From positions 124,001-188,000 of the forward strand of contig CALXWY010000002.1 of assembly GCA_944392535.1 (NCBI GenBank): a stretch of 64,000 nucleotides of DNA, written 5' to 3'. A program made the position numbers and the translations under genes. The stretch comes from an uncultured Alphaproteobacteria bacterium. GTDB lineage: Bacteria > Pseudomonadota > Alphaproteobacteria > Rs-D84. Positions 1 through 64,000 of the stretch are shown here, piece after piece. The notes below the pieces were generated by a model. That model did not search any database. It was given only the letters and a program-made list of their open reading frames with translations, and had not been told where the DNA came from. How positions within the stretch are numbered: the stretch's first letter is position 1; every line of letters starts with the position of its first letter.

Positions 1-401
1 CGGGCACGACGACGATTTTCAATTGATACATCTGGCATCGGCGACAAACCATTTATTATCGCATTTACATAATACCCAGTACCACCAACAAATATCGGCA
101 CACGATTTGCCGAAATCGCCGCACTGTATTCACGACGCGCCATTTCCAGATAATCTGAAACGCTTATCTGTTCCGACAATGGTAATATTGAAAACAAGCG
201 ATACGGCACACCGTCAATTGCATCAGATATTTCACGATTGGCAAACGGACTGGCCGATATATTTTCAATACCACGATATATTTGAACACTGTCGCAATTT
301 ATAATTACGCCGCCCACATCCATCGCCAATTTATGCGCAAATCCAGATTTGCCTGATGCAGTCGGGCCTGTAATTATATAAGATTCATGTTTTTCCATCA
401 T
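1..401 (-). CDS. miaA: tRNA dimethylallyltransferase MiaA (3' part missing)
   Basis: MiaA transfers a dimethylallyl group to A37 of tRNAs reading U-starting codons. The reverse strand is open from an ATG at 399-401 (a second ATG follows at 396-398) to the window edge. The N-terminus carries the family P-loop IITGPTASGKSG, then INCDSVQIYRG, VPYRLFSILP and FVGGTGYYVNAIINGLSPMP, which are the usual substrate and tRNA-binding stretches of MiaA in the right order. About 133 of roughly 300 residues are in the window. The gene is divergent from gapA. The family call is firm; the C-terminal half lies outside the window. Confidence 0.93.
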   Translation of the reverse strand, partial: MMEKHESYIITGPTASGKSGFAHKLAMDVGGVIINCDSVQIYRGIENISASPFANREISDAIDGVPYRLFSILPLSEQISVSDYLEMARREYSAAISANRVPIFVGGTGYYVNAIINGLSPMPDVSIENRRRA

Positions 402-467
402 ATTAACTGGATTATACACATGCATATATGCAAATTCAAGCCACAACACCGCAAACAAATTTTACCG

Positions 468-495
468 TTGCACAAATTCTGTACCATGATAAAAT
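468..495 (+). promoter_or_regulatory. Putative sigma-70 promoter of gapA
   Basis: TTGCAC (468-473), a 16-base spacer and TAAAAT (490-495) lie 42 bases upstream of the gapA start, in the short divergent gap with miaA. This is a sequence match only. Confidence 0.5.
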
Positions 496-537
496 ACACC
501 CGTCTGGTTTACAGAAATAACGAAAGGAAAATATAAC

Positions 538-1539
538 ATGTCAAAAATAAGAGTTGCAATTAATGGATTCGGCCGCATTGGTCGTTTGGTTCTGCGCGCG
601 GCATTGGTATCTGGGCGCGATGACATTGAATTTGTTGCGGTTAATGATTTGGCACCGGCCGAACAAAACGCGTATTTGTTACAATATGATTCTGTGCATG
701 GAACATTGCCAATGGATGTTAAACTGGATGGCGAATACATCATCGTTGGCAATCAGAAAATTAAATGCATCGCAGAAAAAGATCCAACAAAATTGCCGTG
801 GCGGGATATGGATATTGACGTCGTAATGGAATGCACCGGCATATTTACCGCCGCAGACAAGGCACGCGTTCACCTGGACTGTGGGGCGCGGCGCGTGTTG
901 GTTTCTGCGCCATCGGCCGGGGCCGATAAAACAATTGTGTTCGGGGTTAATCAAGATACATTAACACCAGATGATATGATTGTGTCTAATGCATCATGCA
1001 CAACAAACTGCTTGGCCCCAGTGGCCCAGGTTCTGGACAATGCATTCGGAATTGAATCAGGATGGATGACAACGGTTCATGCGTATACCGGCGATCAACA
1101 GTTATTGGACAAAAATCACAAAGATTTCCGCCGTGCACGTGCAGCGGGACTGTCTATGATTCCAACCAGCACCGGCGCCGCCAAGGCAATCGGACTGGTT
1201 CTGCCGAAATTGGCCGGTAAATTGGACGGCATGGCAATACGCGTCCCGACCCCGGATGTGTCTGTGGTTGAACTGGTCGTGAATCTGGCAAAAAATGCAA
1301 CGGTGGATGAAATTAATGCCGCAATGCGGGCCGCAGAATCAGAAACATTCGGGTACAACGAAAAACCACTGGTGTCGGTTGATTTCAAAGGCAATGCACA
1401 CAGTTCAATATTTGACGCATCACAAACAAAGGTGTTGGGTGATAAACTGGTGCATGTAACCGCATGGTATGATAACGAATGGGGATTTTCAAATCGTATG
1501 GGCGATACGGCCGTTGCGATTGGAAAATTAATCAAGTAA
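538..1539 (+). CDS. gapA: Glyceraldehyde-3-phosphate dehydrogenase, type I
   Basis: This 333-residue cytoplasmic glycolytic enzyme oxidises glyceraldehyde 3-phosphate to 1,3-bisphosphoglycerate with NAD(P). The Rossmann motif INGFGRIGRLVLRA is at residues 7-20, the catalytic cysteine sits in SNASCTTNCLAP, and the C-terminal WYDNEWGFSNRM segment is intact. Length is normal for the family. The start is set by AAAGGA eight bases before the ATG. It has its own promoter and terminator, so it is probably monocistronic. It does not sit with pgk or tkt as it does in many alphaproteobacteria. Confidence 0.98.
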   Translation: MSKIRVAINGFGRIGRLVLRAALVSGRDDIEFVAVNDLAPAEQNAYLLQYDSVHGTLPMDVKLDGEYIIVGNQKIKCIAEKDPTKLPWRDMDIDVVMECTGIFTAADKARVHLDCGARRVLVSAPSAGADKTIVFGVNQDTLTPDDMIVSNASCTTNCLAPVAQVLDNAFGIESGWMTTVHAYTGDQQLLDKNHKDFRRARAAGLSMIPTSTGAAKAIGLVLPKLAGKLDGMAIRVPTPDVSVVELVVNLAKNATVDEINAAMRAAESETFGYNEKPLVSVDFKGNAHSSIFDASQTKVLGDKLVHVTAWYDNEWGFSNRMGDTAVAIGKLIK

Positions 1540-1548
1540 ATAAAAAAA

Positions 1549-1573
1549 GCGCCCGTAATGGGTGCTTTTTTTT
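1549..1573 (+). terminator. Rho-independent terminator of gapA
   Basis: The stem GCGCCC/GGGTGC with a GTAAT loop is followed by eight T. It starts ten bases after the gapA stop and overlaps the stop codon of the convergent HTH gene. Confidence 0.85.
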
Positions 1574-1796
1574 AACGCATAATACGCCCAAATTCTTCGG
1601 GCGACAAATGTGCCACAGCGGCAATTTTTGATAACGTGTTCCCAGATGGCCAATGTGGTTTACCATATTTTGAAAAGCGCTTGCTTTTATTAAAAGCCGT
1701 CGGGTCCATGCCACATTTCTTTGCCAACCCAGAACAACTTAACCCCAATGTTGCCGCAATTTTATCAACGGCGGCCCATGTACCACTGTGTGTCAT
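1572..1796 (-). CDS. Small HTH protein resembling the N-terminus of S24-type repressors
   Basis: This 74-residue protein is almost entirely one helix-turn-helix domain (WAAVDKIAATLGLSCSGLAKKCGMDPTAFNKSKR). The pattern matches the N-terminal DNA-binding domain of alphaproteobacterial S24/LexA-like repressors, but the C-terminal peptidase domain is absent. The ATG at 1796 is preferred over the upstream start at 1841 because GGAGAG lies six bases before it. Two direct copies of CTAGAC (1822-1827 and 1834-1839), 12 bases apart, lie just upstream and could be an autoregulatory operator. A paralogue is present at 22336-22587. DNA binding is inferred; the target is unknown. Confidence 0.8.
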   Translation of the reverse strand: MTHSGTWAAVDKIAATLGLSCSGLAKKCGMDPTAFNKSKRFSKYGKPHWPSGNTLSKIAAVAHLSPEEFGRIMR

Positions 1797-1821
1797 AATT
1801 CTCTCCTTGGATATAGTATGC

Positions 1822-1839
1822 CTAGACTTAATTCTAGAC
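1822..1839. promoter_or_regulatory. Direct repeat CTAGAC x2, possible operator of the HTH gene
   Basis: CTAGAC occurs at 1822-1827 and again at 1834-1839, about 25-40 bases upstream of the HTH start. A period of 12 bases places both on nearly the same helix face. Autoregulation is an inference. Confidence 0.35.
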
Positions 1840-1913
1840 ATAGTTGAATCATATCCTAAAATCGCGTAATTGTACAGGGGTAAAAATTCCTATATATACC
1901 AGGCTGTAAAACC

Positions 1914-1938
1914 AAAAAAACGACCCATCTGGGTCGTT
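1914..1938 (-). terminator. Terminator of tRNA-Glu
   Basis: On the reverse strand a hairpin with CGACCC/GGGTCG arms is followed by seven T, directly downstream of the tRNA. Confidence 0.85.
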
Positions 1939-1946
1939 ACTTATCT

Positions 1947-2022
1947 TGGCAGCCCCAACCAGATTCGAACTGGTGTTCTCGCCTTGAAAGGGCGGTGTCC
2001 TGGGCCTCTAGACGATGGGGCC
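1947..2022 (-). tRNA. tRNA-Glu (UUC)
   Basis: The reverse strand folds as a cloverleaf. The acceptor arm GGCCCCA pairs with TGGGGCT, the anticodon loop is CTTTCAA (anticodon TTC), the T-loop is GTTCGAATC, and the CCA end is encoded. Confidence 0.96.
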
Positions 2023-2122
2023 AAAACTGCCGTTCGTTACGATTTCAAAAGAACCGCAACGCCGCCAGATTATAACCGGCATTTAACCCATTGTCAAGGT
2101 TTTTATGCCGGCGCACAACAAT

Positions 2123-2596
2123 TTATTCCGCCGTTGTCGGTTCGGCCGCAACAGGAATTGCGACAACATCTTCGGATACTGTTTCATCAACAACTTCGTC
2201 CGTTGGCAGATTTTCAACCTGTTGAAAAACGATTTCCGTACCATCAGCATTTTTCAATGTCAGTCGCCCATCACGCAAATCATATGTTTCAACCGTCGGC
2301 ATAAACTGGAAATATTCTTGTTCTGTTTGCATGGCATCCATCGGCCCCATCATCATGGTGGATGCAAACGGACTGAATGATATATGGTTTCCGTTTACTT
2401 CATATGTACCGTTATACAGGTTTACAACCCGGCCATTGACACGCATTTCATTCGCGTCAAACGACAGTGTGATATCCGTACCTTCGGCCGCAGAAACAAA
2501 GTTTGCACCCTTTAACATTTCTGGGTTCGGCGCACCGTCACCACACGCCGCCAGGGCCAGCACACCTGACAATATTGCGAAAGATTTGATGTTCAT
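2123..2596 (-). CDS. Predicted lipoprotein, 157 residues
   Basis: The N-terminus MNIKSFAILSGVLALAACGDG is a lipoprotein signal with lipobox LAAC, so the mature protein starts at about Cys19 and is probably attached to the outer membrane. The rest is a small beta-rich domain with SFDANEMRVNGRVVNLYNG and an acidic, Val/Ala-rich tail. No family is recognised. A promoter TTGATA-16-TATACT precedes it, and a GGGGAA ribosome site lies just before the ATG. Confidence 0.82.
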   Translation of the reverse strand: MNIKSFAILSGVLALAACGDGAPNPEMLKGANFVSAAEGTDITLSFDANEMRVNGRVVNLYNGTYEVNGNHISFSPFASTMMMGPMDAMQTEQEYFQFMPTVETYDLRDGRLTLKNADGTEIVFQQVENLPTDEVVDETVSEDVVAIPVAAEPTTAE

Positions 2597-2624
2597 ATTT
2601 TCCCCTTTGTTATACGTGGTTTAA

Positions 2625-2652
2625 GTATAGCAAGACGGTCAAATTTATCAAC
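2625..2652 (-). promoter_or_regulatory. Putative promoter of the 157-residue lipoprotein gene
   Basis: Read on the reverse strand: TTGATA (2652-2647), 16 bases, then TATACT (2630-2625), 29 bases upstream of the start codon. Confidence 0.5.
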
Positions 2653-2776
2653 AGAATATTATTCCGCATAATTTGCAAAAATATATCCTGTATTTCTGGG
2701 GATAATATACTAATTTTTTTCTTGATTAATCTATATAAAATTGTAAAGTAAATTTGATGCAAGGTATTCTTGCATT

Positions 2777-2928
2777 GGGCTTGATAACCCATGTTGAGCG
2801 TCAAGAAAAGACGAAAAAACTCCAGCATATAGGTTGGAGTGTGTTGAATATATTGAATAAAACACGCAATTCTCAACATTGTTATCAAACTCCAACCACC
2901 GACATGGATTTGGTGGTTTTGTTATTTT
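2777..2928 (+). ncRNA. Putative structured leader RNA or riboswitch-like element
   Basis: The region 2597-2943 has no convincing gene but folds strongly. A closing stem pairs 2781-2798 with 2872-2888 (two 8-bp helices around a small internal loop). Inside it are hairpins at 2799-2813 (CGTC/GACG), 2819-2840 (ACTCCA/TGGAGT) and 2841-2864 (GTGTT/AACAC). A terminator-like hairpin follows (2894-2900 with 2912-2918, then a T-rich run). GGTTGGAGT (2832-2840) is also perfectly complementary to ACTCCAACC (2889-2897), which would break the terminator, so a switch is possible. A weak promoter, TTGTAA-18-TATTCT (2741-2770), would start RNA near 2777. The ribosome site of the next gene follows 8 bases later. 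It is not recognised as a known RNA class. Confidence 0.55.
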
Positions 2929-2943
2929 GTAAAGGAGTATAAC

Positions 2944-3357
2944 ATGACCGATAACATAGTCGCAACATTTGGAAATATCACTTTGACTGATAAGTGTATT
3001 AAATTTGTATCAAAAAAATTAACAAGTCAAAAAACACAAACAATTTTTTTACAAGATATAAGCTTGGTGAATATGGATATCAAATCGCATTCTGTATATC
3101 TTGTCGTAGCTGCGGTTTGTTTCGCGCTATTATTTGTCGGAATGTCTGTTACAGCTAATCTGATTTCTTTTGGAATAGGTGTTGCACTGTGTATAGCATT
3201 TTGGAAAATAAAAACATACACTTTAATTATAACGCCACATGCTGGTGCTGGGAAAGAAATAGCGTGTGAAGTAATTGGCGCTGTCAATAAAGAACAAGCC
3301 GATGATTTTATGGAAAAGTTAAACACATTGAAAGATAAATATATGAAGCGTAAATAA
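2944..3357 (+). CDS. Membrane protein with two transmembrane segments, unknown function
   Basis: This 137-residue protein has a soluble N-terminal part (residues 1-48), two adjacent hydrophobic segments (about 50-88, VYLVVAAVCFALLFVGMSV and LISFGIGVALCIAFW) and a soluble C-terminal part ending in KDKYMKRK. The layout resembles small PH-like/DUF6232 membrane proteins, but I cannot confirm the family. AAGGAG seven bases upstream supports the start. It is the first gene of a tight three-gene operon behind the structured RNA. Confidence 0.72.
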   Translation: MTDNIVATFGNITLTDKCIKFVSKKLTSQKTQTIFLQDISLVNMDIKSHSVYLVVAAVCFALLFVGMSVTANLISFGIGVALCIAFWKIKTYTLIITPHAGAGKEIACEVIGAVNKEQADDFMEKLNTLKDKYMKRK

Positions 3358-3367
3358 AGGATATATA

Positions 3368-3574
3368 ATGAAAGCAATAATTTGCATGGTATTTTGTTTT
3401 ATATGCATCATTAATGCATACAGCATTAATAATGATGCAGTATCTGTTATGCACCAGATTTATGCCGGTCAGTGGGGGTTAGCTGCTGTTCTGTTTTTCT
3501 GTGCGGCGTTTCTACTGGATGCATTAAATCCCAAAACAAATAAGAAATCTGATGATAAATTAGGAGAAAAATAA
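3368..3574 (+). CDS. Small membrane protein, 68 residues
   Basis: An N-terminal hydrophobic segment (MKAIICMVFCFICIINAYS) could be a signal peptide or anchor. A second hydrophobic stretch lies at about 37-52 (LAAVLFFCAAFLLDAL), followed by a charged tail. AAAGGA precedes the ATG. The stop codon shares its last base with the next start (TAATG), so translation is probably coupled. No family is recognised. Confidence 0.65.
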   Translation: MKAIICMVFCFICIINAYSINNDAVSVMHQIYAGQWGLAAVLFFCAAFLLDALNPKTNKKSDDKLGEK

Positions 3575-3900
3575 TGAAAGCATTATTTATGTCTCTTTTT
3601 CTATTAATTATAAACGTTCCAGCATATGCACTTACAACAAGAGAAATAAAATCTGTGTGTGCTGAAATTGCGGCAGAACAGGCTGAAACGGATGAAAGTG
3701 TTGATTTACATGTTCAGAAATTAATTGAAAATGCTTGTATTTGTGTCGGGCTAGAAATTCCTAGCTCTATTTCAAAACAAAAATTTAAGCAATTAATTAT
3801 GACCGAGGATGAATCAATAACAGATATATACAAAGTTTGTGCCATGCAAGAATTGTTTTCAATGCCGGAAATGCAGCTACTAATGCTGTCAGATTTTTAA
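3574..3900 (+). CDS. Small exported protein with paired cysteines, unknown
   Basis: This 108-residue protein has a cleavable signal peptide (MKALFMSLFLLIINVPAYA, cut near residue 19). The mature part is helical, with cysteines in KSVCAEIA, ENACICVGLE and YKVCAMQ, and is probably periplasmic with disulphides. AGGAGA precedes the start, which overlaps the previous stop codon. It is last in the operon; the hairpin at 3994-4022 may end the transcript. Confidence 0.68.
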   Translation: MKALFMSLFLLIINVPAYALTTREIKSVCAEIAAEQAETDESVDLHVQKLIENACICVGLEIPSSISKQKFKQLIMTEDESITDIYKVCAMQELFSMPEMQLLMLSDF

Positions 3901-3993
3901 TATAATGATATCTGCAACGGTAAATTCGGTACACACAGTTTCGTTTTAATTGCTGAAAACCAGAGATTTTACATTCATTGTTCTTACATAATA

Positions 3994-4022
3994 AAATCAG
4001 CCACCGATATGGTGGCTGATTA
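3994..4022. terminator. Hairpin terminator between the small operon and tRNA-Asp
   Basis: AATCAGCCACC pairs with GGTGGCTGATT around a GATAT loop. On the reverse strand it is followed by TTTATTAT, just downstream of tRNA-Asp; on the forward strand it could also stop the upstream operon. Confidence 0.7.
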
Positions 4023-4026
4023 TTTC

Positions 4027-4104
4027 TGGCGGGATTGACGGGGCTCGAACCCGCGACCTTCTGCGTGACAGGCAGACGCTCTAAACCAGCTGAGCTACAA
4101 CCCC
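4027..4104 (-). tRNA. tRNA-Asp (GUC)
   Basis: The reverse strand gives an acceptor of GGGGTTG paired with CAATCCC, anticodon loop CTGTCAC (anticodon GTC), T-loop GGTTCGAGCC and an encoded CCA end. Confidence 0.94.
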
Positions 4105-4196
4105 TGTAAAGCAAGGCATATATTATACTGTTGTCGGAATAAATGCAAGTGTTTTTTATAAAATTATTTATTTATGTCTGACAACATGGCAAACAG

Positions 4197-4226
4197 TTGA
4201 CTTTCCGCATGTATGACGATTATAAT
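4197..4226 (+). promoter_or_regulatory. Promoter of the lptM-type gene, leaderless
   Basis: TTGACT (4197-4202), 18 bases, then the perfect -10 TATAAT (4221-4226). The predicted start of RNA, about 7 bases after the -10, coincides with the ATG at 4233. Confidence 0.65.
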
Positions 4227-4232
4227 AAACGC

Positions 4233-4352
4233 ATGAAAAAAATTGTGTTATGTGTTTTATTAATTTCATCACTGGGCGTCGCTGCGTGCGGTGTTAAGTC
4301 TGATTTAGAAAAGCCCAACCCATCGTTCCCACGTGAATACCCAGTATATTAA
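4233..4352 (+). CDS. lptM: LptM (YifL)-type small lipoprotein, 39 residues
   Basis: The ORF begins MKKIVLCVLLISSLGVAACG. The lipobox VAAC is at residues 16-19, followed by GVKSDLEKPNP and a Tyr-Pro rich end. The pattern C-G-x-K-x-x-L-x-x-P is that of the LptM/YifL family, which in enterobacteria associates with the LptDE lipopolysaccharide translocon and helps LptD oxidation. It has no Shine-Dalgarno sequence; a strong promoter places +1 at or next to the ATG, so translation is probably leaderless. It lies alone between two tRNAs, not next to lysA or dapF. The family call rests on a very short protein. Confidence 0.72.
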   Translation: MKKIVLCVLLISSLGVAACGVKSDLEKPNPSFPREYPVY

Positions 4353-4365
4353 TTTGGGCGCTGTT

Positions 4366-4450
4366 TGGTGCGGGTACAGAGATTTGAACTCTGATGGGTT
4401 GCCCCACTGGAACCTAAATCCAGCGCGTCTGCCAATTTCGCCATACCCGC
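4366..4450 (-). tRNA. tRNA-Leu (UAG)
   Basis: Class II tRNA on the reverse strand: acceptor GCGGGTA with TACCCGC, anticodon stem CTGGA/TCCAG with loop TTTAGGT (anticodon TAG), a long variable arm, T-loop GTTCAAATC and an encoded CCA. Confidence 0.94.
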
Positions 4451-4478
4451 ATAAAATTTATGATATGATAAAAAGTAC

Positions 4479-4507
4479 TTGATTTCCAGTTATTTTTAAC
4501 CTAAAAT
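4479..4507 (+). promoter_or_regulatory. Promoter of rpmG
   Basis: TTGATT (4479-4484), 17 bases, TAAAAT (4502-4507), 29 bases upstream of the rpmG start. Confidence 0.6.
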
Positions 4508-4536
4508 TTCCCCCAGAATAAATAAAAGGTAAAAAA

Positions 4537-4716
4537 ATGGCATCCAAGAAAGGCAGTAAAGAAGTTATAAAGTTAGAAAATAAAGAAACTGGATACTTCT
4601 ATACAACAACCAAAAATCCGCGTTCTGAAAATACCGCGGGCAAGATGAAGTTTCGTAAGTATGACCCGAAATTGCGCAAGCATGTCGTTATGACCGAAGG
4701 TAAAATGCCTCATTAA
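4537..4716 (+). CDS. rpmG: 50S ribosomal protein L33
   Basis: This 59-residue basic protein begins [19 protein letters not shown] and contains [25 protein letters not shown] and a C-terminal TEGKMPH. It is the zinc-free form of L33 (no CxxC pairs), as is usual in alphaproteobacteria. It binds 23S rRNA near the E site. AAAGG lies nine bases before the ATG. It has its own promoter and terminator. Confidence 0.95.
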
Positions 4717-4740
4717 GTGTTGTACAATATGACAATTCAT

Positions 4741-4768
4741 AAAAAAACGGCGTGCAAGCCGTTTTTTT
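4741..4768. terminator. Bidirectional terminator after rpmG
   Basis: AAAACGGC pairs with GCCGTTTT around GTGCAA, with A-rich and T-rich flanks on either side. It serves rpmG and the convergent lipoprotein gene that ends at 4767. Confidence 0.85.
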
Positions 4769-5894
4769 ATTTTACCCCGAATGCCACATCCATTCCAATA
4801 CCATCGGATTCTGTGTACTGAACCGTTCCGACCGCTTCGGTTGGATTCGTTGCAGTTGGTCCATAGTATTTGACATTCATTGCAACATCCCCGGTACCAC
4901 TTGGGTTAAACTTTGTATCAATTTTATCATCCGTAAACGTAATTGATGGCGCGCCGTTGCCAATTTGATTTACGGTAAAACCGTACCAATTTGCGAAATT
5001 GGCCGTTAATGTCGTTTTGACATCTGATTCGCGATTATCAAATGTTAATGTCGCTGTGCCATTTTCCAGCGCCATTGAATCAGTACCATTGTATACATTA
5101 CCAACCGCGTCACCAGTAAACGTTTTATATGTTACAACACTGGCAATATCTGGGATTTCATGCGTCGTATATCCACCAGCAAACGCGATTTTATTCGTGC
5201 CATTCCCAGATTTAATTTGATACATTCCAAAATCAGAATACGATAACTTCAAATCATCTTTGGCGCCCGATATGTATGTCACAGTGCCATTCTGGTTGGA
5301 AAATTTATTTGTTGTTCCGTCGCGTTCGTATTCAACATCATCAATAATTATACTGTCAATGTCACCACTGGAATTAACCGTGAACTTTAACTGTGTGTCC
5401 GCCACAGATTCAAATACCGCATCGCTGATTTTTATACTGTCCGCCCATTCACGCAAATATGCCACGCGCCGATTGGCCAAATCAGTATTATCCGCGCGCC
5501 ATGTTGTTATACAGTTTGATATGTCGGCGGCGCCACTGCATGATGAATACAATCCAGAATCAATTATGTACAATGCCGGATTCAATAATTCAGAATCAAT
5601 ACCGCTGGTATCCCCGGACGCAATCTGGATTGCCAATTTTGCAATGTCTGGATAATTATCACGATTTTTTTCACCATTGTAACCACGCAACAAGTATGCA
5701 ACAACGTCTGTCGCCTGGGCATCATTTGTAATTATCATATTTGTAACGTATTTATTCCCAGACTTTGCCGAATTTTCAAATGGCTTTTCCCCAGGGCGTA
5801 ATCCATCTGGACGACCGATGCCCGCCGACGGCGTGCCCAAATCAGCACACCCAACCAATGCCATCGCCACCAAAAACAATGGAAAAGATTTCAT
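4767..5894 (-). CDS. Predicted surface lipoprotein with a TbpB-like beta-barrel end
   Basis: The 375-residue precursor has a lipoprotein signal MKSFPLFLVAMALVGCADLG (lipobox VGC, Cys16). A long Gly/Asn/Asp-rich beta region follows. The last 110 residues (GDAVGNVYNGTDSMALENG, TANFANWYGF, KYYGPTATNPTEAVGTVQY, GMDVAFGVK) resemble the C-terminal eight-stranded barrel of transferrin-binding-protein-B-like and Slam-exported lipoproteins, with the usual FYGP...GGTF...FG-K end. Ligand unknown. Two cysteines (SSCSG, SNCIT) could form a disulphide. The lipoprotein call is firm; the barrel family is a pattern judgement. Confidence 0.78.
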   Translation of the reverse strand: MKSFPLFLVAMALVGCADLGTPSAGIGRPDGLRPGEKPFENSAKSGNKYVTNMIITNDAQATDVVAYLLRGYNGEKNRDNYPDIAKLAIQIASGDTSGIDSELLNPALYIIDSGLYSSCSGAADISNCITTWRADNTDLANRRVAYLREWADSIKISDAVFESVADTQLKFTVNSSGDIDSIIIDDVEYERDGTTNKFSNQNGTVTYISGAKDDLKLSYSDFGMYQIKSGNGTNKIAFAGGYTTHEIPDIASVVTYKTFTGDAVGNVYNGTDSMALENGTATLTFDNRESDVKTTLTANFANWYGFTVNQIGNGAPSITFTDDKIDTKFNPSGTGDVAMNVKYYGPTATNPTEAVGTVQYTESDGIGMDVAFGVK

Positions 5895-5966
5895 TGCGCC
5901 CCCCTTTTTTGGTTATTTATATTATACACGCGATGCAACGATATATTCAACCAATTTATATATGAT

Positions 5967-8198
5967 TTATTTGCCAAACTTACCACTGCGTGGAAAACCA
6001 ACCGGCACGGTGCGTCCCTGGGATGCACGACGACCCGTCCACGGCGACCAATCGTCCAGTTTTGTCGTGCCCCGCCCTGTTGTCCATCCAAAACCATCCG
6101 ACGCGTCAAAGAACATTACATCCAAAACATACGTGCGTTCCGCATTATACTTTTGCAAGATTACACCCTTGCCCCGGGTCATTTCAGGAATTTCAGACGT
6201 TGGGAATATCAACAACTTGTCATTTGATCCCGACATCGCAACTGTATCACCAGTCACCGGCACGCACATTATTGCCGGATTACGTTCATCTGTATTCATT
6301 ACCTGTTTTCCGGTACGCGTTTGTGCCAAGCAATTTTCACCCGAAACAATAAATCCAGTACCATGACGACCAACCAATAAATATTTCGCCGACGTGTCCA
6401 GTACAAACGCCGCAACAATATTTTCGTCGGCACCAATATCCGCCATCATACGCACTGATTCCCCAAATCCACGCGCCGACGGCAAATCATTCGCCCCCAG
6501 TGTGAACATCTTGCCCCCACTGGCAAACAAGTTAATTTTATCCGTAGACATGGCATGAAATGCGAACAGTTGTTCATCACCTTCTTTGAATTTCAAATCC
6601 AAATTATTCAAATCCAAGTGTCCCTTGGCGGCGCGAATCCATCCTATCGCAGACAACACAATCGTCAGTGGTTCTTTTTCAATAAATTCGTCGGCATTTA
6701 CAACAATTTCTGTGGTTTGTGGAACCCATTGTGTACGACGACGCCCCAGCGCAGTTTTTTTATCATACTGTTTCTTTATGTCTGCGAACCATGCCTTTAA
6801 CTGTTCGTTTTGGGCATCGGGACTGGCCAACAAATCTTGTAACTGTTTTTGTTCCGCCAACAATGCCGCATCTTCGCGCCGGATTTCCATTTCTTCCAGT
6901 TTGCGCAATGAACGCAAACGTGTGTTTAATATTGCTTCTACCTGGATTTCCGTCAATTTGAATTCAGACATCAATACAGATTTTGGGTCGTCTTCGTTAC
7001 GAATAATTTCAATAACACGGTCCAAATTCAGATAGACAATTAACAACCCACCCAAAATTTCCAGACGCCGCGCAATGTTCCCCAATCGCCAATTTGTACG
7101 ACGAACCAGAACGTTTTTCTGGTGTGCGATAAATTCACGCAAAACATCACCAATGCCCATAACACGCGGCACACCACGCGAATCAATGACATTAAAGTTC
7201 ATATTAAACCTGTATTCCAGGTCCGTCATCGCAAACAGATGCGCCATCATTTTATCGGCCGGAACATTACGACTTTTCGGTGTAATAACAATTCGTACAG
7301 ATGTTGTTGATTCGTCGGATATATCATCCACCAATGGCAATTTCTTGGCATCAATTAAATTCGCAATTTGTTCCACCAGTTTTGATTTTATTATCCCATA
7401 TGGGATTTCCGTAATTACAACCTGTTCGGCACCACGGTCCAGTTTTTCAATTTCCCATTTTGCCCGTACACGAAACGCACCACGACCAGTATCGTAATTC
7501 TTGACAATCGTATCAAAAGAATCCACCAGAACGCCCCCTGTGGGGAAATCTGGGCCAATCATTTTTTTCATAATCTGGGTCGTTGTGGCATCTGGATTAT
7601 CAACAACCAGTGCCAATGCATCACAAACTTCGGCCACGTTATGTGTTGGGATATTTGTTGCCATACCAACCGCAATCCCCATTCCACCATTGGCCAACAA
7701 ATTCGGAAACGCCCCCGGCATGACCATCGGTTCCATCGTTGTGCCGTCAAAGTTCGGCATCATGTCAACACTGTCTTCGTCAATGCCTTCCATAATCAGC
7801 ATTGCGGCATCGGTCATCTTGGATTCAGTGTAACGATACGCCGCCTGGGGGTCACCATCAATATTACCAAAGTTACCCTGGCCATCAATTAATGGATATC
7901 GCACGGAAAAATCCTGGGCCAGACGCACCATCGCATCGTATACCGATGAATCGCCATGCGGATGATAATGCCCCAGCACGTCCCCAACAACGGTTGCGCA
8001 TTTACGAAACGCCGCGTTCGGCGACAACTTTTGGCGCAACATAGAATATAAAATACGCCGATGAACCGGTTTTAATCCATCACGCACGTCTGGCAATGCA
8101 CGCGACACAATTGTACTGACCGCGTATGACAAATACCGCTGGGACAGCGCGTCGGATAATTGCTGTGAATCAATTCTTTCAATAACTTCCTTGCTCAT
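5967..8198 (-). CDS. parC: DNA topoisomerase IV subunit A
   Basis: ParC is the DNA-cleaving subunit of topoisomerase IV, which decatenates chromosomes. The 743 residues include the N-terminal [23 protein letters not shown] block, the quinolone-region motif [13 protein letters not shown], and the catalytic tyrosine in AAYRYTES. The C-terminal part is a shortened beta-pinwheel without a GyrA box, which, together with the length, favours ParC over GyrA. The ATG at 8198 ([10 protein letters not shown]) is chosen over 8237 because the upstream 13 residues are not family-like and GGGG precedes 8198. It lies downstream of zapA behind a terminator. Confidence 0.94.
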
Positions 8199-8242
8199 GA
8201 TACCCCAATATTTAGAACATTTGAAAAAAAATAACAACAGAA

Positions 8243-8265
8243 AAAAACGCGTTCATCGCGCGTTT
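8243..8265 (-). terminator. Terminator of the zapA operon
   Basis: On the reverse strand AAACGCG pairs with CGCGTTT and seven T follow. It overlaps the zapA stop codon and precedes parC. Confidence 0.75.
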
Positions 8266-8542
8266 ATTGATTAAGTTTGTTTTTGATTTCACGAATCCGC
8301 GCCAATATTTCGCGTAAATCTGATTCACTGACCTGGGGCGCCGGGCGATTATGTAATTCATCCGCCAATACAATGCACAGCGTCGCCAACAATGAATTTT
8401 CCGGCAATGGGCCAATTTTATCCAGAATTTCGCGCGCACGGGCATCAACCATTTTGCCCAATTCAATCAAACGATATTCTTGGCCGTCTTCACAGCCCAT
8501 CGGATAATTTTTATTCACAATTGGTATAGATACAACACTCAT
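8264..8542 (-). CDS. zapA: Cell division protein ZapA
   Basis: ZapA bundles FtsZ filaments at the division site. The 92 residues contain SIPIVNKNYPMGCEDGQE, the family start region, then the long helix RLIELGKMVDARAREI and a coiled-coil end REILARIREIKNKL. The start overlaps the stop of the upstream small gene by four bases (ATGA type), so the two are translationally coupled. Confidence 0.92.
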   Translation of the reverse strand: MSVVSIPIVNKNYPMGCEDGQEYRLIELGKMVDARAREILDKIGPLPENSLLATLCIVLADELHNRPAPQVSESDLREILARIREIKNKLNQ

Positions 8543-8748
8543 TTCAAATTCTTTAATATATCCAACGATTGGTTAATTTTTTCGGTTGCACGCGCGTTTT
8601 TATCACGCAAATTTTTAACCTGTTCAGTTAAAATTGCCACTTCTAAATCAGTTTGCTTGCCCGCATTCATTGCAAAACCGCGCAATTTCGCCGCGGCATC
8701 GTCCAATGCCGCCAGTTCTTGAAATATTTGCTGTTTTATGTCTGTCAT
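8539..8748 (-). CDS. Small coiled-coil protein upstream of zapA (DUF4164-like)
   Basis: This 69-residue, wholly helical protein (ELAALDDAAAKLRGFAMNAG, LTEQVKNLRDKNARATEKI) has heptad spacing. Alphaproteobacteria commonly have a DUF4164-type coiled-coil gene directly before zapA, and position and length fit that. The function is not established; a cell-division role is inferred from the coupling with zapA. Confidence 0.78.
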   Translation of the reverse strand: MTDIKQQIFQELAALDDAAAKLRGFAMNAGKQTDLEVAILTEQVKNLRDKNARATEKINQSLDILKNLK

Positions 8749-8793
8749 AGTCCCAGTGTAAGATATTTTTTACATGCGTTCAACAGCAAAATG

Positions 8794-8802
8794 TGATATA
8801 AT
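8794..8802 (+). promoter_or_regulatory. Extended -10 promoter of the 8834 operon
   Basis: TG-A-TATAAT (8794-8802) is a perfect extended -10; no good -35 is seen. It lies 32 bases before the ATG at 8834. Confidence 0.45.
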
Positions 8803-8833
8803 AACCCATATCATATGCGGGGGATTAATTCCA

Positions 8834-9745
8834 ATGAAAACAAAAATCATTTATATTTCGGGTAATGAAACATTTGAAATGGCGGATATTCGCGCGGCTT
8901 TTGATGAAGTGCGTGCCACACTGGGGCTGGGGTCGGATACGGTATTGTTTGGTGTACCGGTGGATAACGATGATGCACTGGGGGTCGCAACAGATACCCA
9001 TGTGACCGACGCAACCGATGATGTTCATGCAAAATCTGATACAGTTAATGAAGTAATTACCCCAGAAGTATCGCCAATCCCCCAAGAATTGTCCGAATCA
9101 ACCGATGCAGCAAAAGAAATAAAGGTTGATAATGATGAAAAAATTATTCCTATTTTATCAATATTGGCATCTGGGTCGGATGTATCAGATGTAAATGAAG
9201 ATGAACCAAGCGTGTCGGACGATTCGCATTCTGGCGACGAATTAATCGTGGATGATGATATTCGTGATGACGTATCAACAGGTACAGCGCAAAATGAATC
9301 AGATGTACATGATACGGAAACCGTATCAATTACAGATATTATCACAGATGATGCACCAACGGCGCCAATGGAACTGGAAGATTTGTTGGAAAGTATGGCC
9401 CCATTACACGAAGATACAGTTACTGAATCTGGGGCGGATTTTTCAGACACCCAAGATGATGCGTTGATTGATACACCCCCGGCACCAAACATTGATGACG
9501 GTTCTGATGCAACACTGGAACAATTGGCGGCCGAATTTGCCGAAAAACAAGATGATATCCCAGAACCAGAAGCAACCGAAACACACAGCAAAATCGGAAA
9601 GTTAAAAAATATTTTGCCATTCAAAAAGGCAAAACGTGAAGACCCAGGTATAATGGGTGATTTATTTGGATGGGCGGGAATCGCCGCAAATGATGACGAT
9701 TTTTCAATCCCTGGATTTTTTACCAAGGCGGCATCAAAAAAATAG
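8834..9745 (+). CDS. Acidic low-complexity protein, unknown
   Basis: The 303 residues start with an ordered segment (MKTKIIYISGNETFEMADIR to about residue 45). A long, very acidic, Ser/Thr/Asp-rich region (about 50-260) follows, and the protein ends in a short basic and hydrophobic stretch (KNILPFKKAKR, FGWAGIAA, SIPGFFTKAA). The middle is probably disordered. The ATG at 8834 is preferred to 8774 because of the GGGGG upstream and the conserved-looking N-terminus. It is first in an operon of three (gaps of 17 and 2 bases) with membrane and peptidoglycan-type proteins, so an envelope role is likely. No family is recognised. Confidence 0.75.
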   Translation: MKTKIIYISGNETFEMADIRAAFDEVRATLGLGSDTVLFGVPVDNDDALGVATDTHVTDATDDVHAKSDTVNEVITPEVSPIPQELSESTDAAKEIKVDNDEKIIPILSILASGSDVSDVNEDEPSVSDDSHSGDELIVDDDIRDDVSTGTAQNESDVHDTETVSITDIITDDAPTAPMELEDLLESMAPLHEDTVTESGADFSDTQDDALIDTPPAPNIDDGSDATLEQLAAEFAEKQDDIPEPEATETHSKIGKLKNILPFKKAKREDPGIMGDLFGWAGIAANDDDFSIPGFFTKAASKK

Positions 9746-9762
9746 GCCGAATATGAGCATTT

Positions 9763-10770
9763 ATGAATACAGATACAATTCTTAGACTGTTGGAAAATTC
9801 CGGATTTCATGTATTGAAATCAGACAGCCAGTTTTTGTATCTGGAAGATCCGTCTTGCATTTTACGCAGTTTTGAAACATTCATTGAATACGCATGGGTT
9901 GTTATTGTATGCATAACAGGATTGTTATTGTTCGGTTGGGCAATTTCAATGATTCGTGGCGCCAAGAATGATTTATTTATCAATCTGCGTAACCTGACGA
10001 TTATTTTTGGTATTCTGGCGGCGGTCGGCCCAATTGTAAACTTAATCTGGGGGGATGATTTATTTGCGCGTGGGTGTCGTACAATAACCGTATCCGTTGC
10101 CGATGTAAATGAAATACTGGATATGCGCAAATTGGAATTTGCCCCAGAAAATCAATATGCCATATACGAACATCTGGATATATATGATTCTGGTGCACCC
10201 CACAATGTGCCATATTCTGATGCGCCATTAATGGCGGCGGGCAATCCGCCAGAAATCAGTGTCACTGTTTCTGGGGACAATAATACATGGTTACCACAAC
10301 CATCAGGCCCAGCATCAGCCAACCCAACCAGCGCCCACGAATCATCACGCGATGTTATATATACAAATGCAGATGGTTCGCGATATCGTAAAACAGGCGG
10401 ATCACGCGCATGGCGAAATACTAATCCAGGGAATATTCGTTATTCGGAATTTTCACGACGCATGGGCGCCATTGGCCAAGCCGGCGGATTCGCTGTTTTT
10501 CCTGACGAAGATACCGGTATGCGCGCAATTGCCGCCCTGTTGCGCAGCAACAGTTACAATCAATTAACCATCGCCGGCGCAATCAGTCGGTATGCACCAC
10601 CCACAGAAAATGATACCGCTGCATATCACCGCCGCATTCAAGAACTGACCGGGCTGTCCATTAATCGGCGCATGAATGAACTTAGTGATACAGAATTAAA
10701 CCGCGTTGTTAACGCAATACGCACCATAGAAGGATGGCAAGTCGGCCGCACAGAAATAGTACGAGGATGA
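9763..10770 (+). CDS. Membrane-anchored protein with phage-type muralytic (NPGNIR) domain
   Basis: The 335 residues have two hydrophobic segments (about 41-62 and 77-97), a linker rich in Pro/Ser/Asn, and a C-terminal domain from about 215. That domain has WRNTNPGNIRYSEF, GGFAVFPDEDTGMRAIAALL, ISRYAPPTENDTAAYHRRI and a helical end. The NNPGNIR module is found in phage virion and endolysin proteins, and a homologous copy occurs in the prophage here (41680-42087). A role in local opening of peptidoglycan, for example for a secretion or pilus machine, is an inference. The linker and catalytic domain are predicted to be periplasmic. Confidence 0.78.
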   Translation: MNTDTILRLLENSGFHVLKSDSQFLYLEDPSCILRSFETFIEYAWVVIVCITGLLLFGWAISMIRGAKNDLFINLRNLTIIFGILAAVGPIVNLIWGDDLFARGCRTITVSVADVNEILDMRKLEFAPENQYAIYEHLDIYDSGAPHNVPYSDAPLMAAGNPPEISVTVSGDNNTWLPQPSGPASANPTSAHESSRDVIYTNADGSRYRKTGGSRAWRNTNPGNIRYSEFSRRMGAIGQAGGFAVFPDEDTGMRAIAALLRSNSYNQLTIAGAISRYAPPTENDTAAYHRRIQELTGLSINRRMNELSDTELNRVVNAIRTIEGWQVGRTEIVRG

Positions 10771-10772
10771 AA

Positions 10773-11396
10773 ATGAAACACAATAATCAATCAGGCAATG
10801 CATGGTTTTACATATTGTTGACAATATTAATTATTGTTATTGGCGTATTGGTATACATTCTGGCGGGTGGGCCGATGCCGCGCACTGGGGACACTGTTGG
10901 TACAAAATCACCAACAATGCAAGTGGAAACAATGCCGGAAACCAGTGGCGAATTTACAGATGGGCTGAATAATCCAGAATCATCTGAAACATTTCAACTG
11001 GACGAATTTGGGGCCGGAATTGCAGAACGTGATATTTTCCGCGTTGACATAAACGGTGATAATCAACCAGACCGCATAACACGAACCAGACATGAAAATG
11101 GTACTGCGCACTTTTATTATGAATACACCATTGAAATCGCAGACAATGGCCAATTTATCAATATTACCCCCAACGGATTCCGAACAACCGAAGGCCCAGA
11201 ATGCGCATTACAAAAATTACAGTTTACCAATTCACCAAAATTCCGGGTTGTGAAAATATCACGCAATTGGCGCGACACATGGGAAACACCAACAACGGCA
11301 ACACGCACTGTATATGAATACCAAGATGGCAAAATCGTCCCAACAGCGCAGACAGAAATGGAACCAGTGTGTGATGTGCGCGAACTATTTAATTAA
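10773..11396 (+). CDS. Bitopic periplasmic protein with a DxNxDxxxD calcium-type loop
   Basis: The 207 residues have one N-terminal membrane segment (AWFYILLTILIIVIGVLVYI) and a periplasmic domain with RVDINGDNQPDRITRTRH, a calcium-binding-type loop (D-x-N-x-D-x-x-x-D, as in dockerin and VCBS repeats). Two cysteines (PECAL, PVCDV) could pair. Two ATGs are possible, 10767 and 10773; GAGG is correctly spaced only for 10773. The upstream gene ends at 10770. The last 12 bases overlap the convergent radC. Function unknown. Confidence 0.76.
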   Translation: MKHNNQSGNAWFYILLTILIIVIGVLVYILAGGPMPRTGDTVGTKSPTMQVETMPETSGEFTDGLNNPESSETFQLDEFGAGIAERDIFRVDINGDNQPDRITRTRHENGTAHFYYEYTIEIADNGQFINITPNGFRTTEGPECALQKLQFTNSPKFRVVKISRNWRDTWETPTTATRTVYEYQDGKIVPTAQTEMEPVCDVRELFN

Positions 11397-12074
11397 AAAC
11401 ATATTACGCGCAGAATATACGATTCCACCAGAAACCAGATAGTGGTCATATACACTGATATCAAACGGCTGTAACAAATTAATTATTCTGTTTGTCATTT
11501 CTATGTCAGTGGTTGAAAAAGATGTATTTGGCGTTGGATGATTATGCAACATCACCACAGATTTTGCCCCAACTTCCAGTGCACGACGTAATATCTCGCG
11601 TTCATATATTGCCGCCCAATCATTGGTGCCTGTGCTGTGTAAATCATCGGCAATTAAACGCTTTTCTGCGTCCAAGTAAAACACATGAAATTCTTCTTTG
11701 CTTTTCCCAGACAGCAACATCAGGCAATAATTTGTTAAGACTTTTTCATTATGAAAAATTGGACGTTCGGTCAGTTCATATTTATATCCATTTAACATAA
11801 TTTGATGTATCGCCTTGATAAATATTGCGGTATTATGACCAATCCCGGGAAAATTTGTTAATTCAGAAAACGGTGCCGTCAGTACCGGTGCAATGCCACC
11901 AAAATGCTTAATCAAACCATGTGCCAACGGACGCACATCGCGACGCGGAATTACAAAACTTAGCACCAGTTCCAACAATTCATAATCTGCCAATTTATTA
12001 TCCAAGAATTTTTGGCGTAAACGTTGGCGATGGCCGGAATGAAATGACAAATCATTTTTATCTGGATTCATCAT
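11385..12074 (-). CDS. radC: RadC-family JAB/MPN-domain protein
   Basis: The 229 residues have an N-terminal helix-hairpin-helix part (FPGIGHNTAIFIKA) and a C-terminal JAB domain. The metal-site motif is MLHNHPTPNTSFSTTDIEM (H-x-H-P...S/T..D), slightly different in loop length from the usual HNHPSGDPTPS. RadC proteins are annotated in DNA repair but their activity is unresolved. ATG 12074 is chosen over the upstream TTG at 12083. The gene follows map at 15 bases and is last in the lptE-holA-map-radC operon. Confidence 0.9.
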   Translation of the reverse strand: MMNPDKNDLSFHSGHRQRLRQKFLDNKLADYELLELVLSFVIPRRDVRPLAHGLIKHFGGIAPVLTAPFSELTNFPGIGHNTAIFIKAIHQIMLNGYKYELTERPIFHNEKVLTNYCLMLLSGKSKEEFHVFYLDAEKRLIADDLHSTGTNDWAAIYEREILRRALEVGAKSVVMLHNHPTPNTSFSTTDIEMTNRIINLLQPFDISVYDHYLVSGGIVYSARNMFLIK

Positions 12075-12089
12075 GGCACCCAATAATTA

Positions 12090-12851
12090 TCAAATCATTT
12101 TTTCAGTAAATATTATAACACCATCTTCGGTGATACCCAATGTATGTTCCCATTGTGCCGACAAACCGCCGTCAACCGTACGTGCCGTCCAACCGTCCGA
12201 ATCAATTTTACATTCTGGGCGACCAGTATTTATCATCGGTTCAATCGTAAACACCAATCCAGGAACCATTTTTACTTTATCCCATGATTTATCATAAAAA
12301 TGATAAATCTGGGGGTCGTCGTGCATCACTTTGCCAATACCATGACCGACAAAATCACGCGATATTGAAAAACCGTGTGGCAAAACAACACTTTCAATAG
12401 TTTTACCAATTTCCGACAACGGAACACCCGGCCCACAAACAGCGATTGCCGCATTCAGTGCATCTTGGCATGTTTGAACCAATTCGCGCGCACGTGGCGA
12501 AACATTTCCAATCATAAACATGCGCGATGCGTCACCGTGAAAGCCCTTGTATTCCGCGGTTAAATCAACATTTACAATATCGCCATCTTTTAAGATAACA
12601 TCATCACTGGGGATACCATGCACAATTACATCATTAACCGACGTGCATATACTTTTGGGATATCCCTGGTACCCCAGGTCAGATGACCGGGCACCATTTT
12701 CGCGCAAAAATTCGGCAACCATGCGATCTATTTCCCCGGTTGATATACCACTGCGCACATATGGCGTAATATAATCAAAGCATCGGGCAACCAAATCCCC
12801 GACAACGCGCAAACGCTTAAAATCCTTGGGTGCATATACAGATGATAACAT
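12090..12851 (-). CDS. map: Methionine aminopeptidase, type I
   Basis: Map removes the initiator methionine from nascent proteins. The 253 residues show all metal ligands of the family: Asp in VNVDLTAEY, Asp in FHGDASRMF, His in FVGHGIGKVMHD, Glu in FTIEPMINTG and Glu in QWEHTLGI, plus the substrate histidine in VHGIPSDD. No N-terminal zinc-finger extension is present. It starts two bases after the holA stop. Confidence 0.97.
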   Translation of the reverse strand: MLSSVYAPKDFKRLRVVGDLVARCFDYITPYVRSGISTGEIDRMVAEFLRENGARSSDLGYQGYPKSICTSVNDVIVHGIPSDDVILKDGDIVNVDLTAEYKGFHGDASRMFMIGNVSPRARELVQTCQDALNAAIAVCGPGVPLSEIGKTIESVVLPHGFSISRDFVGHGIGKVMHDDPQIYHFYDKSWDKVKMVPGLVFTIEPMINTGRPECKIDSDGWTARTVDGGLSAQWEHTLGITEDGVIIFTEKMI

Positions 12852-12853
12852 AT

Positions 12854-13843
12854 TTACTTCCTTCGCTTTACAGACAACTTCATCGCCCGCATTGCCAATT
12901 TTAACGAAAAATCGCGCAACAGTATTTCTGATGGCATGCCGGTTGTACGTAATTGTTTTTCAAGTTCATTTAATCGCTGTAACACTGCGACGATTTCGGA
13001 TTCAGGCCATATCTTTACCGCCATGTTAAATTTTTCAGCAACTTTCCAAAACAAACGTGGTAATTGCCCATCAACAACCGCCGTCAGTAATTTCTTGAAG
13101 TGCGTGTCCAACATACGAACCAACATATTTACATCTGTGTTATCGTATAACAATCGGTCCAGCGCAAGCATCGTTTGCTGGATATGGCCCGCTGTAAGCG
13201 AATATAAGTAATCATCCGTATTCGCCGCCCCAGTATCAGGCAAACATTTTTCAACATCATCCAGTTCAACAATCTTTTTGTCATCAACGTACAATGCAAT
13301 CTTGGACAAAAATCCACGCGTAATTCCACGGTCGCCACCCAAATGCGATGTCATATACGCCATTGCATCTGGGGTTATTTGTTGAATGCCAGATGCCGCC
13401 GACAATTCTTTGCGGATTAACGCCGCCAACGAACGCGCATCATCTGTATAACATGCCAGTGCCGCCAATTTATCGTCATTTTCAAATAATGCACGCAATC
13501 CGCCACCCGCACGTAAATCGCCCGCCGCCACAATGACCGTTGCGCACAATCCAGAATGCCCAACCAATTCAGAAATTATTTTCGCATCTGAATCCCCCGC
13601 ATTAGATATTATAACCATTTTTCGTCCACCGAACATGGATGGACTGCAACTTTCGGCAAACAGCGCATCTTGCTTTTCGCGCAATTCGTCTGAATCCAGC
13701 GCGAACAGATTATCTTTATCAATTTCCAGTTTTTCAACCGCACGATCACAATATTCATCAACCTGGCCCGCATCAGGACCATATATCAAAACCGCACGAA
13801 TTGATTCAATGCCACTGTTAAAATCAGATTCTTTCCATTTCAT
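12854..13843 (-). CDS. holA: DNA polymerase III subunit delta
   Basis: The delta subunit opens the beta clamp as part of the clamp loader. The 329 residues match HolA in layout: AVLIYGPDAGQVDEYCDRA near the N-terminus, RKMVIISNAGD, then TPDAMAYMTSHLGGDRG (residues about 165-181) and the C-terminal helical domain. Its start overlaps the lptE stop by one base. The lptE-holA pairing is common in proteobacteria. Confidence 0.92.
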   Translation of the reverse strand: MKWKESDFNSGIESIRAVLIYGPDAGQVDEYCDRAVEKLEIDKDNLFALDSDELREKQDALFAESCSPSMFGGRKMVIISNAGDSDAKIISELVGHSGLCATVIVAAGDLRAGGGLRALFENDDKLAALACYTDDARSLAALIRKELSAASGIQQITPDAMAYMTSHLGGDRGITRGFLSKIALYVDDKKIVELDDVEKCLPDTGAANTDDYLYSLTAGHIQQTMLALDRLLYDNTDVNMLVRMLDTHFKKLLTAVVDGQLPRLFWKVAEKFNMAVKIWPESEIVAVLQRLNELEKQLRTTGMPSEILLRDFSLKLAMRAMKLSVKRRK

Positions 13844-14352
13844 TATTCTGTATCTGTCGCACCATTGGCATTACCAGTATCATTATCAATTTCACCATCC
13901 GAATGACGATATGTTTCGGCGATCACACGGGTGCCGATTTTATCGGCCAAAACCTTTATCGTGTTTTGAATGGCGTTATTATACGATGCGTTCGCCGCAA
14001 CCAGATATCGCACAAACGTATACGATTCAGACGCACTTTCTGTGCCGCGCGCAATTTCATCGCCATCAGCATACAATACATAATTTGCGGTAAGCACGAT
14101 TTCTTGCCATGTGGCGTCACCGGTTGATTCCAATGCCTTGTACCGTGTATATGGATCGTGCAAATTAACATCCAGTGTATAGGTTGCAGTCTTATCATGC
14201 ACGCCACCAAAACGCGCGTTCAATGTATTGCGCAAATCAATACCATTTATGCCACTGATTGGTTTGACATATATATCTGTATCTTGGCCGGTGTACATGG
14301 GGCGGAACCCACATGCCGATAGTAATAGTGTTAATACAAGTATCTTTTTCAT
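13843..14352 (-). CDS. lptE: LPS-assembly lipoprotein LptE
   Basis: LptE plugs the LptD barrel that inserts lipopolysaccharide in the outer membrane. The 169-residue precursor has signal MKKILVLTLLLSACGFRPMY; the mature CGFRPxY start is the family hallmark. The rest has the expected alternating strand pattern and a helix (NNAIQNTIKVLADKIG). It is first in the operon with holA, map and radC. Confidence 0.9.
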   Translation of the reverse strand: MKKILVLTLLLSACGFRPMYTGQDTDIYVKPISGINGIDLRNTLNARFGGVHDKTATYTLDVNLHDPYTRYKALESTGDATWQEIVLTANYVLYADGDEIARGTESASESYTFVRYLVAANASYNNAIQNTIKVLADKIGTRVIAETYRHSDGEIDNDTGNANGATDTE

Positions 14353-14439
14353 GGCACAACTTTTTAATCAGATAATTGTTTTCCTGTTGCTTTTTATGGT
14401 TATATTACCTAGACTTTTAATAAATCGCAAGGGGGAATG

Positions 14440-15684
14440 ATGAATATTTTTATGATGATTTTGGTTGCGGTATTTATGGTTGGTTTTTATATGATAAGCA
14501 GCCCCAGTCAACGCGTCCCCGAACAGGAAACAGAATACGCAATCAGAATGTCTGATTTACGTTCTGTGGCTGAATGCGCTGTTGCCGCACATAATGCGAA
14601 AATTCGCGGCACAAGTTTCCAAGATATATGCATTGAACAAAATTCTGTGGCCAGCCAATCTGTATGTATGAATGCCAGTAAACGTATTACTGAATGTGCA
14701 ATTGTTCGCGATCGCGCCCCAGAATACAGTTATATTATAACAACAACTGCCCCATTACAGGACGGTGATTATAACAATATGCTGGAAATTCTGGAAACAA
14801 ATTTCCCAGATGCGGGAACATTTGGAATATTTCTGGATGGGAAAATAATGCTGGGGGGGATATCCGGGGCGGCAAATGTACCAGATGCAATTATTGATGA
14901 ACTGGAATTACAAAACGGGCAAATTGTATATATGACCCAATATGAAATACCGACCACCACAAACGTTATCACCGCAACCACCGCAGCAAATGGCCAAGAT
15001 GTCGTATGTCCGATTGGCACAATAAAAACATATCGGTTCAGCCGGTGGCAATGCATCCCATTTAACACACAAACAGACTGTGGCGGTGATATGATATGGG
15101 ATTCTGAATTACAGACATGTGTGGCCGATGAAAATAAAAAGCCACTGTGCGCCGAACAGCAAACCGCCGTATTGGTTGACAGTGTGTGGGAATGTGTGAA
15201 CCCATTCCCAGAAAAGGCATGCCCCAGCGGAATGATTGCGCGATTAAATTATTCAACACTGGAATGGGAATGCGTGGCAGATCCATCTGTTACGAATAAT
15301 ATAAAGAAGTGCGAAACCGTCACCATCAGTCCAACATTCGGCATCGTTGGGACAACCGCTGGGATTTCGTCGTCGTCATGCACAGACTGTGAACGCGCAA
15401 TCATCAATCCAGACACGTGCGCAACAACGTGTGTACCCGATCCAACAAAGATAACGGACCCGCGATGCTATGGCGATACAGATGCATGTTCGGGTCCAAA
15501 TCGTGCAATTTATTTCGGATTTCCAAACGCGTCATATGCCGCGAATGTCAGTGAAATAAACGGACTGCGCATCCCGATTGATTCCAGTCATTCGCAAAAC
15601 AGAAAATTTAATTGCTTGGATTGCGGTGACGGGGAAATTGATTCTGAACAATCCGTACCGCCATATATTGCGATATGCAAGTAA
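14440..15684 (+). CDS. Cys-rich, membrane-anchored surface protein with short repeats
   Basis: The 414 residues have an N-terminal hydrophobic anchor (MNIFMMILVAVFMVGFYMIS), an alpha/beta region to about 185, and then a Cys-rich part. Three degenerate modules have the form C-P-x-G-x2-A-xn-W-x-C-V: VCPIGTIKTYRFSRWQCIP, LCAEQQTAVLVDSVWECVN and ACPSGMIARLNYSTLEWECV. Cysteine pairs continue to the C-terminus (NCLDCGDGE). It is probably exported and disulphide-rich. Of two tandem ATGs (14437, 14440) the second has better spacing to GGGGG. No family is recognised. Confidence 0.75.
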   Translation: MNIFMMILVAVFMVGFYMISSPSQRVPEQETEYAIRMSDLRSVAECAVAAHNAKIRGTSFQDICIEQNSVASQSVCMNASKRITECAIVRDRAPEYSYIITTTAPLQDGDYNNMLEILETNFPDAGTFGIFLDGKIMLGGISGAANVPDAIIDELELQNGQIVYMTQYEIPTTTNVITATTAANGQDVVCPIGTIKTYRFSRWQCIPFNTQTDCGGDMIWDSELQTCVADENKKPLCAEQQTAVLVDSVWECVNPFPEKACPSGMIARLNYSTLEWECVADPSVTNNIKKCETVTISPTFGIVGTTAGISSSSCTDCERAIINPDTCATTCVPDPTKITDPRCYGDTDACSGPNRAIYFGFPNASYAANVSEINGLRIPIDSSHSQNRKFNCLDCGDGEIDSEQSVPPYIAICK

Positions 15685-15691
15685 AAAAAGA

Positions 15692-15714
15692 AACGCCCAA
15701 TTGGGCGTTTTTTA
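15692..15714. terminator. Bidirectional terminator
   Basis: AACGCCC pairs with GGGCGTT around AATT, followed by a T-rich run forward and by CTTTTTTT in reverse. It separates two convergent genes. Confidence 0.85.
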
Positions 15715-16161
15715 TTTGTCATACTGGTTAATTAAATGTTGCAAATTCACCAGTTCTGTTTTTATAGCATCACGTTCTTGGGCAAAGCGCTGTTTATCGC
15801 GGGCATAGTCCGCACATTGCGACGCATCATATACATTCGTATCCATACTGATATCACAATTTTCCAATTTATCGTCCAGTTCATCCACACGGTGCGCCAA
15901 TTCATCGCGCCGCTTTAACAATTGCGACAGGCGCAATTTCGCATCACTGTAATTTCGTTGTTTCAGGGCATTGGTCAGAACAGAATCGGCGTGTGATACA
16001 CGTGATAAATCTTGTTCCAATTCGTTTATATATTCTTGGGATTCTTTGATATCTGCACTGTCATTATGGTTACGCGCGGCAAGCGTTTTTGCCACATCCA
16101 GTTCTTGTTTTATATCGCTGATTACATTACCCAGTTTTACTGGTTTTATACTGTTTGCCAT
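15712..16161 (-). CDS. Coiled-coil protein, unknown
   Basis: The 149 residues are nearly all helical with heptads (SQEYINELEQDLSRVSHADS, RRDELAHRVDELDDKLEN, FAQERDAIKTELVNLQHL). There is no signal or membrane segment, so it is probably cytoplasmic. It stands alone between convergent and divergent neighbours. No family is recognised. Confidence 0.72.
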   Translation of the reverse strand: MANSIKPVKLGNVISDIKQELDVAKTLAARNHNDSADIKESQEYINELEQDLSRVSHADSVLTNALKQRNYSDAKLRLSQLLKRRDELAHRVDELDDKLENCDISMDTNVYDASQCADYARDKQRFAQERDAIKTELVNLQHLINQYDK

Positions 16162-16360
16162 ATATCCACCCCATTGTTACCAACAATTATACACTAAAAC
16201 AGGCTGAATTCATATTACTAAAATAAAAATAGCGTTTTTATGGACAACTTTTTGACGCATTTTGTCAATATATAGTTATTGATTCGGTAAATAACACCTA
16301 TATTTTGTGTTTTTATATAAAAAACGAATCATTTCCCATCACAAAAACAGGATTTTTTTG

Positions 16361-16381
16361 ACACAAAAACAGATTTTGTGT
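16361..16381. repeat. Inverted repeat upstream of nrdD
   Basis: ACACAAAA (16361-16368) and TTTTGTGT (16374-16381) form a perfect 8-bp dyad with a 5-base centre, 180 bases upstream of nrdD. It may be a regulator site; no known motif is recognised. Apart from this dyad and the NrdR boxes, nothing else is seen in 16162-16564. Confidence 0.4.
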
Positions 16382-16475
16382 ACAGACATCATGAATCGCA
16401 CCTGATTCAATACCGCAGAAATCCAGCATTTCAAAAAGTAAAGCGAAAAATAAAAAAATTTTTAATTTTTATATG

Positions 16476-16504
16476 TTGTTACAAAAGCCCATATACTATA
16501 TATT
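16476..16504 (+). promoter_or_regulatory. Promoter of the nrdD operon
   Basis: TTGTTA (16476-16481), 17 bases, TATATT (16499-16504). The -10 lies inside the first NrdR-type box. Confidence 0.55.
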
Positions 16505-16539
16505 GTTATCAAAACGGTAAAAAGACCACTATATGTTGT
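16495..16539. promoter_or_regulatory. Tandem NrdR-type boxes
   Basis: ACTATATATTGT (16495-16506) and ACTATATGTTGT (16528-16539) match the NrdR consensus (aCnCwATATwTwGtGt family). Their starts are 33 bases apart, about three helical turns, which is the classic NrdR pair geometry. The first covers the -10 and the second lies just after the predicted start of RNA. NrdR represses ribonucleotide reductase genes when dATP/ATP is high. Confidence 0.7.
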
Positions 16540-16564
16540 AATTTATGAGAATCGGAGTGTAAAA

Positions 16565-18613
16565 ATGTCAGTACCAGGAAACGATAATAAAATTCAAGTG
16601 ATTCCAACATTTAACACCAAACTGGTTGCGATTCAAAAACGCACGGGGGAAACAGTTCCATTTGATGCCAAAAAGATATTTGATGCGATAAGAAAAGCGG
16701 TCGCTGTCACCCATGAAATATCTGATGACCAGACGGCAACAATAACGCAAAATGCCATAAAAAAACTGGAACAACGATTTGCTGATAAAACGCCATCTGT
16801 GGAAAACGCACAAGAATCTGTGATTGAAGCCTTGATGGATGCCCATGCATACAAAACGGCAGAATCATACATTGTATATCGTCAAAAACGCACAGAAATT
16901 CGTGATTCGTACGTTGATGCGGTTGATGTCATAGAAGGCTATGTCGGCGGTTCAAATTGGCGTATCAAGGAAAACGCCAATATCGGTTATTCTATTGGTG
17001 GATTAATTTTAAGAACATCTGAACGGGTAACGGCGGAATATTGGTTGAACCTGTACCCACGCGAAGTTGCCGAAGCGCACAAAAACGCATCTATACACAT
17101 TCATGATTTGGGGTGGCTGACCGGGTATTGCGCCGGGTGGTCACTGCGCGAATTGTTATACGAAGGTTTTAATGGTGTTCCCGGGTATTTACAATGTGCA
17201 CCGGCCCGGCATATGGCAACCGCCATTTCACATATGGTTAATTTCTTGGGGACGCTGCAAAATGAATTTGCTGGTGCCCAGGCGTTTTCATCGGTTGATA
17301 CATACTTGGCACCGTATGTCCGCGTTGATAACATGTCGTATGCCGATGTAAAGAACGCGATGCAAACGCTGGTATTCAATTGTGCAGTGCCATGTCGGTG
17401 GGGAACCCAGACGCCGTTTATCAATTTTACATTTGATTGGACATGTCCCGAAGATTTGAAATCACAACATCCATTTATTGGAAAGCAACAAATGGATTTT
17501 ACATATGGTGATTTACAAACAGAAATGGATATGATTAACAAGGCATTTTTGGAAGTCATGTCCGAAGGTGACGCCATGGGTCGCCCGTTTACATTCCCAA
17601 TTCCGACGTACAATATTACCAAAGATTTTCCATGGGAACATCCGAATGTAAAACCACTGTTTGATTTGGCGGCCAAATATGGTACACCGAATTTTCAAAA
17701 CTTTTTGAATTCGGATTTGAATCCAACGGATGTTCGTTCAATGTGCTGTCGGTTACGTCTGGACGTGCGCGAGTTGTTAAAACGCGGTGGTGGATTATTT
17801 GGTTCGGCGGAAAAGACTGGATCAATCGGCGTTGTAACCATTAACTTGGCCAGACTGGGGTACATACATCGTGGTGACCGTGATGGTTTGTTCCGTGAAT
17901 TAAAACGCTTGCTGGATTTGGCGCGCGATTCATTGGAAATCAAACGTCGCATAATTACCAAGAATATGGAACGCGGACTGTATCCGTTTACACGTCGTTA
18001 TCTGGGGAATTGGAATCACCATTTTTCAACCATTGGTGTAAATGGCGCGAATGAAATGGTTCGCAACTTTACAAATGATAAAGAAAATATTGCGACACCG
18101 ATGGGCAAAAAACTGGTGCTGGATTTAATGGACTTTATACGTGACAACCTGGTCACGTTCCAGGAACAGACGGGTAATTTGTATAATCTGGAAGCAACCC
18201 CCGCCGAAGGGTGTTCGTATCGCTTTGCAAAAACAGATGTTAAAAATTTCCCGGACATTATTACGGCGGGAACGCATGATGCGCCGTACTATACAAATTC
18301 AACGCAATTGCCGGTGAATTACACAGACGATCCGTTTGTCGCACTGGAACATCAAGAAGAACTGCAACGGAAATACACGGGTGGAACAATGTTGCACCTG
18401 TATATGGGTGAACCGGTATCCAGTGGCGAAGCCGCCCAGAAAATCGTGCGCACAATATTTGAAAATTACAAAATTCCGTACATGACGTTAACCCCAACGT
18501 TTTCAATATGTCCAAAACATGGATATATCCCGGGACGTCATGAATTCTGTCCGAAATGCGACGCAGAAATTGCCGCAAATCAAAATACAGAATCAGAACC
18601 AGTTTCACAATAA
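16565..18613 (+). CDS. nrdD: Anaerobic ribonucleoside-triphosphate reductase, catalytic chain without glycyl-radical domain
   Basis: Class III reductase converts NTPs to dNTPs without oxygen. The 682 residues have an N-terminal ATP-cone (about 17-110, RTGETVPFDAKKIFDAIRKA), the ten-stranded barrel (HDLGWLTGYCAGWSLRELL; SMCCRLRLDVRELL) and a C-terminal zinc site C649-x2-H652...C662-x2-C665. The chain then ends after a 17-residue tail. The glycyl-radical segment that normally follows the zinc site is absent here and is encoded by the next ORF, 32 bases downstream. Reading the junction shows no disrupted frame, so this looks like a genuine split. Confidence 0.93.
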   Translation: MSVPGNDNKIQVIPTFNTKLVAIQKRTGETVPFDAKKIFDAIRKAVAVTHEISDDQTATITQNAIKKLEQRFADKTPSVENAQESVIEALMDAHAYKTAESYIVYRQKRTEIRDSYVDAVDVIEGYVGGSNWRIKENANIGYSIGGLILRTSERVTAEYWLNLYPREVAEAHKNASIHIHDLGWLTGYCAGWSLRELLYEGFNGVPGYLQCAPARHMATAISHMVNFLGTLQNEFAGAQAFSSVDTYLAPYVRVDNMSYADVKNAMQTLVFNCAVPCRWGTQTPFINFTFDWTCPEDLKSQHPFIGKQQMDFTYGDLQTEMDMINKAFLEVMSEGDAMGRPFTFPIPTYNITKDFPWEHPNVKPLFDLAAKYGTPNFQNFLNSDLNPTDVRSMCCRLRLDVRELLKRGGGLFGSAEKTGSIGVVTINLARLGYIHRGDRDGLFRELKRLLDLARDSLEIKRRIITKNMERGLYPFTRRYLGNWNHHFSTIGVNGANEMVRNFTNDKENIATPMGKKLVLDLMDFIRDNLVTFQEQTGNLYNLEATPAEGCSYRFAKTDVKNFPDIITAGTHDAPYYTNSTQLPVNYTDDPFVALEHQEELQRKYTGGTMLHLYMGEPVSSGEAAQKIVRTIFENYKIPYMTLTPTFSICPKHGYIPGRHEFCPKCDAEIAANQNTESEPVSQ

Positions 18614-18645
18614 AACAAAAAAAACAGAAAGGGAGGAAAAGTATT

Positions 18646-18834
18646 ATGTCAGCATCAGAAAACACACAAAGAACACCATGTGAAATCTTTTCGCGTTCTA
18701 TGGGTTTTTACAGACCGGTATCTAATTTTAACATTGGAAAATATTCTGAATTCTGTGAACGCAAGACATTTACAGAATCTAATTGTCTGACAACTGGTCA
18801 ACGTCACAGTGAACTGATGAAAAAGGCGGCATAA
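18646..18834 (+). CDS. Separate glycyl-radical domain of anaerobic ribonucleotide reductase
   Basis: This 62-residue protein contains TPCEIFSRSMGFYRPVSNFN followed by GKYSEFCERKTF. In standard NrdD this C-terminal loop reads roughly RVxGYxRPV..WN.GK..EF..R, and its glycine carries the radical; here that is Gly20 in RSMGFYRP. It has its own strong ribosome site (GGGAGG, 9 bases before the ATG). It sits between the truncated nrdD and nrdG. It should dock on NrdD to complete the active site, comparable to GrcA (YfiD) for pyruvate formate-lyase but as an obligatory part. Function is inferred from the motif and position. Confidence 0.88.
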   Translation: MSASENTQRTPCEIFSRSMGFYRPVSNFNIGKYSEFCERKTFTESNCLTTGQRHSELMKKAA

Positions 18835-18839
18835 TAAAA

Positions 18840-19541
18840 ATGCATGAAATTCAGATTGGTGGTTTGGTTTCGTTCACAACAATTGATTATCCGGGAAAAT
18901 TGGCCGCGGTGCTGTTTTTGACAGGTTGTCCATTGCGATGCGCGTATTGTTCAAACACCAATCTGATAAATGTTCGTGACGGCGAATATGACCCGGCAAA
19001 GGTTCTGGAATGGCTGGGGACGCGTGTCGGCAAACTGGAAGCCGTCGTTTTTTCTGGTGGCGAAGCGTTGATGCAGGGCGACGTCGTAATTGAATATATG
19101 CGACGTGTGCGCCAGTTGGGTTTCGCAATCGGATTACATACAAACGGCTTTTATCCAGACACACTGGCACGCGCGGCAGATACAGTTGATTGGATTGGAA
19201 TGGATTACAAAACAACCAGAAATAAATATGCGGATTTAGTTGGGCAAAACATCGCACATGACCATATGATTCGCAGTCTGGCCGTGTGGCAATCAACCGG
19301 CAAGGATTACGAGGTTCGTATCACATGCGATCCGCGATTTGTTACAAAAATGGATTTAATGGAAATTGCAAATGACCTGCATTCACGGGGTGTCAAGAAT
19401 TTTGCGGTTCAGAAATATATTCCTTATTACGAAGACGAAGCGAATACGACGACACCCGATCAACGGGCCCAGTTTTTTAATGATGATAATTTGCGCAACA
19501 CAATAAACAAATTGTTTGATTCTGTCACTTGGCGTGAATAG
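18840..19541 (+). CDS. nrdG: Anaerobic ribonucleotide reductase activating enzyme (radical SAM)
   Basis: NrdG generates the glycyl radical with S-adenosylmethionine and a 4Fe-4S cluster. The 233 residues have LTGCPLRCAYCSN (C-x3-C-x2-C cluster ligands), VVFSGGEALMQ (the GGE SAM motif) and GLHTNGFYPD. The length is that of the longer NrdG/PflA-like type. It starts five bases after the glycyl-radical subunit stop, so the three genes form one operon. Confidence 0.95.
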   Translation: MHEIQIGGLVSFTTIDYPGKLAAVLFLTGCPLRCAYCSNTNLINVRDGEYDPAKVLEWLGTRVGKLEAVVFSGGEALMQGDVVIEYMRRVRQLGFAIGLHTNGFYPDTLARAADTVDWIGMDYKTTRNKYADLVGQNIAHDHMIRSLAVWQSTGKDYEVRITCDPRFVTKMDLMEIANDLHSRGVKNFAVQKYIPYYEDEANTTTPDQRAQFFNDDNLRNTINKLFDSVTWRE

Positions 19542-19568
19542 TTTTTTTCAACACATAAACACGGATGC

Positions 19569-19610
19569 CCCCGCCGTGGGAGTGGCGGGGACACAGGGCG
19601 TGGAAACACG
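19569..19610. other. GC-rich double hairpin after nrdG
   Basis: CCCCGCC (19569-19575) pairs with GGCGGGG (19584-19590). A second hairpin, CGTG-GAAA-CACG (19599-19610), has a GNRA-type loop. No T-tract follows, so it is not an ordinary terminator. Its GC content stands out from the AT-rich flanks. It could be a transcript-end structure or a small palindromic repeat. Confidence 0.45.
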
Positions 19611-19621
19611 TAAAAAATAGT

Positions 19622-20065
19622 TTAATTTTGGTAATACGCGGCGGATGTGCATGTCCAACTGCCGGTGCTGTCACTGCTGGTTAATTGATTGGCGGGAATA
19701 TAACATGATGTTATTCCGCCACTGCCGTCTTCGCTGGTTCCGGGACGGGGGCAAGAATAACACCCGTTGTTATAGTAGTTACCGGCACCACAACCTGCTT
19801 TGCATTCATAATATACACAAGTGGAATTTCCGATTTGATGTGATATGCGTCTGTAATCCGAATTACATGTGTCGCACGATGTGTATTTTAACCCGTTGTC
19901 ACACACATACGATGTTTTTGCGCATGATCCGGCAGGTCCGACACCGTTGTTAACGGGTGTATCAAATGACGAGCACATACACCCCACCGGCGTCACCGGA
20001 ATTGCATTGGCGCAAAATGGAAATAACATCATTGCTGAAAGCAAACCACCGTTTAGATTCGGCAA
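19622..20065 (-). CDS. Cys-rich secreted protein
   Basis: The 147-residue precursor begins with a signal peptide (LLSAMMLFPFCANA, cut before IPVTPVGC) and has about 17 cysteines in short loops: GCMCSSFD, SCDTCNSDYRR, CVYYECKAGCGAGNYYNNGC and CYSCPRPGTSEDG. The pattern recalls growth-factor-receptor-type Cys-rich modules. There is no ATG at the N-terminus; a TTG at 20065 or 20044, or the ATG at 20032, must be used. No family is recognised; extracellular location is inferred. Confidence 0.68.
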   Translation of the reverse strand: MPNLNGGLLSAMMLFPFCANAIPVTPVGCMCSSFDTPVNNGVGPAGSCAKTSYVCDNGLKYTSCDTCNSDYRRISHQIGNSTCVYYECKAGCGAGNYYNNGCYSCPRPGTSEDGSGGITSCYIPANQLTSSDSTGSWTCTSAAYYQN

Positions 20066-20113
20066 AAAACTGGATATAAAAAATGCAGAATTCTGGGATT
20101 TTTACAAAAATAA

Positions 20114-20138
20114 AAACCGCCATTATAAACGGTGGTTT
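20114..20138 (-). terminator. Terminator downstream of ligA
   Basis: On the reverse strand AAACCACC pairs with GGCGGTTT and is followed by a T-rich run, about 150 bases after the ligA stop. Confidence 0.65.
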
Positions 20139-20291
20139 AGATTAGGCATTAATTTATGCTTTTATTCTATATTTATCTGAATTTTATGTCAACAAAAATA
20201 AAACGCATAACTTTGTCGCGCATCATCTCAATCTGGCTTTGCGGCGATATATACCGTAACAATTGCACATTGATAAACAGACGAAAATAAT

Positions 20292-22587
<2,296 letters not shown>

Positions 22588-22693
22588 TATTACCCCCCTA
22601 TCCCGTTATTTTATTGATTTTTTAGGACTGTATTCTAATTATGATTGAATATTTTCAAAAAATCAATTATTTTTTATCAGAAAATATTCATAA

Positions 22694-22720
22694 AAAATCC
22701 CGCCAAACGGCGGGACGTTT
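22694..22720 (-). terminator. Terminator of fabI
   Basis: On the reverse strand GTCCCGCC pairs with GGCGGGAT around GTTT, then a run of T, 20 bases after the fabI stop. Confidence 0.8.
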
Positions 22721-22738
22721 TTATCTGTAAATGATATT

Positions 22739-23560
22739 TTACTGATTGTTTTGTTCGTCCAATCCGCGTAACAAAACGTCTTTCAAATCATTTGGTATCA
22801 TCCCAGTCGTGGAATATCCACAATCAACATGATGCACTTCGCCAGTGACCGCACTGGACAAATCACTGAACAAATACACGGCCGCCCCAGATACATCATC
22901 CAATGTCATATTGCGACGCAGTGGGGTCTGTTCGGCATTCAGACGCAGCATGGATTTCATGCCGCCAACACCAGATGATGCCAACGTCATAATCGGACCC
23001 GCACTGATTGCGTTAATGCGGATTTTATCACGTCCCAAATCTGATGCCAGATAACGAACACTGCTGTCCAGGGCGGATTTCGCCACACCCATAACATTAT
23101 AGTTCGGCACAGACTTTTCCCCGCCATAGTATGTTAATGTCACAATACTGCCCCCGTCGGTCATCAGTTTTGATGCACGACGCGTCAAATCAACCAACGA
23201 ATATACCGAAACATCCATCGTGTTTTTAAAATTCGCACGCGTTGTGTCGGCATAACGACCGGTCAGTTCATTCTTGTCTGAAAATGCAATCGCATGCAGC
23301 ATGCCGTCTAAATGCCCCCATTCCCGTTCAATATTCGCAAACAAAGAATCCATTTGTTCGTCATTTTGAACGTTGCATTCCTGGACAAATTTTGCCCCGA
23401 TTGATTCTGCCAGTGGACGTACGCGTTTTTCCAAATTTGGCATCGCATACGGCATGGCGATTTCAGCACCTTCGTCATGGGCACGCTTTGCAATTGCCCA
23501 CGCCATAGACCAATCATTTGCAACACCAGTAATTAAAATCTTTTTTCCTTTTAATAACAT
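22739..23560 (-). CDS. fabI: Enoyl-[acyl-carrier-protein] reductase
   Basis: FabI performs the NADH-dependent last step of fatty acid elongation. The 273 residues have the nucleotide-binding start KKILITGVANDWSMAWAIAK, the HAIAFSDK segment, and the catalytic Tyr-x6-Lys in PNYNVMGVAKSALD. The substrate-loop region ISAGPIMTLASSGVGG is typical. ATG 23560 with AGAGGAA upstream is the start. The longer open frame to 23803 runs through tRNA-Asn and is discarded. Confidence 0.95.
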   Translation of the reverse strand: MLLKGKKILITGVANDWSMAWAIAKRAHDEGAEIAMPYAMPNLEKRVRPLAESIGAKFVQECNVQNDEQMDSLFANIEREWGHLDGMLHAIAFSDKNELTGRYADTTRANFKNTMDVSVYSLVDLTRRASKLMTDGGSIVTLTYYGGEKSVPNYNVMGVAKSALDSSVRYLASDLGRDKIRINAISAGPIMTLASSGVGGMKSMLRLNAEQTPLRRNMTLDDVSGAAVYLFSDLSSAVTGEVHHVDCGYSTTGMIPNDLKDVLLRGLDEQNNQ

Positions 23561-23595
23561 TTTGCTTCCTCTATGTTTTTTATTGGACGGGTAAA

Positions 23596-23624
23596 AATAT
23601 AGCACTAAAAAAGTAAAATCGCAA
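23596..23624 (-). promoter_or_regulatory. Promoter of fabI
   Basis: On the reverse strand: TTGCGA (23624-23619), 17 bases, TATATT (23601-23596), 36 bases before the ATG. Confidence 0.6.
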
Positions 23625-23640
23625 CGGATAAAAAAAGTAC

Positions 23641-23669
23641 TTGAAATCGGATAAAAAAGGTTATATGAT
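23641..23669 (+). promoter_or_regulatory. Promoter of tRNA-Asn
   Basis: TTGAAA (23641-23646), 17 bases, TATGAT (23664-23669), 12 bases before the mature tRNA. Confidence 0.65.
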
Positions 23670-23680
23670 ATGCGGGCTGT

Positions 23681-23756
23681 TCGGGCATAGTTCAGTCGGT
23701 AGAACAACGGACTGTTAATCCGTATGTCACTGGTTCGAGTCCAGTTGCCCGAGCCA
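23681..23756 (+). tRNA. tRNA-Asn (GUU)
   Basis: The acceptor TCGGGCA pairs with TGCCCGA, the anticodon loop is CTGTTAA (anticodon GTT), the T-loop is GGTTCGAGTCC and CCA is encoded. It is the last core feature before the accessory island and a plausible integration target. Confidence 0.95.
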
Positions 23757-23762
23757 AGATTT

Positions 23763-23786
23763 ACCGCAGATTTCTGCGGTTTTTTG
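23763..23786 (+). terminator. Terminator of tRNA-Asn
   Basis: ACCGCAGA pairs with TCTGCGGT, followed by six T. Confidence 0.85.
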
Positions 23787-24022
23787 TTTGTTTTGCGATT
23801 CAAAAAATGTGTTAAATTTACGCATCTAAATTGGTCTAAATAGGTCTAGTTTTGCCCCTAGGTTACATATTCTTACACAGACATTTGCCGCCCAGACTGC
23901 AAATTTGTGGTCAGTAATTTACTGCTGAAATCTGTCCTGATTTCACAATAGATGTCTGCGTGATTCAATCTTGTTCAAGGCATCCATTGGTGTTAAAATT
24001 TAACATTTATCCGGGTCTGTCG
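23787..24022. other. Non-coding junction between core and island
   Basis: No gene is seen. It holds two GGTCTA copies (23833-23838, 23843-23848), the reverse complement of the CTAGAC motif near the HTH gene at 1572. Base composition and codon style change after this stretch. No duplicated tRNA-Asn end is present in the window. Confidence 0.4.
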
Positions 24023-24051
24023 TTGACTTGTAAATCTTTTCATTGTAGGAT
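24023..24051 (+). promoter_or_regulatory. Promoter of the ADP-ribose hydrolase operon
   Basis: TTGACT (24023-24028), 17 bases, TAGGAT (24046-24051), 18 bases before the start codon. Confidence 0.55.
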
Positions 24052-24069
24052 TTTCAAAAAGGGGTTGTG

Positions 24070-25359
24070 ATGTTATATGGTGCGCTTGTCGGTGATATTG
24101 TTGGTTCAAAATACGAATTCAACAACATCAAGACCAAGGATTTTCAGCTGTTTGCCCATGACTGTAATTTTACAGATGATTCTGTTATGACCCTTGCTGT
24201 GGCCCAAGCGATTATGGTCAGTCGCAAGGACGGCACAGATTTGGCATCTGCGACTATTAAAGCCATGAAAGCCCTCGGCAATGTTTACCCATGGGGCTAT
24301 GGGTACATGTTCAAGTGTTGGTTGGCGGCCAGGGATCCGCAGCCGTATAACAGCTGGGGCAACGGTTCTGCCATGCGTGTCAGTGCCGTTGGCTGGGTCG
24401 GACAAACACTTGATGAAGTTAAACGCATGTCTTATGCAGTGACCGCTATCACCCATAATCACCCCGAAGGGATAAAAGGCGCAGAAGCAACCGCAGTGGC
24501 GGTGTTCTTGGCCCGCACTGGTCACAGCAAGGATGAAATCCGTCAGTATATCTGTGATAATTATTATCAAATTGATTTTACTTTGGATGAAATTCGGGAT
24601 AGTTATCAGTTTAACGAATCCTGCCAGGGAACTGTTCCGCAGGCTCTGCAAGCATTCTTTGAATCCACATCATTTGAAGATGCCATACGTAATGCCATAT
24701 CAATTGGCGGCGACAGCGACACACTTGGTGCAATTACAGGTGCTGTTGCTGAGGCTTATTATGGGGTGCCAGAGAAGATAAAAAGTTTGGCCAACTCATA
24801 TCTACCTGCCGATCTTCGTGGCATTGTGGACGAGTTTAACCACGAATTCAAGAAGACTGGTATTTATGTTGACTTGGTGGATATTACAAAACTGGCGGTG
24901 GATGCCATTGTGAATGCTGCCAACGAAACCCTGTTGGGTGGCGGTGGTGTTGATTATGCAATTCACAAAGCCGCAGGTCCTGAACTGCTGGCAGAATGCA
25001 GAACTTTGAACGGTTGCCAAACCGGTCATTCCAAAATTACCAAGGGGTATAACCTGCCTGCTAAATATGTTATTCATACTGTCGGTCCGGTATATGATTA
25101 TTATATGCCGGACGAAGCAGCAGAATTATTGCACAGTTGTTATACATCCGCTTTAGATCTGGCGAAAGAATACGGATGTCGCACAATTGCTTTTCCGGCG
25201 ATATCGTGTGGCGCATACAGATTCCCATACCAAGATGCCGTTCGGATTGCCGTTCAAGCCGTTCGTTCATATCCTGATTTAGACAGGCATTTTGATAGTA
25301 TCGTTTTTGCGGTGTTTTCTGAAAACCTGTATAACCTGTACAAGGACGAATTACTATAA
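24070..25359 (+). CDS. ADP-ribosylglycohydrolase-macrodomain fusion
   Basis: Two ADP-ribose-processing domains are joined in one 429-residue chain. Residues 1-255 are DraG/ARH-like: [14 protein letters not shown], the metal motif [11 protein letters not shown] and the second metal motif [20 protein letters not shown]. Residues about 270-429 are a macrodomain: [40 protein letters not shown] and [14 protein letters not shown]. Both should remove or bind ADP-ribose from proteins or nucleic acid. ATG 24070 is chosen over GTG 24067 from the spacing to AAGGGG. It is first of three co-directional genes. No ADP-ribosyltransferase partner is visible. The domain calls are firm; the role is inferred. 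Confidence 0.93.
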
Positions 25360-25382
25360 CACTGATACCATAAGGATAAAAA

Positions 25383-25859
25383 ATGCCATTACCTAAAAAA
25401 ACGAAAGAAGAAATGCAAGAATTTCATGACCGGGCGGAAGAACGCCGAACCCATCAACGTGCTGTATATGTAGCTGAATGCTTTAAAAACATGTTCGAGA
25501 TTTGTCGAACCCGTTGCGCTAATTGTGGTGACCTTTATGGTGCTGGGTGCATGGGATGTACATTTGGTGCTGGTGTTGGCATATTGGAATTGTTGTTTGA
25601 AAAATTTAGTAAAATAGCCCCTGAAGCGGCCAACGAAGTTATGCCTGCGGGTCATGGCAATCGTGATTCTGACTTTCGTCATCCATTATTTGCAAAAGAT
25701 GACTTTACAACGTTCACAACAAACCTGGCATTAAGCGCAGCCGCAACGGAAATATACTTGTTTCTAAAAGACCATGGAGAAGATTGGGGTGATGATTATG
25801 AGTTTAATGCTTATTTCAAACCGTTTATGACAGAATATTTTGAAAAACACAAAAGGTAG
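25383..25859 (+). CDS. Unknown protein with a Cys cluster
   Basis: The 158 residues have a charged helical N-terminus (PKKTKEEMQEFHDRAEERR), a Cys-rich centre at about 40-59 (CRTRCANCGDLYGAGCMGC) that could bind metal, and a helical C-terminus. It lies 23 bases after the ADP-ribosylglycohydrolase fusion, so it is probably in the same operon. No family is recognised. Confidence 0.65.
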   Translation: MPLPKKTKEEMQEFHDRAEERRTHQRAVYVAECFKNMFEICRTRCANCGDLYGAGCMGCTFGAGVGILELLFEKFSKIAPEAANEVMPAGHGNRDSDFRHPLFAKDDFTTFTTNLALSAAATEIYLFLKDHGEDWGDDYEFNAYFKPFMTEYFEKHKR

Positions 25860-25899
25860 TAATTCTAGTTTGCTCGAATTCAAAGAAAGTGAGTGAGAC

Positions 25900-26277
25900 A
25901 TGTCAGAAAGTGGTTCGATCATAGAAATTACGTCTGCTGCTATTAAGTTGGCAAAAAAAACTATGCACTATCGGATTGCTACTCGTGGGATAGTTTTCTT
26001 GGACCCGATTAGCCAATATGAAGTCCTTATCAGTGTTTACTATCCAAATTCACAAATGTCAATAGGTGCCAGAGTTCCTGCTATGGTTCAGGGCCAAGGC
26101 CGAATTGTCATCCCTTATAGTGATTTTTGGCGCATTATTGCCCATATTGATGCCATGACATTGCACATGGAAGGCAAGTTCCTTATAGTGCAATGCAAAG
26201 GAACCTCTGCAAAAATTCCATTTTATATCCGCAAGAATTATCTGAAGTATCGTGAAGCCCAAACAATTGACCTGTAA
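25900..26277 (+). CDS. Unknown 125-residue protein
   Basis: It is a compact alpha/beta protein (IIEITSAAIKLAKKTMHYR, GRIVIPYSDFWRIIAHIDAM, GKFLIVQCKGTSAKIPFYIR) with no signal or membrane segment. It follows the Cys-cluster gene by 40 bases and is third in the operon. No family is recognised. It converges on the DUF2779 gene, with a gap of 11 bases. Confidence 0.62.
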   Translation: MSESGSIIEITSAAIKLAKKTMHYRIATRGIVFLDPISQYEVLISVYYPNSQMSIGARVPAMVQGQGRIVIPYSDFWRIIAHIDAMTLHMEGKFLIVQCKGTSAKIPFYIRKNYLKYREAQTIDL

Positions 26278-26288
26278 TACTGGCAACT

Positions 26289-27755
26289 TTATTGTTTCAG
26301 GGTTTCAAGCACAACATCCAACAACTTTACCATTGCCATGGTGTCCTGTCCGCAGTATTCGTGTAGGTTCTGCATCATCATGGCGGTTTGTTCTGGGGTC
26401 TGTTTGCCTTTCATAAAATCCATAAACTGTTCGCTGGCCTCAGTCCCATTATGTATGCCCATATTTGCATAGGACATTTCCGGAACAAATGCCGGCAACG
26501 TTTGTTTAATCGATGCACTGCCATTCTGGCAAGGACGATACATACCACGATTGCGGAATGGTATTAACAAATCCAGCATGCGGTCATTTATTGCCAATAA
26601 CTGTTCTGCGTATTCCGGGAATGCCTGGGCCATTTCGGTATTTCTGCCTTGCTCGAATGCTTGGTTATATACGATTACTGACCCGGTGTCGCCGATGGTT
26701 TCAATCAGTTTCTGAATAAGTCTTGGTCTGGGGTCTGTGCCGGCAGTGTCGTGCAGATACTCATAGTGTTCTAATCCTGCACCCGGGCTGCGTTGTACAT
26801 GCAGCGAAAACTGGAAGCATATCTGTTGGTATGGCTTAGAATTGTCGAACATAGGGATCGCCGACATGATGGATTCATAGTCCAAGAAATACAATGGCCA
26901 TTTCAATTGGTCTGTAAATTCACGCAGCACATCCGTATTGATTGTTTCTGTGTCGTTCAGGAATGCCTCTATATCCCCGGCATGCATTTGCTTGTCACGC
27001 AGGTCTGCCGGCACGTTTGCCAGGTTGGCACCGTATGCGGCATATATTTCATCAGCCAGCGCACCCTTGAACGCATCAAATACCGAATACGATGGGATAT
27101 TGCGCCAACAATGGCACTTGTATCCGCACTCATAGAATTTGTTGCACTTGGTCTTTGCGATGGCAATTCCCAGTTCTGGCCCATTCAGAACAGTCCTGAT
27201 GCGTGCGATTTCGGTTGCAACTATGTTTTCGTCCTGCAGGTCCGCCGTTACATCGTGTTCCACAAACAGTTCTTGTATGTCCAGGTCGCCATGCCGCACG
27301 TATTCTGGGTTCAATGTCAGAATTTTGCAATTTCGTATGTTGATGCCGCACTGCGTAAACACGTACCGCTGAAACGACACGTCCAGGTAGTGGTAATCGT
27401 GTGGCTTTGTTGTTGATTTGACCTCTATTATGTCCCATGTGCCATCGTTGTTATTCTGCAAAATATCAACCGCACAGTATTCGCCGGCTTTGGTTCCCAG
27501 TGTTGCCTCGTATATATAGGGTGCATTTGCATTGATTGCCCGAATTGTTTGTGTGTGTGCTGCTTGTTCCCATGGCATAGCATCTATACGAATGCCTCCA
27601 GGGTATCTGGAACATGCCAGTTCGCCAACTGCAGTACCTTGTTCCAAAACCGCTGTGTTCAATTCCTGTTGCAAGTCCTTGCGAAATTTCTTGAACCATA
27701 TTGCATTGGGACATTTAACCCCCAATACATAATCCGATTTTGAAATCTTAAACAT
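26289..27755 (-). CDS. DUF2779 nuclease-type protein
   Basis: The 488 residues combine a Cas4/RecB-like N-terminal part (SDYVLGVKCPNAIWFKKF; the IIEVKSTTKPHDYHYLDVSFQ catalytic block; cysteines CNKFYECGYKCHC that may hold an Fe-S cluster) with an RNase-H-fold exonuclease-like C-terminus. The latter has YFLDYESI, IVYNQAFEQGRN and HEYCGQDTMAMVKLLD, which contain the D-E, N/F-E and D motifs. This is the DUF2779 family layout. It starts one base after the sigma-factor stop, so it is the last gene of the ssp-type operon. A DNA-degrading defence role is inferred. Confidence 0.85.
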   Translation of the reverse strand: MFKISKSDYVLGVKCPNAIWFKKFRKDLQQELNTAVLEQGTAVGELACSRYPGGIRIDAMPWEQAAHTQTIRAINANAPYIYEATLGTKAGEYCAVDILQNNNDGTWDIIEVKSTTKPHDYHYLDVSFQRYVFTQCGINIRNCKILTLNPEYVRHGDLDIQELFVEHDVTADLQDENIVATEIARIRTVLNGPELGIAIAKTKCNKFYECGYKCHCWRNIPSYSVFDAFKGALADEIYAAYGANLANVPADLRDKQMHAGDIEAFLNDTETINTDVLREFTDQLKWPLYFLDYESIMSAIPMFDNSKPYQQICFQFSLHVQRSPGAGLEHYEYLHDTAGTDPRPRLIQKLIETIGDTGSVIVYNQAFEQGRNTEMAQAFPEYAEQLLAINDRMLDLLIPFRNRGMYRPCQNGSASIKQTLPAFVPEMSYANMGIHNGTEASEQFMDFMKGKQTPEQTAMMMQNLHEYCGQDTMAMVKLLDVVLETLKQ

Positions 27756-27756
27756 T

Positions 27757-29451
27757 TTACCTAAGCCCCAACTCTTTCAATTTCTGTATTACCAGCCCAC
27801 GTGTTTTGCCATCAAAGCGGTCTTTCATTTCCCCTGGTGGCATGCCCATTTTTGCAAATTTCTTTAATCTTTGAATGTCCTCATATGTCCATTCTGTATT
27901 TATCTTCGAAAGTTCTTTTTGGGGTTTGGCTGGTTCTTCAACAGGTGTTTGCTCTATTGCTGGCACAATTTTGCTGAGATTTACTGTTGAAGTTGTTCTG
28001 CTGGGTTGACTATAGTCACCCAAGAATGACCTCAATGTTCTTGCACGAGTTGGATGTTTCAGCTTGTTTAATGCCTTTTGCTCTATCTGTCGGACTCGTT
28101 CTCTGGTAACGCCAAGGTATTCGCCAACTTCTTCTAATGTTTTTATTCTATCGCTTTCCAGGCCATATCGTAACTGTAATACAATTGCCTCTTTTGGGTC
28201 CAGTTCTGCCAACAATTGACGTACGATTATGCCCAGTTCTCGTTTTGAAAACTTTTCAAATGGGGATTCTGTGTCTTCGTCTGCCAGGTCATATATGTTG
28301 TTTTCATATTCAGTACACAGGTTCAAATACTCTGTTGCGGCCTCTAAAGTGCAGTTTAATTTGGCAACGATTTCATCTTTCAGGGTTTCACAATCAACCT
28401 TTTTTCCGCACATGCATTCTTGGCATTGGTGGTTTTGTACCAGATCGTATATTTTAAATATGTTGTCTTTCACGTGTGCCGGTATGCAAAACATTGTATG
28501 CTGAGGTAAATCCCCGAAACGTGTTATGTATCCAACAATCGGTCTTGTCACGTAGGCTGGGAATGACTTTAATTCGGTATGGTCAAACGTTTCTATTGCA
28601 TACAGCAACCCAGCGCACCCATCTTGCACCGCATCATAAAACGACATATCAAACTTTCTGTAATAGTACCATGCCGTTCGCAAAACTATGCGAAGGTACA
28701 TTTCGAACATTCTTTCATATGCCCACCGATTGCCACTTTTGACTTGCGGTATCAGTTGTTGCCATTCGTTTCTTTGTGGTGCTTTAATCTTTTTAACTTT
28801 CTTTATGAATTTCTTCAAATCAGGGAATTCTTCTACTATCCATTTATAAATTATATCGTAGTCGACTTTACTTGCATCATATTCTTCGCCTTGTGCTTTT
28901 ACTGGTGCCTCTTGTATAATTACTCCCAGATCCAGCAATCTTTCTGTCAATCTTGATACATCTGAAAAGGATTCCGTAGAGTCTATGATTTCGTTTTCGG
29001 TTACATAGCCACGTTCTTTATATAAGCAATAGAAATTGTAGACCTGTCGTTCAAACGGCGACATGTCTTCTATATTCGTGTGTTGTGCCTCGTATGGTGC
29101 ATTTATGCGAACGGCTACTGGTTGTTCTTCTGGTTCCGTTTCCACCAATTCTTCGGGGACATACATGTCATTAGAAATGATTGGTTCTTCAACCGGGGGT
29201 TCTTCTATAACCTCTGGCATTTCTAATTGTTCGGCTGGTTCGACAGTTTTGGGTTTCCTTACCCTTGGCAGCACTGATGTTTTTGGTTTGGGTTGTCCAG
29301 GCATTTCGTTAGTCCAGCCCATACGAATAAGTTTTCCGATGACAGCACTTTTGGTAAAGCCCAGTCGATTGCCAATTTCGGAAGCAGACAAGCCCTTGTT
29401 ACACAAGGACCGTAGTCGTTTTAGTAAATTGCTATCCCACTGTGCCGCCAT
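27757..29451 (-). CDS. Sigma-70-like factor flanked by GcrA-like HTH domains
   Basis: The 564 residues read as follows. Residues 1-50 are GcrA-like (LLKRLRSLCNKGLSASEIG, SAVIGKLIRMG), then comes an acidic linker. A small helical domain at 132-180 resembles sigma region 1.1, followed by a degenerate sigma region 2 (232-312, WAYERMFEMYLRIVLRTAWY) and region 3 with a Cys group at 343-354 (CQECMCGKKVDC). Region 4 (403-466) is clear, with LEEVGEYLGVTRERVRQIEQ. A second GcrA-like HTH is at 520-564 (WTYEDIQRLKKFAKMG). GcrA in Caulobacter is a sigma-70 co-activator, so this fuses a sigma factor with its co-activator type. It lies in the phosphorothioation operon, 24 bases after the previous gene. Confidence 0.88.
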   Translation of the reverse strand: MAAQWDSNLLKRLRSLCNKGLSASEIGNRLGFTKSAVIGKLIRMGWTNEMPGQPKPKTSVLPRVRKPKTVEPAEQLEMPEVIEEPPVEEPIISNDMYVPEELVETEPEEQPVAVRINAPYEAQHTNIEDMSPFERQVYNFYCLYKERGYVTENEIIDSTESFSDVSRLTERLLDLGVIIQEAPVKAQGEEYDASKVDYDIIYKWIVEEFPDLKKFIKKVKKIKAPQRNEWQQLIPQVKSGNRWAYERMFEMYLRIVLRTAWYYYRKFDMSFYDAVQDGCAGLLYAIETFDHTELKSFPAYVTRPIVGYITRFGDLPQHTMFCIPAHVKDNIFKIYDLVQNHQCQECMCGKKVDCETLKDEIVAKLNCTLEAATEYLNLCTEYENNIYDLADEDTESPFEKFSKRELGIIVRQLLAELDPKEAIVLQLRYGLESDRIKTLEEVGEYLGVTRERVRQIEQKALNKLKHPTRARTLRSFLGDYSQPSRTTSTVNLSKIVPAIEQTPVEEPAKPQKELSKINTEWTYEDIQRLKKFAKMGMPPGEMKDRFDGKTRGLVIQKLKELGLR

Positions 29452-29475
29452 CGTTTGTTTCTATATCCCTTGGCA

Positions 29476-30003
29476 CTATCCTCTGGCAAATTCACACAGT
29501 TCGAAGATTTCTTTTGATAGATCGCCATACTTCTCGTTGAAATCAGTGACCAGGTCATACAGGTTGTTTGTATAATCCTCAACCTGTGTTGAGTTCTGGC
29601 ACAGTTTTTCATACAGATAGTCTACACCACCACGCACGTACTCTTCAAATCGTTCAAAGTCTTGCTTGTTCTTTTCGTCATCGCCATAGTGTCTAAAGGC
29701 CTTATCAATGCGTGCTTTCTGGTCTGGTTCATAATCCTTGTCCAGCATCATTATCAATCTGTAATTAAACAGCAGATCAGCTTTATACTGAATCATTATT
29801 GCAGCCAAAATATTTGTGGTTGTTTGTGATGACTTATCCAAAGGCGCACGTCTGCCTTGTAGGAAACCAACAATTGGAGCCATTAGATAGACATCCATGT
29901 TGCGTTCAAACAGTTTGTGGTCTTTATCAAACTTGTTTTCCACCAGTTGCTTTACTTTTTCGGCATGGGTACCCTTAAAAGAATAGTCTTTTTCAAATAG
30001 CAT
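29476..30003 (-). CDS. Unknown 175-residue protein in the ssp-type operon
   Basis: It is an all-helical, charged protein (FKGTHAEKVKQLVENKFDKD, DVYLMAPIVGFLQGRRAPLD, DLLFNYRLIMMLDKDYEPDQ) with no membrane segment. It starts three bases after the SMC-like ATPase stop, so the two are very likely partners. By position it could be the small member of an SspFGH-like restriction set; I do not assign a letter. Structure and activity are unknown. Confidence 0.7.
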   Translation of the reverse strand: MLFEKDYSFKGTHAEKVKQLVENKFDKDHKLFERNMDVYLMAPIVGFLQGRRAPLDKSSQTTTNILAAIMIQYKADLLFNYRLIMMLDKDYEPDQKARIDKAFRHYGDDEKNKQDFERFEEYVRGGVDYLYEKLCQNSTQVEDYTNNLYDLVTDFNEKYGDLSKEIFELCEFARG

Positions 30004-30006
30004 CGG

Positions 30007-31971
30007 TTACTCTCCTTGTAATAAGTCGGTTCTTGTCTTAGAAACCATATCCAATTTGTATCTTGCGCCTATCTTTGGTCCCAAATACTGTCTGGCATAG
30101 TTACCGTCCGTATCTTTAATGAATATGATGACCTGTTCAGCAATCTGTGGAAGGACTTCGCAAACGGTCTGAATTCTTTCCATATCAAATGCAGACAACG
30201 GTGCATCCATCACTAACGGATATGGTTCCGATGTGGATGTTCCACCCTCTGCTTGGCTGTTCTCTCTTGCCATCTTGATCACACCTGCAATAAACGCCAA
30301 AATTATCGCAACACTTTGACCTGTTGATGTTTGCAATTCAGGTGTTACTTTGATGTTGTATTTTTCGTCCAAGGCCAGCGAGAAACCTCCGTTGTAGATT
30401 TCTTGGAATATCTTGTCAATAGACACTGCAAGCTTTTCACGAGTCTGGGTTTCTTTTTCGTCATATTCTTGCTTCAATATTTCGTACACGTATTCTGCAT
30501 ACGATTTGTACTTGTCTATTTCCGCATTCTTCACATTGCCGGCTGACAGTTCATGCAAACGTTGTTCGTTATTGTTCTTCAGGCTTATTTTTTCGCCTTT
30601 TTCTTGGTTCAGCTTGTCTCTATCCTCAGACAAGGAACTCAGGTTTCTTTTATATCTTGCACGTTCTGTCTCTAATGATGACACGTCTTCGATACCATCT
30701 AGTTTTTCGCTGATGTCTTTGAGTTCTTCTTCATAATCGCTTCTTGTGTTCTCGTAATCACGCAAGAATTTGTATTTGTCATCAAATTCATCTTTGAAAA
30801 TTTCGACACTGCGTGTTTTTTCTTCGCATGCTGTCGCAAATTCTCTGATCAGGCTACCCAACGATTTCGGTGGAATTGAATCCAGCAATTTATACAGGGC
30901 ATCATAGTGTTCTTCGCCAGCCTCCAGATGTTCGCCACATATGCACTTTTTTCTGTTGAACAAGAAATTGATTGTTGATGCTGTTACATCCGGAATTCCA
31001 GTGTCTAGTTTGTCCACTTGTTTCAGTGCCATCAACGAGTCGTACATCAACTGAGTTGAGAAGTACTTAGGTCCAAAAGAATTAAAACTTTTTACGAAAC
31101 GGCCGATTTTATCTTTGCGGTCAATTTCCAATGCCTTTAATTTCTTTTCCAATTCTTCACGTCTTGAACTTAGTTCCTTGCTTGACGCATTTTTGGCAAT
31201 ACGCATATCCAAATCTTGGATCTTGTCGTTGGCTGTCTCGTATGACGCATCAATATTGGCCAACAGTCCATTGATTTCTTCAATGCGGTCCGACAGCTCG
31301 CCAATTTGCTGGCTCAACGCTGTCATTTCACTATCTGCATTACCATTATAACTTTCTATATAACTGCCAATTACTGACGAACGACCTTTACCCAAATGTT
31401 CCAACGCCTCGTCATAGGCTTTTAATCCTAACAATCTTTTTACGGCTTCGGCAATGTCACGACTTCTGTTATGGTCGTTAATTTCTTTACTCATTGCCTC
31501 AATATGTTCACCGTCAAAGAAGAAATAACTGGACAATTCTTCTGGCAATATTTCTTTCATCTTCAGATCGGGCAGTTGTTCTGATGTCGTGTTCCCACTG
31601 GCATCTTTGCAGGTAATTGTAAAATCTGCTGATTGTGCTGCCGGAACGACTTGTCCGTTGGTGTCCTTTTTATATTTCATTCTTCTTTTGACAGTATATT
31701 CTCTGTCGTGGTGGACCAATTCTACAGCAACCTCAACATATTCCTGATCGCCGGGGAACATCTTGTCTTGCAGTTCCTGGGACAGCAACACGCCGTTCAA
31801 TATACTTTTGCCATAAAAGCACCAGCTAAATGCCTGAGCAAATGTCGTTTTACCAGCACCGTTCTTACCCATAATGATGGTCACGTTCTTCTGCTTGTCT
31901 GGTGAAAAATCAATTCTCTGTTCCCCATTAAACTGACGAAAGTCTTTTAATTTAAGTGATTTTAATAGCAT
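30007..31971 (-). CDS. DndD-like SMC/Rad50-type ATPase
   Basis: The 654 residues have Walker A MGKNGAGKTTF (35-42 core), a long coiled coil in two arms, a hook-like Cys motif in the middle (KKCICGEHLEAG), the ABC signature region STGQSVAIILAFIAG and Walker B YPLVMDAPLSAFD. This is the layout of DndD and Rad50-like DNA-end or nick sensors. It sits between a 62-residue ORF and a 175-residue gene with 3-16 base gaps. In a PT-based system it probably belongs to the restriction arm; that is inferred. Confidence 0.87.
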   Translation of the reverse strand: MLLKSLKLKDFRQFNGEQRIDFSPDKQKNVTIIMGKNGAGKTTFAQAFSWCFYGKSILNGVLLSQELQDKMFPGDQEYVEVAVELVHHDREYTVKRRMKYKKDTNGQVVPAAQSADFTITCKDASGNTTSEQLPDLKMKEILPEELSSYFFFDGEHIEAMSKEINDHNRSRDIAEAVKRLLGLKAYDEALEHLGKGRSSVIGSYIESYNGNADSEMTALSQQIGELSDRIEEINGLLANIDASYETANDKIQDLDMRIAKNASSKELSSRREELEKKLKALEIDRKDKIGRFVKSFNSFGPKYFSTQLMYDSLMALKQVDKLDTGIPDVTASTINFLFNRKKCICGEHLEAGEEHYDALYKLLDSIPPKSLGSLIREFATACEEKTRSVEIFKDEFDDKYKFLRDYENTRSDYEEELKDISEKLDGIEDVSSLETERARYKRNLSSLSEDRDKLNQEKGEKISLKNNNEQRLHELSAGNVKNAEIDKYKSYAEYVYEILKQEYDEKETQTREKLAVSIDKIFQEIYNGGFSLALDEKYNIKVTPELQTSTGQSVAIILAFIAGVIKMARENSQAEGGTSTSEPYPLVMDAPLSAFDMERIQTVCEVLPQIAEQVIIFIKDTDGNYARQYLGPKIGARYKLDMVSKTRTDLLQGE

Positions 31972-31987
31972 ACTTGTACTCCCATCT

Positions 31988-32176
31988 TTACGAATTCGCA
32001 GTCGTGCGCTTTGCAGGCGAGTACGACTTTACTTCTTCCTGTATAATATCTTGAATGGTCTTAACCATTTCACGAGCCGACTTGTTCTTCTGTTTTATGT
32101 TCAGATTTTCCTTAACCAGGATCTTTTGCAAAATCCGCTTGGCTACATCTGGATTCACGTCTTTGTGTTCCACCAT
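31988..32176 (-). CDS. Small helical protein, 62 residues
   Basis: A basic helical protein (DVNPDVAKRILQKILVKENL, KSAREMVKTIQDIIQEEVKS). Its start overlaps the helicase stop by one base, which indicates translational coupling. No family is recognised; it may be a subunit linking helicase and SMC-like ATPase. Confidence 0.65.
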   Translation of the reverse strand: MVEHKDVNPDVAKRILQKILVKENLNIKQKNKSAREMVKTIQDIIQEEVKSYSPAKRTTANS

Positions 32177-34392
32177 TATAAGTACTCCTCTTCTGGTTTA
32201 ATGATATAATCTTTGATTGAATACGCATCCTTGATTTGGTCGATGACTTTATAGGCATCTGGCATGTTTATAGCCAGGTTTGCGAAGTCTTCTGCACGTT
32301 TCAATTCTCTTTTAATCAATGGCAGATCCTTTTGAATCTGATCCAGCGATAAGTGCGAAATGTTATCCAGTGGTCTTGGCAACGTTATGAAATCGTATAT
32401 TTCTGCGTATTCTTTTGTCTTTTTTGTTATCGGGTCTGTGTATGTGCGCAACACACGTCCACGTCTCTGAATGTATTCTTTCGGGTTTGTTGTGCTGGCC
32501 AATATAAAGGCTGTTTTAATTGCCGGAATGTTCACACCCTCATCTAAACACTTGATAGCAACCAGTACCTGAATGTCCCCAGATGCAAAATCTTTCTTTA
32601 GCTGAGCTCTTTCTTCCATTGTTTCTTCAGACGTAAAGCGAGATGCGACCATGTTCAATTTATTACCCAAAAGTTTGGAAACAGCGATGATCTGTCTGAC
32701 ATCGTTTTCTTCGGTGTCCGACTGTTCTTTGGTTATGTCCATCACATTTGTAGAACCACAATAGACCAAAATATGTTTGTCGTCTTTATATGCCTCTATT
32801 TCATGTGCCAACTTTGGCAGCTTGTCCTGCGCCCCTGCAATAATTCTGGAACGCTTCAGAGCCAATCGCTTTCCACGTTCGCTTAGTGTATGTTTCCCAT
32901 CCTTGCCAATTATCATGCATTTGGAGATTTGTTGTGTTAATTGCAAGTACTCGTCATGTTCTTCTTGGTTCAAGTACGTCAGAATTGGGTGATAATTATA
33001 CTTGGTAAGCACTCCGTTTTCGATTGCTTCCTGCAAGGTATATTCAATGCACTTATCCCCAAAGAAATCGAACAATTTCTTTGTGCCGTCTTTATCATGA
33101 TGTCTGTCAATTGTTGCAGACAGTGCCAATCTGTATTTGTAGGAATTGTTCAGCAATTCCAGGAATTTCGGTGCGCCTGCGTTATGTGCTTCGTCCACAA
33201 CCAGCAAGGTGTCGGATTTTATCTTTTGAATCAACAGCTGTACTTTGTCTGAAACGAACGTTGCGTTTGTACAAATGAACAAAAAGAAATCTTTGCCGGT
33301 TGCACCAATTTTCTGGTCACGAACCGCATTTTCCAATCTTTTATGCCAATCTTTTTGTGCAGAAGCACTGTACCCAATGATTGGTTTGATGTTAAACGCC
33401 TTGATATCATCCACCCACTGTTCCACCAAGTGTTGATATGGCACGACAACTATTACTGCCAGCTTGTTTTCTTTTATTTCTGACAATGTGGTTATTGCCT
33501 CTAATGCGGTCAAAGTTTTCCCTGTGCCAGTTGCCATGTCAAAGATGCCACGATAGCCTGCCTCCGCCCATTTGCCGATTGCAGTTGTTTGATATTCTCT
33601 GGCTTGGAACCAGCTGGGTCGCTGTGGGTAATGGTTAAGAATTTCCACCCCTGGTCGTTCTGTTTTGCTGGGTTCAGGCTCGGCGGGCGGCAACATTGCA
33701 GGTTTGTCCCAATCGGGTGTATATCTGCGATATTTTTCAACAATTTCTTGCTTCAATTGCGGAAATTCGATGATCTTTATACCCTTTGCACTGTCTGACC
33801 AAATGGCATCAAATGCCTTTCGCTTATCTTCGACCCTGGTTTCGTCTTGTGAACGCCAGGAACAATATACATCAATAGCCTCATAATTCAGTGCAAGGCC
33901 GGTGGTTGTTTCGTTCATTGAACCAGAAAAAGCAACCGTATTTCCCTCTGAGTCACTGATCAACCCCAGTTTTTCATGATACATACCAATTTGATTGTCT
34001 TTTTCAGTAAGGGCAATTTTGATATCCAGAACACCATCGGCAATTAAATTTGCCAACAGGTTCAAGTGTTCCTTTTCAAATTCAGTTACCGGTTCCTGCA
34101 GTTCCTTTTCAATTGCTGCTGCAACGATTTCCTCTCGTTTTTTATACCCGCTTTTCATTGCCGCCATGTCTTCATCTGACAAACGAGGCGAAGCAACCAG
34201 GCGGATTTTCCCGCCGTTGTTGCGCAGTCCGGCTATTCCGGACATTATTTGAGCCAAAATTGTGGAAGAAAAAAAGCCTACTGCACGATCGTATGATACT
34301 GCATGTGAAAGCAACGGGATGTAGAAATCTCGGGCAATTTTATCTACGAGAGAACGATACTCTCTTTTTACTGTTACATCTTGTAGGCTCAT
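32176..34392 (-). CDS. PLD-nuclease/superfamily 2 helicase fusion
   Basis: The 738 residues have an N-terminal phospholipase-D-like nuclease domain (FYIPLLSHAVSYDRAVGFFS; the HxK motif in MYHEKLGLISDSEGNTVAFS at about 138-160). A DEAD/DEAH helicase follows: FDMATGTGKTLTAL (Walker A), LLVVDEAHNAG, LALSATIDRH, and motif VI QRRGRVLRTY. Similar fusions accompany PT-modification and other defence systems. It follows sspD by 59 bases. It is a likely restriction component (SspFGH-like), acting on unmodified DNA. Confidence 0.88.
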   Translation of the reverse strand: MSLQDVTVKREYRSLVDKIARDFYIPLLSHAVSYDRAVGFFSSTILAQIMSGIAGLRNNGGKIRLVASPRLSDEDMAAMKSGYKKREEIVAAAIEKELQEPVTEFEKEHLNLLANLIADGVLDIKIALTEKDNQIGMYHEKLGLISDSEGNTVAFSGSMNETTTGLALNYEAIDVYCSWRSQDETRVEDKRKAFDAIWSDSAKGIKIIEFPQLKQEIVEKYRRYTPDWDKPAMLPPAEPEPSKTERPGVEILNHYPQRPSWFQAREYQTTAIGKWAEAGYRGIFDMATGTGKTLTALEAITTLSEIKENKLAVIVVVPYQHLVEQWVDDIKAFNIKPIIGYSASAQKDWHKRLENAVRDQKIGATGKDFFLFICTNATFVSDKVQLLIQKIKSDTLLVVDEAHNAGAPKFLELLNNSYKYRLALSATIDRHHDKDGTKKLFDFFGDKCIEYTLQEAIENGVLTKYNYHPILTYLNQEEHDEYLQLTQQISKCMIIGKDGKHTLSERGKRLALKRSRIIAGAQDKLPKLAHEIEAYKDDKHILVYCGSTNVMDITKEQSDTEENDVRQIIAVSKLLGNKLNMVASRFTSEETMEERAQLKKDFASGDIQVLVAIKCLDEGVNIPAIKTAFILASTTNPKEYIQRRGRVLRTYTDPITKKTKEYAEIYDFITLPRPLDNISHLSLDQIQKDLPLIKRELKRAEDFANLAINMPDAYKVIDQIKDAYSIKDYIIKPEEEYL

Positions 34393-34451
34393 TCATTTGC
34401 TTTTTGTTGTTACAGCAGGGATATATACCACAAAATCGCCGAAAAATCAAG

Positions 34452-35294
34452 TTATTTACCGCAAGCTAGGCATACTTTGGATTTGCCGTATAGGTCGTCC
34501 AAGTCCACCTCGTCATCGTCTGGACGCAGTGGGTTTACCTGTCTCTGCTTTTTTGCTTTTTCAAGACGCTTTTCATAGTCTGCTTTAATCTGTGCTACAC
34601 GTTCTGGCTTGGATAATTCCTCTAAGGATTCTCTTTCGGACCATGTGAACGGTGAACCGCATTTTTCGGCGGTCTTTTCGTATTTTTTTGCTTCCTCAAA
34701 TGCCTCTGGGTGTCTTTCCATCAGGTGGACCCATTCGATCTTTCTCTGGAAGAAGCAGAATGTGCATCCACTGCGTGACCGCCATTTGTAATAATCTGGC
34801 AAGCCCAGACCGGAATAATTCAGAATGTCAACGACCCCGCTTTTGTCGATACCTTCTTCTCTAAACGGCATTTTGATGATCAAGTTGTCTTGACGGGATT
34901 GATAACCCTCACGATATTCTTCATCCGAACGTATTGCAACATAGGAATATACTGTGTACCCATCTTTCAAGAATTTGTTAACCCAGCTTTCAAAGGGTTT
35001 TAGTTTCATGCAAATCGTACACCATCTTGCCTGTGCTGACGGCAAATAGTTGTTATGCTGCATCAGCCAGAAATCAAAGTCTCTTTCTGGGTTCAAGCGC
35101 AATATCGGTTTGCCCAGGTATCCCTCTAGTTTACTCAGGAAGCTGTATACCTCTGGTAATTCCTTGCCGGTGTCAGTAAAGAAATAGTCAATGTCTATTT
35201 CCGGGTGGTTGTCTCGCATGTATACTGCCAGCGCAGCACTATCTTTTCCCCCCGATATCCCCAATACGTGTTTTACTTTCTTTTCTTCGGCCAT
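34452..35294 (-). CDS. sspD: SspD-type PAPS-reductase-like ATP pyrophosphatase
   Basis: The 280 residues have the PP-loop SGGKDSAAL (residues 14-22) and cysteines in CTICMKLKPF, SGCTFCFFQRK and a C-terminal CLACGK that could ligate an Fe-S cluster. The family (DndC/SspD, PAPS reductase fold) activates the DNA backbone or carries sulphur during phosphorothioation. It overlaps the sspC stop by one base. DndC is the close alternative, but the DUF4007 gene in the same operon points to the Ssp type. Confidence 0.87.
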   Translation of the reverse strand: MAEEKKVKHVLGISGGKDSAALAVYMRDNHPEIDIDYFFTDTGKELPEVYSFLSKLEGYLGKPILRLNPERDFDFWLMQHNNYLPSAQARWCTICMKLKPFESWVNKFLKDGYTVYSYVAIRSDEEYREGYQSRQDNLIIKMPFREEGIDKSGVVDILNYSGLGLPDYYKWRSRSGCTFCFFQRKIEWVHLMERHPEAFEEAKKYEKTAEKCGSPFTWSERESLEELSKPERVAQIKADYEKRLEKAKKQRQVNPLRPDDDEVDLDDLYGKSKVCLACGK

Positions 35295-38200
35295 TATTTC
35301 AACCCTTGTTGTTTTTTCAATAATTCTATGCTGATCTGTGACAGTGCTGTCAGAATCAGTGAATTGTCCTTTTCGTCATGCAGAATCTTTTCCAGCTTGG
35401 TTTTCAGTGCCGACACTTCTTTGGTTTTTGATGTCAGCAAGTCAAAGTCCCCAGATATTACCTCGGCACTGCCGCCAATGCCGGCGATGAATGCGATTGC
35501 TTGTCTGGATGCTGGTCTGCCTTTTACTTTTGCGTACAATTCTGCTTTTTTAAACTCTGTACACAAACGCAGGATTTCTTTTTTAGCATTTTCTATATCC
35601 AGGTCAATCCACTCTGTCTGTGGTTTGTTTGTTGCCAGACTGATGATTCCTGCGATATCGGCTGCCGATGAGTCAAATGTTGATAATCTGGCAGCGAATG
35701 CTTCAATTCCGAAGTTTCCGGACACGCCTTTGACGTTTTTGGCTCTTTCACGCAGTTGTTCCAGATAGAACGGTGTTGCCAACGGAATGTCCAGTTCGCT
35801 GGTCATCAAAATCCCGATTGCTTGCAGCATCGTTGGATAGACCTCTGACAGTTCAACCAACGCAGCTTTCACACCCTCGTATATGTTGTTAGAATTGAAT
35901 ATCTTTGGCAGATCTTCAAACAACAGGCGATTTGGGTCATTGGCTGACTTGATTATTTCTCGCATGCGAACCGTCTGATTTGTCAGTGTCTTGGTTTTCA
36001 ATACCCAAGGGTGCAGATTACGCACGAACGACACCAGTTTTCTTGCAACATCTAACGGTTCTGTCAGTTGTTCTGTTGTCCCTGTGTCTTGTAACGCTTT
36101 CACAACGGACATGATTATGTTGTTTGAAACATCATCCGCCTTTACAAACTTTAGCGATATTCTCTTTGGGTCCTTTACCAGATAATCGACAAACAGGTCG
36201 TCAATCTTTGGTGTGTACATGCCGTCTCTGTATACTGCAATATCCTTTGTCTTGGTCATTATGTATGCCAACAGCAATATTGTATGCAGACCGGCCTTTA
36301 TTCCGTATGGTTCGGCTTTCCACATAGCATACACGTCTGCAGCTGTCTTTGAAAACGATGTTTTTAAGAACTCATCAGTTCCTTTCCACAATCCGTACAG
36401 ATCTGTGTCTTTCTTTGGCAAGGAATATGCACCGCCATTGCCTTTGTTTACGTACAGTGCGGTGTCTTGCAACAGAATCTTTAACAGTCCGGCCTCGGTA
36501 CAGAATCCGGTAATACCCAGGTCCTTTTCGCCATTGTTTGTTACCATCAGGCGCAGCAGCTTGTTCATTGCCATGTTTGCACTGGCGGATGGCTTGTTCT
36601 TGTTTACCAGTTCACTTTTGATCTTTGGTGAATATTTGTACTTTTCCTCGCAAACATCCGATGCGATTGATGACAGCTTGCTGGTTGGCACGTTTTCATA
36701 TCTATTGCCTTGGTTGGACCAATCTGCGCCCTGAATCACATCGTCCAGTCTTATGCCTAGCATGTCCGAAACAGCATTCAATCTATCTTCTACGATTTTC
36801 TGTGCGATGGTGTCGCCAACGAAGCCAGGTAATGTGCTTTTCTGGATCCATTCCAAAGCCAGCAATTCACGCAGATGTTCGTTTATCAGCCTTGCGTTTT
36901 TTGCCACACTGAAGAAGACAGGCAGGTCATACTTGTCTTTGCTTTTCAGTATTGTTTCACACTGTTTTTCTTCTGTGGTGCCATTCGGCAGCAAGATGCA
37001 GAACAGTCCAACCGCATTTGTGCTTTTGCAGGCTGTTTCTATCGTTTGTTTATAGTCTGAAACCGATGTCAATATCACGTCAAACCAGCGCATTGCGCCA
37101 TATTCGTGGTAGTATCTTTTTGCAATTACCGGCTTGAACGATACGATTTCTGCCAACTTTGAAGTTTCTAGTCCGGCAACGTGTTTGAAGGCTTCCCGGA
37201 ATGCTGCATCAATATCAAAGTCGCTGCCCTCGAATACTGAATATGCACCTTTGTGTGTCTTAAATAGTATCACAGATGCTTTTTCAAGGTCCTTGATTAT
37301 TGTGTTCAGTTGTTTCGTGTTCGGGAACAAGTATTGCAACAGTTCTTTTGAGGCAACCAATCCTGATGAACCGCTGAATATGTCAATCATGGCAATGCTT
37401 TTAAGAACCTCAAGGTGTTGTTCTGTAAAGTCCCGGGCGGCTATCTTTTGGATTGCCTCCATAGCAATGTGCCATATTTTTGAATCTGACGATGTTACTA
37501 TCAGTGATTCAAGGTTTGTCTTTATGTAATCAAACAGGTTCGACAATGTGTACATCGTATCCTTGGAATACGGTGTATTGTTTATAAAGTCCCTAAATGC
37601 GTATGGTTCCGCACTGGACAGGAACGAGAATATGCTGCGTTGATTCTGTCCGAATTTCTTTCTTGATAATTGTCCTAACAAGCAGACAACTACGGGGTTA
37701 ATCGGCCAGCATCTGCACAATACCTCGACCAAATCGTCTTTTGAAATTATGTGCTTGTTTTTGGCTATAGTGTCGGCAACCTGTTGTGCAATGGGTTTAA
37801 TCTTTGACAGGTCCGGTGCCTTGGTGTTAATTGCACGACCAATCAGTTCTAACTGTTCCTCGCCGGCGGTGTTGATTGGCACGTCAATAAAGCGACCTTG
37901 AATCTTACTCCATTCATCCCTGATGGTATGCGGTAGTGATCTTGCATAATCTACGAATGATTGATGCAAAATTCCTATCAGTATGATTTTGCCATGACTG
38001 CGTGATACGAATTCTGCTAACTGCTGGAAGAAATACACCTCGCCAATGCCTTTGGCTTGTGCCTCAAGGCATTTGCCCATTTCGTCCATTATTATCAACA
38101 AGCCGTCATTTTGGCTTGCCAGTTTTTCCAGGCCGTCAAACAAATCCTTTGACTTGGTATTTAACTGCTTTTTTAATTCTGCTTCTATAAGTTTCTTTGG

Positions 38201-38569
38201 GTCCTGGACATCGCCAACGACAGGCAATACCGCCCAACCGGATTTGTATCTTATGTTCTTAAAGAACGCATCCGCTTCTTCTTGGCCAATTATCTTAATT
38301 CCGATTTCGTGCAGCTTCTTGTTTTCGCTTAACAGTGACGACAGCAACAAGGCTAAACTTGATTTGCCGGATCCATATGGTCCTGTCCACGTAAAGGCCG
38401 CTTGTGATGTTTCACCAACATTTTCCGCCAGCCCACGCAATGCTGTTCGGAACGAATTCGGACATACGAATCCTTTCAGAATCCCCTCGTTATTCATGTC
38501 CTTTTCAATGTTAATTGAACGACAGAATGTGGAATTTATTTTTATGATGTCTGAAAATGTTTGGCTCAT
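35294..38569 (-). CDS. sspC: SspC-type large ATPase
   Basis: The 1091-residue protein carries Walker A TGPYGSGKSSLALLLS (residues 62-77) and Walker B GLLIIMDEMGKCLE. The region after that (residues about 190-260) resembles AAA/STAND ATPases. The long remainder is helical without recognised domains. SspC is the ATPase of the single-strand phosphorothioation complex SspBCD. Its start overlaps the sspB stop by four bases, consistent with a fixed complex. Confidence 0.84.
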   Translation of the reverse strand: MSQTFSDIIKINSTFCRSINIEKDMNNEGILKGFVCPNSFRTALRGLAENVGETSQAAFTWTGPYGSGKSSLALLLSSLLSENKKLHEIGIKIIGQEEADAFFKNIRYKSGWAVLPVVGDVQDPKKLIEAELKKQLNTKSKDLFDGLEKLASQNDGLLIIMDEMGKCLEAQAKGIGEVYFFQQLAEFVSRSHGKIILIGILHQSFVDYARSLPHTIRDEWSKIQGRFIDVPINTAGEEQLELIGRAINTKAPDLSKIKPIAQQVADTIAKNKHIISKDDLVEVLCRCWPINPVVVCLLGQLSRKKFGQNQRSIFSFLSSAEPYAFRDFINNTPYSKDTMYTLSNLFDYIKTNLESLIVTSSDSKIWHIAMEAIQKIAARDFTEQHLEVLKSIAMIDIFSGSSGLVASKELLQYLFPNTKQLNTIIKDLEKASVILFKTHKGAYSVFEGSDFDIDAAFREAFKHVAGLETSKLAEIVSFKPVIAKRYYHEYGAMRWFDVILTSVSDYKQTIETACKSTNAVGLFCILLPNGTTEEKQCETILKSKDKYDLPVFFSVAKNARLINEHLRELLALEWIQKSTLPGFVGDTIAQKIVEDRLNAVSDMLGIRLDDVIQGADWSNQGNRYENVPTSKLSSIASDVCEEKYKYSPKIKSELVNKNKPSASANMAMNKLLRLMVTNNGEKDLGITGFCTEAGLLKILLQDTALYVNKGNGGAYSLPKKDTDLYGLWKGTDEFLKTSFSKTAADVYAMWKAEPYGIKAGLHTILLLAYIMTKTKDIAVYRDGMYTPKIDDLFVDYLVKDPKRISLKFVKADDVSNNIIMSVVKALQDTGTTEQLTEPLDVARKLVSFVRNLHPWVLKTKTLTNQTVRMREIIKSANDPNRLLFEDLPKIFNSNNIYEGVKAALVELSEVYPTMLQAIGILMTSELDIPLATPFYLEQLRERAKNVKGVSGNFGIEAFAARLSTFDSSAADIAGIISLATNKPQTEWIDLDIENAKKEILRLCTEFKKAELYAKVKGRPASRQAIAFIAGIGGSAEVISGDFDLLTSKTKEVSALKTKLEKILHDEKDNSLILTALSQISIELLKKQQGLK

Positions 38570-39519
38570 TTATAATTCCTTTTGAAGTATTCGTACGCTT
38601 TGTCTTCAAAGTCTATGTTCTTTGTAAGTATTATTTCTTTTAAACCGGCTGTTTCTGAATATTCAAACAGGCCGTTTGTCGCCTTTGCTATGTCCTGCAT
38701 GTATCCGGCCACAGCATCTTCATTCAGCAAGAATACTCGTCCGGGTGACATTGGCTGGTAGCATATTGATTCAAACGACATTGTCTTGGCATTCGGCGAA
38801 TAATCCGCCCAGAATTTCAACAGTCCGAATAAGAACGTGTATATCGACAGACTTGGTTTTATGCCACGATTTACCTGAAACACGTCTCGTCTTGTCTTCG
38901 GGCTTATCAAATCCAGTTCAACCAATGGGGATTCAATGCTATCTTCGTCAGCCTTGTTCTTTTTTATTTTCGGCGAATACATACCGATGAAGCAATCTAT
39001 GTCACGGCCTAATGTCAATGACGCAGGAATCTTGCTTTCGTCTATGCGTTCTTTTATGAATGCACACAGGTTCTTGCTCAGAATGTCTTTATCGAATGTT
39101 GCAAAATTGTAATGATTAAAGAACCAATAATATGTAAACAGGTAATCGCCGTTGCTCTTTCCGTACACCAGGTTCCAATGTATAAACCACAGGGTAGACA
39201 GGTTTTCCATCCAGGGATCAACGCCATTTTGTCCGATCAGCCACTTGCCGAATTCAGTAATTACAAGGTCTTTCGTGTCGTTCACATCAAATATGCCAGA
39301 ATATAATGCCCAGTATTTCATTGATGTTACCATGTTCTTACCGACACCTAATTCAACGATCGCTTTTTCAGATGCAAAGAAGTTTCTTATGCCGTCTTTT
39401 TCGTGGTTTTCTGCGGCTTCCATTGATTTTTTCAACCAGCCGTAACGCATAGGAAATGTTTCGTGTCCCGAGAATACAAGGCGTGCGTTGCTGTCGATTA
39501 TTGTTGCATTTTTTCTCAT
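38566..39519 (-). CDS. sspB: SspB-type DUF4007 protein (nickase)
   Basis: The 317 residues are a DUF4007 protein: LVFSGHETFPMRYGWLKKSM, IVELGVGKNMVTSMKYWA and TEFGKWL are characteristic. SspB proteins of this family nick DNA before sulphur insertion, as reported for the Ssp system. It is the first gene of the leftward operon and divergent from sspA. An extended -10 (TGATATAGT, 39563-39571 read in reverse) lies 44 bases upstream. Confidence 0.87.
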   Translation of the reverse strand: MRKNATIIDSNARLVFSGHETFPMRYGWLKKSMEAAENHEKDGIRNFFASEKAIVELGVGKNMVTSMKYWALYSGIFDVNDTKDLVITEFGKWLIGQNGVDPWMENLSTLWFIHWNLVYGKSNGDYLFTYYWFFNHYNFATFDKDILSKNLCAFIKERIDESKIPASLTLGRDIDCFIGMYSPKIKKNKADEDSIESPLVELDLISPKTRRDVFQVNRGIKPSLSIYTFLFGLLKFWADYSPNAKTMSFESICYQPMSPGRVFLLNEDAVAGYMQDIAKATNGLFEYSETAGLKEIILTKNIDFEDKAYEYFKRNYK

Positions 39520-39562
39520 AATCCCCTATAATCCTCTCTGTTGGTTGTTTCTTCCAGTAGGA

Positions 39563-39571
39563 ACTATATCA
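39563..39571 (-). promoter_or_regulatory. Possible promoter of the sspBCD operon
   Basis: On the reverse strand TG-A-TATAGT is an extended -10 with no clear -35. A forward match TTGGTT-18-TATATC overlaps it and could serve sspA. Confidence 0.35.
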
Positions 39572-39615
39572 AGTTCTCTTGGCGAAATCTACCAAAAAAA
39601 CTTAGACCTGTAAAT

Positions 39616-40809
39616 ATGAAAAGTAATTGTTTAGAAATTTTTGAAAATTCGCAGTATTATCAAGATGTTAAAGAAATCTATCTTGATTACCAGGCTTCTA
39701 CCCCACTAGACAAGCGGGTGTTGTCTGCGATGCTGCCTTTCATGACATCTGAGTTCGGCAACCCCCATTCTTCGGAACACGCAATCGGCTGGCAAGCCAA
39801 TGATGCGGTCGAGAATGCTCGGGAACAAGTTGCTGATTATATCGGTGCATTGTCGGAAGAAATCATATTTACGTCCGGGGCCACCGAGTCCAATAACACT
39901 GTGATCATCGGTCTAGGCTATGCTGCTATGACCAAAAATATTAGTCGCAAGACCATTCTTATTTCCGCCATCGAACACAAATGTGTCCTTGGTGCGGCTC
40001 GTTTCTTGAGCCGGTTCGGTTTCAACATACAGCACATACCTGTCAAATCAGACGGCGTAATTGATCTGGAGCAATTCCGTTCTATGTTAACCGATGATGT
40101 TTTGTTGGTATCCGTAATGACAACGAATAACGAAGTTGGCACAGTCCAACCGATTGCTGAAATTGGACAGTTATGCCACGCAAATGGGACGTTGTTCCAT
40201 ACTGATGCCGCACAGGGCTGTTACGAAAATCTTGATGTTTTTGACAACAATGTGGATTTTATGAGTCTGTCAGCCCACAAGATTTATGGCCCCAAGGGCA
40301 TTGGTGCCTTGTATATCAGCAACAACGCATATCTTAAACCCGAACCAATTCTGTATGGTGGCGGGCAACAGTTGGGATTTAGATCCGGTACTGTTCCTGC
40401 TTTCCTTACCGTTGGCTTTGGTGAAGCAGCCAGAATAATGGCTGACGAAAAGGAAGCAGAACGTAACGAATTGTTGCGCCTGCGTGGAATGCTGCTATCT
40501 GAAATTCAGAAACGCATTCCGGGTGTTGTTGTCAACGGCTCTCTGGACAATAGACATCCTGGGAACTTGAATGTTTTGATTCCTAGTATTGAATCTAAAC
40601 AGTTAATTTATTCAATTCAGCCGCACGTTGCATTTTCGACTGGTTCCGCCTGCACAAGTGGTGTTATTGAACCATCGCACGTTTTAATTGCCATGGGCTT
40701 GTCTACCGCCGATGCGGAACATTCATTCAGAATAACTGTTGGTCGTTTCACAGATGAAAACGACATTGTGATGGCAGCCGAAAGCATTGCTGCAAAAGCC
40801 AACGCATAG
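39616..40809 (+). CDS. sspA: Cysteine desulfurase SspA/DndA type
   Basis: A PLP enzyme that takes sulphur from cysteine for DNA phosphorothioation. The 397 residues have IYLDYQASTPLDKRV, the FTSGATESNN loop, the PLP lysine in SLSAHKIYGPKGIGALY and the persulfide cysteine in FSTGSACTSG. The ATG at 39616 is taken as the start; an open frame extends back to 39541 but is not family-like. It is divergent from sspBCD with 96 bases between. A housekeeping IscS is possible by sequence alone; the position argues for SspA. Confidence 0.88.
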   Translation: MKSNCLEIFENSQYYQDVKEIYLDYQASTPLDKRVLSAMLPFMTSEFGNPHSSEHAIGWQANDAVENAREQVADYIGALSEEIIFTSGATESNNTVIIGLGYAAMTKNISRKTILISAIEHKCVLGAARFLSRFGFNIQHIPVKSDGVIDLEQFRSMLTDDVLLVSVMTTNNEVGTVQPIAEIGQLCHANGTLFHTDAAQGCYENLDVFDNNVDFMSLSAHKIYGPKGIGALYISNNAYLKPEPILYGGGQQLGFRSGTVPAFLTVGFGEAARIMADEKEAERNELLRLRGMLLSEIQKRIPGVVVNGSLDNRHPGNLNVLIPSIESKQLIYSIQPHVAFSTGSACTSGVIEPSHVLIAMGLSTADAEHSFRITVGRFTDENDIVMAAESIAAKANA

Positions 40810-40819
40810 CAGAATACCA

Positions 40820-40860
40820 TTGCTTTTTTACCCATTTTGTGATATAATAGGTTCAACCTA
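40820..40860 (+). promoter_or_regulatory. Promoter with palindromic operator
   Basis: TTGCTT (40820-40825), 17 bases, then the perfect -10 TATAAT (40843-40848) with an extended TG. The palindrome TAGGTT-c-AACCTA (40848-40860) overlaps the -10 end and the predicted start of RNA, as expected for a repressor site. Confidence 0.7.
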
Positions 40861-40862
40861 GT

Positions 40863-40916
40863 GGCGGCAGTGATGCCGTCTTTTTTGTTGCCCTGGCTCT
40901 GTGCCAGGGCTTTTTT
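40863..40916 (+). terminator. Tandem terminators (short RNA or attenuator)
   Basis: GGCGGCA/TGCCGTC with six T (40863-40886) is followed at once by GCCCTGGC/GCCAGGGC with six T (40890-40916). A transcript from the upstream promoter would be about 30 or 60 nt. No peptide of note is seen. Confidence 0.75.
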
Positions 40917-40933
40917 CTTACATGGGAGGATTT

Positions 40934-41155
40934 ATGGGGAATACCAGTGCAAAGTTGCTGCGTGCCAAATTGGCCAGAAATGATGAATTTTATTCTCAGT
41001 TTGCAGATGTGAAATCAGAATGCGACCATTATCGGCCGCATTTTTTCAACAAACGAATTTATTGCAATTGCGATACAGTCGATAGTGCCTTTGTGAAATA
41101 CTTTACAGAATTGAAAGCCCAAGGGCTGCTGGGATTCCGGTGGTCACCAACATAA
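40934..41155 (+). pseudogene. Truncated EcoRI-type DNA adenine methyltransferase, N-terminal fragment
   Basis: The 73 residues MGNTSAKLLRAKLARNDEF, ADVKSECDHYRPHF and NKRIYCNCD match the first 60-70 residues of EcoRI-family adenine methyltransferases (AKxAKNDEFYTQ..DIE.E...Y...F.GK.V.CNCDD). The catalytic part is gone; the frame ends 8 residues after a junction with PLD-type sequence. GGGAGGA precedes the ATG. It is a remnant, perhaps still translated. Confidence 0.75.
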
Positions 41156-41337
41156 AGCATAAAATCGAACATAATAAGTTTGCTGTCTTTGACGGCCGGC
41201 ATGTTGTGTCCGGTTCTTACAATTGGACGGTCAACGCATCTAAGTATAACAGTGAAAACTGTCTGTTCTTTGATCAGCCTAAAAAGGAATACAGCGAACG
41301 GTTTGAATATCTGTGGAAATTGTATAATAAGCAGTAA
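41122..41337 (+). pseudogene. C-terminal fragment of a PLD-type nuclease
   Basis: In the second frame relative to the methyltransferase fragment the sequence reads IPVVTNIKHKIEHNKFAVFD, followed by GRHVVSGSYNWT. This is the second half of a phospholipase-D-like nuclease with an HNKF...G(S)-N motif. The N-terminal half is missing and there is no good start (GTG at 41140). The fusion point near 41122-41140 suggests a deletion joining two defence genes. Confidence 0.7.
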
Positions 41338-41338
41338 G

Positions 41339-41367
41339 AACGGCCCGGTGTGGGCCGTTTCTTATTT
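41339..41367 (+). terminator. Terminator at the island-prophage border
   Basis: AACGGCCC (41339-41346) pairs with GGGCCGTT (41352-41359), followed by TCTTATTT. It separates the PLD remnant from the convergent prophage lysis genes. Confidence 0.7.
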
Positions 41368-41595
41368 ACAGACGGTGTCGTACACCACGTTATTGTTATC
41401 AATCTGGGTGATTGTTTCCGGGGTGTCGTTGTCATAGTCGGCATATATCGGTCGGTATAACAGGCAATAATCACTTACGCCGATATTTTTTGTGCAGCTG
41501 GTCACGCACAGCAGGATCAGTATTAAGGCGGTTCCTAGCACGATTACCGCTTTCCACGTGCGCCAAAAGTGTATCAGTTTGATGTGCTTTTTCAT
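41362..41595 (-). CDS. Outer-membrane spanin lipoprotein (Rz1-like)
   Basis: The 77 residues have an N-terminal hydrophobic segment with lipobox-type VTSC (residues about 32-35), followed by DYCLLYRPIYADYDNDTPET and a final cysteine. The xYCxLYRPIY pattern is typical of phage Rz1-like lysis lipoproteins. It overlaps the Rz-like gene by 125 bases in another frame, the usual spanin arrangement. Its role is to fuse the inner and outer membranes at the end of lysis. Confidence 0.8.
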   Translation of the reverse strand: MKKHIKLIHFWRTWKAVIVLGTALILILLCVTSCTKNIGVSDYCLLYRPIYADYDNDTPETITQIDNNNVVYDTVCK

Positions 41596-41686
41596 GTTCT
41601 TTTCCTTTCTTTATTCCGATTAAATAAGCCAGTGCAATTGCACCGGCCACCACATATCCCCAGTATTGTTTCAGTTTGTTTAGCAT
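41471..41686 (-). CDS. Inner-membrane spanin (Rz-like)
   Basis: The 71 residues have one N-terminal membrane segment (YWGYVVAGAIALAYLIGI) and a charged periplasmic helix (KKGKEHEKAHQTDTLLAHVE). The ATG at 41686 has GGAGGG upstream; the longer frame to 41875 overlaps the muralytic gene and is rejected. It is embedded with the Rz1-like gene. Confidence 0.78.
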   Translation of the reverse strand: MLNKLKQYWGYVVAGAIALAYLIGIKKGKEHEKAHQTDTLLAHVESGNRARNRLNTDPAVRDQLHKKYRRK

Positions 41687-42087
41687 TTGAATCCCTCCAG
41701 TATCTGTTGGTCTGTGTATGGCTGTTGTCCGTTTTCGTGCTGGATGATTGCCTTTACCAGCACAAGCATAGTCTTGCAGTCCCCCAGATCCAGTTCGGAC
41801 TTTGCCCCAAACCCGGTCTGGTGACATACACTGCGTATGTATGCGTTTGTGTCGTTCTCGCAGGACGGAGCCCACCGCTTGATTATTCCTGCAACGGTGT
41901 TTATTCCGTACTTTGTGTTGTACACCTTTATGATCCGGGCCAGCGCACGAATGCCATATTTGGGTTCTGTGAATACGCAGAATTCGCCATCACTGGGTGG
42001 CAACGACAGTCCCACCCACGTTGTGCCATTATATCTGATGTTGCCGGGGTTGTTGTTTCTGATTCCCCTTGGTTTTCTATTTGTCAT
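41680..42087 (-). CDS. Phage endolysin-type protein with NPGNIR domain
   Basis: The 135 residues are one domain: RGIRNNNPGNIRYNGTTWVG, EFCVFTEPKYGIRALARII, RWAPSCENDTNAYIRSV. The GIRNNNPGNIR family is found in phage lysis and virion proteins and is thought to cut peptidoglycan. It lies between the holin-like genes and the spanins, the place of an endolysin. It is homologous to the C-terminus of the chromosomal protein at 9763-10770. Confidence 0.85.
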   Translation of the reverse strand: MTNRKPRGIRNNNPGNIRYNGTTWVGLSLPPSDGEFCVFTEPKYGIRALARIIKVYNTKYGINTVAGIIKRWAPSCENDTNAYIRSVCHQTGFGAKSELDLGDCKTMLVLVKAIIQHENGQQPYTDQQILEGFKC

Positions 42088-42289
42088 TTTTTGTTCCTCG
42101 TTTGAATAAGTTGATTATGTTTTCGCCAAATGCGGCCGCTACGAACAACGCAACCAGTTCTGTGTCATAACCACAAAATGCCAGAACTATTGCGGTGATT
42201 CCGAACAGCGCACATGCGTATCGCCGGGCTGACGGTGTTCCGTTCTTGTCGCAAAACAACCGAGCCAAATATTTGAAAAGTCGTGTCAT
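42077..42289 (-). CDS. Small membrane protein, holin candidate
   Basis: The 70 residues have two hydrophobic segments (YACALFGITAIVLAFCGYD; LVALFVAAAFGENIINLF) and a basic C-terminus. Start 42289 has AAAGGA upstream. Its position next to the endolysin suggests a holin or antiholin. It overlaps both neighbours by a few bases. Confidence 0.7.
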   Translation of the reverse strand: MTRLFKYLARLFCDKNGTPSARRYACALFGITAIVLAFCGYDTELVALFVAAAFGENIINLFKRGTKNDK

Positions 42290-42528
42290 TGGTTCTGTCC
42301 TTTGATTAGCAGTTTTACATCCCCACGTATTTCGTAAAGTGATTCCTTGATTATCTTCAAATCTGATTCCAGGGTGTCGGTCCGGTGTTCCAACTGTCCC
42401 AGCCGGGTGTTTACTGATGTGTGATGTGATTCCGCACGCACCACAAATGCGATTGCGGCCGCTATCACGCAATACAGCAGTCTTGCATCTATCCGCACCT
42501 TGAATCCCTCTTTGTCGTTTTTTGACAT
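42286..42528 (-). CDS. Membrane-anchored coiled-coil lysis-module protein
   Basis: The 80 residues have one membrane segment (LLYCVIAAAIAFVVRA) and a coiled coil (LGQLEHRTDTLESDLKIIKE) ending in a basic tail. It resembles XhlA-type or holin-associated proteins by layout only. It is in the lysis module after gene D. Confidence 0.65.
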   Translation of the reverse strand: MSKNDKEGFKVRIDARLLYCVIAAAIAFVVRAESHHTSVNTRLGQLEHRTDTLESDLKIIKESLYEIRGDVKLLIKGQNQ

Positions 42529-42532
42529 GGTT

Positions 42533-43516
42533 CTACCTCCTTGGTCTTGTTGCGGTTATGCTGGTCTTGAACCCTGACGAACTCATTGTGTGCTGTGCGG
42601 TTTTGACAACCCAAACACCATGAATCTGCTCATGGCCAGTTCTTATTTCAATCAGGCATTCCGCCCCCAGCATTGCGTTGCCGGGCATATCTATGCTCAG
42701 TTCGTACGTTCCAACGGCGATATCGGCCATTTTTGCGTTTGCCTTGCTTTCGGCTTGTGCCTGGGTTGAAAATGTTTCTCGGAACGTAAACACCGGACTT
42801 TCGTTGCCGACTGATACCTCTTTTTCTTCAGCTGCATCAAAATCGTAATATTTGGCTATAACCTTGCCATACTTGTTCCGTTCTGTTATCCGCAGTGTGT
42901 AATTGCTGATTTCTTTGACAGTTATGGTTGGCACTGGTGTTCCGTCTGGGAACTGGCCTGTGTATGGGTCAATCAGCATCAGTTTGCCACCGGCTATCTT
43001 TATCGCACCACCATATTCGTTCGCAATCCGTTGCACGAACGCACAGTCGCTTTCGCACGTCTGGTCTATATGGTCCACAACAATGCCAGCAAACGTGTCT
43101 GCCACCGCCGATTGCAATCCGTATTTGCCGGCTATTTCTTGCAACATATCCGGCAGAGTCTGCTTTTCCCACGACTTGGTTTGTGGACTTTGAAACGCCC
43201 CCATGTCGTTCATGATTGAATTTGCCGCACGTGCCGTTATGGTCAGTTTCTGGGGCGGTGCTTTCAGTTCAACCTCGTCAACAACGAACTGGCCCAGTGG
43301 GTATATGTCTGAATCCAGTCCCATACTTATCGTCAGGGTTGCCCCACATGCCGGTATTTCAAATGCTGAATCCCGATCATCCAGCTCTATGGTCGCCGTA
43401 TCGGACACTATTCCTATTTCATCATTTATGGTCAGGGCCAGCAATCGTGCCTGGACCAACGCAGTTATGTCTGTCTGGTCTGCTATGATTGAAAATTTCG
43501 GTCGCATTATTGCCAC
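42533..43516 (-). CDS. D: Phage late control protein D (tail hub)
   Basis: The 327 residues match P2 gpD/Mu gp44-like hub proteins: PKFSIIADQTDITALVQARL, the beta-rich GATLTISMG region, SWEKQTLPDMLQEIAGKYGL, and the C-terminal GAECLIEIRTGHEQIHGVWV. It caps the tail tube and joins the baseplate hub. It follows gene X by overlap. Confidence 0.9.
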   Translation of the reverse strand: MAIMRPKFSIIADQTDITALVQARLLALTINDEIGIVSDTATIELDDRDSAFEIPACGATLTISMGLDSDIYPLGQFVVDEVELKAPPQKLTITARAANSIMNDMGAFQSPQTKSWEKQTLPDMLQEIAGKYGLQSAVADTFAGIVVDHIDQTCESDCAFVQRIANEYGGAIKIAGGKLMLIDPYTGQFPDGTPVPTITVKEISNYTLRITERNKYGKVIAKYYDFDAAEEKEVSVGNESPVFTFRETFSTQAQAESKANAKMADIAVGTYELSIDMPGNAMLGAECLIEIRTGHEQIHGVWVVKTAQHTMSSSGFKTSITATRPRR

Positions 43517-43713
43517 AGCTTTATTTTCTGTTTCTTTGCCGGTTCTGTTTGTATCGGCAGTGTTATCTGAATACCGGCCGGCAACACTGCATCGTATTCC
43601 GCCAGATGCCTGTTCTGGGCCAGTACACGTTCAAGTGTTCCTGTGGTGGTGCCATAATGTCGCCAGACAATCTGGTCCAGTGTGTCGCCGTCTTTGGTTA
43701 TGTATGTCGTCAT
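43507..43713 (-). CDS. X: Tail protein X (LysM-like)
   Basis: The 68 residues (TYITKDGDTLDQIVWRHYG, VLPAGIQITLP) form a LysM-like fold as in P2 gpX. It overlaps gene D at its 3' end and gene U at its 5' end by four bases. Confidence 0.88.
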   Translation of the reverse strand: MTTYITKDGDTLDQIVWRHYGTTTGTLERVLAQNRHLAEYDAVLPAGIQITLPIQTEPAKKQKIKLWQ

Positions 43714-44207
43714 AGTGCGTTAATCCCTTGTTGGACGATGCCCAGCAATCCTTGTTGCTGTTCTTCGCCGTATTTCTTTAATGTCAGTGTGAAGGTTATT
43801 TTGCGTGCTGTTCCGTCCTTTAAGAACACCGTCTGAGTTTCGCTGATGCCAGTGATGCACCACCGCCCAAATGCCATACCGTTTCCGCTTATCAGCATCA
43901 GCGGTATTCCAAGTCCGGCCTCGGCACGCATCAGTGTTACCTGGCGTAGGCCACCTTTGAACTGGGGATATATTTCGCCTTGCATGGTTATTGTTTCCAT
44001 GCCGGCACCGACAAATTGCATTGCCGGTGTTGTCCCCAGTCGCTGTTGCTCTTGCCAGTTATATTCGCTGGTGCGTGCCAATGACTGATATGCCGCATTT
44101 GATATGCAGAACCGATATGCCCCCAAAATCATCATCATGTTGATTTTGAATGCGGAATTCAGGTTCAGTTTGCCCCCGACATCCTGTAATAAATCCCCAA
44201 TTGCCAT
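43710..44207 (-). CDS. U: Tail protein U
   Basis: The 165 residues have GAYRFCISNAAYQSLARTSE, AMQFVGAGMETITMQGEIYP and the GLRQVTLMRAEAGLGIPLML segment characteristic of P2 gpU (tail completion). It lies between T and X as in P2. Confidence 0.9.
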   Translation of the reverse strand: MAIGDLLQDVGGKLNLNSAFKINMMMILGAYRFCISNAAYQSLARTSEYNWQEQQRLGTTPAMQFVGAGMETITMQGEIYPQFKGGLRQVTLMRAEAGLGIPLMLISGNGMAFGRWCITGISETQTVFLKDGTARKITFTLTLKKYGEEQQQGLLGIVQQGINAL

Positions 44208-44216
44208 TGTTTTCCC

Positions 44217-46469
44217 TTAATCGTAATTTGCACCACGTTGTCTGCGTTTGGCGGTTGCCTCTCGGCTGTCCAGTTCGGTTCGGACCGCAACAGCGACATC
44301 TTCGGCCGACATACCCGGTGCTGTGTTTATTGTGATTGGTGCTGATATCGCAACGTTGGAACTGTTACTGTTGCTGACCTTGCTGGACGGCAGTTGTGTT
44401 GCCGGTGGCCCGGATACAATCTGTTCAACAGACAAGGTGTCGCCGACCCGGGGTGTTTGCTTGGTCGGCTGTTCGCTGTCGTTGCCACCGAATGCCCAGT
44501 TCCATGCCTTGCCGATCCACGAGTCTTTTACCCATTCCTTGATTCCAGAAAATATTTCCTTTGCCTTGGTCCAGACGTTTTCAATCCAGGTCCACACGTT
44601 CTTGAACACCTCTACCACCGGGGCGAACAGTTTCTTGAAAAACTCGGAAATCGGTTCCCAATATTTGATGACCAGTGCGGCACCAACGGCAATTGCGGTT
44701 ATAATCAGCCCGATTGGGTTGCTTATAAATGCCGTCCCGACCGCTTTGATTACCGGTATCAAACCGCCCATGCCCAGTTTCAACAGCGAGAATATTGACC
44801 TTGCGTTAGAGAATACACTCATAATGGTCAGCACACCGCCTTTCAGGAATGTGAATCCATAGCCCAGCGCAAATGTCGCCAGTTTTGCCGATGCCATGCC
44901 CGCCACCGCCAGCCCCAGGTATTTGATCAGGGTCGGGTGTTTTTCTGCAAAGTCTGCGATTCCGCTTGCGGCCTTGCCGAATATGCCAACAATGGAATTC
45001 AGTGCCGGCAACAGTGCTGACCCCACATTGGTCGCCAACACTGCCATCTGGTTTTTCAACAGCTGGACATTGTTTTCTGTTGTGGCTGATCTGGCCGCAA
45101 ACTCTCGTTGCATACTGCCGGCATAGTCTGTTTCATTGGCAACCAGTCGCAGGTTTGTCTTCAATGTGTCCAATCCCTCAACCAGTGAATTTACGTGTCG
45201 GGTTGCGTTCTCGCCGAACATTTCTTTCATGATCTGGGATCGTTTGACACCTTGGACTTTCTGCAAGGCCTCTAACACCGTCAGCAATGCCTCTTTGCCG
45301 TTTCCGCTTTCAATCATCTGAGTGTATTCGTCCATTGAAATCCCCAGCTGATCAAAGGCCTCTCGTGCGGCACCGCTGGACACCGGTATCAGTTTCAGTC
45401 GGCTGGCCATCATGTTGATAGCAGTTGCTGCGATTTCTGGACTCTTACCCATGGCTACAAATGTACCTGCCAACGCAGATACCTCGTTATATGCCAGCCC
45501 AAACGACTTTCCCATGGCACCGGCACGCAGGTTTACCTCTACGATTTCCGGTGCGGTTGCTGCGATGTTGTTCGACAGGTGGTTGATAACATCGCCGACA
45601 CGACTCATTTCGTTTATCGGCATCTGCAACACGTTGGACAGTTTGGCCATAGATTGACCGGCCTCGTCAGCGGTAATGTCAAACGCAACCGACATCTGGG
45701 ATGCGGTTTCTGCAAAACTGGCCAGTTGTTCCTTTGGCACCCCCAGTTGTCCACCGGCGGCGACTATCTGTGCCAACCCCTCCAACGACAGCGGAATCGT
45801 TTTTGACAGCTGTTTGATGTCTGATTCCATCTGTCGGATTTCTTCGGGACTTTCAAAATCAACGACTTTCTTAACATCTGCCATGGCGGATTCAAAGGCC
45901 ATTGCTGGCTTTATCATTCCGTACATGCTGGTTCCCAGTGCAACCACGTCCAGTATCTGGCTGCGATAGGCACCACGTTTTGCCATGTTTTCTTGGCGAC
46001 TGCGTTCAATATTCGCCAGCGATGTCTGTCTTGTTTTCAACACATCAATCGCTTTGCCCAGACGATTTTGTTCGGCTGTCAGTTTACTGGTATCAACACC
46101 TGCGGTTTTCAGGGTTGCCGACAGTTCACGCAGACTGTTGCGGTTCTGCGTGTATGCTGTTTTTGCCAGCAACGCATCCTTTTTCGCATTCCTGAATTCG
46201 TTGTTCAGTTGCTTGGACGGCTTTTCTGTCGCACTGATTTGCTGTGCCAGTTTTGCAACCTGGTCCTCGGCTGTTTTCCATGCCTGATGCGAAGACAGTG
46301 TTTCACTGCGCAGTTGTTTGAACGCACTGATGTTGTCACTGGCTGTGTTCAGGCTTTTGATTGCACTGCCCAATGTTGTCAGTTGTTTCTGGGCAGAACC
46401 AAAAGCACCCTTAAAAGTGCCACCTAGTTCTGCCCCTATGATTACTGAAACTGCGGTTTGTACACCCAT
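44217..46469 (-). CDS. T: Tail tape measure protein T
   Basis: The 750 residues comprise a helical N-terminal part, the TP901-type conserved domain (MADVKKVVDFESPEEIRQME, LPINEMSRVGDVINHLSNNI-type stretch), two hydrophobic regions (about 510-590) and a C-terminal soluble part. It sets tail length. It starts one base after the end of the E' frame, as in P2-like phages. Confidence 0.92.
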   Translation of the reverse strand: MGVQTAVSVIIGAELGGTFKGAFGSAQKQLTTLGSAIKSLNTASDNISAFKQLRSETLSSHQAWKTAEDQVAKLAQQISATEKPSKQLNNEFRNAKKDALLAKTAYTQNRNSLRELSATLKTAGVDTSKLTAEQNRLGKAIDVLKTRQTSLANIERSRQENMAKRGAYRSQILDVVALGTSMYGMIKPAMAFESAMADVKKVVDFESPEEIRQMESDIKQLSKTIPLSLEGLAQIVAAGGQLGVPKEQLASFAETASQMSVAFDITADEAGQSMAKLSNVLQMPINEMSRVGDVINHLSNNIAATAPEIVEVNLRAGAMGKSFGLAYNEVSALAGTFVAMGKSPEIAATAINMMASRLKLIPVSSGAAREAFDQLGISMDEYTQMIESGNGKEALLTVLEALQKVQGVKRSQIMKEMFGENATRHVNSLVEGLDTLKTNLRLVANETDYAGSMQREFAARSATTENNVQLLKNQMAVLATNVGSALLPALNSIVGIFGKAASGIADFAEKHPTLIKYLGLAVAGMASAKLATFALGYGFTFLKGGVLTIMSVFSNARSIFSLLKLGMGGLIPVIKAVGTAFISNPIGLIITAIAVGAALVIKYWEPISEFFKKLFAPVVEVFKNVWTWIENVWTKAKEIFSGIKEWVKDSWIGKAWNWAFGGNDSEQPTKQTPRVGDTLSVEQIVSGPPATQLPSSKVSNSNSSNVAISAPITINTAPGMSAEDVAVAVRTELDSREATAKRRQRGANYD

Positions 46470-46470
46470 T

Positions 46471-46850
46471 TTAAGCCACCATTTCTTTTTGCACTGCTAT
46501 TGCCGTTCTGTGAAAGTTGAAAAACTCTTCTTCACTTAGTTCCATGATGTCGTGCAGAGGCCAGTGTGTGATGACTGACAGCACGACTATTTCTCGTCTG
46601 ATGTCGCCGTTAAGTCGAAAAAAGCCATATAAGCCTTTTGGATTTTTATGTAATCCATTTCATCCAGTTCTTTGATTACGTCCGGGGACACGTTGCAAAG
46701 GTTTGCAAATAAATGTATTTCCTTTTGCTCGTTCGACCCTTGCATACTGGATACCGCCAGACGGTCCTTTACCTTGCTGCGCCTTATGTTCAGTTCTGTA
46801 TAAGAAACCCCATCAACAGTGATGGGGTGTGTCAGTTTAATTGTGTTCAT
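46471..46850 (-). CDS. E+E': Frameshift product GpE+E' (tail assembly chaperone)
   Basis: If ribosomes slip -1 at the T-TTT-TTC heptamer (46623-46617 in reverse), gene E continues for 48 codons in the second frame, to a TAA at 46473-46471. The extension reads RLNGDIRREIVVLSVITHWP, followed by LHDIMELSEEEFFNF. The fused protein is about 126 residues and ends two bases before T starts. This reproduces the P2 E/E' arrangement that makes two forms of the tail chaperone. Confidence 0.85.
46587..46850 (-). CDS. E: Tail assembly chaperone E
   Basis: The 87 residues (TIKLTHPITVDGVSYTELNI, RLAVSSMQGSNEQKEIHLFA, ELDEMDYIKIQKAYMAFFD) match P2 gpE-type proteins. It is the short, unshifted form; see the frameshift product. 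Confidence 0.9.
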   Translation of the reverse strand: MNTIKLTHPITVDGVSYTELNIRRSKVKDRLAVSSMQGSNEQKEIHLFANLCNVSPDVIKELDEMDYIKIQKAYMAFFDLTATSDEK

Positions 46851-46851
46851 G

Positions 46852-47349
46852 TTATAATCCTATGGCTTCACGTATTTCGGACATCTGGTCTGTTCCGTTG
46901 ATTACTCGGGTCATGTTGTCGATGTCGACCTCTATGATTTTGTTTCCACCGATTTCCAGGCTGTAATAACGGCACGCAACACTGCATTGCATGGTCGCCT
47001 TGTCGCCGGCCTTGAATTTGCCCATGTCAACCTCAGTAAACATGCCACGTACACTGATGACCATCGGTGTTGTTGAGTTGTCATCAACCAACGCACCACG
47101 CAAGGTTAATTGCACCGCATTACCGGATATCAGTCCGAACTGTTTCAGCAGTTCCGGGTCGTATTCAATCAGGCTGAATTGGCACTCTAATTTTTCCATG
47201 CCTAGGTCAACTGAAATGGGGGCATCCATTCCCCCAGCTCTGATTTCTTCGGTTTTGATTGTCAGCTTTGGCGGTGTTACTTCTTCGGCACGTCCGGCAT
47301 AGCCACGACCGTCAACGAACAAATTAAAATTCTTTAATATTTTGCTCAT
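46852..47349 (-). CDS. FII: Major tail tube protein FII
   Basis: The 165 residues (LKNFNLFVDGRGYAGRAEEV, PISVDLGMEKLECQFSLIEY, SLEIGGNKIIEVDIDNM) are the P2 FII tube protein. It follows the sheath gene by 11 bases. Confidence 0.94.
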   Translation of the reverse strand: MSKILKNFNLFVDGRGYAGRAEEVTPPKLTIKTEEIRAGGMDAPISVDLGMEKLECQFSLIEYDPELLKQFGLISGNAVQLTLRGALVDDNSTTPMVISVRGMFTEVDMGKFKAGDKATMQCSVACRYYSLEIGGNKIIEVDIDNMTRVINGTDQMSEIREAIGL

Positions 47350-47360
47350 GTTATTTCCTT

Positions 47361-48566
47361 TTATTCAAATATTTCTTCAAGGTAATCACTTACCAGTCTG
47401 GAACGGAACGTTACGTGTTCTGCCGGGTATGGCGGTGTGAAAATAAAGTCAAAAGCGACTTTGCCTTGCTGTATGTCGGCCGGTGAATTCAGGCTCTTGT
47501 CTGCCCAGCATTCGCCGCCCAAGACAGCACCGATATTTTTCAAATACCGCAGATAGTTGTTCACACTTTCAGACACGTCATCGCAGTATGTTTTGGTAAT
47601 GTTGCGGTCCACTGCCCACAGGTGCGCACGCAACAGACTATCGTTGATCATGTCTGCGGTTCTACGAACGGACAAGAAACACCATTTTTCTTCGGCACTG
47701 GCTGTGCGGTTGCCCCACAATCTGAATCCGTCTTGCTGGATAATTGTTGCGATGTTGTGTTCGTTCAGATAGTTCGCCACACATGCCGTATCGCCCAGGG
47801 TGAAATCAATCGGCTTTGCCAATCCGACAATGCCTTTGATTTCCAGGTTGGACGGACTCCACCAAAAGCCACGATCATTGTCAGATCTGGCAATAACACC
47901 TGCAATTCTTGCACTTGCCGGTTCTTCTATGATCTGGTTGTTCCGGCTGACCTTGACCCATGGATATACGCAATACGCACGTGCAGATGTCACATTTGTC
48001 TTGTATGCGACCGCTGATTCTTTTGTAGAATTGGGGCAATCCGCAACGGTAATTGCACGCAGTCTGTCGGCTACACCTAATAATGCCGTCATTACAGCAT
48101 TTGGTGTATTGCCGGTGGTCTGATGTGTGAACCCAGGGGCAATCAAAATTCGTGGTTGAACTGCGCATTCTGATTGTGCGGCTAACAAACATTGGACACC
48201 ACGATATGAACCGTCAGCATTTGTTCCACCAACGATATCTGCCTCGGTTATCTTTGTCGGATCCAGTTCATTTTCTTCGTTCTGATGGCTTTCGTTTTCC
48301 GGGTCTGCCACATTGACAACCACAACGACTGCACCGGTCTGGTCAAATATTGCCTCCAGCGCAGACGGTATTGTGTATCCGTCTTGTGGTTCGCCAAATA
48401 TCTTGATTGCCTCTGTTCTTGACCCGACAATCAGTGTCGGCTTGTTTACTGGACCTTTGGGTGCCGTACCCACCAGTCCGATTACAGATGAAGTTACAGT
48501 CGACACCGGTCTGGAACCGCTGTCCAACTCTATAACCTCTATACCATGCATAAAGTTTTCTGGCAT
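47361..48566 (-). CDS. FI: Tail sheath protein FI
   Basis: The 401 residues include MHGIEVIELDSGSRPVSTVT, GLVGTAPKGPVNKPTLI and a C-terminal domain with FDFIFTPPYPAEHVTFRSRL, all typical of the contractile P2 sheath. A contractile tail is therefore predicted. Confidence 0.95.
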   Translation of the reverse strand: MPENFMHGIEVIELDSGSRPVSTVTSSVIGLVGTAPKGPVNKPTLIVGSRTEAIKIFGEPQDGYTIPSALEAIFDQTGAVVVVVNVADPENESHQNEENELDPTKITEADIVGGTNADGSYRGVQCLLAAQSECAVQPRILIAPGFTHQTTGNTPNAVMTALLGVADRLRAITVADCPNSTKESAVAYKTNVTSARAYCVYPWVKVSRNNQIIEEPASARIAGVIARSDNDRGFWWSPSNLEIKGIVGLAKPIDFTLGDTACVANYLNEHNIATIIQQDGFRLWGNRTASAEEKWCFLSVRRTADMINDSLLRAHLWAVDRNITKTYCDDVSESVNNYLRYLKNIGAVLGGECWADKSLNSPADIQQGKVAFDFIFTPPYPAEHVTFRSRLVSDYLEEIFE

Positions 48567-48568
48567 GT

Positions 48569-49093
48569 TTACTCCTTTTCTTCTTGGGTTGTTGTTTCTT
48601 CGTTTGGAATCAGATTGTATTTGCGCAATACGTCTTCAATATCACTGACCAAAGCCATAGTTCCAGCTTTGCTTGGGATTTCTATATTTGCCTCGCCGTT
48701 GCTTATTTTTTTCGTGAAAACATTTGCCCAAGGACGCTGTTTATATCCGATTGTTAAATTGCTGTCCGCCTCCCAAAAAAATCCCAATGCAGGCGAAAAA
48801 CCGAAAAGGTGTCGCCCTTGATAGCAGAGATAAAAGATTGGACCTATGGTCGCCATACCCAACTGCCAATGATAATTGGAGGTGCTTGAGGATTTGTATT
48901 TCCCTTTCATTTGTATGGGATAAATAGTTCCCTCTGGATGCTCGTCATTTGGCGGTATGTTGCACACTAATTGCCCCAACATCTCGCCACCATATTTAGA
49001 CATTTTGGAATCTAAATCCTGGATGATTGCATCAGCAAATGTTTTCTGCTTGTCCCGGGTCCACGAGAAGAAGTTCTTTTGTTTCACTGTCAT
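48569..49093 (-). CDS. Unknown phage protein between fibre and sheath genes
   Basis: The 174 residues have no signal or membrane segment (MTVKQKNFFSWTRDKQKTFA, YGGEMLGQLVCNIPPNDEHP, EANIEIPSKAGTMALVSDIE). The position just before the sheath gene is where P2-like phages carry fibre assembly or host-range accessories. No family is recognised. Confidence 0.65.
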   Translation of the reverse strand: MTVKQKNFFSWTRDKQKTFADAIIQDLDSKMSKYGGEMLGQLVCNIPPNDEHPEGTIYPIQMKGKYKSSSTSNYHWQLGMATIGPIFYLCYQGRHLFGFSPALGFFWEADSNLTIGYKQRPWANVFTKKISNGEANIEIPSKAGTMALVSDIEDVLRKYNLIPNEETTTQEEKE

Positions 49094-49104
49094 TTTGTCC
49101 TCCC

Positions 49105-49878
49105 TTAAAGTTTTCTAATTCGCACAAAACCTGATGATCCATGCATCGTTAAGAACGATGTTGACCGCCAGCCACTGTCGCCACCTTGACCTCGTTTTGG
49201 GTCTTCGGGCCAGTTGGTGTTTTCACGACCGGTTGCGGTTCTGCTTGTTCCTGTTGATGTGGATTGCAAACTGGTAATAGCGGTCGGGTTGTCTATCAGT
49301 GTTTCAACCAAGCAACTGCCCGATATGGTGTTTGTTCCAATTTTTCCGACTGTTCTGCTGCATGCGGATGTGGATGACGAACGTATGGTTGCACCGGTGC
49401 CACCGCCGGCTTGTGCGGTTAAATCGCCAAAGCCTGTTATCTTTGATAATCCTCCGGCTGTACCTGTGACGGTCGTTCCTGCACTTGCAAATGTTCCGTT
49501 GGCCGTACTGCCGCCAGCCCCAACAACGATGGATACGGTTGCGGCGGCATTTAGTTTTGCGATAACTTGCAGTGTTCCGCCGACACCACCTTGTGCGTAG
49601 TGGTGGTTGTTCACTGCCGTACTGCGTGCGCCGGCCGCCCCACCACCGCCACCAATCAGTGTGATTTCATATTTGCCTGCCGCTAACGGTTGTGAATATG
49701 TACCTGGGGTGCTGGTTTCAAAGATAAGCACTGGGTCGCTGCTGAAAAACTCCATTGCCATGCCATATACACCTACATAGCCTTTGACCACTTTACGTAC
49801 GGTTCCGGCCACACCGATATAGATTGCACCAACGTGCTTTGCGGTGTTCTGAACCCCGATATAAACACTCTTTGCCAT
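49105..49878 (-). CDS. Glycine-rich tail-tip (receptor-binding) protein
   Basis: The 257 residues have a short N-terminal attachment part (SVYIGVQNTAKHVGAIYIGV) and a glycine-rich body (ITLIGGGGGAAGARS, VVGAGGSTANGTF, AQAGGGTGATI) as in phage adhesins built on glycine-rich helices. It ends SSGFVRIRKL. A receptor-binding role is inferred. Confidence 0.75.
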   Translation of the reverse strand: MAKSVYIGVQNTAKHVGAIYIGVAGTVRKVVKGYVGVYGMAMEFFSSDPVLIFETSTPGTYSQPLAAGKYEITLIGGGGGAAGARSTAVNNHHYAQGGVGGTLQVIAKLNAAATVSIVVGAGGSTANGTFASAGTTVTGTAGGLSKITGFGDLTAQAGGGTGATIRSSSTSACSRTVGKIGTNTISGSCLVETLIDNPTAITSLQSTSTGTSRTATGRENTNWPEDPKRGQGGDSGWRSTSFLTMHGSSGFVRIRKL

Positions 49879-49887
49879 GTCTGTTCC

Positions 49888-51058
49888 TTATTCGTAAACA
49901 AGAATGATTTGTCCGTTTGTCAGTGATGTTCCAGCACCCGGGTCGTTGGTCTGCGCACGTATGTTTCTGGCTACGAATCCTGTTGTTGGGTCAGTGTTCG
50001 CAACCGTTATTGTGTCGCCACTCTTGGAGGCCTTGGCATTGATTAAATTGGTTATTAAAGTCCGGATCATTGTTGATTGCTGTGGCCAGCTTTCCCAATG
50101 AGTCCAATCCCTCTGGTGCGCTGTCAATCAGGCTTGTGATATTGTCCAATATCGCTGTTGTGACGACTGTGCAGACATATTCGGTCGTTGCGATCTGTGT
50201 CGTGTTTGTTCCGTATGCTGCGGTTGGTGCCGTTGGTATTCCGGTGAACGCAGGTGATGCAATATCGGCTTTTAATCCTATTTGGTTTGCCACAGTTGCT
50301 GCAAAACTCGGGTCGTTGCCCAATGCCTCTGCCAACTCGTTCAATGTGTCCAGTGCCTCTGGGGCAGAATTGACCAACGCAGTCAAAGCATCCGAAATCG
50401 CTGTTGCAACCGCCTGCACCACGTATGCGGTGGTTGCCAGTTGTCCTGTGTTTGTGCCTGCAACTGGTGTCGGTGCGGTCGGTGTTCCTGTAAAACTTGG
50501 CGATTCCAGGTCAGCTTTTGCATCAAACTTTTGCTGACCTGTGGCGGACAGATTGCTTAAATCAATGTTGGCTTTGTTGTCCAGTTTGTTCTGTCCCTCA
50601 TACGTCAGGTTGCTCAGGTCTGTGTTGGCCGCACCGTCCATAATTCCATTGTTGTATGTAACAATCACGTTGGTGGCATTGGTGACACGCAAAATCATGC
50701 GCACCCCCAGTTCTTTGACCGAGCCGTCTGTCGCTGTTGGTTTGTATGTTGATGGGTATTTGCCGACTGCAATCAGGTCGCCGTCACTGTCTATAATCCC
50801 GATTTCACGTATCCAAAATCCGCCAATGTCTGCTGTGATTATTGCCTCGGCTGCCAGACACTCCGGATCGTTTTCAACAACCGCAACCTTGGTCAATTCG
50901 CACCGATATTGTTCGCTGTGCAGTTCGGTTTGGTCCACACTGGGTGCCAGTGTGCTGTTCCCAAATGCCATATGCGTTAATGTCATGGATTCGCCAGCCG
51001 GCAGTGCTGCCAGCTTTGCCAGTCCCACACTTGTTATAATTGAATAAAACTCAGACAT
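49888..51058 (-). pseudogene. H: Tail fibre protein H, frameshifted near its 3' end
   Basis: From ATG 51058 the frame reads MSEFYSIITSVGLAKLAALP and the P2 gpH-type N-terminal domain. Repeats of FTGTPTAPTP / FTGIPTAPTA and APEALDTLNELAEALGNDPS / APEGLDSLGKLATAINNDPD follow, then it leaves frame at about 50050 and stops at 49991. The other frame continues in register with NLINAKASKSGDTITVANTD and ends NGQIILVYE at 49888. A single extra base in the CC at 50050-50051 (GG on the plus strand) explains it. It could be mutation, sequencing error or a programmed shift. Confidence 0.8.
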
Positions 51059-51059
51059 T

Positions 51060-51605
51060 TTAGTCCCCGGGGTAAATAGTTGTTGTTTCAAGATGACCGA
51101 AAGCCACCCCATATGTCGGGCGGTTGTTGGCTGTTTCTAGTTCTGGTCTGAAAAAGTCCAGATGTGAACGCAGATTCTTGGTATGCATGATTGACGTATA
51201 AATCAAATCTGCATCTGCCAAGGACATGCCGTCTTCGTGCAGGACTGCATAGACCCGGAACGTGAACGGTTCGCCACCGTATTCAAACCATTCCTGTATT
51301 CGTATTTCTGCGAACACAAAACTGGCCAAAGCACGACGTAATGCACCAATCGTTCCTTTCTGCTTGTGAACTTGGATGCTGTCCCGAATAACTGCACGTT
51401 TGGTTGCATCGGGCCAGTCGTTATTCCACACGTCCACCGACACCGCCCACGCCAGCCAGGGCAACACATCGGCCGGACACTGGTCAACGTTGTTCATCCA
51501 GCGCACCAGGTTCACATTCAAAGAAAGAAGCCGTTCATTACTGACGGCCTCTATATCCCTTTGTAGCTGTGACGCATTGGGCGGTAAAATCGTGTTAGTC
51601 TTCAT
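51060..51605 (-). CDS. I: Tail protein I
   Basis: The 181 residues (LPPNASQLQRDIEAVSNERL, CPADVLPWLAWAVSVDVWNN, GTIGALRRALASF) match P2 gpI, a baseplate wedge component. It overlaps the end of J by 11 bases and stops one base before H starts. Confidence 0.93.
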   Translation of the reverse strand: MKTNTILPPNASQLQRDIEAVSNERLLSLNVNLVRWMNNVDQCPADVLPWLAWAVSVDVWNNDWPDATKRAVIRDSIQVHKQKGTIGALRRALASFVFAEIRIQEWFEYGGEPFTFRVYAVLHEDGMSLADADLIYTSIMHTKNLRSHLDFFRPELETANNRPTYGVAFGHLETTTIYPGD

Positions 51606-52482
51606 TTGTTGTCACAAATTCTATGTTTATGTTGGTGCAAATGGGTGCTTGTTCTTTGGTCGTAACGACATCGTTCTGTGGCGATATCAGTTCAACTTTC
51701 TGAACTCCCTCGGTATGCAGTGCATCAAATATGCCGGACCGGGCAATCAAGTTCCCAATTGTCTTGTGCTTTTCTATGTATGCGTTCAATGCGTTTTGGC
51801 ATTCTTGTTCTGTTACTGACATGCTGGGGCCAACATATATGTGAACCCTGGCATTTATCGTGTATTCAACCAATGTTGCACTCTGAACCTCTACCTGGTC
51901 CGTCAGTGGTCGTCTGTCTTCTGCACTTACATATTCTGAAACAATGTCTATCAGTTCCTGGCTGGCGGTGCCGTCTTCTTCGGACGACAACAACGATATC
52001 AGTATCGTGCCGGGGCTGGGCGATTGGACACTGGCTGATTTAATGCGTGTGTCGGCCGACAACGTATGAAACAGGTATGCCTTTTCTGATCCGGCGGTTG
52101 TCAGTGCCTCCAGCGACAGTTGCGTTCTGTATCGCAATCTGCTGTCCGGTTCGTTTTCAAGTCGTTCCAGTCCATAGAATGCGGCCAGGTTATCCAGGTC
52201 GCTGCCTGTTGCGTATGCCAGCATGTTCGCCTTGGCACATTCGTTGATGCGTTGTCGCAATAACAGTTCACGATATGCGGCACATTCCAATATCACGATT
52301 GCCGGGTCGGACTCTAACAACGCATCATAGTCCGGACAACGTGATCTGAAATCTGCCAACATTTCTTGAAATATCTGCTCAAAGGACAATTCTTCTACAA
52401 CCTTTGGTGCAGGCAGTTGCGACATGTCGATATGTGTCGGTGTCAACAGGCTTTGAATATCGTCTTGGTTTGCGGTGTTCAT
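51595..52482 (-). CDS. J: Baseplate assembly protein J
   Basis: The 295 residues (LPAPKVVEELSFEQIFQEML, ILECAAYRELLLRQRINECA, GSDLDNLAAFYGLERL) are P2 gpJ, the wedge protein. It overlaps W by four bases. Confidence 0.94.
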   Translation of the reverse strand: MNTANQDDIQSLLTPTHIDMSQLPAPKVVEELSFEQIFQEMLADFRSRCPDYDALLESDPAIVILECAAYRELLLRQRINECAKANMLAYATGSDLDNLAAFYGLERLENEPDSRLRYRTQLSLEALTTAGSEKAYLFHTLSADTRIKSASVQSPSPGTILISLLSSEEDGTASQELIDIVSEYVSAEDRRPLTDQVEVQSATLVEYTINARVHIYVGPSMSVTEQECQNALNAYIEKHKTIGNLIARSGIFDALHTEGVQKVELISPQNDVVTTKEQAPICTNINIEFVTTNED

Positions 52483-52817
52483 TGTATTGTTATTCCTCTG
52501 ATTGTTATTTGTTCGCCTGTTGCCAGGTATTGTGCCTCTAAATCCAGAACCAGCCGTCCGGGTGCGACTGCTGCGACTGTGACGGTGGTTACTTTGACCC
52601 TTGGTTCGTAGTTAAACAGTGCCTCAACCACGTCCGAATAGATTTCTGCCACCAAGTCGCCGGTCAGTGGTGCATCAATTCGTTGAAATAGCCTGGAACC
52701 ATAATCACGTCGCATCGGCCGGGACCCAATCGGTGTGGTCAAGATGTCCGCAATTGACTGCTGTAAATGCAAAAAATTAGCCAACGGACAACCGTTGGCT
52801 TTGTTCATTCCTATCAT
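52479..52817 (-). CDS. W: Baseplate protein W (gp25-like)
   Basis: The 112 residues (LQQSIADILTTPIGSRPMRR, DYGSRLFQRIDAPL, YEPRVKVTTV) show the gp25/gpW EPR motif. It normally follows V directly; here the endonuclease cassette separates them. Confidence 0.92.
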   Translation of the reverse strand: MIGMNKANGCPLANFLHLQQSIADILTTPIGSRPMRRDYGSRLFQRIDAPLTGDLVAEIYSDVVEALFNYEPRVKVTTVTVAAVAPGRLVLDLEAQYLATGEQITIRGITIQ

Positions 52818-52825
52818 GGTTTGTT

Positions 52826-53692
52826 TTACTCTATATTCGTTGTTTTTCCGTCTGTGAATACCATCTTCTTTTCGCCGGTTTCCAAATACTCCACGACAGC
52901 CTTTATATAGTCTGCCATGTCGAATGTTATTTTGTTTGTGATTGGGGCCGGTCTGGTGTACGTCAAGTGGATCGCCTTTAATTTACATCTTGTGCCGTCC
53001 TCATATATGACGAATGTGTCCTCAAACTCTCTTGTTACTTCATATTCTTTTGCCGTTTTTGACACATCGTCCGTAATCATCATGTTCATCAGCTCTGACA
53101 CCATCGTAACGGTGCGTTTTGTTTTCCCATCTTCAAGCATTATGTTTTGGGGGTCATAGAGTCTTCGATGACCAACCAAATTGTCTAAATTGTGTTCTTT
53201 GACATATTCTTTGTCCAACAAGCATTCCAATGATTTTATCTGAAGCCCTGGCATACATACCATATTTATTTCCACTCGGCGAATCAATGGTTCCCCATCC
53301 TTTGTCTTAAAGTCTGTTTTTTCGTTTAAGGGTCTTATGATAAGTGCATGAATCCCACGATTTTGTGCATATGTCTTTGCGCCTGATTCATATCCTTTAT
53401 GCGTTGCTATAAGACCAGTAATTCCTGGGAAATCGTCAAGCTTTCCTTTCAACGCATCAATTTTGTCGATGCTGATTTTTCTTGAATAATCCTTGCACTC
53501 GATAACGGTTTTATGAACGATGCCTGCTTGTTTGTATTCCCAATAAACATCGAATTGTCTTTTCGCCCCTGAATTTCCTTTCAGTCTTACATTGTGTTCT
53601 ACCTCTATGTTTTGTTGACCACCCTCAGCATTTAATATTGCCTGCATAACGTTCTGTACAAATTTTTCGTATCCAATTCCATCATTTGACAT
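52826..53692 (-). CDS. Mrr-like restriction endonuclease, accessory gene in the tail operon
   Basis: The 288 residues have an N-terminal PD-(D/E)xK nuclease domain: GYEKFVQNVMQAILNAEGGQ, RQFDVYWEYK (Asp), KTVIECKDYSRK (E-x-K) and GITGLIATHKGYESGA. The C-terminal half is beta-rich and unrecognised. ATG 53692 has AAAGGA upstream. A promoter TTGCAT-17-TACAAT lies right after the gpV stop, so it is an independently expressed moron between V and W. Defence against other phages or an anti-host role is inferred. Confidence 0.83.
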   Translation of the reverse strand: MSNDGIGYEKFVQNVMQAILNAEGGQQNIEVEHNVRLKGNSGAKRQFDVYWEYKQAGIVHKTVIECKDYSRKISIDKIDALKGKLDDFPGITGLIATHKGYESGAKTYAQNRGIHALIIRPLNEKTDFKTKDGEPLIRRVEINMVCMPGLQIKSLECLLDKEYVKEHNLDNLVGHRRLYDPQNIMLEDGKTKRTVTMVSELMNMMITDDVSKTAKEYEVTREFEDTFVIYEDGTRCKLKAIHLTYTRPAPITNKITFDMADYIKAVVEYLETGEKKMVFTDGKTTNIE

Positions 53693-53714
53693 GACTAGTC
53701 CTTTGTTTTTGCAA

Positions 53715-53743
53715 ATTGTAGCCAATATCAGAATATTATGCAA
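53715..53743 (-). promoter_or_regulatory. Promoter of the Mrr-like cassette
   Basis: On the reverse strand TTGCAT (53743-53738), 17 bases, TACAAT (53720-53715). It begins immediately after the gpV stop codon. Confidence 0.7.
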
Positions 53744-54277
53744 CTACGAAGGCGGTTGGGTGACGGCTGAACTTGGCACCTCGCCACCGTTATACATGAA
53801 CTGGTGCGTGTGGGTGGACAGTGCTTTGCCGTTACCGGTTATTTCGCCTGATGCGGTGATTTTTCCGTTCGCTTTCAGGTTACCTGACACTGTCATATTG
53901 CCCGATGCATCCACGTTGCCGGTGCTGGTTATGTTGCCGTTGTTGTTCACATCGCCTGTCTGGTCTATGTCGCTGTTCAGAATTATCTTGTTTTCATCTG
54001 TCCCAGGTGCCGGCATTGCGTTTTGATAAAGTGCCGGTAATATCATGCCTAGTCGCAGGTCGCCGTTGGGGGACAAAACCACGACTTGTTCGCCGTTCTT
54101 TAATGGGATCCAGGCGGACGTGCTGGGTGTCAACCATGGCAGATAGTCCGTTGTTATAGTGCCGATCTGAACCTGTGCCTTGGCCTTGGTATAATCCACC
54201 GACACAACCTTGCCAATCCGTATCAGGTTGTTGACCTTGCGTATCAGGTCACTGATTTGTTTGCCTTGCTCAATCAT
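53744..54277 (-). CDS. V: Baseplate spike protein V
   Basis: The 177 residues have an OB-fold start (IRIGKVVSVDYTKAKAQVQI), a repetitive beta-helix part (GNITSTGNVDASGNMTVSGN) and an apex with STHTHQF, the H-x-H iron-site motif of contractile-tail spikes. It is P2 gpV. Confidence 0.93.
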   Translation of the reverse strand: MIEQGKQISDLIRKVNNLIRIGKVVSVDYTKAKAQVQIGTITTDYLPWLTPSTSAWIPLKNGEQVVVLSPNGDLRLGMILPALYQNAMPAPGTDENKIILNSDIDQTGDVNNNGNITSTGNVDASGNMTVSGNLKANGKITASGEITGNGKALSTHTHQFMYNGGEVPSSAVTQPPS

Positions 54278-54710
54278 GGTTATGATGTGTTTCTGTCATA
54301 TAGGTTAGTGTGTATCGCAGTTGGACAGCCCCATATATTTTGTCGCCCATAATGTCGTGCGATGTGTTGGTTTCAGCAAACCGCAATACTGCGTTTTTCT
54401 TGTCTGGCACTGTCCAGCCGTCCAATGCCTGTTCAATTTGTTGTGCCAGTTCGTCCAGCTTGTCATCCAGTTCATCTTTACCGATGTCAATTGCCTCAAC
54501 AAACAGGTCCAATTCTCGTGTCAGTTCGCCACAGCCGTCTGTGTCCCAACGTTCTTCTTTGATGGTTTCATGGTCTGTATAAACCAGTATTGCCGGTATG
54601 TCCTGGTCAAAGATTGGTATTGCACGACCTTTGAATATCGTTACGTTCTGGATATTGTCTTGCAGTTGTTGTGCAACCGCCTGTCTGATGTTTGTACGTG
54701 GGTGTGTCAT
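54270..54710 (-). CDS. Tail completion/terminator-type protein
   Basis: The 146 residues (RTNIRQAVAQQLQDNIQNVT, IPAILVYTDHETIKEERWDT, GAVQLRYTLTYMTE) resemble minor tail or tail-terminator proteins of lambda- and Mu-like phages. It overlaps V by eight bases and the head-tail joining gene by four. The exact family is uncertain. Confidence 0.72.
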   Translation of the reverse strand: MTHPRTNIRQAVAQQLQDNIQNVTIFKGRAIPIFDQDIPAILVYTDHETIKEERWDTDGCGELTRELDLFVEAIDIGKDELDDKLDELAQQIEQALDGWTVPDKKNAVLRFAETNTSHDIMGDKIYGAVQLRYTLTYMTETHHNHD

Positions 54711-55036
54711 GTTTCATGCAGTATAAGTTTTCTGCTGCCGGGGATGTGGTGTCTGATGTCAATTATCTGGTATTCTGTATCAAACACAGTCACATAGTCG
54801 CCTTGCAGTGGTTTTGGGTATTGTGTCGGAAAATCTATCAGCCGAACAAACAGCACTGTTTCTGTACTGCTTATGTCGGCACCGGCGGTTTGCAGATCTA
54901 TGTTTGCGTGATCGTGGTGAAAGTCGCCGGGGATTTCAAACGGTTCAAATCGTGGGTTCTTTGGGCGGTAGATTGTTCCCCGCCCAAAGATTGCCATACA
55001 TGGCTTGTTGATAAAATCATCAAACTCAAATGGCAT
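54707..55036 (-). CDS. Head-tail joining protein (lambda FII-like)
   Basis: The 109 residues (FGRGTIYRPKNPRFEPFEIP, LQGDYVTVFDTEYQIIDIRH) match the lambda gpFII-type attachment family. It lies between capsid and tail genes. Confidence 0.75.
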   Translation of the reverse strand: MPFEFDDFINKPCMAIFGRGTIYRPKNPRFEPFEIPGDFHHDHANIDLQTAGADISSTETVLFVRLIDFPTQYPKPLQGDYVTVFDTEYQIIDIRHHIPGSRKLILHET

Positions 55037-55039
55037 TGC

Positions 55040-55993
55040 TTATGCACCTGTTTTGGTTAGTGTGACTCGGCAAGCATGCTGCCAATAGCCGTAGCCCACG
55101 TTGCGCCAAGTATCGACACCGTACTGGTGTGCATCATGGTCGAATTCGTATTCGGACCCCTCGGCCTTGGCTTTTACTTGAACCTTGGTTTCTTCTTGGC
55201 GGATAAATGCCTTAACATCGCCGTCTGCCCGGAACACATAGATGTGTTGTTCTGTCAGACGGGGGTTCGCCGCCACTGCGATATCAATGTCCGCCAACAC
55301 CTTTACTGGGTTGCTGGCACCACCGGTTGTTAATGGTACAGCCAGCGCAGCCTTGGCGATAAACCACAGGTTCAATGGCACCATTACCAAGAATTTGTTT
55401 GCGTTTTCATTGGTCGGTTCGCCTTGGTCGTCTTTGAACCCGATGATCTGCTGAACTCCAGCTAGGATTGCCTCACGCAATGCTGCCTCTGTCGGGTTTG
55501 TAGGTGTGCCAACCTCGCCATTGATGCCTGCAGTCGCCAGGTCAAAGTCAATCATGTTTGATTGTTCGGCATTCTTGCCGACTTTGTGATGTTCGTTGAA
55601 AAACGGCTTTTTGTCATAACATGGTTTGTTTTTGCCGTCCTCAATCAGCTTGGTTAACAGCACTGCCCAGTGAGAGTTGGTACGAGTTGCCAATTCGCCG
55701 ATACGAGCCTTGATCTGGCCTGTCTTGTCACGACGCAAGTGCTTTACTGGGATGTCAATGGTCGCCTCAAAGTGTTTGTTTTCAATGGTCAAACCATTTG
55801 TTGTAAAGCCTTTGGCATGACGGCCGCCGACCCATTCACGCATAACAGGGCTTTGTCCGATCCATGCGTATTCTTCGCTGTCCTGGTCCGATGTGAAATA
55901 GTTTGAAATGGCGGTTATCCATTCCATGCCACTGTTTTCATTCAGTCGCTTGTAAAATTCGCCGATGATTGCACGACTTGATAATTTGTTCAT
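55040..55993 (-). CDS. Major capsid protein, Mu gpT-like
   Basis: The 317 residues have EYAWIGQSPVMREWVGGRHA, TIENKHFEATIDIPVKHLRR and KPFFNEHHKVGKNAEQSNMI, which follow the Mu gpT major head subunit pattern (yaWlG..p.mreWvG...nk.fE). This contrasts with the lambda-like head genes around it. Confidence 0.88.
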   Translation of the reverse strand: MNKLSSRAIIGEFYKRLNENSGMEWITAISNYFTSDQDSEEYAWIGQSPVMREWVGGRHAKGFTTNGLTIENKHFEATIDIPVKHLRRDKTGQIKARIGELATRTNSHWAVLLTKLIEDGKNKPCYDKKPFFNEHHKVGKNAEQSNMIDFDLATAGINGEVGTPTNPTEAALREAILAGVQQIIGFKDDQGEPTNENANKFLVMVPLNLWFIAKAALAVPLTTGGASNPVKVLADIDIAVAANPRLTEQHIYVFRADGDVKAFIRQEETKVQVKAKAEGSEYEFDHDAHQYGVDTWRNVGYGYWQHACRVTLTKTGA

Positions 55994-55994
55994 C

Positions 55995-56444
55995 TTAGCC
56001 CTCCGTTGTGTTTGTTGTTGCCAATGTCAGTTCTGGCAAATGTAAATAGTCAAATGCCACGACTGCGTGTGTTTCATCTTCAAGACGTATGATTTTGCCC
56101 AGGTATCCGGCCGCATTTTCTTCGGTCAGACTGAAAGTGTTGTCTTCGGTGATATATACACCTGAACCGATGCTTGCCTGTGTGATGCCGTCCAGTTCCA
56201 GAACGATTTTGCCAACGGCTTTCACATTGACTTTTATATCGCCGTCAGAACCGTTGGTGTTGTCGACCGAGTCTTGTGCAAAGCCAACAACAATGTCGCC
56301 GGCTGTGAATTCGTGTCCGTATCCGGTGCTGGCACAGCCAACAACGGCACCCAGGAAAATCTTTGCCCCGGCCGAAACTGGCACTGTGTTGTTATCATAC
56401 TGGGTTTCAAATACACGTACTGTGTCTTCGGTAAGTTTTGCCAT
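55995..56444 (-). CDS. Head decoration-type protein
   Basis: The 149 residues (VPVSAGAKIFLGAVVGCAST, GDIVVGFAQDSVDNT, IGSGVYITEDNTFSLT) have the beta-rich build of DUF2190-like decoration proteins. Its position between protease and capsid supports this. Confidence 0.75.
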   Translation of the reverse strand: MAKLTEDTVRVFETQYDNNTVPVSAGAKIFLGAVVGCASTGYGHEFTAGDIVVGFAQDSVDNTNGSDGDIKVNVKAVGKIVLELDGITQASIGSGVYITEDNTFSLTEENAAGYLGKIIRLEDETHAVVAFDYLHLPELTLATTNTTEG

Positions 56445-56447
56445 GTC

Positions 56448-57716
56448 TTATTCCCCCTTGGTTTGGATTTTTATTTGTCCGTTTTCTTGGGCTACAAAGT
56501 ACGCAACAAATGCATCTTTATCGCCTGCGAATTCTTTACGGATTTCTGATTTGTTGGCCCATTCATATTCGGCACGTTCTTCGGGTGTTGCACCCTGTGG
56601 AACAGTGTTGACTGTGGCACTGGGGGCGACCGTTGGCATGTCTTGTTCGGCTTTCTTTATGCCTGCCAAATAATCACTGCCTTTGGCTTTTTCTGCCTTT
56701 ACAATTTCCAATGCCAGTTTCTCTGCCGTCATGTCCGGATCTGCTTTGGCTTTTGCCAACAGGTCTTCATGACCGGCAATTGCCACATCTTCTAATGCCA
56801 AGATTCTGGCACGTTCGGCTGCTGCACCCTCGGCTCGATATGTTGCTATCTGTTCGGGGGTAATGGCTTGCGGTTGCTTGTCCATTTGTTCTACTCCTTG
56901 GTTTGTTTGGTTTATCAATTCGCACAGTGTGCTTTCGTATTCACCCAGTTCGTCTGCCATACCGACCTTGACGGCGGCATCGCCAATCAAAACGCCACCT
57001 GCGCCAAAGTCGGTTGCGACAATGTCTGTGGTTTTGTTGCGGTACTGTGCGACATCTTGGATGAATTGGGTTTCTATGCTGTCCAGTTCGGCACGAATGG
57101 TGTTCAATCCGTCAGACGTTCGTGGGTCCGGTCGCTTGTTCTTTGCATTACTGGACACGATTTCTATCTGTTTATAGCCGTCTGAATCAGGTTCTTCTTG
57201 GACTGACAATGTGGTTACAACACCAATACTGCCCAACATAGCGGTCTTGTGTGCCACAATGCGGTTCGCTGCCGATGCCAGCCAATATGCAGCCGAACAA
57301 CAGTTGCGACCAACATATGCCCAGACAGGTTTCTTTTGTGCCGCCCGATTTATGATTGCCGCTACCTCGCTGGGGCCGTTGGCAACACCGCCAGGGCTGT
57401 CCACATCCAGCAATATTGCGTGGACACTGTCATCGTCCATGGCTGTTTGAATATCACGTGCCAGCAAATCCAACGGTGTTCCGCCCATCAGCATTGTGAA
57501 TATGTCTGCGTGTGCGGTTATCACACCCTGGATCGGTATCACTGCAACACCGTCACGAATGGTCGCCATGTATGTTCGGTCCAGTGGTTTCTGAGAAAAC
57601 AAAGAGAGTCCCGATTGGAACTCTCTGAATGCTGCACTGATTGACTGTAATGCATCCGGTTCAATTGCCCAGTGCTTGGCAATTGCCTGCAGTTTATTCT
57701 TGGTTTTCATTTTCAT
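56448..57716 (-). CDS. S49-type capsid protease with C-terminal scaffold
   Basis: The 422 residues have a ClpP-fold protease (VAVIPIQGVITAHADIFTML, LDVDSPGGVANGPSEVAAII, the serine in RNCCSAAYWLASAA) and, after about 280, an Ala/Glu-rich helical scaffold (EQIATYRAEGAAAERARILA). This matches lambda gpC with its internal Nu3. It matures the prohead. Confidence 0.9.
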   Translation of the reverse strand: MKMKTKNKLQAIAKHWAIEPDALQSISAAFREFQSGLSLFSQKPLDRTYMATIRDGVAVIPIQGVITAHADIFTMLMGGTPLDLLARDIQTAMDDDSVHAILLDVDSPGGVANGPSEVAAIINRAAQKKPVWAYVGRNCCSAAYWLASAANRIVAHKTAMLGSIGVVTTLSVQEEPDSDGYKQIEIVSSNAKNKRPDPRTSDGLNTIRAELDSIETQFIQDVAQYRNKTTDIVATDFGAGGVLIGDAAVKVGMADELGEYESTLCELINQTNQGVEQMDKQPQAITPEQIATYRAEGAAAERARILALEDVAIAGHEDLLAKAKADPDMTAEKLALEIVKAEKAKGSDYLAGIKKAEQDMPTVAPSATVNTVPQGATPEERAEYEWANKSEIRKEFAGDKDAFVAYFVAQENGQIKIQTKGE

Positions 57717-57729
57717 CTTTTCCTTTTGT

Positions 57730-57758
57730 AAAAAAATACCCCACCGAAATAGTGGGGT
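57730..57758 (-). terminator. Terminator of the DUF4143 cassette
   Basis: On the reverse strand ACCCCAC pairs with GTGGGGT around a 7-base loop, followed by T7. It separates the ATPase cassette from the capsid protease gene. Confidence 0.8.
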
Positions 57759-57780
57759 GGGGTTATCTGTTCTTATTTGG

Positions 57781-59034
57781 TTAAACCAGTATGCTGTCAG
57801 AATTTAATAAGAAATCTTTTAAACTCATAATGGTTGTGCCATTATTTGTTTGATAACTTATTATGTCATCTCGTACCACAATGATTTTTCTAAAAGAATC
57901 GTTTATGCCGATCAAAGAACGTTCTTCTTGCACCAGTTTTTCAGCGGTATTCACATTCAATGCGGATTGAACATAGCAGCGTTTGTCCCCCATGTTTGCA
58001 ACGAAATCCACCTCCAAATTCGCTTTTGTATATGTGTTGTCCTTTACTTTCTGCGATACTGTTACATTGCCAACGTCCACTTGATAACCGCATATATTCA
58101 GTTCGTTATACAAAACATTTTCCATTATATGGTTTTCCTCTTGCTGCCGGAAGTCAAGTTGTGCATTACGCAGTCCCATATCAGCAAAGTAGTATTTTAC
58201 CGGTGTGTTAATGTATTTACGGCCTTTTATATCATAACGCATAGCCTTGGATATAATAAACGCATCCATAAAGTAGTCTATATACTGTTTGACTGTTGGT
58301 ATAGATATTCCCAAGTGCTTGATACTATTAAATGTATCCGCCAGTTTTTTTGTGTTTGTTAATCCACCTATGTTTGAGGCAAGTATATTTAATAATTCTT
58401 CCAGTTCACTTACGTTTTTAATTTTGTTTCGTTCAATAATATCTTTTAGATAGGTTTCTTTTACCAGGTTTTTCAGGTATTGTCTTTTCTCAATATCTGA
58501 TTTGAAATTTAGAACCTGGGGCATGCCGCCATACATATAATACTGGTTCCATGCCAGATTCCAATCGCCCCCAACGGCAGAATAAAATTCTGCAAAACTT
58601 AGCGGATAAACCCTGATTTCACTGCCACGACCACGAAATTCGGTAACGATATCCGAAGACAAGAATTTCGAATTACTGCCGGTCACATAAACGTCAAGGT
58701 TTGGAATCCGCAAGAAGCCATTCAACACCTCTACAAATCTATCCATCAATTGAACCTCGTCAATCATAAGGTAGTATTGTTCCTTATCCTGGATTTTACT
58801 TTTGACAAAGTCGTTGCAAACAAATGGATCACGGTATTTTGCATCATCCAGTTCGTCCAGCCGAATGTTGATAATATGATCTGAATTAACCCCATTTGCC
58901 AATAAATGGCTTGTAAAGAGTACTTCCAATAAGTATGATTTGCCACAACGTCTGATACCGCTGATAATCTTTATCATTCCGTTATTTTGCTGTGCTATCA
59001 GCTTATTAAGATATCTATCCCTTTTTATTTGCAT
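57781..59034 (-). CDS. AAA ATPase with DUF4143 domain, accessory gene
   Basis: The 417 residues have Walker A ISGIRRCGKSYLLEVLF, Walker B YYLMIDEVQLMDRFVEVLNG, the sensor TGSNSKFLSS and the LSFAEFYSAVGG segment, then the DUF4143 C-terminus (YFADMGLRNAQLDFRQQEEN, NLEVDFVANMGDKRCYVQSA with a degenerate nuclease-like E-x-D). It has its own promoter, flanked by two operator-like repeats, and a terminator. It is therefore a moron between portal and protease. Family members are common in defence islands but their role is unknown. Confidence 0.88.
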   Translation of the reverse strand: MQIKRDRYLNKLIAQQNNGMIKIISGIRRCGKSYLLEVLFTSHLLANGVNSDHIINIRLDELDDAKYRDPFVCNDFVKSKIQDKEQYYLMIDEVQLMDRFVEVLNGFLRIPNLDVYVTGSNSKFLSSDIVTEFRGRGSEIRVYPLSFAEFYSAVGGDWNLAWNQYYMYGGMPQVLNFKSDIEKRQYLKNLVKETYLKDIIERNKIKNVSELEELLNILASNIGGLTNTKKLADTFNSIKHLGISIPTVKQYIDYFMDAFIISKAMRYDIKGRKYINTPVKYYFADMGLRNAQLDFRQQEENHIMENVLYNELNICGYQVDVGNVTVSQKVKDNTYTKANLEVDFVANMGDKRCYVQSALNVNTAEKLVQEERSLIGINDSFRKIIVVRDDIISYQTNNGTTIMSLKDFLLNSDSILV

Positions 59035-59045
59035 ATTTACATCCT

Positions 59046-59152
59046 ATTTTAATTTTTATACTAATTTGTATGTAATTTCAAATAGATTTTACGTCATTTT
59101 TGGTATATAGTCAAGGACTCATTTTAATTCAAACACTAATTTGTGTCTGAAT
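59046..59152. repeat. Pair of direct repeats with internal dyads, flanking a promoter
   Basis: Copy A at 59046-59077 and copy B at 59121-59152 share ATTTTAATT...ACTAATTTGT, with starts 75 bases apart. Each is an imperfect palindrome centred on CTAATTTG (ATAC..GTAT in A, ACAC..GTGT in B; B has outer arms TTTAATTC/GAATTAAA). The ATPase promoter lies between them. Confidence 0.65.
59086..59114 (-). promoter_or_regulatory. Promoter of the DUF4143 ATPase cassette
   Basis: On the reverse strand TTGACT (59114-59109), 17 bases, TAAAAT (59091-59086). Confidence 0.75.
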
Positions 59153-59217
59153 TAAAGTGGGTTAATTGTCCGTTTTGTAGATATTTTTGTTTAATCAAGG
59201 TGTTTTTGTCTCAAAAA

Positions 59218-60783
59218 CTATTCCTCTTGATCTTCTGCCTCCTTTATAGTTGTTGCATTGTCAACCAATCCTGCCTCGTTACGCATCCGTTGTTCTTTGG
59301 CACGTTGAACGTGTTTGATTTCCCATGATCCGCCGGTGATCTGTGCGGTTTCTTCTTCAAGGGTGGACACACCCAGTCTGACCCGGTGTTCCGCTGCACG
59401 TATTTCTTTTAACTGGTCAATCTGTCCACGTGGCGGTCCAATCCATTCGGCCCCCAGGTATGCTGATCTAACAATCGGGTCAGAAAAGAACCCAGGCGCA
59501 TCCAGCAGTCCTTTGGCAACGGCCTCTGATATGACCATTTCATATATCGGTTGACACAGTTGGCTGGCCAGCCATGTCCGTCTGGTGCTGAACGTTTTCC
59601 ATGCCTCAACCAGGGCGGCTTGTGCTGCGGAATAACTGGCTGTGAAATGCTTGATCAGGATTTCAAACGGCAGTTCCAGCGCAACACCGATTTGTCGCAG
59701 GATTGATTGCACAAAACCGTCAAAGGCTTGGTTCGGTCGCTTTGGGTCGGCGATTTCAATTGCCTCGTTCGGTTGCAGATCCAGAATTGCACCGGGGGAC
59801 ATCCGATAGTCGCTGTTTCGGCTGGCACTTTGCTGTTCGTTCACACCCATTGGAACCATTGGTGCCATGCCTTGTTCGCTTTCCGTTTTTACGAAAATCG
59901 TGAACATGGATGAAATCACTGCGGCCATGATTTCTGCCTCGGTGTATCTGTCCAGTTGTTTCAGACTCTCTATAACCGGGGTCAGATATGGTATGCCTCG
60001 TGTCAGGTCTGGGCGGTTTCTGGTGAATACATGCAGGACCTGTCTGTACCCGGCCTTGTCAAATGCCGGGACCTTGGTGTAAATCAGTTCGCCTTTGCCA
60101 TGGTCATCTGGGTTTCTGTTCGCAACGTGGTATGCGACCGGTGCGCCGTCCTTGTCCAATTCAACCCCGGCAACAATGTTGTCTTCGGTGTTGTCTGGTT
60201 TTGCGACCCGGTCGGCCTCTATGATTTGCAAACAGGTGCCAAATGGATTGTTGGCACGTTCCTTGTATTTGCGTAATACGAACACATCGCCGGACTCCAG
60301 GCAAGAACGCAGAACCAGCGATTGCATTTCTGCAAAGGTCTGTCCACGTGTGATGTCGCTGTCCCGACTGTCGGCCCACATCCGGAACAACCGTTCAGCT
60401 TTGGATTCCCATGCCTCCATTGCCTCGTCAGTTTTCAGATACTGGCGCAGGACGTTGCGGTCAATGTGCGACTGTGGTTTCAAACCTGTGCCGATGACGT
60501 TCGTGATTACTGTGTTCACAGCCCCGACCGCCAACGGTGCGTTGCGCAATAAATCCCTGGAACGATCACGCAATACCGGCAAATCATCAAGTGCAACACT
60601 GTCTGCAGAACCGCCAATCGGGTTCCAGGTCTGTGTCTGTCGGCGGTCCGTTCTGGCACCGGTATAGCCACCCAGCATCGCCATATGTGTGCGTGCCTGC
60701 CACCGTCTGAGTCCGGCCTGTGGTGCAACCCACGAAATCGCCTTGTCCACGATTGTCTGTTTTGGTAATTCAAATTTTTTCAT
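59218..60783 (-). CDS. Portal protein, lambda type
   Basis: The 521 residues include GYTGARTDRRQTQTWNPIGG, PVLRDRSRDLLRNAPLAVGA, VFTRNRPDLTRGIPYLTPVI and WLASQLCQPIYEMVISEAVA, as in lambda gpB portals. It forms the dodecameric DNA channel. Its ATG follows a strong terminator by five bases and has no ribosome site, a consequence of the cassette inserted upstream. Confidence 0.94.
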   Translation of the reverse strand: MKKFELPKQTIVDKAISWVAPQAGLRRWQARTHMAMLGGYTGARTDRRQTQTWNPIGGSADSVALDDLPVLRDRSRDLLRNAPLAVGAVNTVITNVIGTGLKPQSHIDRNVLRQYLKTDEAMEAWESKAERLFRMWADSRDSDITRGQTFAEMQSLVLRSCLESGDVFVLRKYKERANNPFGTCLQIIEADRVAKPDNTEDNIVAGVELDKDGAPVAYHVANRNPDDHGKGELIYTKVPAFDKAGYRQVLHVFTRNRPDLTRGIPYLTPVIESLKQLDRYTEAEIMAAVISSMFTIFVKTESEQGMAPMVPMGVNEQQSASRNSDYRMSPGAILDLQPNEAIEIADPKRPNQAFDGFVQSILRQIGVALELPFEILIKHFTASYSAAQAALVEAWKTFSTRRTWLASQLCQPIYEMVISEAVAKGLLDAPGFFSDPIVRSAYLGAEWIGPPRGQIDQLKEIRAAEHRVRLGVSTLEEETAQITGGSWEIKHVQRAKEQRMRNEAGLVDNATTIKEAEDQEE

Positions 60784-60788
60784 GTCAT

Positions 60789-60814
60789 AAAAAAAGACAC
60801 ACCGAAGTGTGTCT
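60789..60814 (-). terminator. Terminator of the two-gene cassette
   Basis: On the reverse strand AGACACAC-TTCG-GTGTGTCT is followed by T7, a very strong terminator with a UUCG loop. It ends five bases before the portal ATG. Confidence 0.9.
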
Positions 60815-60833
60815 ATCCTTGTTTTAATTTTTG

Positions 60834-61712
60834 TTAAAATAATTTTGCATCTGTCCGCACGTGCTTGTGAACATGCAGTACTTTTTTAATGTCCAATTCA
60901 ACGTTTAGTTCTTTATCTGCTTTCTTTTCTACAGTTATGTCCGCTAAAACGGTCATTGTGTCCTGTGGGCTAGGAAATTCTTCTGGTGACATTTCGCCAT
61001 TTTGGAATTTATTTAACCACTGCTCATCAGAAATTTTTGCATCCACTGAACGTTCATTGTAAACGACACTCCATTTGCTGGAACCTAGGTAATCTGGTTT
61101 TTTTACTTGTATTGATATTTCCGTATTGCAATTTGTTTCTTTGGTAATGTACTCCCGTTCAATTTTTGACTCGTCCACACTGAATTTTTTGTTCATTTCG
61201 TAGCTTTGTCCCAAGAAGGTTGCTCTCACTGTCTGGTGTTCATTCAGCATTCCCTTAGGAACTTCAAGTGATTTTAGACACTGGGCAATTTGGCCATTGT
61301 TGATGGTTTCAATTGATAGTGGGTTTTGGCATCCTGCATCATTGTATGCCTCAACAAGTTGCGCACGAATACCGTCAAAGTTTTCGCCTTTCAATTCATT
61401 GTTTTCGTTCACAAATTTTGTAAGTTTTTTTGTCGCACCACCAATAAATTTTCCCAGATTGTCATCCTGTATGTTGGCACCGTCTTTTCCTTTAAATATC
61501 TTTTTGAACAAAACCTTTATGGAACCACGTTCAATGTTTTGCATTTCAATTGAAGTGGTAACACCGTTTTCTTCGCCCGATGCACTGAGTAACAAGTCAG
61601 CCACATGCTTGTGTCCCTCAACCAGTTTACCCAGTGCAATTAAACTGTTTGCCAAATCGTCACGACCTGGTTCGTAATCTACCTTAATTTCATAATCACT
61701 GTACTCCGGCAT
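60834..61712 (-). CDS. Unknown protein of a two-gene accessory cassette
   Basis: The 292 residues have an N-terminal part (YEIKVDYEPGRDDLANSLIA, SIEMQNIERGSIKVLFKKIF) and a beta-rich C-terminal part (TEISIQVKKPDYLGSSKWSV, ITVEKKADKELNVELDIKKV). There is no signal or membrane segment. It follows the membrane-anchored partner without a gap and is followed by the UUCG terminator. No family is recognised; its A-rich codon use differs from the neighbouring head genes. Confidence 0.72.
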   Translation of the reverse strand: MPEYSDYEIKVDYEPGRDDLANSLIALGKLVEGHKHVADLLLSASGEENGVTTSIEMQNIERGSIKVLFKKIFKGKDGANIQDDNLGKFIGGATKKLTKFVNENNELKGENFDGIRAQLVEAYNDAGCQNPLSIETINNGQIAQCLKSLEVPKGMLNEHQTVRATFLGQSYEMNKKFSVDESKIEREYITKETNCNTEISIQVKKPDYLGSSKWSVVYNERSVDAKISDEQWLNKFQNGEMSPEEFPSPQDTMTVLADITVEKKADKELNVELDIKKVLHVHKHVRTDAKLF

Positions 61713-62138
61713 TTATCTGATCCTCATAAATTTTTCAAATGGCTTGTTTAACCAGTCATAATCCAGACCTGTACCATCATGTGTGACTATGCCCATTATG
61801 TGTTCGGCAATTTCTTTTCCAAACAAAAAGTTTGCCTCATTGGCATATGGCAAAATTTGCTCGTTCGTGATAGGTATGCCCATTGTCTGACGCTGATAAT
61901 ACAGATCAAAAATACGGGTGTACAATTCCCATCTTTTTTGAAAGATTTCTTGTTTCCGCTGCTTTTCTGCAGTACGCCACTGTACACCCGCTAGCACAGC
62001 AACAATTATGGCAACAATTGTTGTGGGGGCCAATAATTGTTCCCACCAGGTTGTTTCCTGCAATTGTACCCACGTGGCCATATGGTTGTTGGCAATTTCT
62101 AATTGGTGTATTAAAGATTCATATTCTGACTGGATCAT
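61713..62138 (-). CDS. Membrane-anchored protein of a two-gene accessory cassette
   Basis: The 141 residues have one membrane segment (about 36-52, PTTIVAIIVAVLAGVQW) after a helical N-terminus. A cytosolic helical domain follows (EKQRKQEIFQKRWELYTRIF, LYYQRQTMGIPITN). It has its own promoter. The pair resembles superinfection-exclusion or abortive-infection cassettes by layout; this is inference. Confidence 0.72.
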   Translation of the reverse strand: MIQSEYESLIHQLEIANNHMATWVQLQETTWWEQLLAPTTIVAIIVAVLAGVQWRTAEKQRKQEIFQKRWELYTRIFDLYYQRQTMGIPITNEQILPYANEANFLFGKEIAEHIMGIVTHDGTGLDYDWLNKPFEKFMRIR

Positions 62139-62146
62139 TTTCCTTA

Positions 62147-62175
62147 CCTATATCACGTTATGTAAAAAAATTCAA
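62147..62175 (-). promoter_or_regulatory. Promoter of the two-gene cassette
   Basis: On the reverse strand TTGAAT (62175-62170), 17 bases, TATAGG (62152-62147), 9 bases before the first ATG. AAGGAAA precedes the start. Confidence 0.6.
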
Positions 62176-62188
62176 TGATTATAATTGA

Positions 62189-62404
62189 CTACACCGGGGT
62201 TGCCCCTCGCACTTTGATGCCACCACGTTTCTTGGTTGCTATTTTCTGTTGCAGGTATTCTTCACGTTGCTGCAACACCGCCAGTTCTGCTTTCTTGACC
62301 CTTTGTCCGTTGTACGAAGCCTCTTGCGCACCGGTCAGAATGTCCGATATCGCTTGCTGAACCTCTATCAACTGTTCTTCATAAGTCTTAATCACTGTTG
62401 TCAT
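62189..62404 (-). CDS. Head-tail joining protein gpW
   Basis: The 71 residues (EQLIEVQQAISDILTGAQEA, LAVLQQREEYLQQKI, RGGIKVRGATPV) match the lambda gpW family, which binds the portal and closes the filled head. It overlaps the terminase gene by four bases. Confidence 0.88.
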   Translation of the reverse strand: MTTVIKTYEEQLIEVQQAISDILTGAQEASYNGQRVKKAELAVLQQREEYLQQKIATKKRGGIKVRGATPV

Positions 62405-64000
62405 ACAATCCCTCTTGATCTTACTTTACGTCCCTGGGGAAGAGCCTGTGTGAGTTCTTCGGTCTGGGGCTGTGGTTTCTTTTTGGGTTTCATTCGTGCC
62501 TCGGCCAGTTTGTCTGCACCCAAGTCCAGGTTCAGACGATAATTGCGGACCAGCCCACGCAGTGCTGCATATGCATACACTCGGCAGTCCAGCCCCTCGG
62601 TTCGCACACCGTCTTTGCGTGGTCGCCATTCTCGGATCAGGCGACCTTGGCTCAGTTTCTTGCGTGCGATTTCATTGGTCACTTGCTCAAACCACTCGAT
62701 TTCTCGGTCGTGTGGAAAGTGCCAAATGCCCGGGCCACTTGAATCCGTCAGGTGAAGCCTGCGCATCAAGATGTCCTTGGCATCGTTCACACCAATTACA
62801 TAAACCGGCTTTTGTGTCTTGAAGCTCTTACTCGCTGTGGCCGGCCATATCGGTTTGCCAGCACCGCCGGCACCCTTGATTGCCCAGACACCATGCAACC
62901 GCCTGTCGTAGCAGTAATTGATCACGTAGTCCGTATAGTGACCTCCACTGTCGATGCAGGTTGCAGATATGTGCAAATCAGGCACGTCCTTGCTGTGCGG
63001 ATATGTGCGTGACAGGATTTCGTCCAGTTGCGCCCACAGCTCTGGTGTGCTTGGGTCGCCATAAAGCACCCGATAGTCAATTGACCACGATTCCTCGCCA
63101 CGTCCCCAACCAACGATTTCCAGTTCAAGACGGTTGTCCTGAACATCAACACCGCAGGTCAGCAGCACAACGCCAGCCGGCAGATCCAATCCCCAACGTT
63201 CACGTCTGGTCATCAATTCTGTCGGATCCACTTGTTCGCCGGCCATGTCTTGCCATGTTTCTGCCAGTTTGGTGTTCGTCCACACTTGCAGTCGGGACGG
63301 GTCGTCCTTGGCCAGCAAGAATTCACGTGCGATTTCGGTCCAGCTTGTCCAACCATGCGGAGAATACAGGGAGGACAAGTGGAACGATGCCACGTTCGTG
63401 TGTTCCGGATGCGTGGCAATCCATTTACCTTTGGTCAGAATCTGGTCCTTTTGCCAGTCGTGCCAGTGTGCTTTGCACTTCTCGCATTCATAGCAGGCCT
63501 CAGTCAGATTCTTTGGGTCAAATTTCAGATTTGCCCAGCGCAAAGGCTGCATGTGTCCACACTCGGGGCAAGGCACGTGATAGTACCTTTGGTCCCCCTC
63601 CATGAATGCCTGCTCAATTCGGCTGGCATCCTTTATGGTGGGGGTGGACACCATGAAAATCTTGCGGTTGCTGAACGTCGCTGTTCGTTGCACAGCCAGA
63701 GCCACCGGGTCACCCTCGGTTCCTGCCTCGTCCGGAAAGCCGTCTACCTCGTCCAGAAACAGATATCGTATCGGCATAGAACGCAGCCCTGACGGCGAAT
63801 TTGCACCTGTTAGTATTAGGATCCCACCCGGGAATTCCTTTAACAGTATTGTGTTTCCGCTGTCTTTTGCTCTTGGACTGCAAATACGTTCTTTTAATGC
63901 CGGACAACTTTCTATTGCCGGATCTATTCGCATCTTTGAATTGCGTTTTGCCATTTCTGTTGTCGGGTTCACGATCAACATCGGGCCTGGTGCGTTACAG
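62401..64000 (-). CDS. Terminase large subunit, GpA type (N-terminal part missing)
   Basis: The frame runs off the right edge; the first residues visible are CNAPGPMLIVNPTTEMAKR. It contains the ATPase Walker B YLFLDEVDGFPDEAG, a Cys-rich zinc site (CPECGHMQPLRWANL, CYECEKCKAHW) and a nuclease part (LTCGVDVQDNRLELEIVGWG). This is the lambda gpA/PF05876 family that packages DNA and cuts cohesive ends. Walker A lies outside the window. Confidence 0.94.
   Translation of the reverse strand, partial: CNAPGPMLIVNPTTEMAKRNSKMRIDPAIESCPALKERICSPRAKDSGNTILLKEFPGGILILTGANSPSGLRSMPIRYLFLDEVDGFPDEAGTEGDPVALAVQRTATFSNRKIFMVSTPTIKDASRIEQAFMEGDQRYYHVPCPECGHMQPLRWANLKFDPKNLTEACYECEKCKAHWHDWQKDQILTKGKWIATHPEHTNVASFHLSSLYSPHGWTSWTEIAREFLLAKDDPSRLQVWTNTKLAETWQDMAGEQVDPTELMTRRERWGLDLPAGVVLLTCGVDVQDNRLELEIVGWGRGEESWSIDYRVLYGDPSTPELWAQLDEILSRTYPHSKDVPDLHISATCIDSGGHYTDYVINYCYDRRLHGVWAIKGAGGAGKPIWPATASKSFKTQKPVYVIGVNDAKDILMRRLHLTDSSGPGIWHFPHDREIEWFEQVTNEIARKKLSQGRLIREWRPRKDGVRTEGLDCRVYAYAALRGLVRNYRLNLDLGADKLAEARMKPKKKPQPQTEELTQALPQGRKVRSRGIV

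Follow-up and report, generated by a model that had tools for sequence, protein, structure and literature searches.

Here we report that the leader RNA at positions 2756 to 2920 of the window, a 64,000-nucleotide stretch of the genome of an uncultured alphaproteobacterium of the order Rs-D84 (assembly GCA_944392535.1, contig CALXWY010000002.1, positions 124,001 to 188,000 of the forward strand), is a member of an undescribed and very abundant RNA family. We put the probability at roughly three in four that the leader is a self-addressed C4-type antisense module turned transcription attenuator. Judged by the parts that can be read from its sequence, it most likely derives from, or is kin to, the C4 system, of which it would be a terminator-coupled variant. 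At the level of sequence and covariation, we show its pairing strands, their mutual exclusivity and their locus-specific codes.

The original prediction for this region was a riboswitch-like RNA in which a long stem encloses three hairpins, followed by a terminator hairpin ahead of a ribosome site, with a 9-bp alternative pairing. Each of these structural elements is present in the window (Table 1). The stem P1 pairs 2781-2798 with 2872-2888 as 8 + 8 bp flanking CC/U, and in the folds it encloses hairpins at 2799-2813, 2819-2840 and 2841-2865; the terminator has a T-rich tail and precedes the ribosome site and the ATG of a small operon. Folding energy is far below that of shuffled sequence for both 2741-2943 (z -5.06) and 2777-2910 (z -4.64), with 0/200 shuffles as good in either case. 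Two short helices had been missed, S1 (GG 2777-2778 with CC 2789-2790) and S5 (2867-2870 with 2878-2881). The expected transcript start near 2777 needs revision, as an extra hairpin, P0, precedes the domain and places the start probably at about 2756. The leader probably has its own promoter; a strict sigma-70 scan did not pick up the candidate at 2722-2749. Among 231 family hits, -10-like hexamers cluster 33-35 nt upstream of the RNA start (120 matches), and a P0-type hairpin of at least 6 bp adjoins the RNA in 194, compared with a shuffled mean of 55.1.

Table 1. Elements of the leader RNA and the operon behind it, in window coordinates
Feature	Position (strand)	Description	Basis
Probable promoter	2722..2749 (+)	TTGATT 2722-2727, 16-nt spacer, TAAAGT 2744-2749	Read from sequence
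P0 hairpin	2756..2776 (+)	Probable transcript start	Fold; family hits
S1 hairpin	2777..2790 (+)	GG(G) 2777-2779 with CC 2789-2790; a1 in loop	Covariation; equivalent in phage P1
a1, 5' strand of P1a	2781..2788 (+)		Covariation; matches a1 annotated in phage P1
b1, 5' strand of P1b	2791..2798 (+)		Covariation; matches b1 of phage P1
P2, variable hairpin	2799..2813 (+)	Absent from some copies	Folds
Strand A	2819..2826 (+)	Competitor, pairs with B (P3)	Fold; 93.6% and 96.2% of cells paired
Strand B (GGTTGGAG + N)	2832..2840 (+)	5' strand of the closing stem resembling that of C4; putative RNase P cleavage directly 5'	
P4 hairpin	2841..2865 (+)	Near-invariant GAAUAUAUUGAAUA loop	Covariation; AAUA/GAAUAA equivalent in RF02221
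S5 hairpin	2867..2881 (+)	CAAT 2867-2870 with ATTG 2878-2881; b' in loop	Covariation
b', 3' strand of P1b	2872..2879 (+)		Covariation; position as in C4 RNA
a', 3' strand of P1a	2881..2888 (+)		Covariation; position as in C4 RNA
Strand C (N' + CTCCAACC)	2889..2897 (+)	Partner of B, or part of terminator	Covariation
Intrinsic terminator	2894..2920 (+)	Hairpin 2894-2918 and start of T tract; 4-nt overlap with strand C	
Shine-Dalgarno	2931..2937 (+)	AAAGGAG	Read from sequence
First gene	2944..3357 (+)	ATG 2944; 137 aa; resembles a membrane protein by eye	No curated Pfam match
Second gene	3368..3574 (+)	68 aa; membrane-protein-like by eye	Orphan
Third gene	3574..3900 (+)	108 aa; secreted-like by eye	Orphan

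When the genome that contains the window (0.95 Mb in 5 contigs) was searched at the DNA level, diverged copies of the leader appeared, and nine aligned copies have this architecture in common. A covariance model built from seven of these (R1) recovers 19 places in this genome at E below 1e-3. At E<=1, R1 matches each of the 35 examined genomes of the genus, with a maximum of 47 matches in one, and it also matches other families of the order Rs-D84; six genomes of other orders gave no match. A second model built from 90 members (R2) finds the RNA in 186/201 genomes of the order (E<=0.001). In a sample of 142 genomes from the class it has hits in 10, namely the window's own genome, one congener and eight genomes of other families. 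At most 15 candidates per genome were scored with R2, and copy numbers in that survey are thus lower bounds. The named records that carry the exact core motif are metagenome-assembled genomes, many of them from animal guts according to their titles, and they include Candidatus Enterousia, which is assigned to the order Rs-D84 in the available text of PMC12306168; that text contains no mention of 'riboswitch' or 'RNA'. Start codons stand mostly 17-41 nt past the terminator, an ORF lies within 180 nt in 217/232 distinct hits, and some copies stand in tandem arrays, of five units at most, in which every unit has its own promoter-like sequence and terminator. Three IMG/VR viral contigs (L237-L239) also carry the full RNA and may be phage or mis-binned host DNA.

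Covariation was measured in two alignments made with R1, one of 85 distinct rows and one of 99 rows. As the original prediction would require, the stems covary: double changes occur in 34/36 and 31/36 model pairs, respectively, and 0/500 shuffles attain any of five covariation measures in either alignment. Three helices outside the model behave in the same way. The alternative pairing between 2832-2840 and 2889-2897 (B:C) is formed in 96.8% of cells over the 85 rows and in 98.6-100% over the 99 rows. S1 is paired in 88.8% and 95.4% of cells, with GC/GU/AU/UA exchanges, and S5 in 92.2% and 93.0%, with double changes in 4/4 pairs and with 0/500 shuffles matching its paired percentage and covariation score. 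Moreover, N after B and N' before C form a standard pair in 75/85 and 94/99 rows, and the base 5' of A does not track N, which argues for selection on B:C in its own right, in addition to A:B. When B:C is given one extra base, its duplex is stronger than A:B in 167/171 rows. B starts with GG in 157/171 rows, and RC[CT] directly follows C in 124/171.

Because C overlaps the terminator arm by 4 nt, folding of the C4-like domain and termination exclude one another. In the window, the nested state that contains B:C (-46.0 kcal/mol) falls short of the terminator fold (-57.9 kcal/mol) by 12 kcal/mol; it would thus need co-transcriptional folding, a pseudoknot or a helper partner. Five loci in one genus of family f4 (L101, L108, L113, L118 and L121) have no terminator downstream, and by eye their C (CCUCC) stands ahead of the ribosome site GGAGG and could pair with it.

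The strands of P1 carry a code that differs from locus to locus. When the a1/b1 strands of each copy were compared with the a'/b' strands of all copies, 18/19 copies of the own genome had their best partner in themselves (mean score 14.1, compared with a mean of 6.2 and a maximum of 11 for other copies), as did 21/21 copies of a second genome, for which 20 of its listed places were fetched. The strands were cut by the covariance model columns that contain these pairs, which favours in-register self-pairing and cannot generate differences between loci. The a1/b1 string of the window has no other leader-strand site in its own genome besides its own leader. With an a/b code of its own at every locus, dozens of switches could run in parallel. 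In one array of five tandem units (L208 3939-5042, minus strand), codes are mixed by eye: units 1,2 and units 3,4 have a strands in common, units 1,4 and units 2,5 have b strands in common, and the pattern looks as though a and b had been swapped independently. In L050, L163 and L188, adjacent tandem units have both their a and their b codes in common, so that the RNA of one unit could act on the next leader.

The order of these strands is that of the C4 antisense system. The phage P1 record is annotated in the order a1, b1, c4 RNA, a2, b2; the Rfam families C4 and c4-a1b1 match it, c4-a1b1 places a1 in a hairpin loop, and the same hairpins are visible in the phage P1 sequence. In the leader we find the corresponding layout, with a1 in a hairpin loop, then b1, then an antisense domain that has b' in a loop and a' single-stranded. 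R2 gives no match in phage P1, and neither the window nor 11 loci of distant family members reach the gathering cut-off of C4 (RF01695) or c4-a1b1 (RF03163). Copies of a2 and b2 are not enriched in 177 alphaproteobacterial loci, those with 100 nt of downstream sequence (mean 4.83 vs 4.69 for a2 and 4.75 vs 4.50 for b2), and the classic C4 target is thus missing in this set. No paper on C4 antisense RNA together with Alphaproteobacteria was found in the literature collection searched, and the wider literature may differ.

A second connection leads to sRNA-Xcc1 (RF02221). An Rfam scan of the window RNA gives no family at cut-off, and at E<=10 it yields only a chance miRNA match. For sRNA-Xcc1, with a gathering cut-off of 53 bits, the window gives no match, and two distant members remain below it at 36.6 and 33.7 bits. 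Both matches lie inside the RNA: in the Rfam search of 11 loci, E is 0.0083 for L264 and 0.041 for L263, and for L264 it is 4.8e-5 in a 311-nt search. The own genome contains four RF02221 matches below the cut-off (46.2, 41.4, 35.6 and 35.3 bits), which R1 had missed. By alignment, the helix layout of RF02221 is found in the leader, its closing helix corresponding to B:C, its first hairpin, which has an internal loop, to P4 and its second to S5; in one distant member strand B aligns to the closing helix. Conversely, R2 recovers RF02221 loci (L301 at 1.6e-7, L271 at 1.8e-5, L318 at 3.6e-5 and L279 at 6e-4), and of 35 loci searched it gives 10 matches at E<=1. We have not filed the leader under RF01695 or RF02221, because it does not reach either cut-off and, for C4, because a2/b2 targets were not found.

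In the phylum, RF02221 is present in 62/398 genomes, in 39 of them above its cut-off. After removal of three duplicates, RF02221-type loci were examined for the strands of the C4 system. An a1:a' helix with a score of at least 7 lies upstream of 30/36 loci, compared with 9.4% of swapped partners, and b1:b' scores at least 6 in 31/36, compared with 28.7%. A lenient helix criterion passes 35/36 of these loci, with L278 and L318 doubtful by eye, and an earlier, looser complementarity test was only weakly positive, with 8/34 loci exceeding the 95th percentile set by swapped pairs. In RF02221 loci of other genomes, an a2 copy scoring at least 6 stands after C near the ribosome site in 19/31 (19% for swapped partners), and a b2 copy in 23/31 (23%). 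When the upstream regions were read, 8/30 loci were truncated and are not included; many of the loci L270-L299, from other Pseudomonadota, have a terminator-like hairpin and a T run between b1 and B, with strand A within the loop region of that hairpin. In phage P1, a sub-cut-off match to Rfam isrK overlaps the region between b1 and B. At L279, a sub-cut-off match to Rfam c4-2 RNA (2890-2958, minus strand, E 0.00078) is found some 1.3 kb away from an sRNA-Xcc1 element. Transfer-messenger RNA (tmRNA) genes are frequent integration sites of mobile elements, and at L271 a distance of about 760 nt separates one from an sRNA-Xcc1 element (1501-1585 and 379-742). In the available parts of the respective reports, sRNA-Xcc1 was mapped as an 88-nt RNA (PMC2996969), is located upstream of symE in integron cassettes (PMC12444791), and has seven homologues in Xylella, of which five form a cluster (PMC12189769). 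No paper that treats sRNA-Xcc1 and C4 RNA together was found in the literature collection searched; the wider literature may differ.

The genes behind the RNA vary. No good homologue of the 137-residue protein of the window was found in 58 relatives searched beside the own genome; its best match in a relative (E 2.7e-4) runs through a frame with five stops. A hydrophobic N-terminus is present in 69/91 downstream proteins of at least 100 aa, compared with 205/822 background ORFs. Among 137 aligned of the 160 listed downstream proteins, Pfam families are HTH_31 (14), HTH_3 (9), Ephrin_rec_like (5) and OMP_b-brl (3), and most have no family. In other alphaproteobacterial families, downstream proteins resembling outer-membrane barrels and prepilins are recognizable by eye. 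A family of HTH-looking proteins of 60-85 aa, starting M(R/K)VGQEIE or similar (L045, L052, L054, L061, L201, L208), follows the RNA in 19/217 loci. In the window, the divergent neighbour (2123-2596, minus strand) encodes a META-domain protein with a lipoprotein-like N-terminus.

Based on these parts, we propose the following mechanism. Transcription would start at about 2756. By sequence and covariation, the 5' part of the RNA presents a1 in the S1 hairpin loop and b1 behind it, and the 3' part, 2832-2897, is a C4-like domain shut by B:C that contains P4, the b'-bearing S5 and a' before C. The strands a1/b1 can pair with a'/b', which gives the long P1 stem, and B can pair with either A or C. 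By analogy to C4, RNase P would cut before B and release a short, free antisense RNA, of which a' and b' would bind a1 and b1 on further transcripts of the same locus. This pairing would decide between A:B together with the terminator, which would turn the gene off, and B:C, which would turn it on. By analogy again, C4 being a repressor of ant, the most likely effect of the antisense RNA would be repression of its own gene; the opposite sign is possible.

An alternative that overlaps with this proposal is an attenuator derived from C4 that acts purely in cis, its action in trans having been lost, with a1/b1 shaping the fold of the nascent RNA and with constant or growth-dependent read-through. 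Consistent with it are the lack of a2/b2 in the window's lineage, the finding that the code of the window has its only genomic site in its own leader, and the conflict between terminator and B:C, which plays out within the leader itself. However, a stem acting in cis would need no locus-specific code, yet the codes are private, and a1 and b' are kept in the hairpin loops S1 and S5 as if for intermolecular recognition. We regard this alternative as possible, if somewhat doubtful.

We consider it improbable that the leader is a new metabolite- or ion-sensing riboswitch with a pseudoknotted aptamer (S1/P1a, S5/P1b, P4) on interchangeable terminator and ribosome-site platforms. Such a riboswitch would account for the complex covarying fold, the near-invariant nucleotides in P4 and the junction, the exchange of expression platforms, the toggling of B:C and the many copies ahead of varied genes. 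By contrast, conservation is lowest in the two long strands, which change at nearly every locus, unlike a shared aptamer, and homology to sRNA-Xcc1 and the C4 order also speak against it; no Rfam riboswitch matches in the window at E 10. Of the original riboswitch reading, the structured cis leader, the mutually exclusive terminator and antiterminator pairings and the small operon stand. The riboswitch class is not supported, since parts and order shared with C4 and sRNA-Xcc1, together with locus-specific strands, explain the multi-branch domain without a metabolite.

It is similarly unlikely that a regulatory protein binds P4 (GAAUA/GAAUA) and unites all copies in one regulon. The P4 loop is indeed the most conserved part across loci; however, no candidate protein was identified, and the motif has a counterpart in sRNA-Xcc1, so that it may belong to the C4-like fold itself. 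A stand-alone sRNA with the P4 loop as antisense seed was rejected because a variable hairpin splits this loop in other genera, which makes it look structural. A c-di-GMP riboswitch is unlikely, as GGDEF (diguanylate cyclase) genes are missing in 29/29 genomes of the genus; integron attC sites do not fit copies that are scattered and positioned before genes; a functionless mobile-element repeat is contradicted by the covariation and the fixed distance to the start codon; and the helices of a metabolite-binding double pseudoknot (P1 + S1 + S5) are explained by the C4 order as recognition hairpins.

Read as a self-addressed C4-type module, what looked like an orphan riboswitch becomes an antisense mechanism that can be tested, and C4, c4-a1b1 and sRNA-Xcc1, previously described separately, are joined in one architecture. 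With up to 47 copies in genomes of about 1 Mb, the family would constitute a natural library of orthogonal RNA switches and a possible route by which small-genome bacteria control many surface proteins independently. More tentatively, an order of genome-reduced gut bacteria might have taken over a phage immunity RNA and made of it dozens of orthogonal, self-addressed antisense switches per genome, each with a private a/b code that sets, possibly all-or-none, one surface, secreted or DNA-binding protein. If this were true, these RNAs would catch any phage or mobile gene that enters the cell with a matching code, and sRNA-Xcc1 of Xanthomonas and Xylella would be a processed half of a leader, not a stand-alone virulence sRNA.

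Compared with known systems, the leader resembles metabolite riboswitches in that its terminator pairings exclude one another and its expression platforms are exchanged, but it has no conserved aptamer-like long stem and instead carries locus-specific codes. With sRNA-Xcc1 of Xanthomonas and Xylella it shares B:C, P4 with AAUA/GAAUAA, S5 and a tail past C, and in full-length loci a1/b1 upstream of the annotated RNA; Rfam and the literature, in the parts available, regard the 3' half, of 88 nt, as the complete RNA. RF02221 loci differ in a terminator-like hairpin 5' of B and in a2/b2 that often lie over the ribosome site.

C4 RNA is among the closest systems. It blocks Ant synthesis in trans (PMC8546580, available portion), and according to the portion available of PMC5320573 it is processed by RNase P at GGW, with a' conferring specificity; the GG start of B and the RC[CT] after C resemble this site. 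The same source describes many C4-like RNAs with variable a' and processing at GGW in Acinetobacter baumannii. These are treated there as sRNAs with unsettled targets, whereas the RNAs described here are leaders, mostly 17-41 nt from a start codon and equipped with terminators. In phages P1 and P7 (RF01695, RF03163 and c4-2, RF02944), as in the leader, the order is P0, S1 with a1 in its loop, b1 and the closing stem, P0 being the counterpart of the first hairpin of c4-a1b1 in phage P1. The closing stem reaches from GG to just before ACC; an inner hairpin, the b' hairpin and a' come next in the order, with the downstream gene on the same transcript. The leader differs in its 9-bp closing stem, its GAAUA/GAAUA P4 loop, strand A competing for B, the missing a2/b2, and C fused to a terminator or a ribosome-site blocker; and it precedes host genes, whereas C4 precedes ant.

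Follow-up and report, generated by a model that had tools for sequence, protein, structure and literature searches.

GcrA and sigma-70 are the textbook pair of separate proteins through which DNA methylation is linked to promoter choice. What, then, is the role of a single chain that carries sigma-70 regions together with GcrA-type domains and is encoded inside a DNA-modification defence operon? This question was raised by a gene in a 64,000-nucleotide stretch of DNA (hereafter the window) from a gut-type, uncultured alphaproteobacterium of the lineage Rs-D84 (contig CALXWY010000002.1, positions 124,001 to 188,000). A first-pass annotation had proposed that the protein reads DNA modification status and switches on the restriction arm or other island promoters. 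The interval given for it, 27757-29451, proved right. The open reading frame runs along the minus strand, starts with ATG, and has a product of 564 amino acids (P0001), and a plus-strand reading of the interval was ruled out by its many stops.

Pfam matches along the protein occur in the order GcrA (residues 4-78), Sigma70_r2 (248-310), and Sigma70_r4 (413-466). The N-terminal GcrA-type DNA-binding domain was placed at residues 4-45 (29317-29442, like all parts of this gene on the minus strand) from Pfam, PDB entry 5yiu, and predicted helices. It is followed by an acidic linker, residues 46-127 (29071-29316), that is probably disordered, as judged by its sequence and low pLDDT. NCBIfam RpoD models (PRK09210) cover residues 126-477. 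From where this alignment starts, regions 1.2-4 appear to be preceded by a domain like region 1.1 of primary sigma factors; by alignment and sequence pattern, this domain would occupy residues 128-183 (28903-29070). Sigma regions 1.2-2.4 span residues 209-312 (28516-28827; Sigma70_r2 and alignment), region 3.2 residues 378-400 (28252-28320), and region 4 residues 410-478 (28018-28224). The chain ends in a degenerate GcrA-type domain, residues 520-564 (27760-27894), placed by Pfam, by the copy in an orthologue, and by a pLDDT of about 80. AlphaFold2 modelling of two sequences had a poor global pLDDT of 51, with the terminal HTHs alone usable; the N-terminal GcrA domain was modelled as three helices (pLDDT about 80). 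A structure search of the model against the PDB returned sigma factors with low TM-scores.

The N-terminal domain is clearly of the GcrA type. In a search with the full-length protein it matched Pfam GcrA (PF07750) at an E-value of 1e-13, better than the curated cut-off requires; the fragment searched alone matched at 2e-10, where the best generic HTH family reached 1e-3. Among PDB sequences, it matched the DNA-binding domain of Caulobacter GcrA (5yiu) and GcrA in RNA polymerase complexes (7ye1) at 1.5e-4, with no non-GcrA match below an E-value of 0.5. For the last 68 residues of the protein searched alone, GcrA was the sole Pfam match (E 0.002; 18.9 bits, cut-off 26.9). The C-terminus of the orthologue scored better, with a Pfam GcrA E-value of 1.3e-5 (26.1 bits, slightly below the cut-off) and GcrA as the nearest credible PDB match (6e-4), and we therefore consider the C-terminal domain in the window to be GcrA-derived but degenerate. 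The proposal of GcrA-like HTHs at both ends thus stands plainly for the N-terminus, whereas the C-terminus is weak by itself and has the support of the orthologue. A generic HTH identity of the termini, which had been named as grounds for refutation, was rejected, as GcrA outscored every other Pfam family. The C-terminal sigma-interacting domain (SID) of GcrA is absent in both proteins, the Pfam match ending at model position 75 of 155.

The orthologue is encoded by G130, a metagenome-assembled genome of an uncultured Alphaproteobacteria bacterium of the same genus (public contig CAMRWN010000001.1), in the same run of genes. It has 434 amino acids (L034:18284-19588; 51-52% identity) and is 51% identical over window residues 140-563. 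The G130 pbeD gene ends just ahead of its start, and the frame can extend no further than three codons upstream of the ATG, so that an N-terminal GcrA domain would not fit. A search for the same fusion beside ssp or dnd genes elsewhere had been suggested at first pass; in G130 it does lie beside ssp genes, though in a form without that domain. Each protein has one well-formed GcrA domain, N-terminal in the window and C-terminal in G130, and the two-ended "sandwich" is confined to the window copy. Over 41 positions, the window N-domain shares 26 with the host's own GcrA, 20 with the G130 C-domain, and 19 with Caulobacter GcrA; the window C-domain is nearest to the G130 C-domain (16/41 identical). 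On these sequences the simplest history would be an ancestral C-terminal GcrA domain, followed in the window lineage by gain of a host-like N-terminal copy and erosion of the old one. Loss of an N-terminal domain in G130 is a possible alternative history. Statements on conservation refer throughout to this one pair, the only two members known. Tyrosine integrases (L034:4398-5579 and L035:1901-2977) lie on both sides of the G130 ssp-pbe-sigma island, which suggests an integrative element.

Residues 229-480 of the sigma core share 40% identity with RpoD of the same order, against 32-38% for the remaining RpoDs in the comparison. Region 4.2 is nearly identical to that of the host RpoD and bears the order signature EQKALNKLKHPTRA. 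In a small-sample maximum-likelihood tree the fusion pair grouped with the RpoDs of the order, with support of 100 and on a long branch. The primary sigma type of the order has thus been copied and remodelled to give this core. Region 4 is indeed well kept (Sigma70_r4, E 1e-19). Region 2 (Sigma70_r2, E 8e-8) had been called degenerate, which alignment confirmed for regions 2.3-2.4, which are lost, and contradicted for region 2.2, in which the core-binding residues are mostly retained. In E. coli numbering, D403, Q406, and E407 contact core polymerase; D403 and Q406 are retained, E407 is replaced by D, and N409 is Cys in both proteins. At the positions of W433, W434, and Q437, the residues of -10 recognition and melting in E. 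coli, the two proteins have Arg, Pro, and Gly or Asn, so that the motif TWW/TNW is replaced by TRP in both. By alignment, the sigma finger in region 3.2 is likewise shortened in both proteins, through a deletion of about 11 residues. In terms of group 1-2 sigma-70 factors, regions 2 and 4 with a core-binding surface are present, and the -10 residues and the finger are missing. Judging by the residues kept and lost, the protein could plausibly bind core polymerase and a -35 element; it is not plausible that it reads a -10 in the normal way or performs the functions of the finger. With its -10/melting residues and 3.2 finger missing, the fusion protein may not initiate transcription.

Region 3 contains a Cys-rich insertion with the pattern H341-x-C343-xx-C346 ... 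C354 ... C367 (28351-28431). The four-Cys group noted at first pass is real, as all four cysteines and H341 are identical in both proteins; C348 is not conserved between them. The cysteines could possibly sense metal or redox state.

The fusion is rare. Among some 200 genomes in the order, just two encode it, G130 and the one that the window comes from, and PbeA occurs in exactly those two. Among about 390 genomes sampled across the class, the remaining matches at an E-value of 1e-31 or better span the sigma core only, like housekeeping RpoDs. G130 was also the sole match when 84,980 species genomes were scanned twice by pattern, an approach that overlooks distant relatives and may not have covered entries for the genome of the window or close to it. 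Viral contigs yielded no relative of the fusion, and the plasmids and phages scanned yielded ordinary sigma factors only. A housekeeping paralogue was rejected on this distribution, and with it failed the objection that the fusion might be a widespread housekeeping factor.

The operon had been described as one of backbone-sulphur modification, correctly so: PADLOC and NCBIfam identified SspABCD and a complete PbeABCD. The minus-strand genes are closely packed. In order they are sspB (38566-39519; PADLOC E 6e-92, Pfam DUF4007), sspC (35294-38569; PADLOC E 0), sspD (34452-35294; a PAPS-reductase-like sulphurtransferase, PADLOC E 3e-134), pbeA (32176-34392; PLD nuclease and SF2 helicase, PADLOC E 9e-246), pbeB (31988-32176), pbeC (30007-31971; CxC/DndD-like ABC ATPase, PADLOC E 2e-109), pbeD (29476-30003; DndE cognate/dnd_assoc_4), the sigma gene, and a gene for a DUF2779 and Cas4-like protein (26289-27755; Pfam) that ends the run. 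Divergent from these on the plus strand is sspA (39616-40809; cysteine desulphurase, PADLOC E 7e-137), with a likely ATG start in a frame open from 39541. All four ssp genes were matched by PADLOC, as were PbeA and PbeC, strongly, and PbeD, weakly (both PADLOC PbeD and NCBIfam TIGR04062). The small ORF between pbeA and pbeC, with a product of 62 amino acids, resembles an ORF at that position in the sister locus and agrees with the definition of PbeB as a small protein (PMC10853773). Same-strand gaps are 24 bp between pbeD and the sigma gene and 1 bp between the sigma gene and the DUF2779 gene, and the sigma gene is probably co-transcribed with its neighbours. The DUF2779 gene was rejected as an obligate partner, since it occurs in 27/151 genomes of the genus, mostly without the ssp-pbe island, compared with PbeA in two genomes of the order only; it is possibly a separate mobile defence gene.

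Beyond the operon, a tRNA-Asn (23681-23756), a possible attachment site, lies immediately left of the island; after it, at 24067-25359, comes a gene that joins an ADP-ribosylglycohydrolase to a macro-like domain. At 40810-64000 the ssp-pbe island borders on genes of a contractile-tailed prophage, among them those for terminase, tail sheath, and tape measure. The terminase runs past the window end and has as its neighbour a DNA methyltransferase whose N-terminus is ParB-like (L054).

Comparison of the two species revealed two conserved noncoding blocks. The divergent sspA/sspB block (39520-39600), of which about 70-80 bp are kept in both species, contains an imperfect inverted repeat (TTGGTAGATTTC ... 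GAAGAAACAACCAA) and an extended -10-like TGnTATAGT, and is a candidate operator; no convincing second site for its motif was found in the window. The sspD-pbeA gap (34393-34451, minus strand) has a conserved promoter-like TTGATT-17/16-TATATA/TATAAT, spaced by eye. Both regions resemble ordinary sigma-70 promoters, and GANTC does not occur in the conserved parts of either in either species. GANTC-based autoregulation is therefore unsupported, and the proposal that the protein switches on promoters of the island gained no support.

To place the window protein among other defence loci, we compared pbeA loci from outside the order, 28 in all: 14 on plasmids and 7 each from the samples of the class and the phylum. 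An ORF with sigma region 4 lies near pbeA in 8 of them; under a chance of 5% per locus, which is an assumption and not a measured background, such a count has a probability of 5e-5, and the 8 cases are not all independent, as Ruegeria and Pontibrevibacter are related. In the mapped cases (Ruegeria, Pontibrevibacter, Aurantiacibacter, Rhizobium NXC14, G937, G767, and Arthrobacter) the gene is directly adjacent to pbeA or pbeD and codirectional with it. Proteins of this kind beside pbeABCD are encoded at L064:5870-8950, L070:5897-8950, L066:13615-14928, L068:6700-8946, L077:3865-6336, L082:10863-13913, and L072:6788-8983. A cultured carrier of a sigma-4/alpha-CTD gene is Ruegeria sp. THAF33, on plasmid pTHAF33_d. 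Most of these proteins also match the RNA polymerase alpha-CTD, and no region 2 or GcrA was found by Pfam in those scanned. Two alphaproteobacterial ssp-pbe loci (L063 and L071) have no sigma-4 gene, so a sigma-like component at pbe loci is common but optional. G572, a further case, is a decayed pbe locus with in-frame stops (L051:13911-15083) that retains a sigma-4 remnant that resembles the Aurantiacibacter protein. The sigma-4 proteins, usually with an alpha-CTD-like part, may be an undescribed component of pbeABCD defence systems, and the full sigma-GcrA chain of the window looks like a lineage-specific version of this recurrent theme; no homology between it and the sigma-4 proteins was found beyond region 4, and Pfam found no alpha-CTD in it.

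Our favoured reading, to which we give somewhat less than an even chance, is that the protein is a modification-reading transcription factor of the phosphorothioate defence island, derived from RpoD and with GcrA in cis. GcrA domains are readers of m6A in GANTC, and in Caulobacter the C-terminal domain of GcrA binds sigma region 2 and the N-terminal domain binds m6A-GANTC promoters (PMC3667746, PMC7403470). The window's host encodes separate GcrA, CcrM, and RpoD proteins (best PDB match of CcrM: CcrMI, 6pbd, E 5e-123). The methyl mark therefore exists in this host, which makes reading of methyl-adenine GANTC by the GcrA domain of the fusion plausible and is why we favour a modification-guided transcription factor. 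We hypothesize that a diverged copy of the primary sigma of the order acquired one or two GcrA-type domains in cis and was kept as a regulatory sigma-like component of the SspABCD-PbeABCD island. Regions 1.2/2.2 and 4 would dock the protein on core RNA polymerase, with region 4.2 reading a near-consensus -35 element. A normal -10 would not be read or melted in the usual way, and the GcrA domain would supply a second DNA contact, probably at a GANTC-type site and dependent on CcrM methylation. As a single-chain counterpart of the two-protein GcrA-sigma complex, it could steer polymerase to, or hold it at, a presumably small promoter set according to DNA modification.

The absence of region 2 from the sigma-4 proteins at other pbeABCD loci counts against a sigma-like role. 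These comparable proteins cannot be sigma factors, so the chief alternative is an adaptor of the restriction machinery that mimics polymerase, in which sigma-4 (with alpha-CTD in the relatives and GcrA here) delivers PbeA-D to promoters or polymerase-bound DNA and helps with target choice or self/non-self discrimination. The window protein occupies the same slot, after pbeD, as these mostly alpha-CTD-like proteins of 8/28 loci, and has lost its -10 and finger functions. We nevertheless judge this role somewhat unlikely: the region 1.1-like, 1.2, 2.2, 3, and 4 parts are still kept, a pure -35 binder would need no core-binding surface in region 2, and the likeness to the sigma-4 proteins ends with region 4.

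Retention of regions 2.2 and 4 with loss of initiation functions would also fit a decoy or brake that vies with RpoD for core polymerase and keeps host or phage transcription down, as in an abortive response or in autorepression. Such a role leaves the GcrA domains unexplained, and we consider it improbable. It is very improbable that the protein is a functionless, degenerating RpoD paralogue carried in the island. The eroded C-terminal GcrA domain and the long branch would agree with decay, but both species have intact ORFs, about 52% identical, region 4 is kept, and novel motifs (TRPI, the four Cys, and the finger deletion) are common to both. The strict form of the earlier idea, that the GcrA domains read phosphorothioate and so switch on the island, has operon linkage in its favour and is scarcely credible, given that GcrA reads m6A/GANTC (PMC3667746, PMC7403470) in a host with CcrM, that known phosphorothioate readers use other folds, SBD/wHTH (PMC10853773), and that neither GANTC nor another candidate site occurs in the conserved promoter-like parts of the island.

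A wider proposal, which we regard as unlikely but worth stating, is that PbeABCD-type phosphorothioate defence has a recurrent, undescribed RNA-polymerase-like component (sigma region 4, often with alpha-CTD) linking promoters to restriction or to its control, present here as a full sigma-GcrA chain that would read the CcrM mark and so bring phosphorothioate and m6A into one immune system. Should a sigma-like Pbe component be general, it would bear on how phosphorothioate systems are switched on or choose their targets.

A sigma factor in an immune system is a known kind of component, as illustrated by MzaA and CalpS. MzaA of the MZA anti-phage system (NCBIfam NF041931) is likewise an RpoD-like sigma in an anti-phage operon, and its model aligns over residues 221-479 of the fusion. 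However, MzaA is without GcrA domains and has other partner genes. Identity as MzaA was rejected: the score was 126 bits against a cut-off of 800, RpoD models scored slightly better, and the neighbours are ssp and pbe genes, with no mzaB-E. In the CRISPR-linked (type III) CalpS/CalpT/CalpL system, a sigma is likewise dedicated to the immune response, where CalpS is held by the anti-sigma CalpT, which is cleaved after cA4 signalling (PMC12751052); the window locus, unlike that system, has no Lon/SAVED or anti-sigma gene. The described SspABCD and PbeABCD (CxC ABC-ATPase/DndE) systems have the same modification and restriction gene content and order, and the text describing them has no sigma/GcrA component, a sigma-related HTH being mentioned only inside gammaproteobacterial DndH (PMC10853773). 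The "Sigma factor-like HTH" proteins with alpha-CTD found next to pbeABCD (WP_063612567, WP_152460869, WP_245362195, and WP_166195114) share sigma region 4 and the operon position; they differ in having no region 2 or GcrA, mostly have alpha-CTD-like/HhH domains, and are apparently of separate origin. Within the literature and libraries searched, the GcrA fusion, its lesions, and its phosphorothioate context are new. The closest parallel is the GcrA-sigma70 pair of the CcrM/GcrA cell-cycle system of Caulobacter (5yiu, 7ye1), which likewise combines a GcrA DNA-binding domain with a primary-type sigma. There the two are separate proteins joined through the SID, whereas here the DNA-binding domain is fused to the sigma, the SID is absent, and the gene is an accessory one in a defence operon. 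A natural one-chain GcrA-sigma fusion of this kind would allow the coupling of methylation to promoters to be studied in a minimal form.
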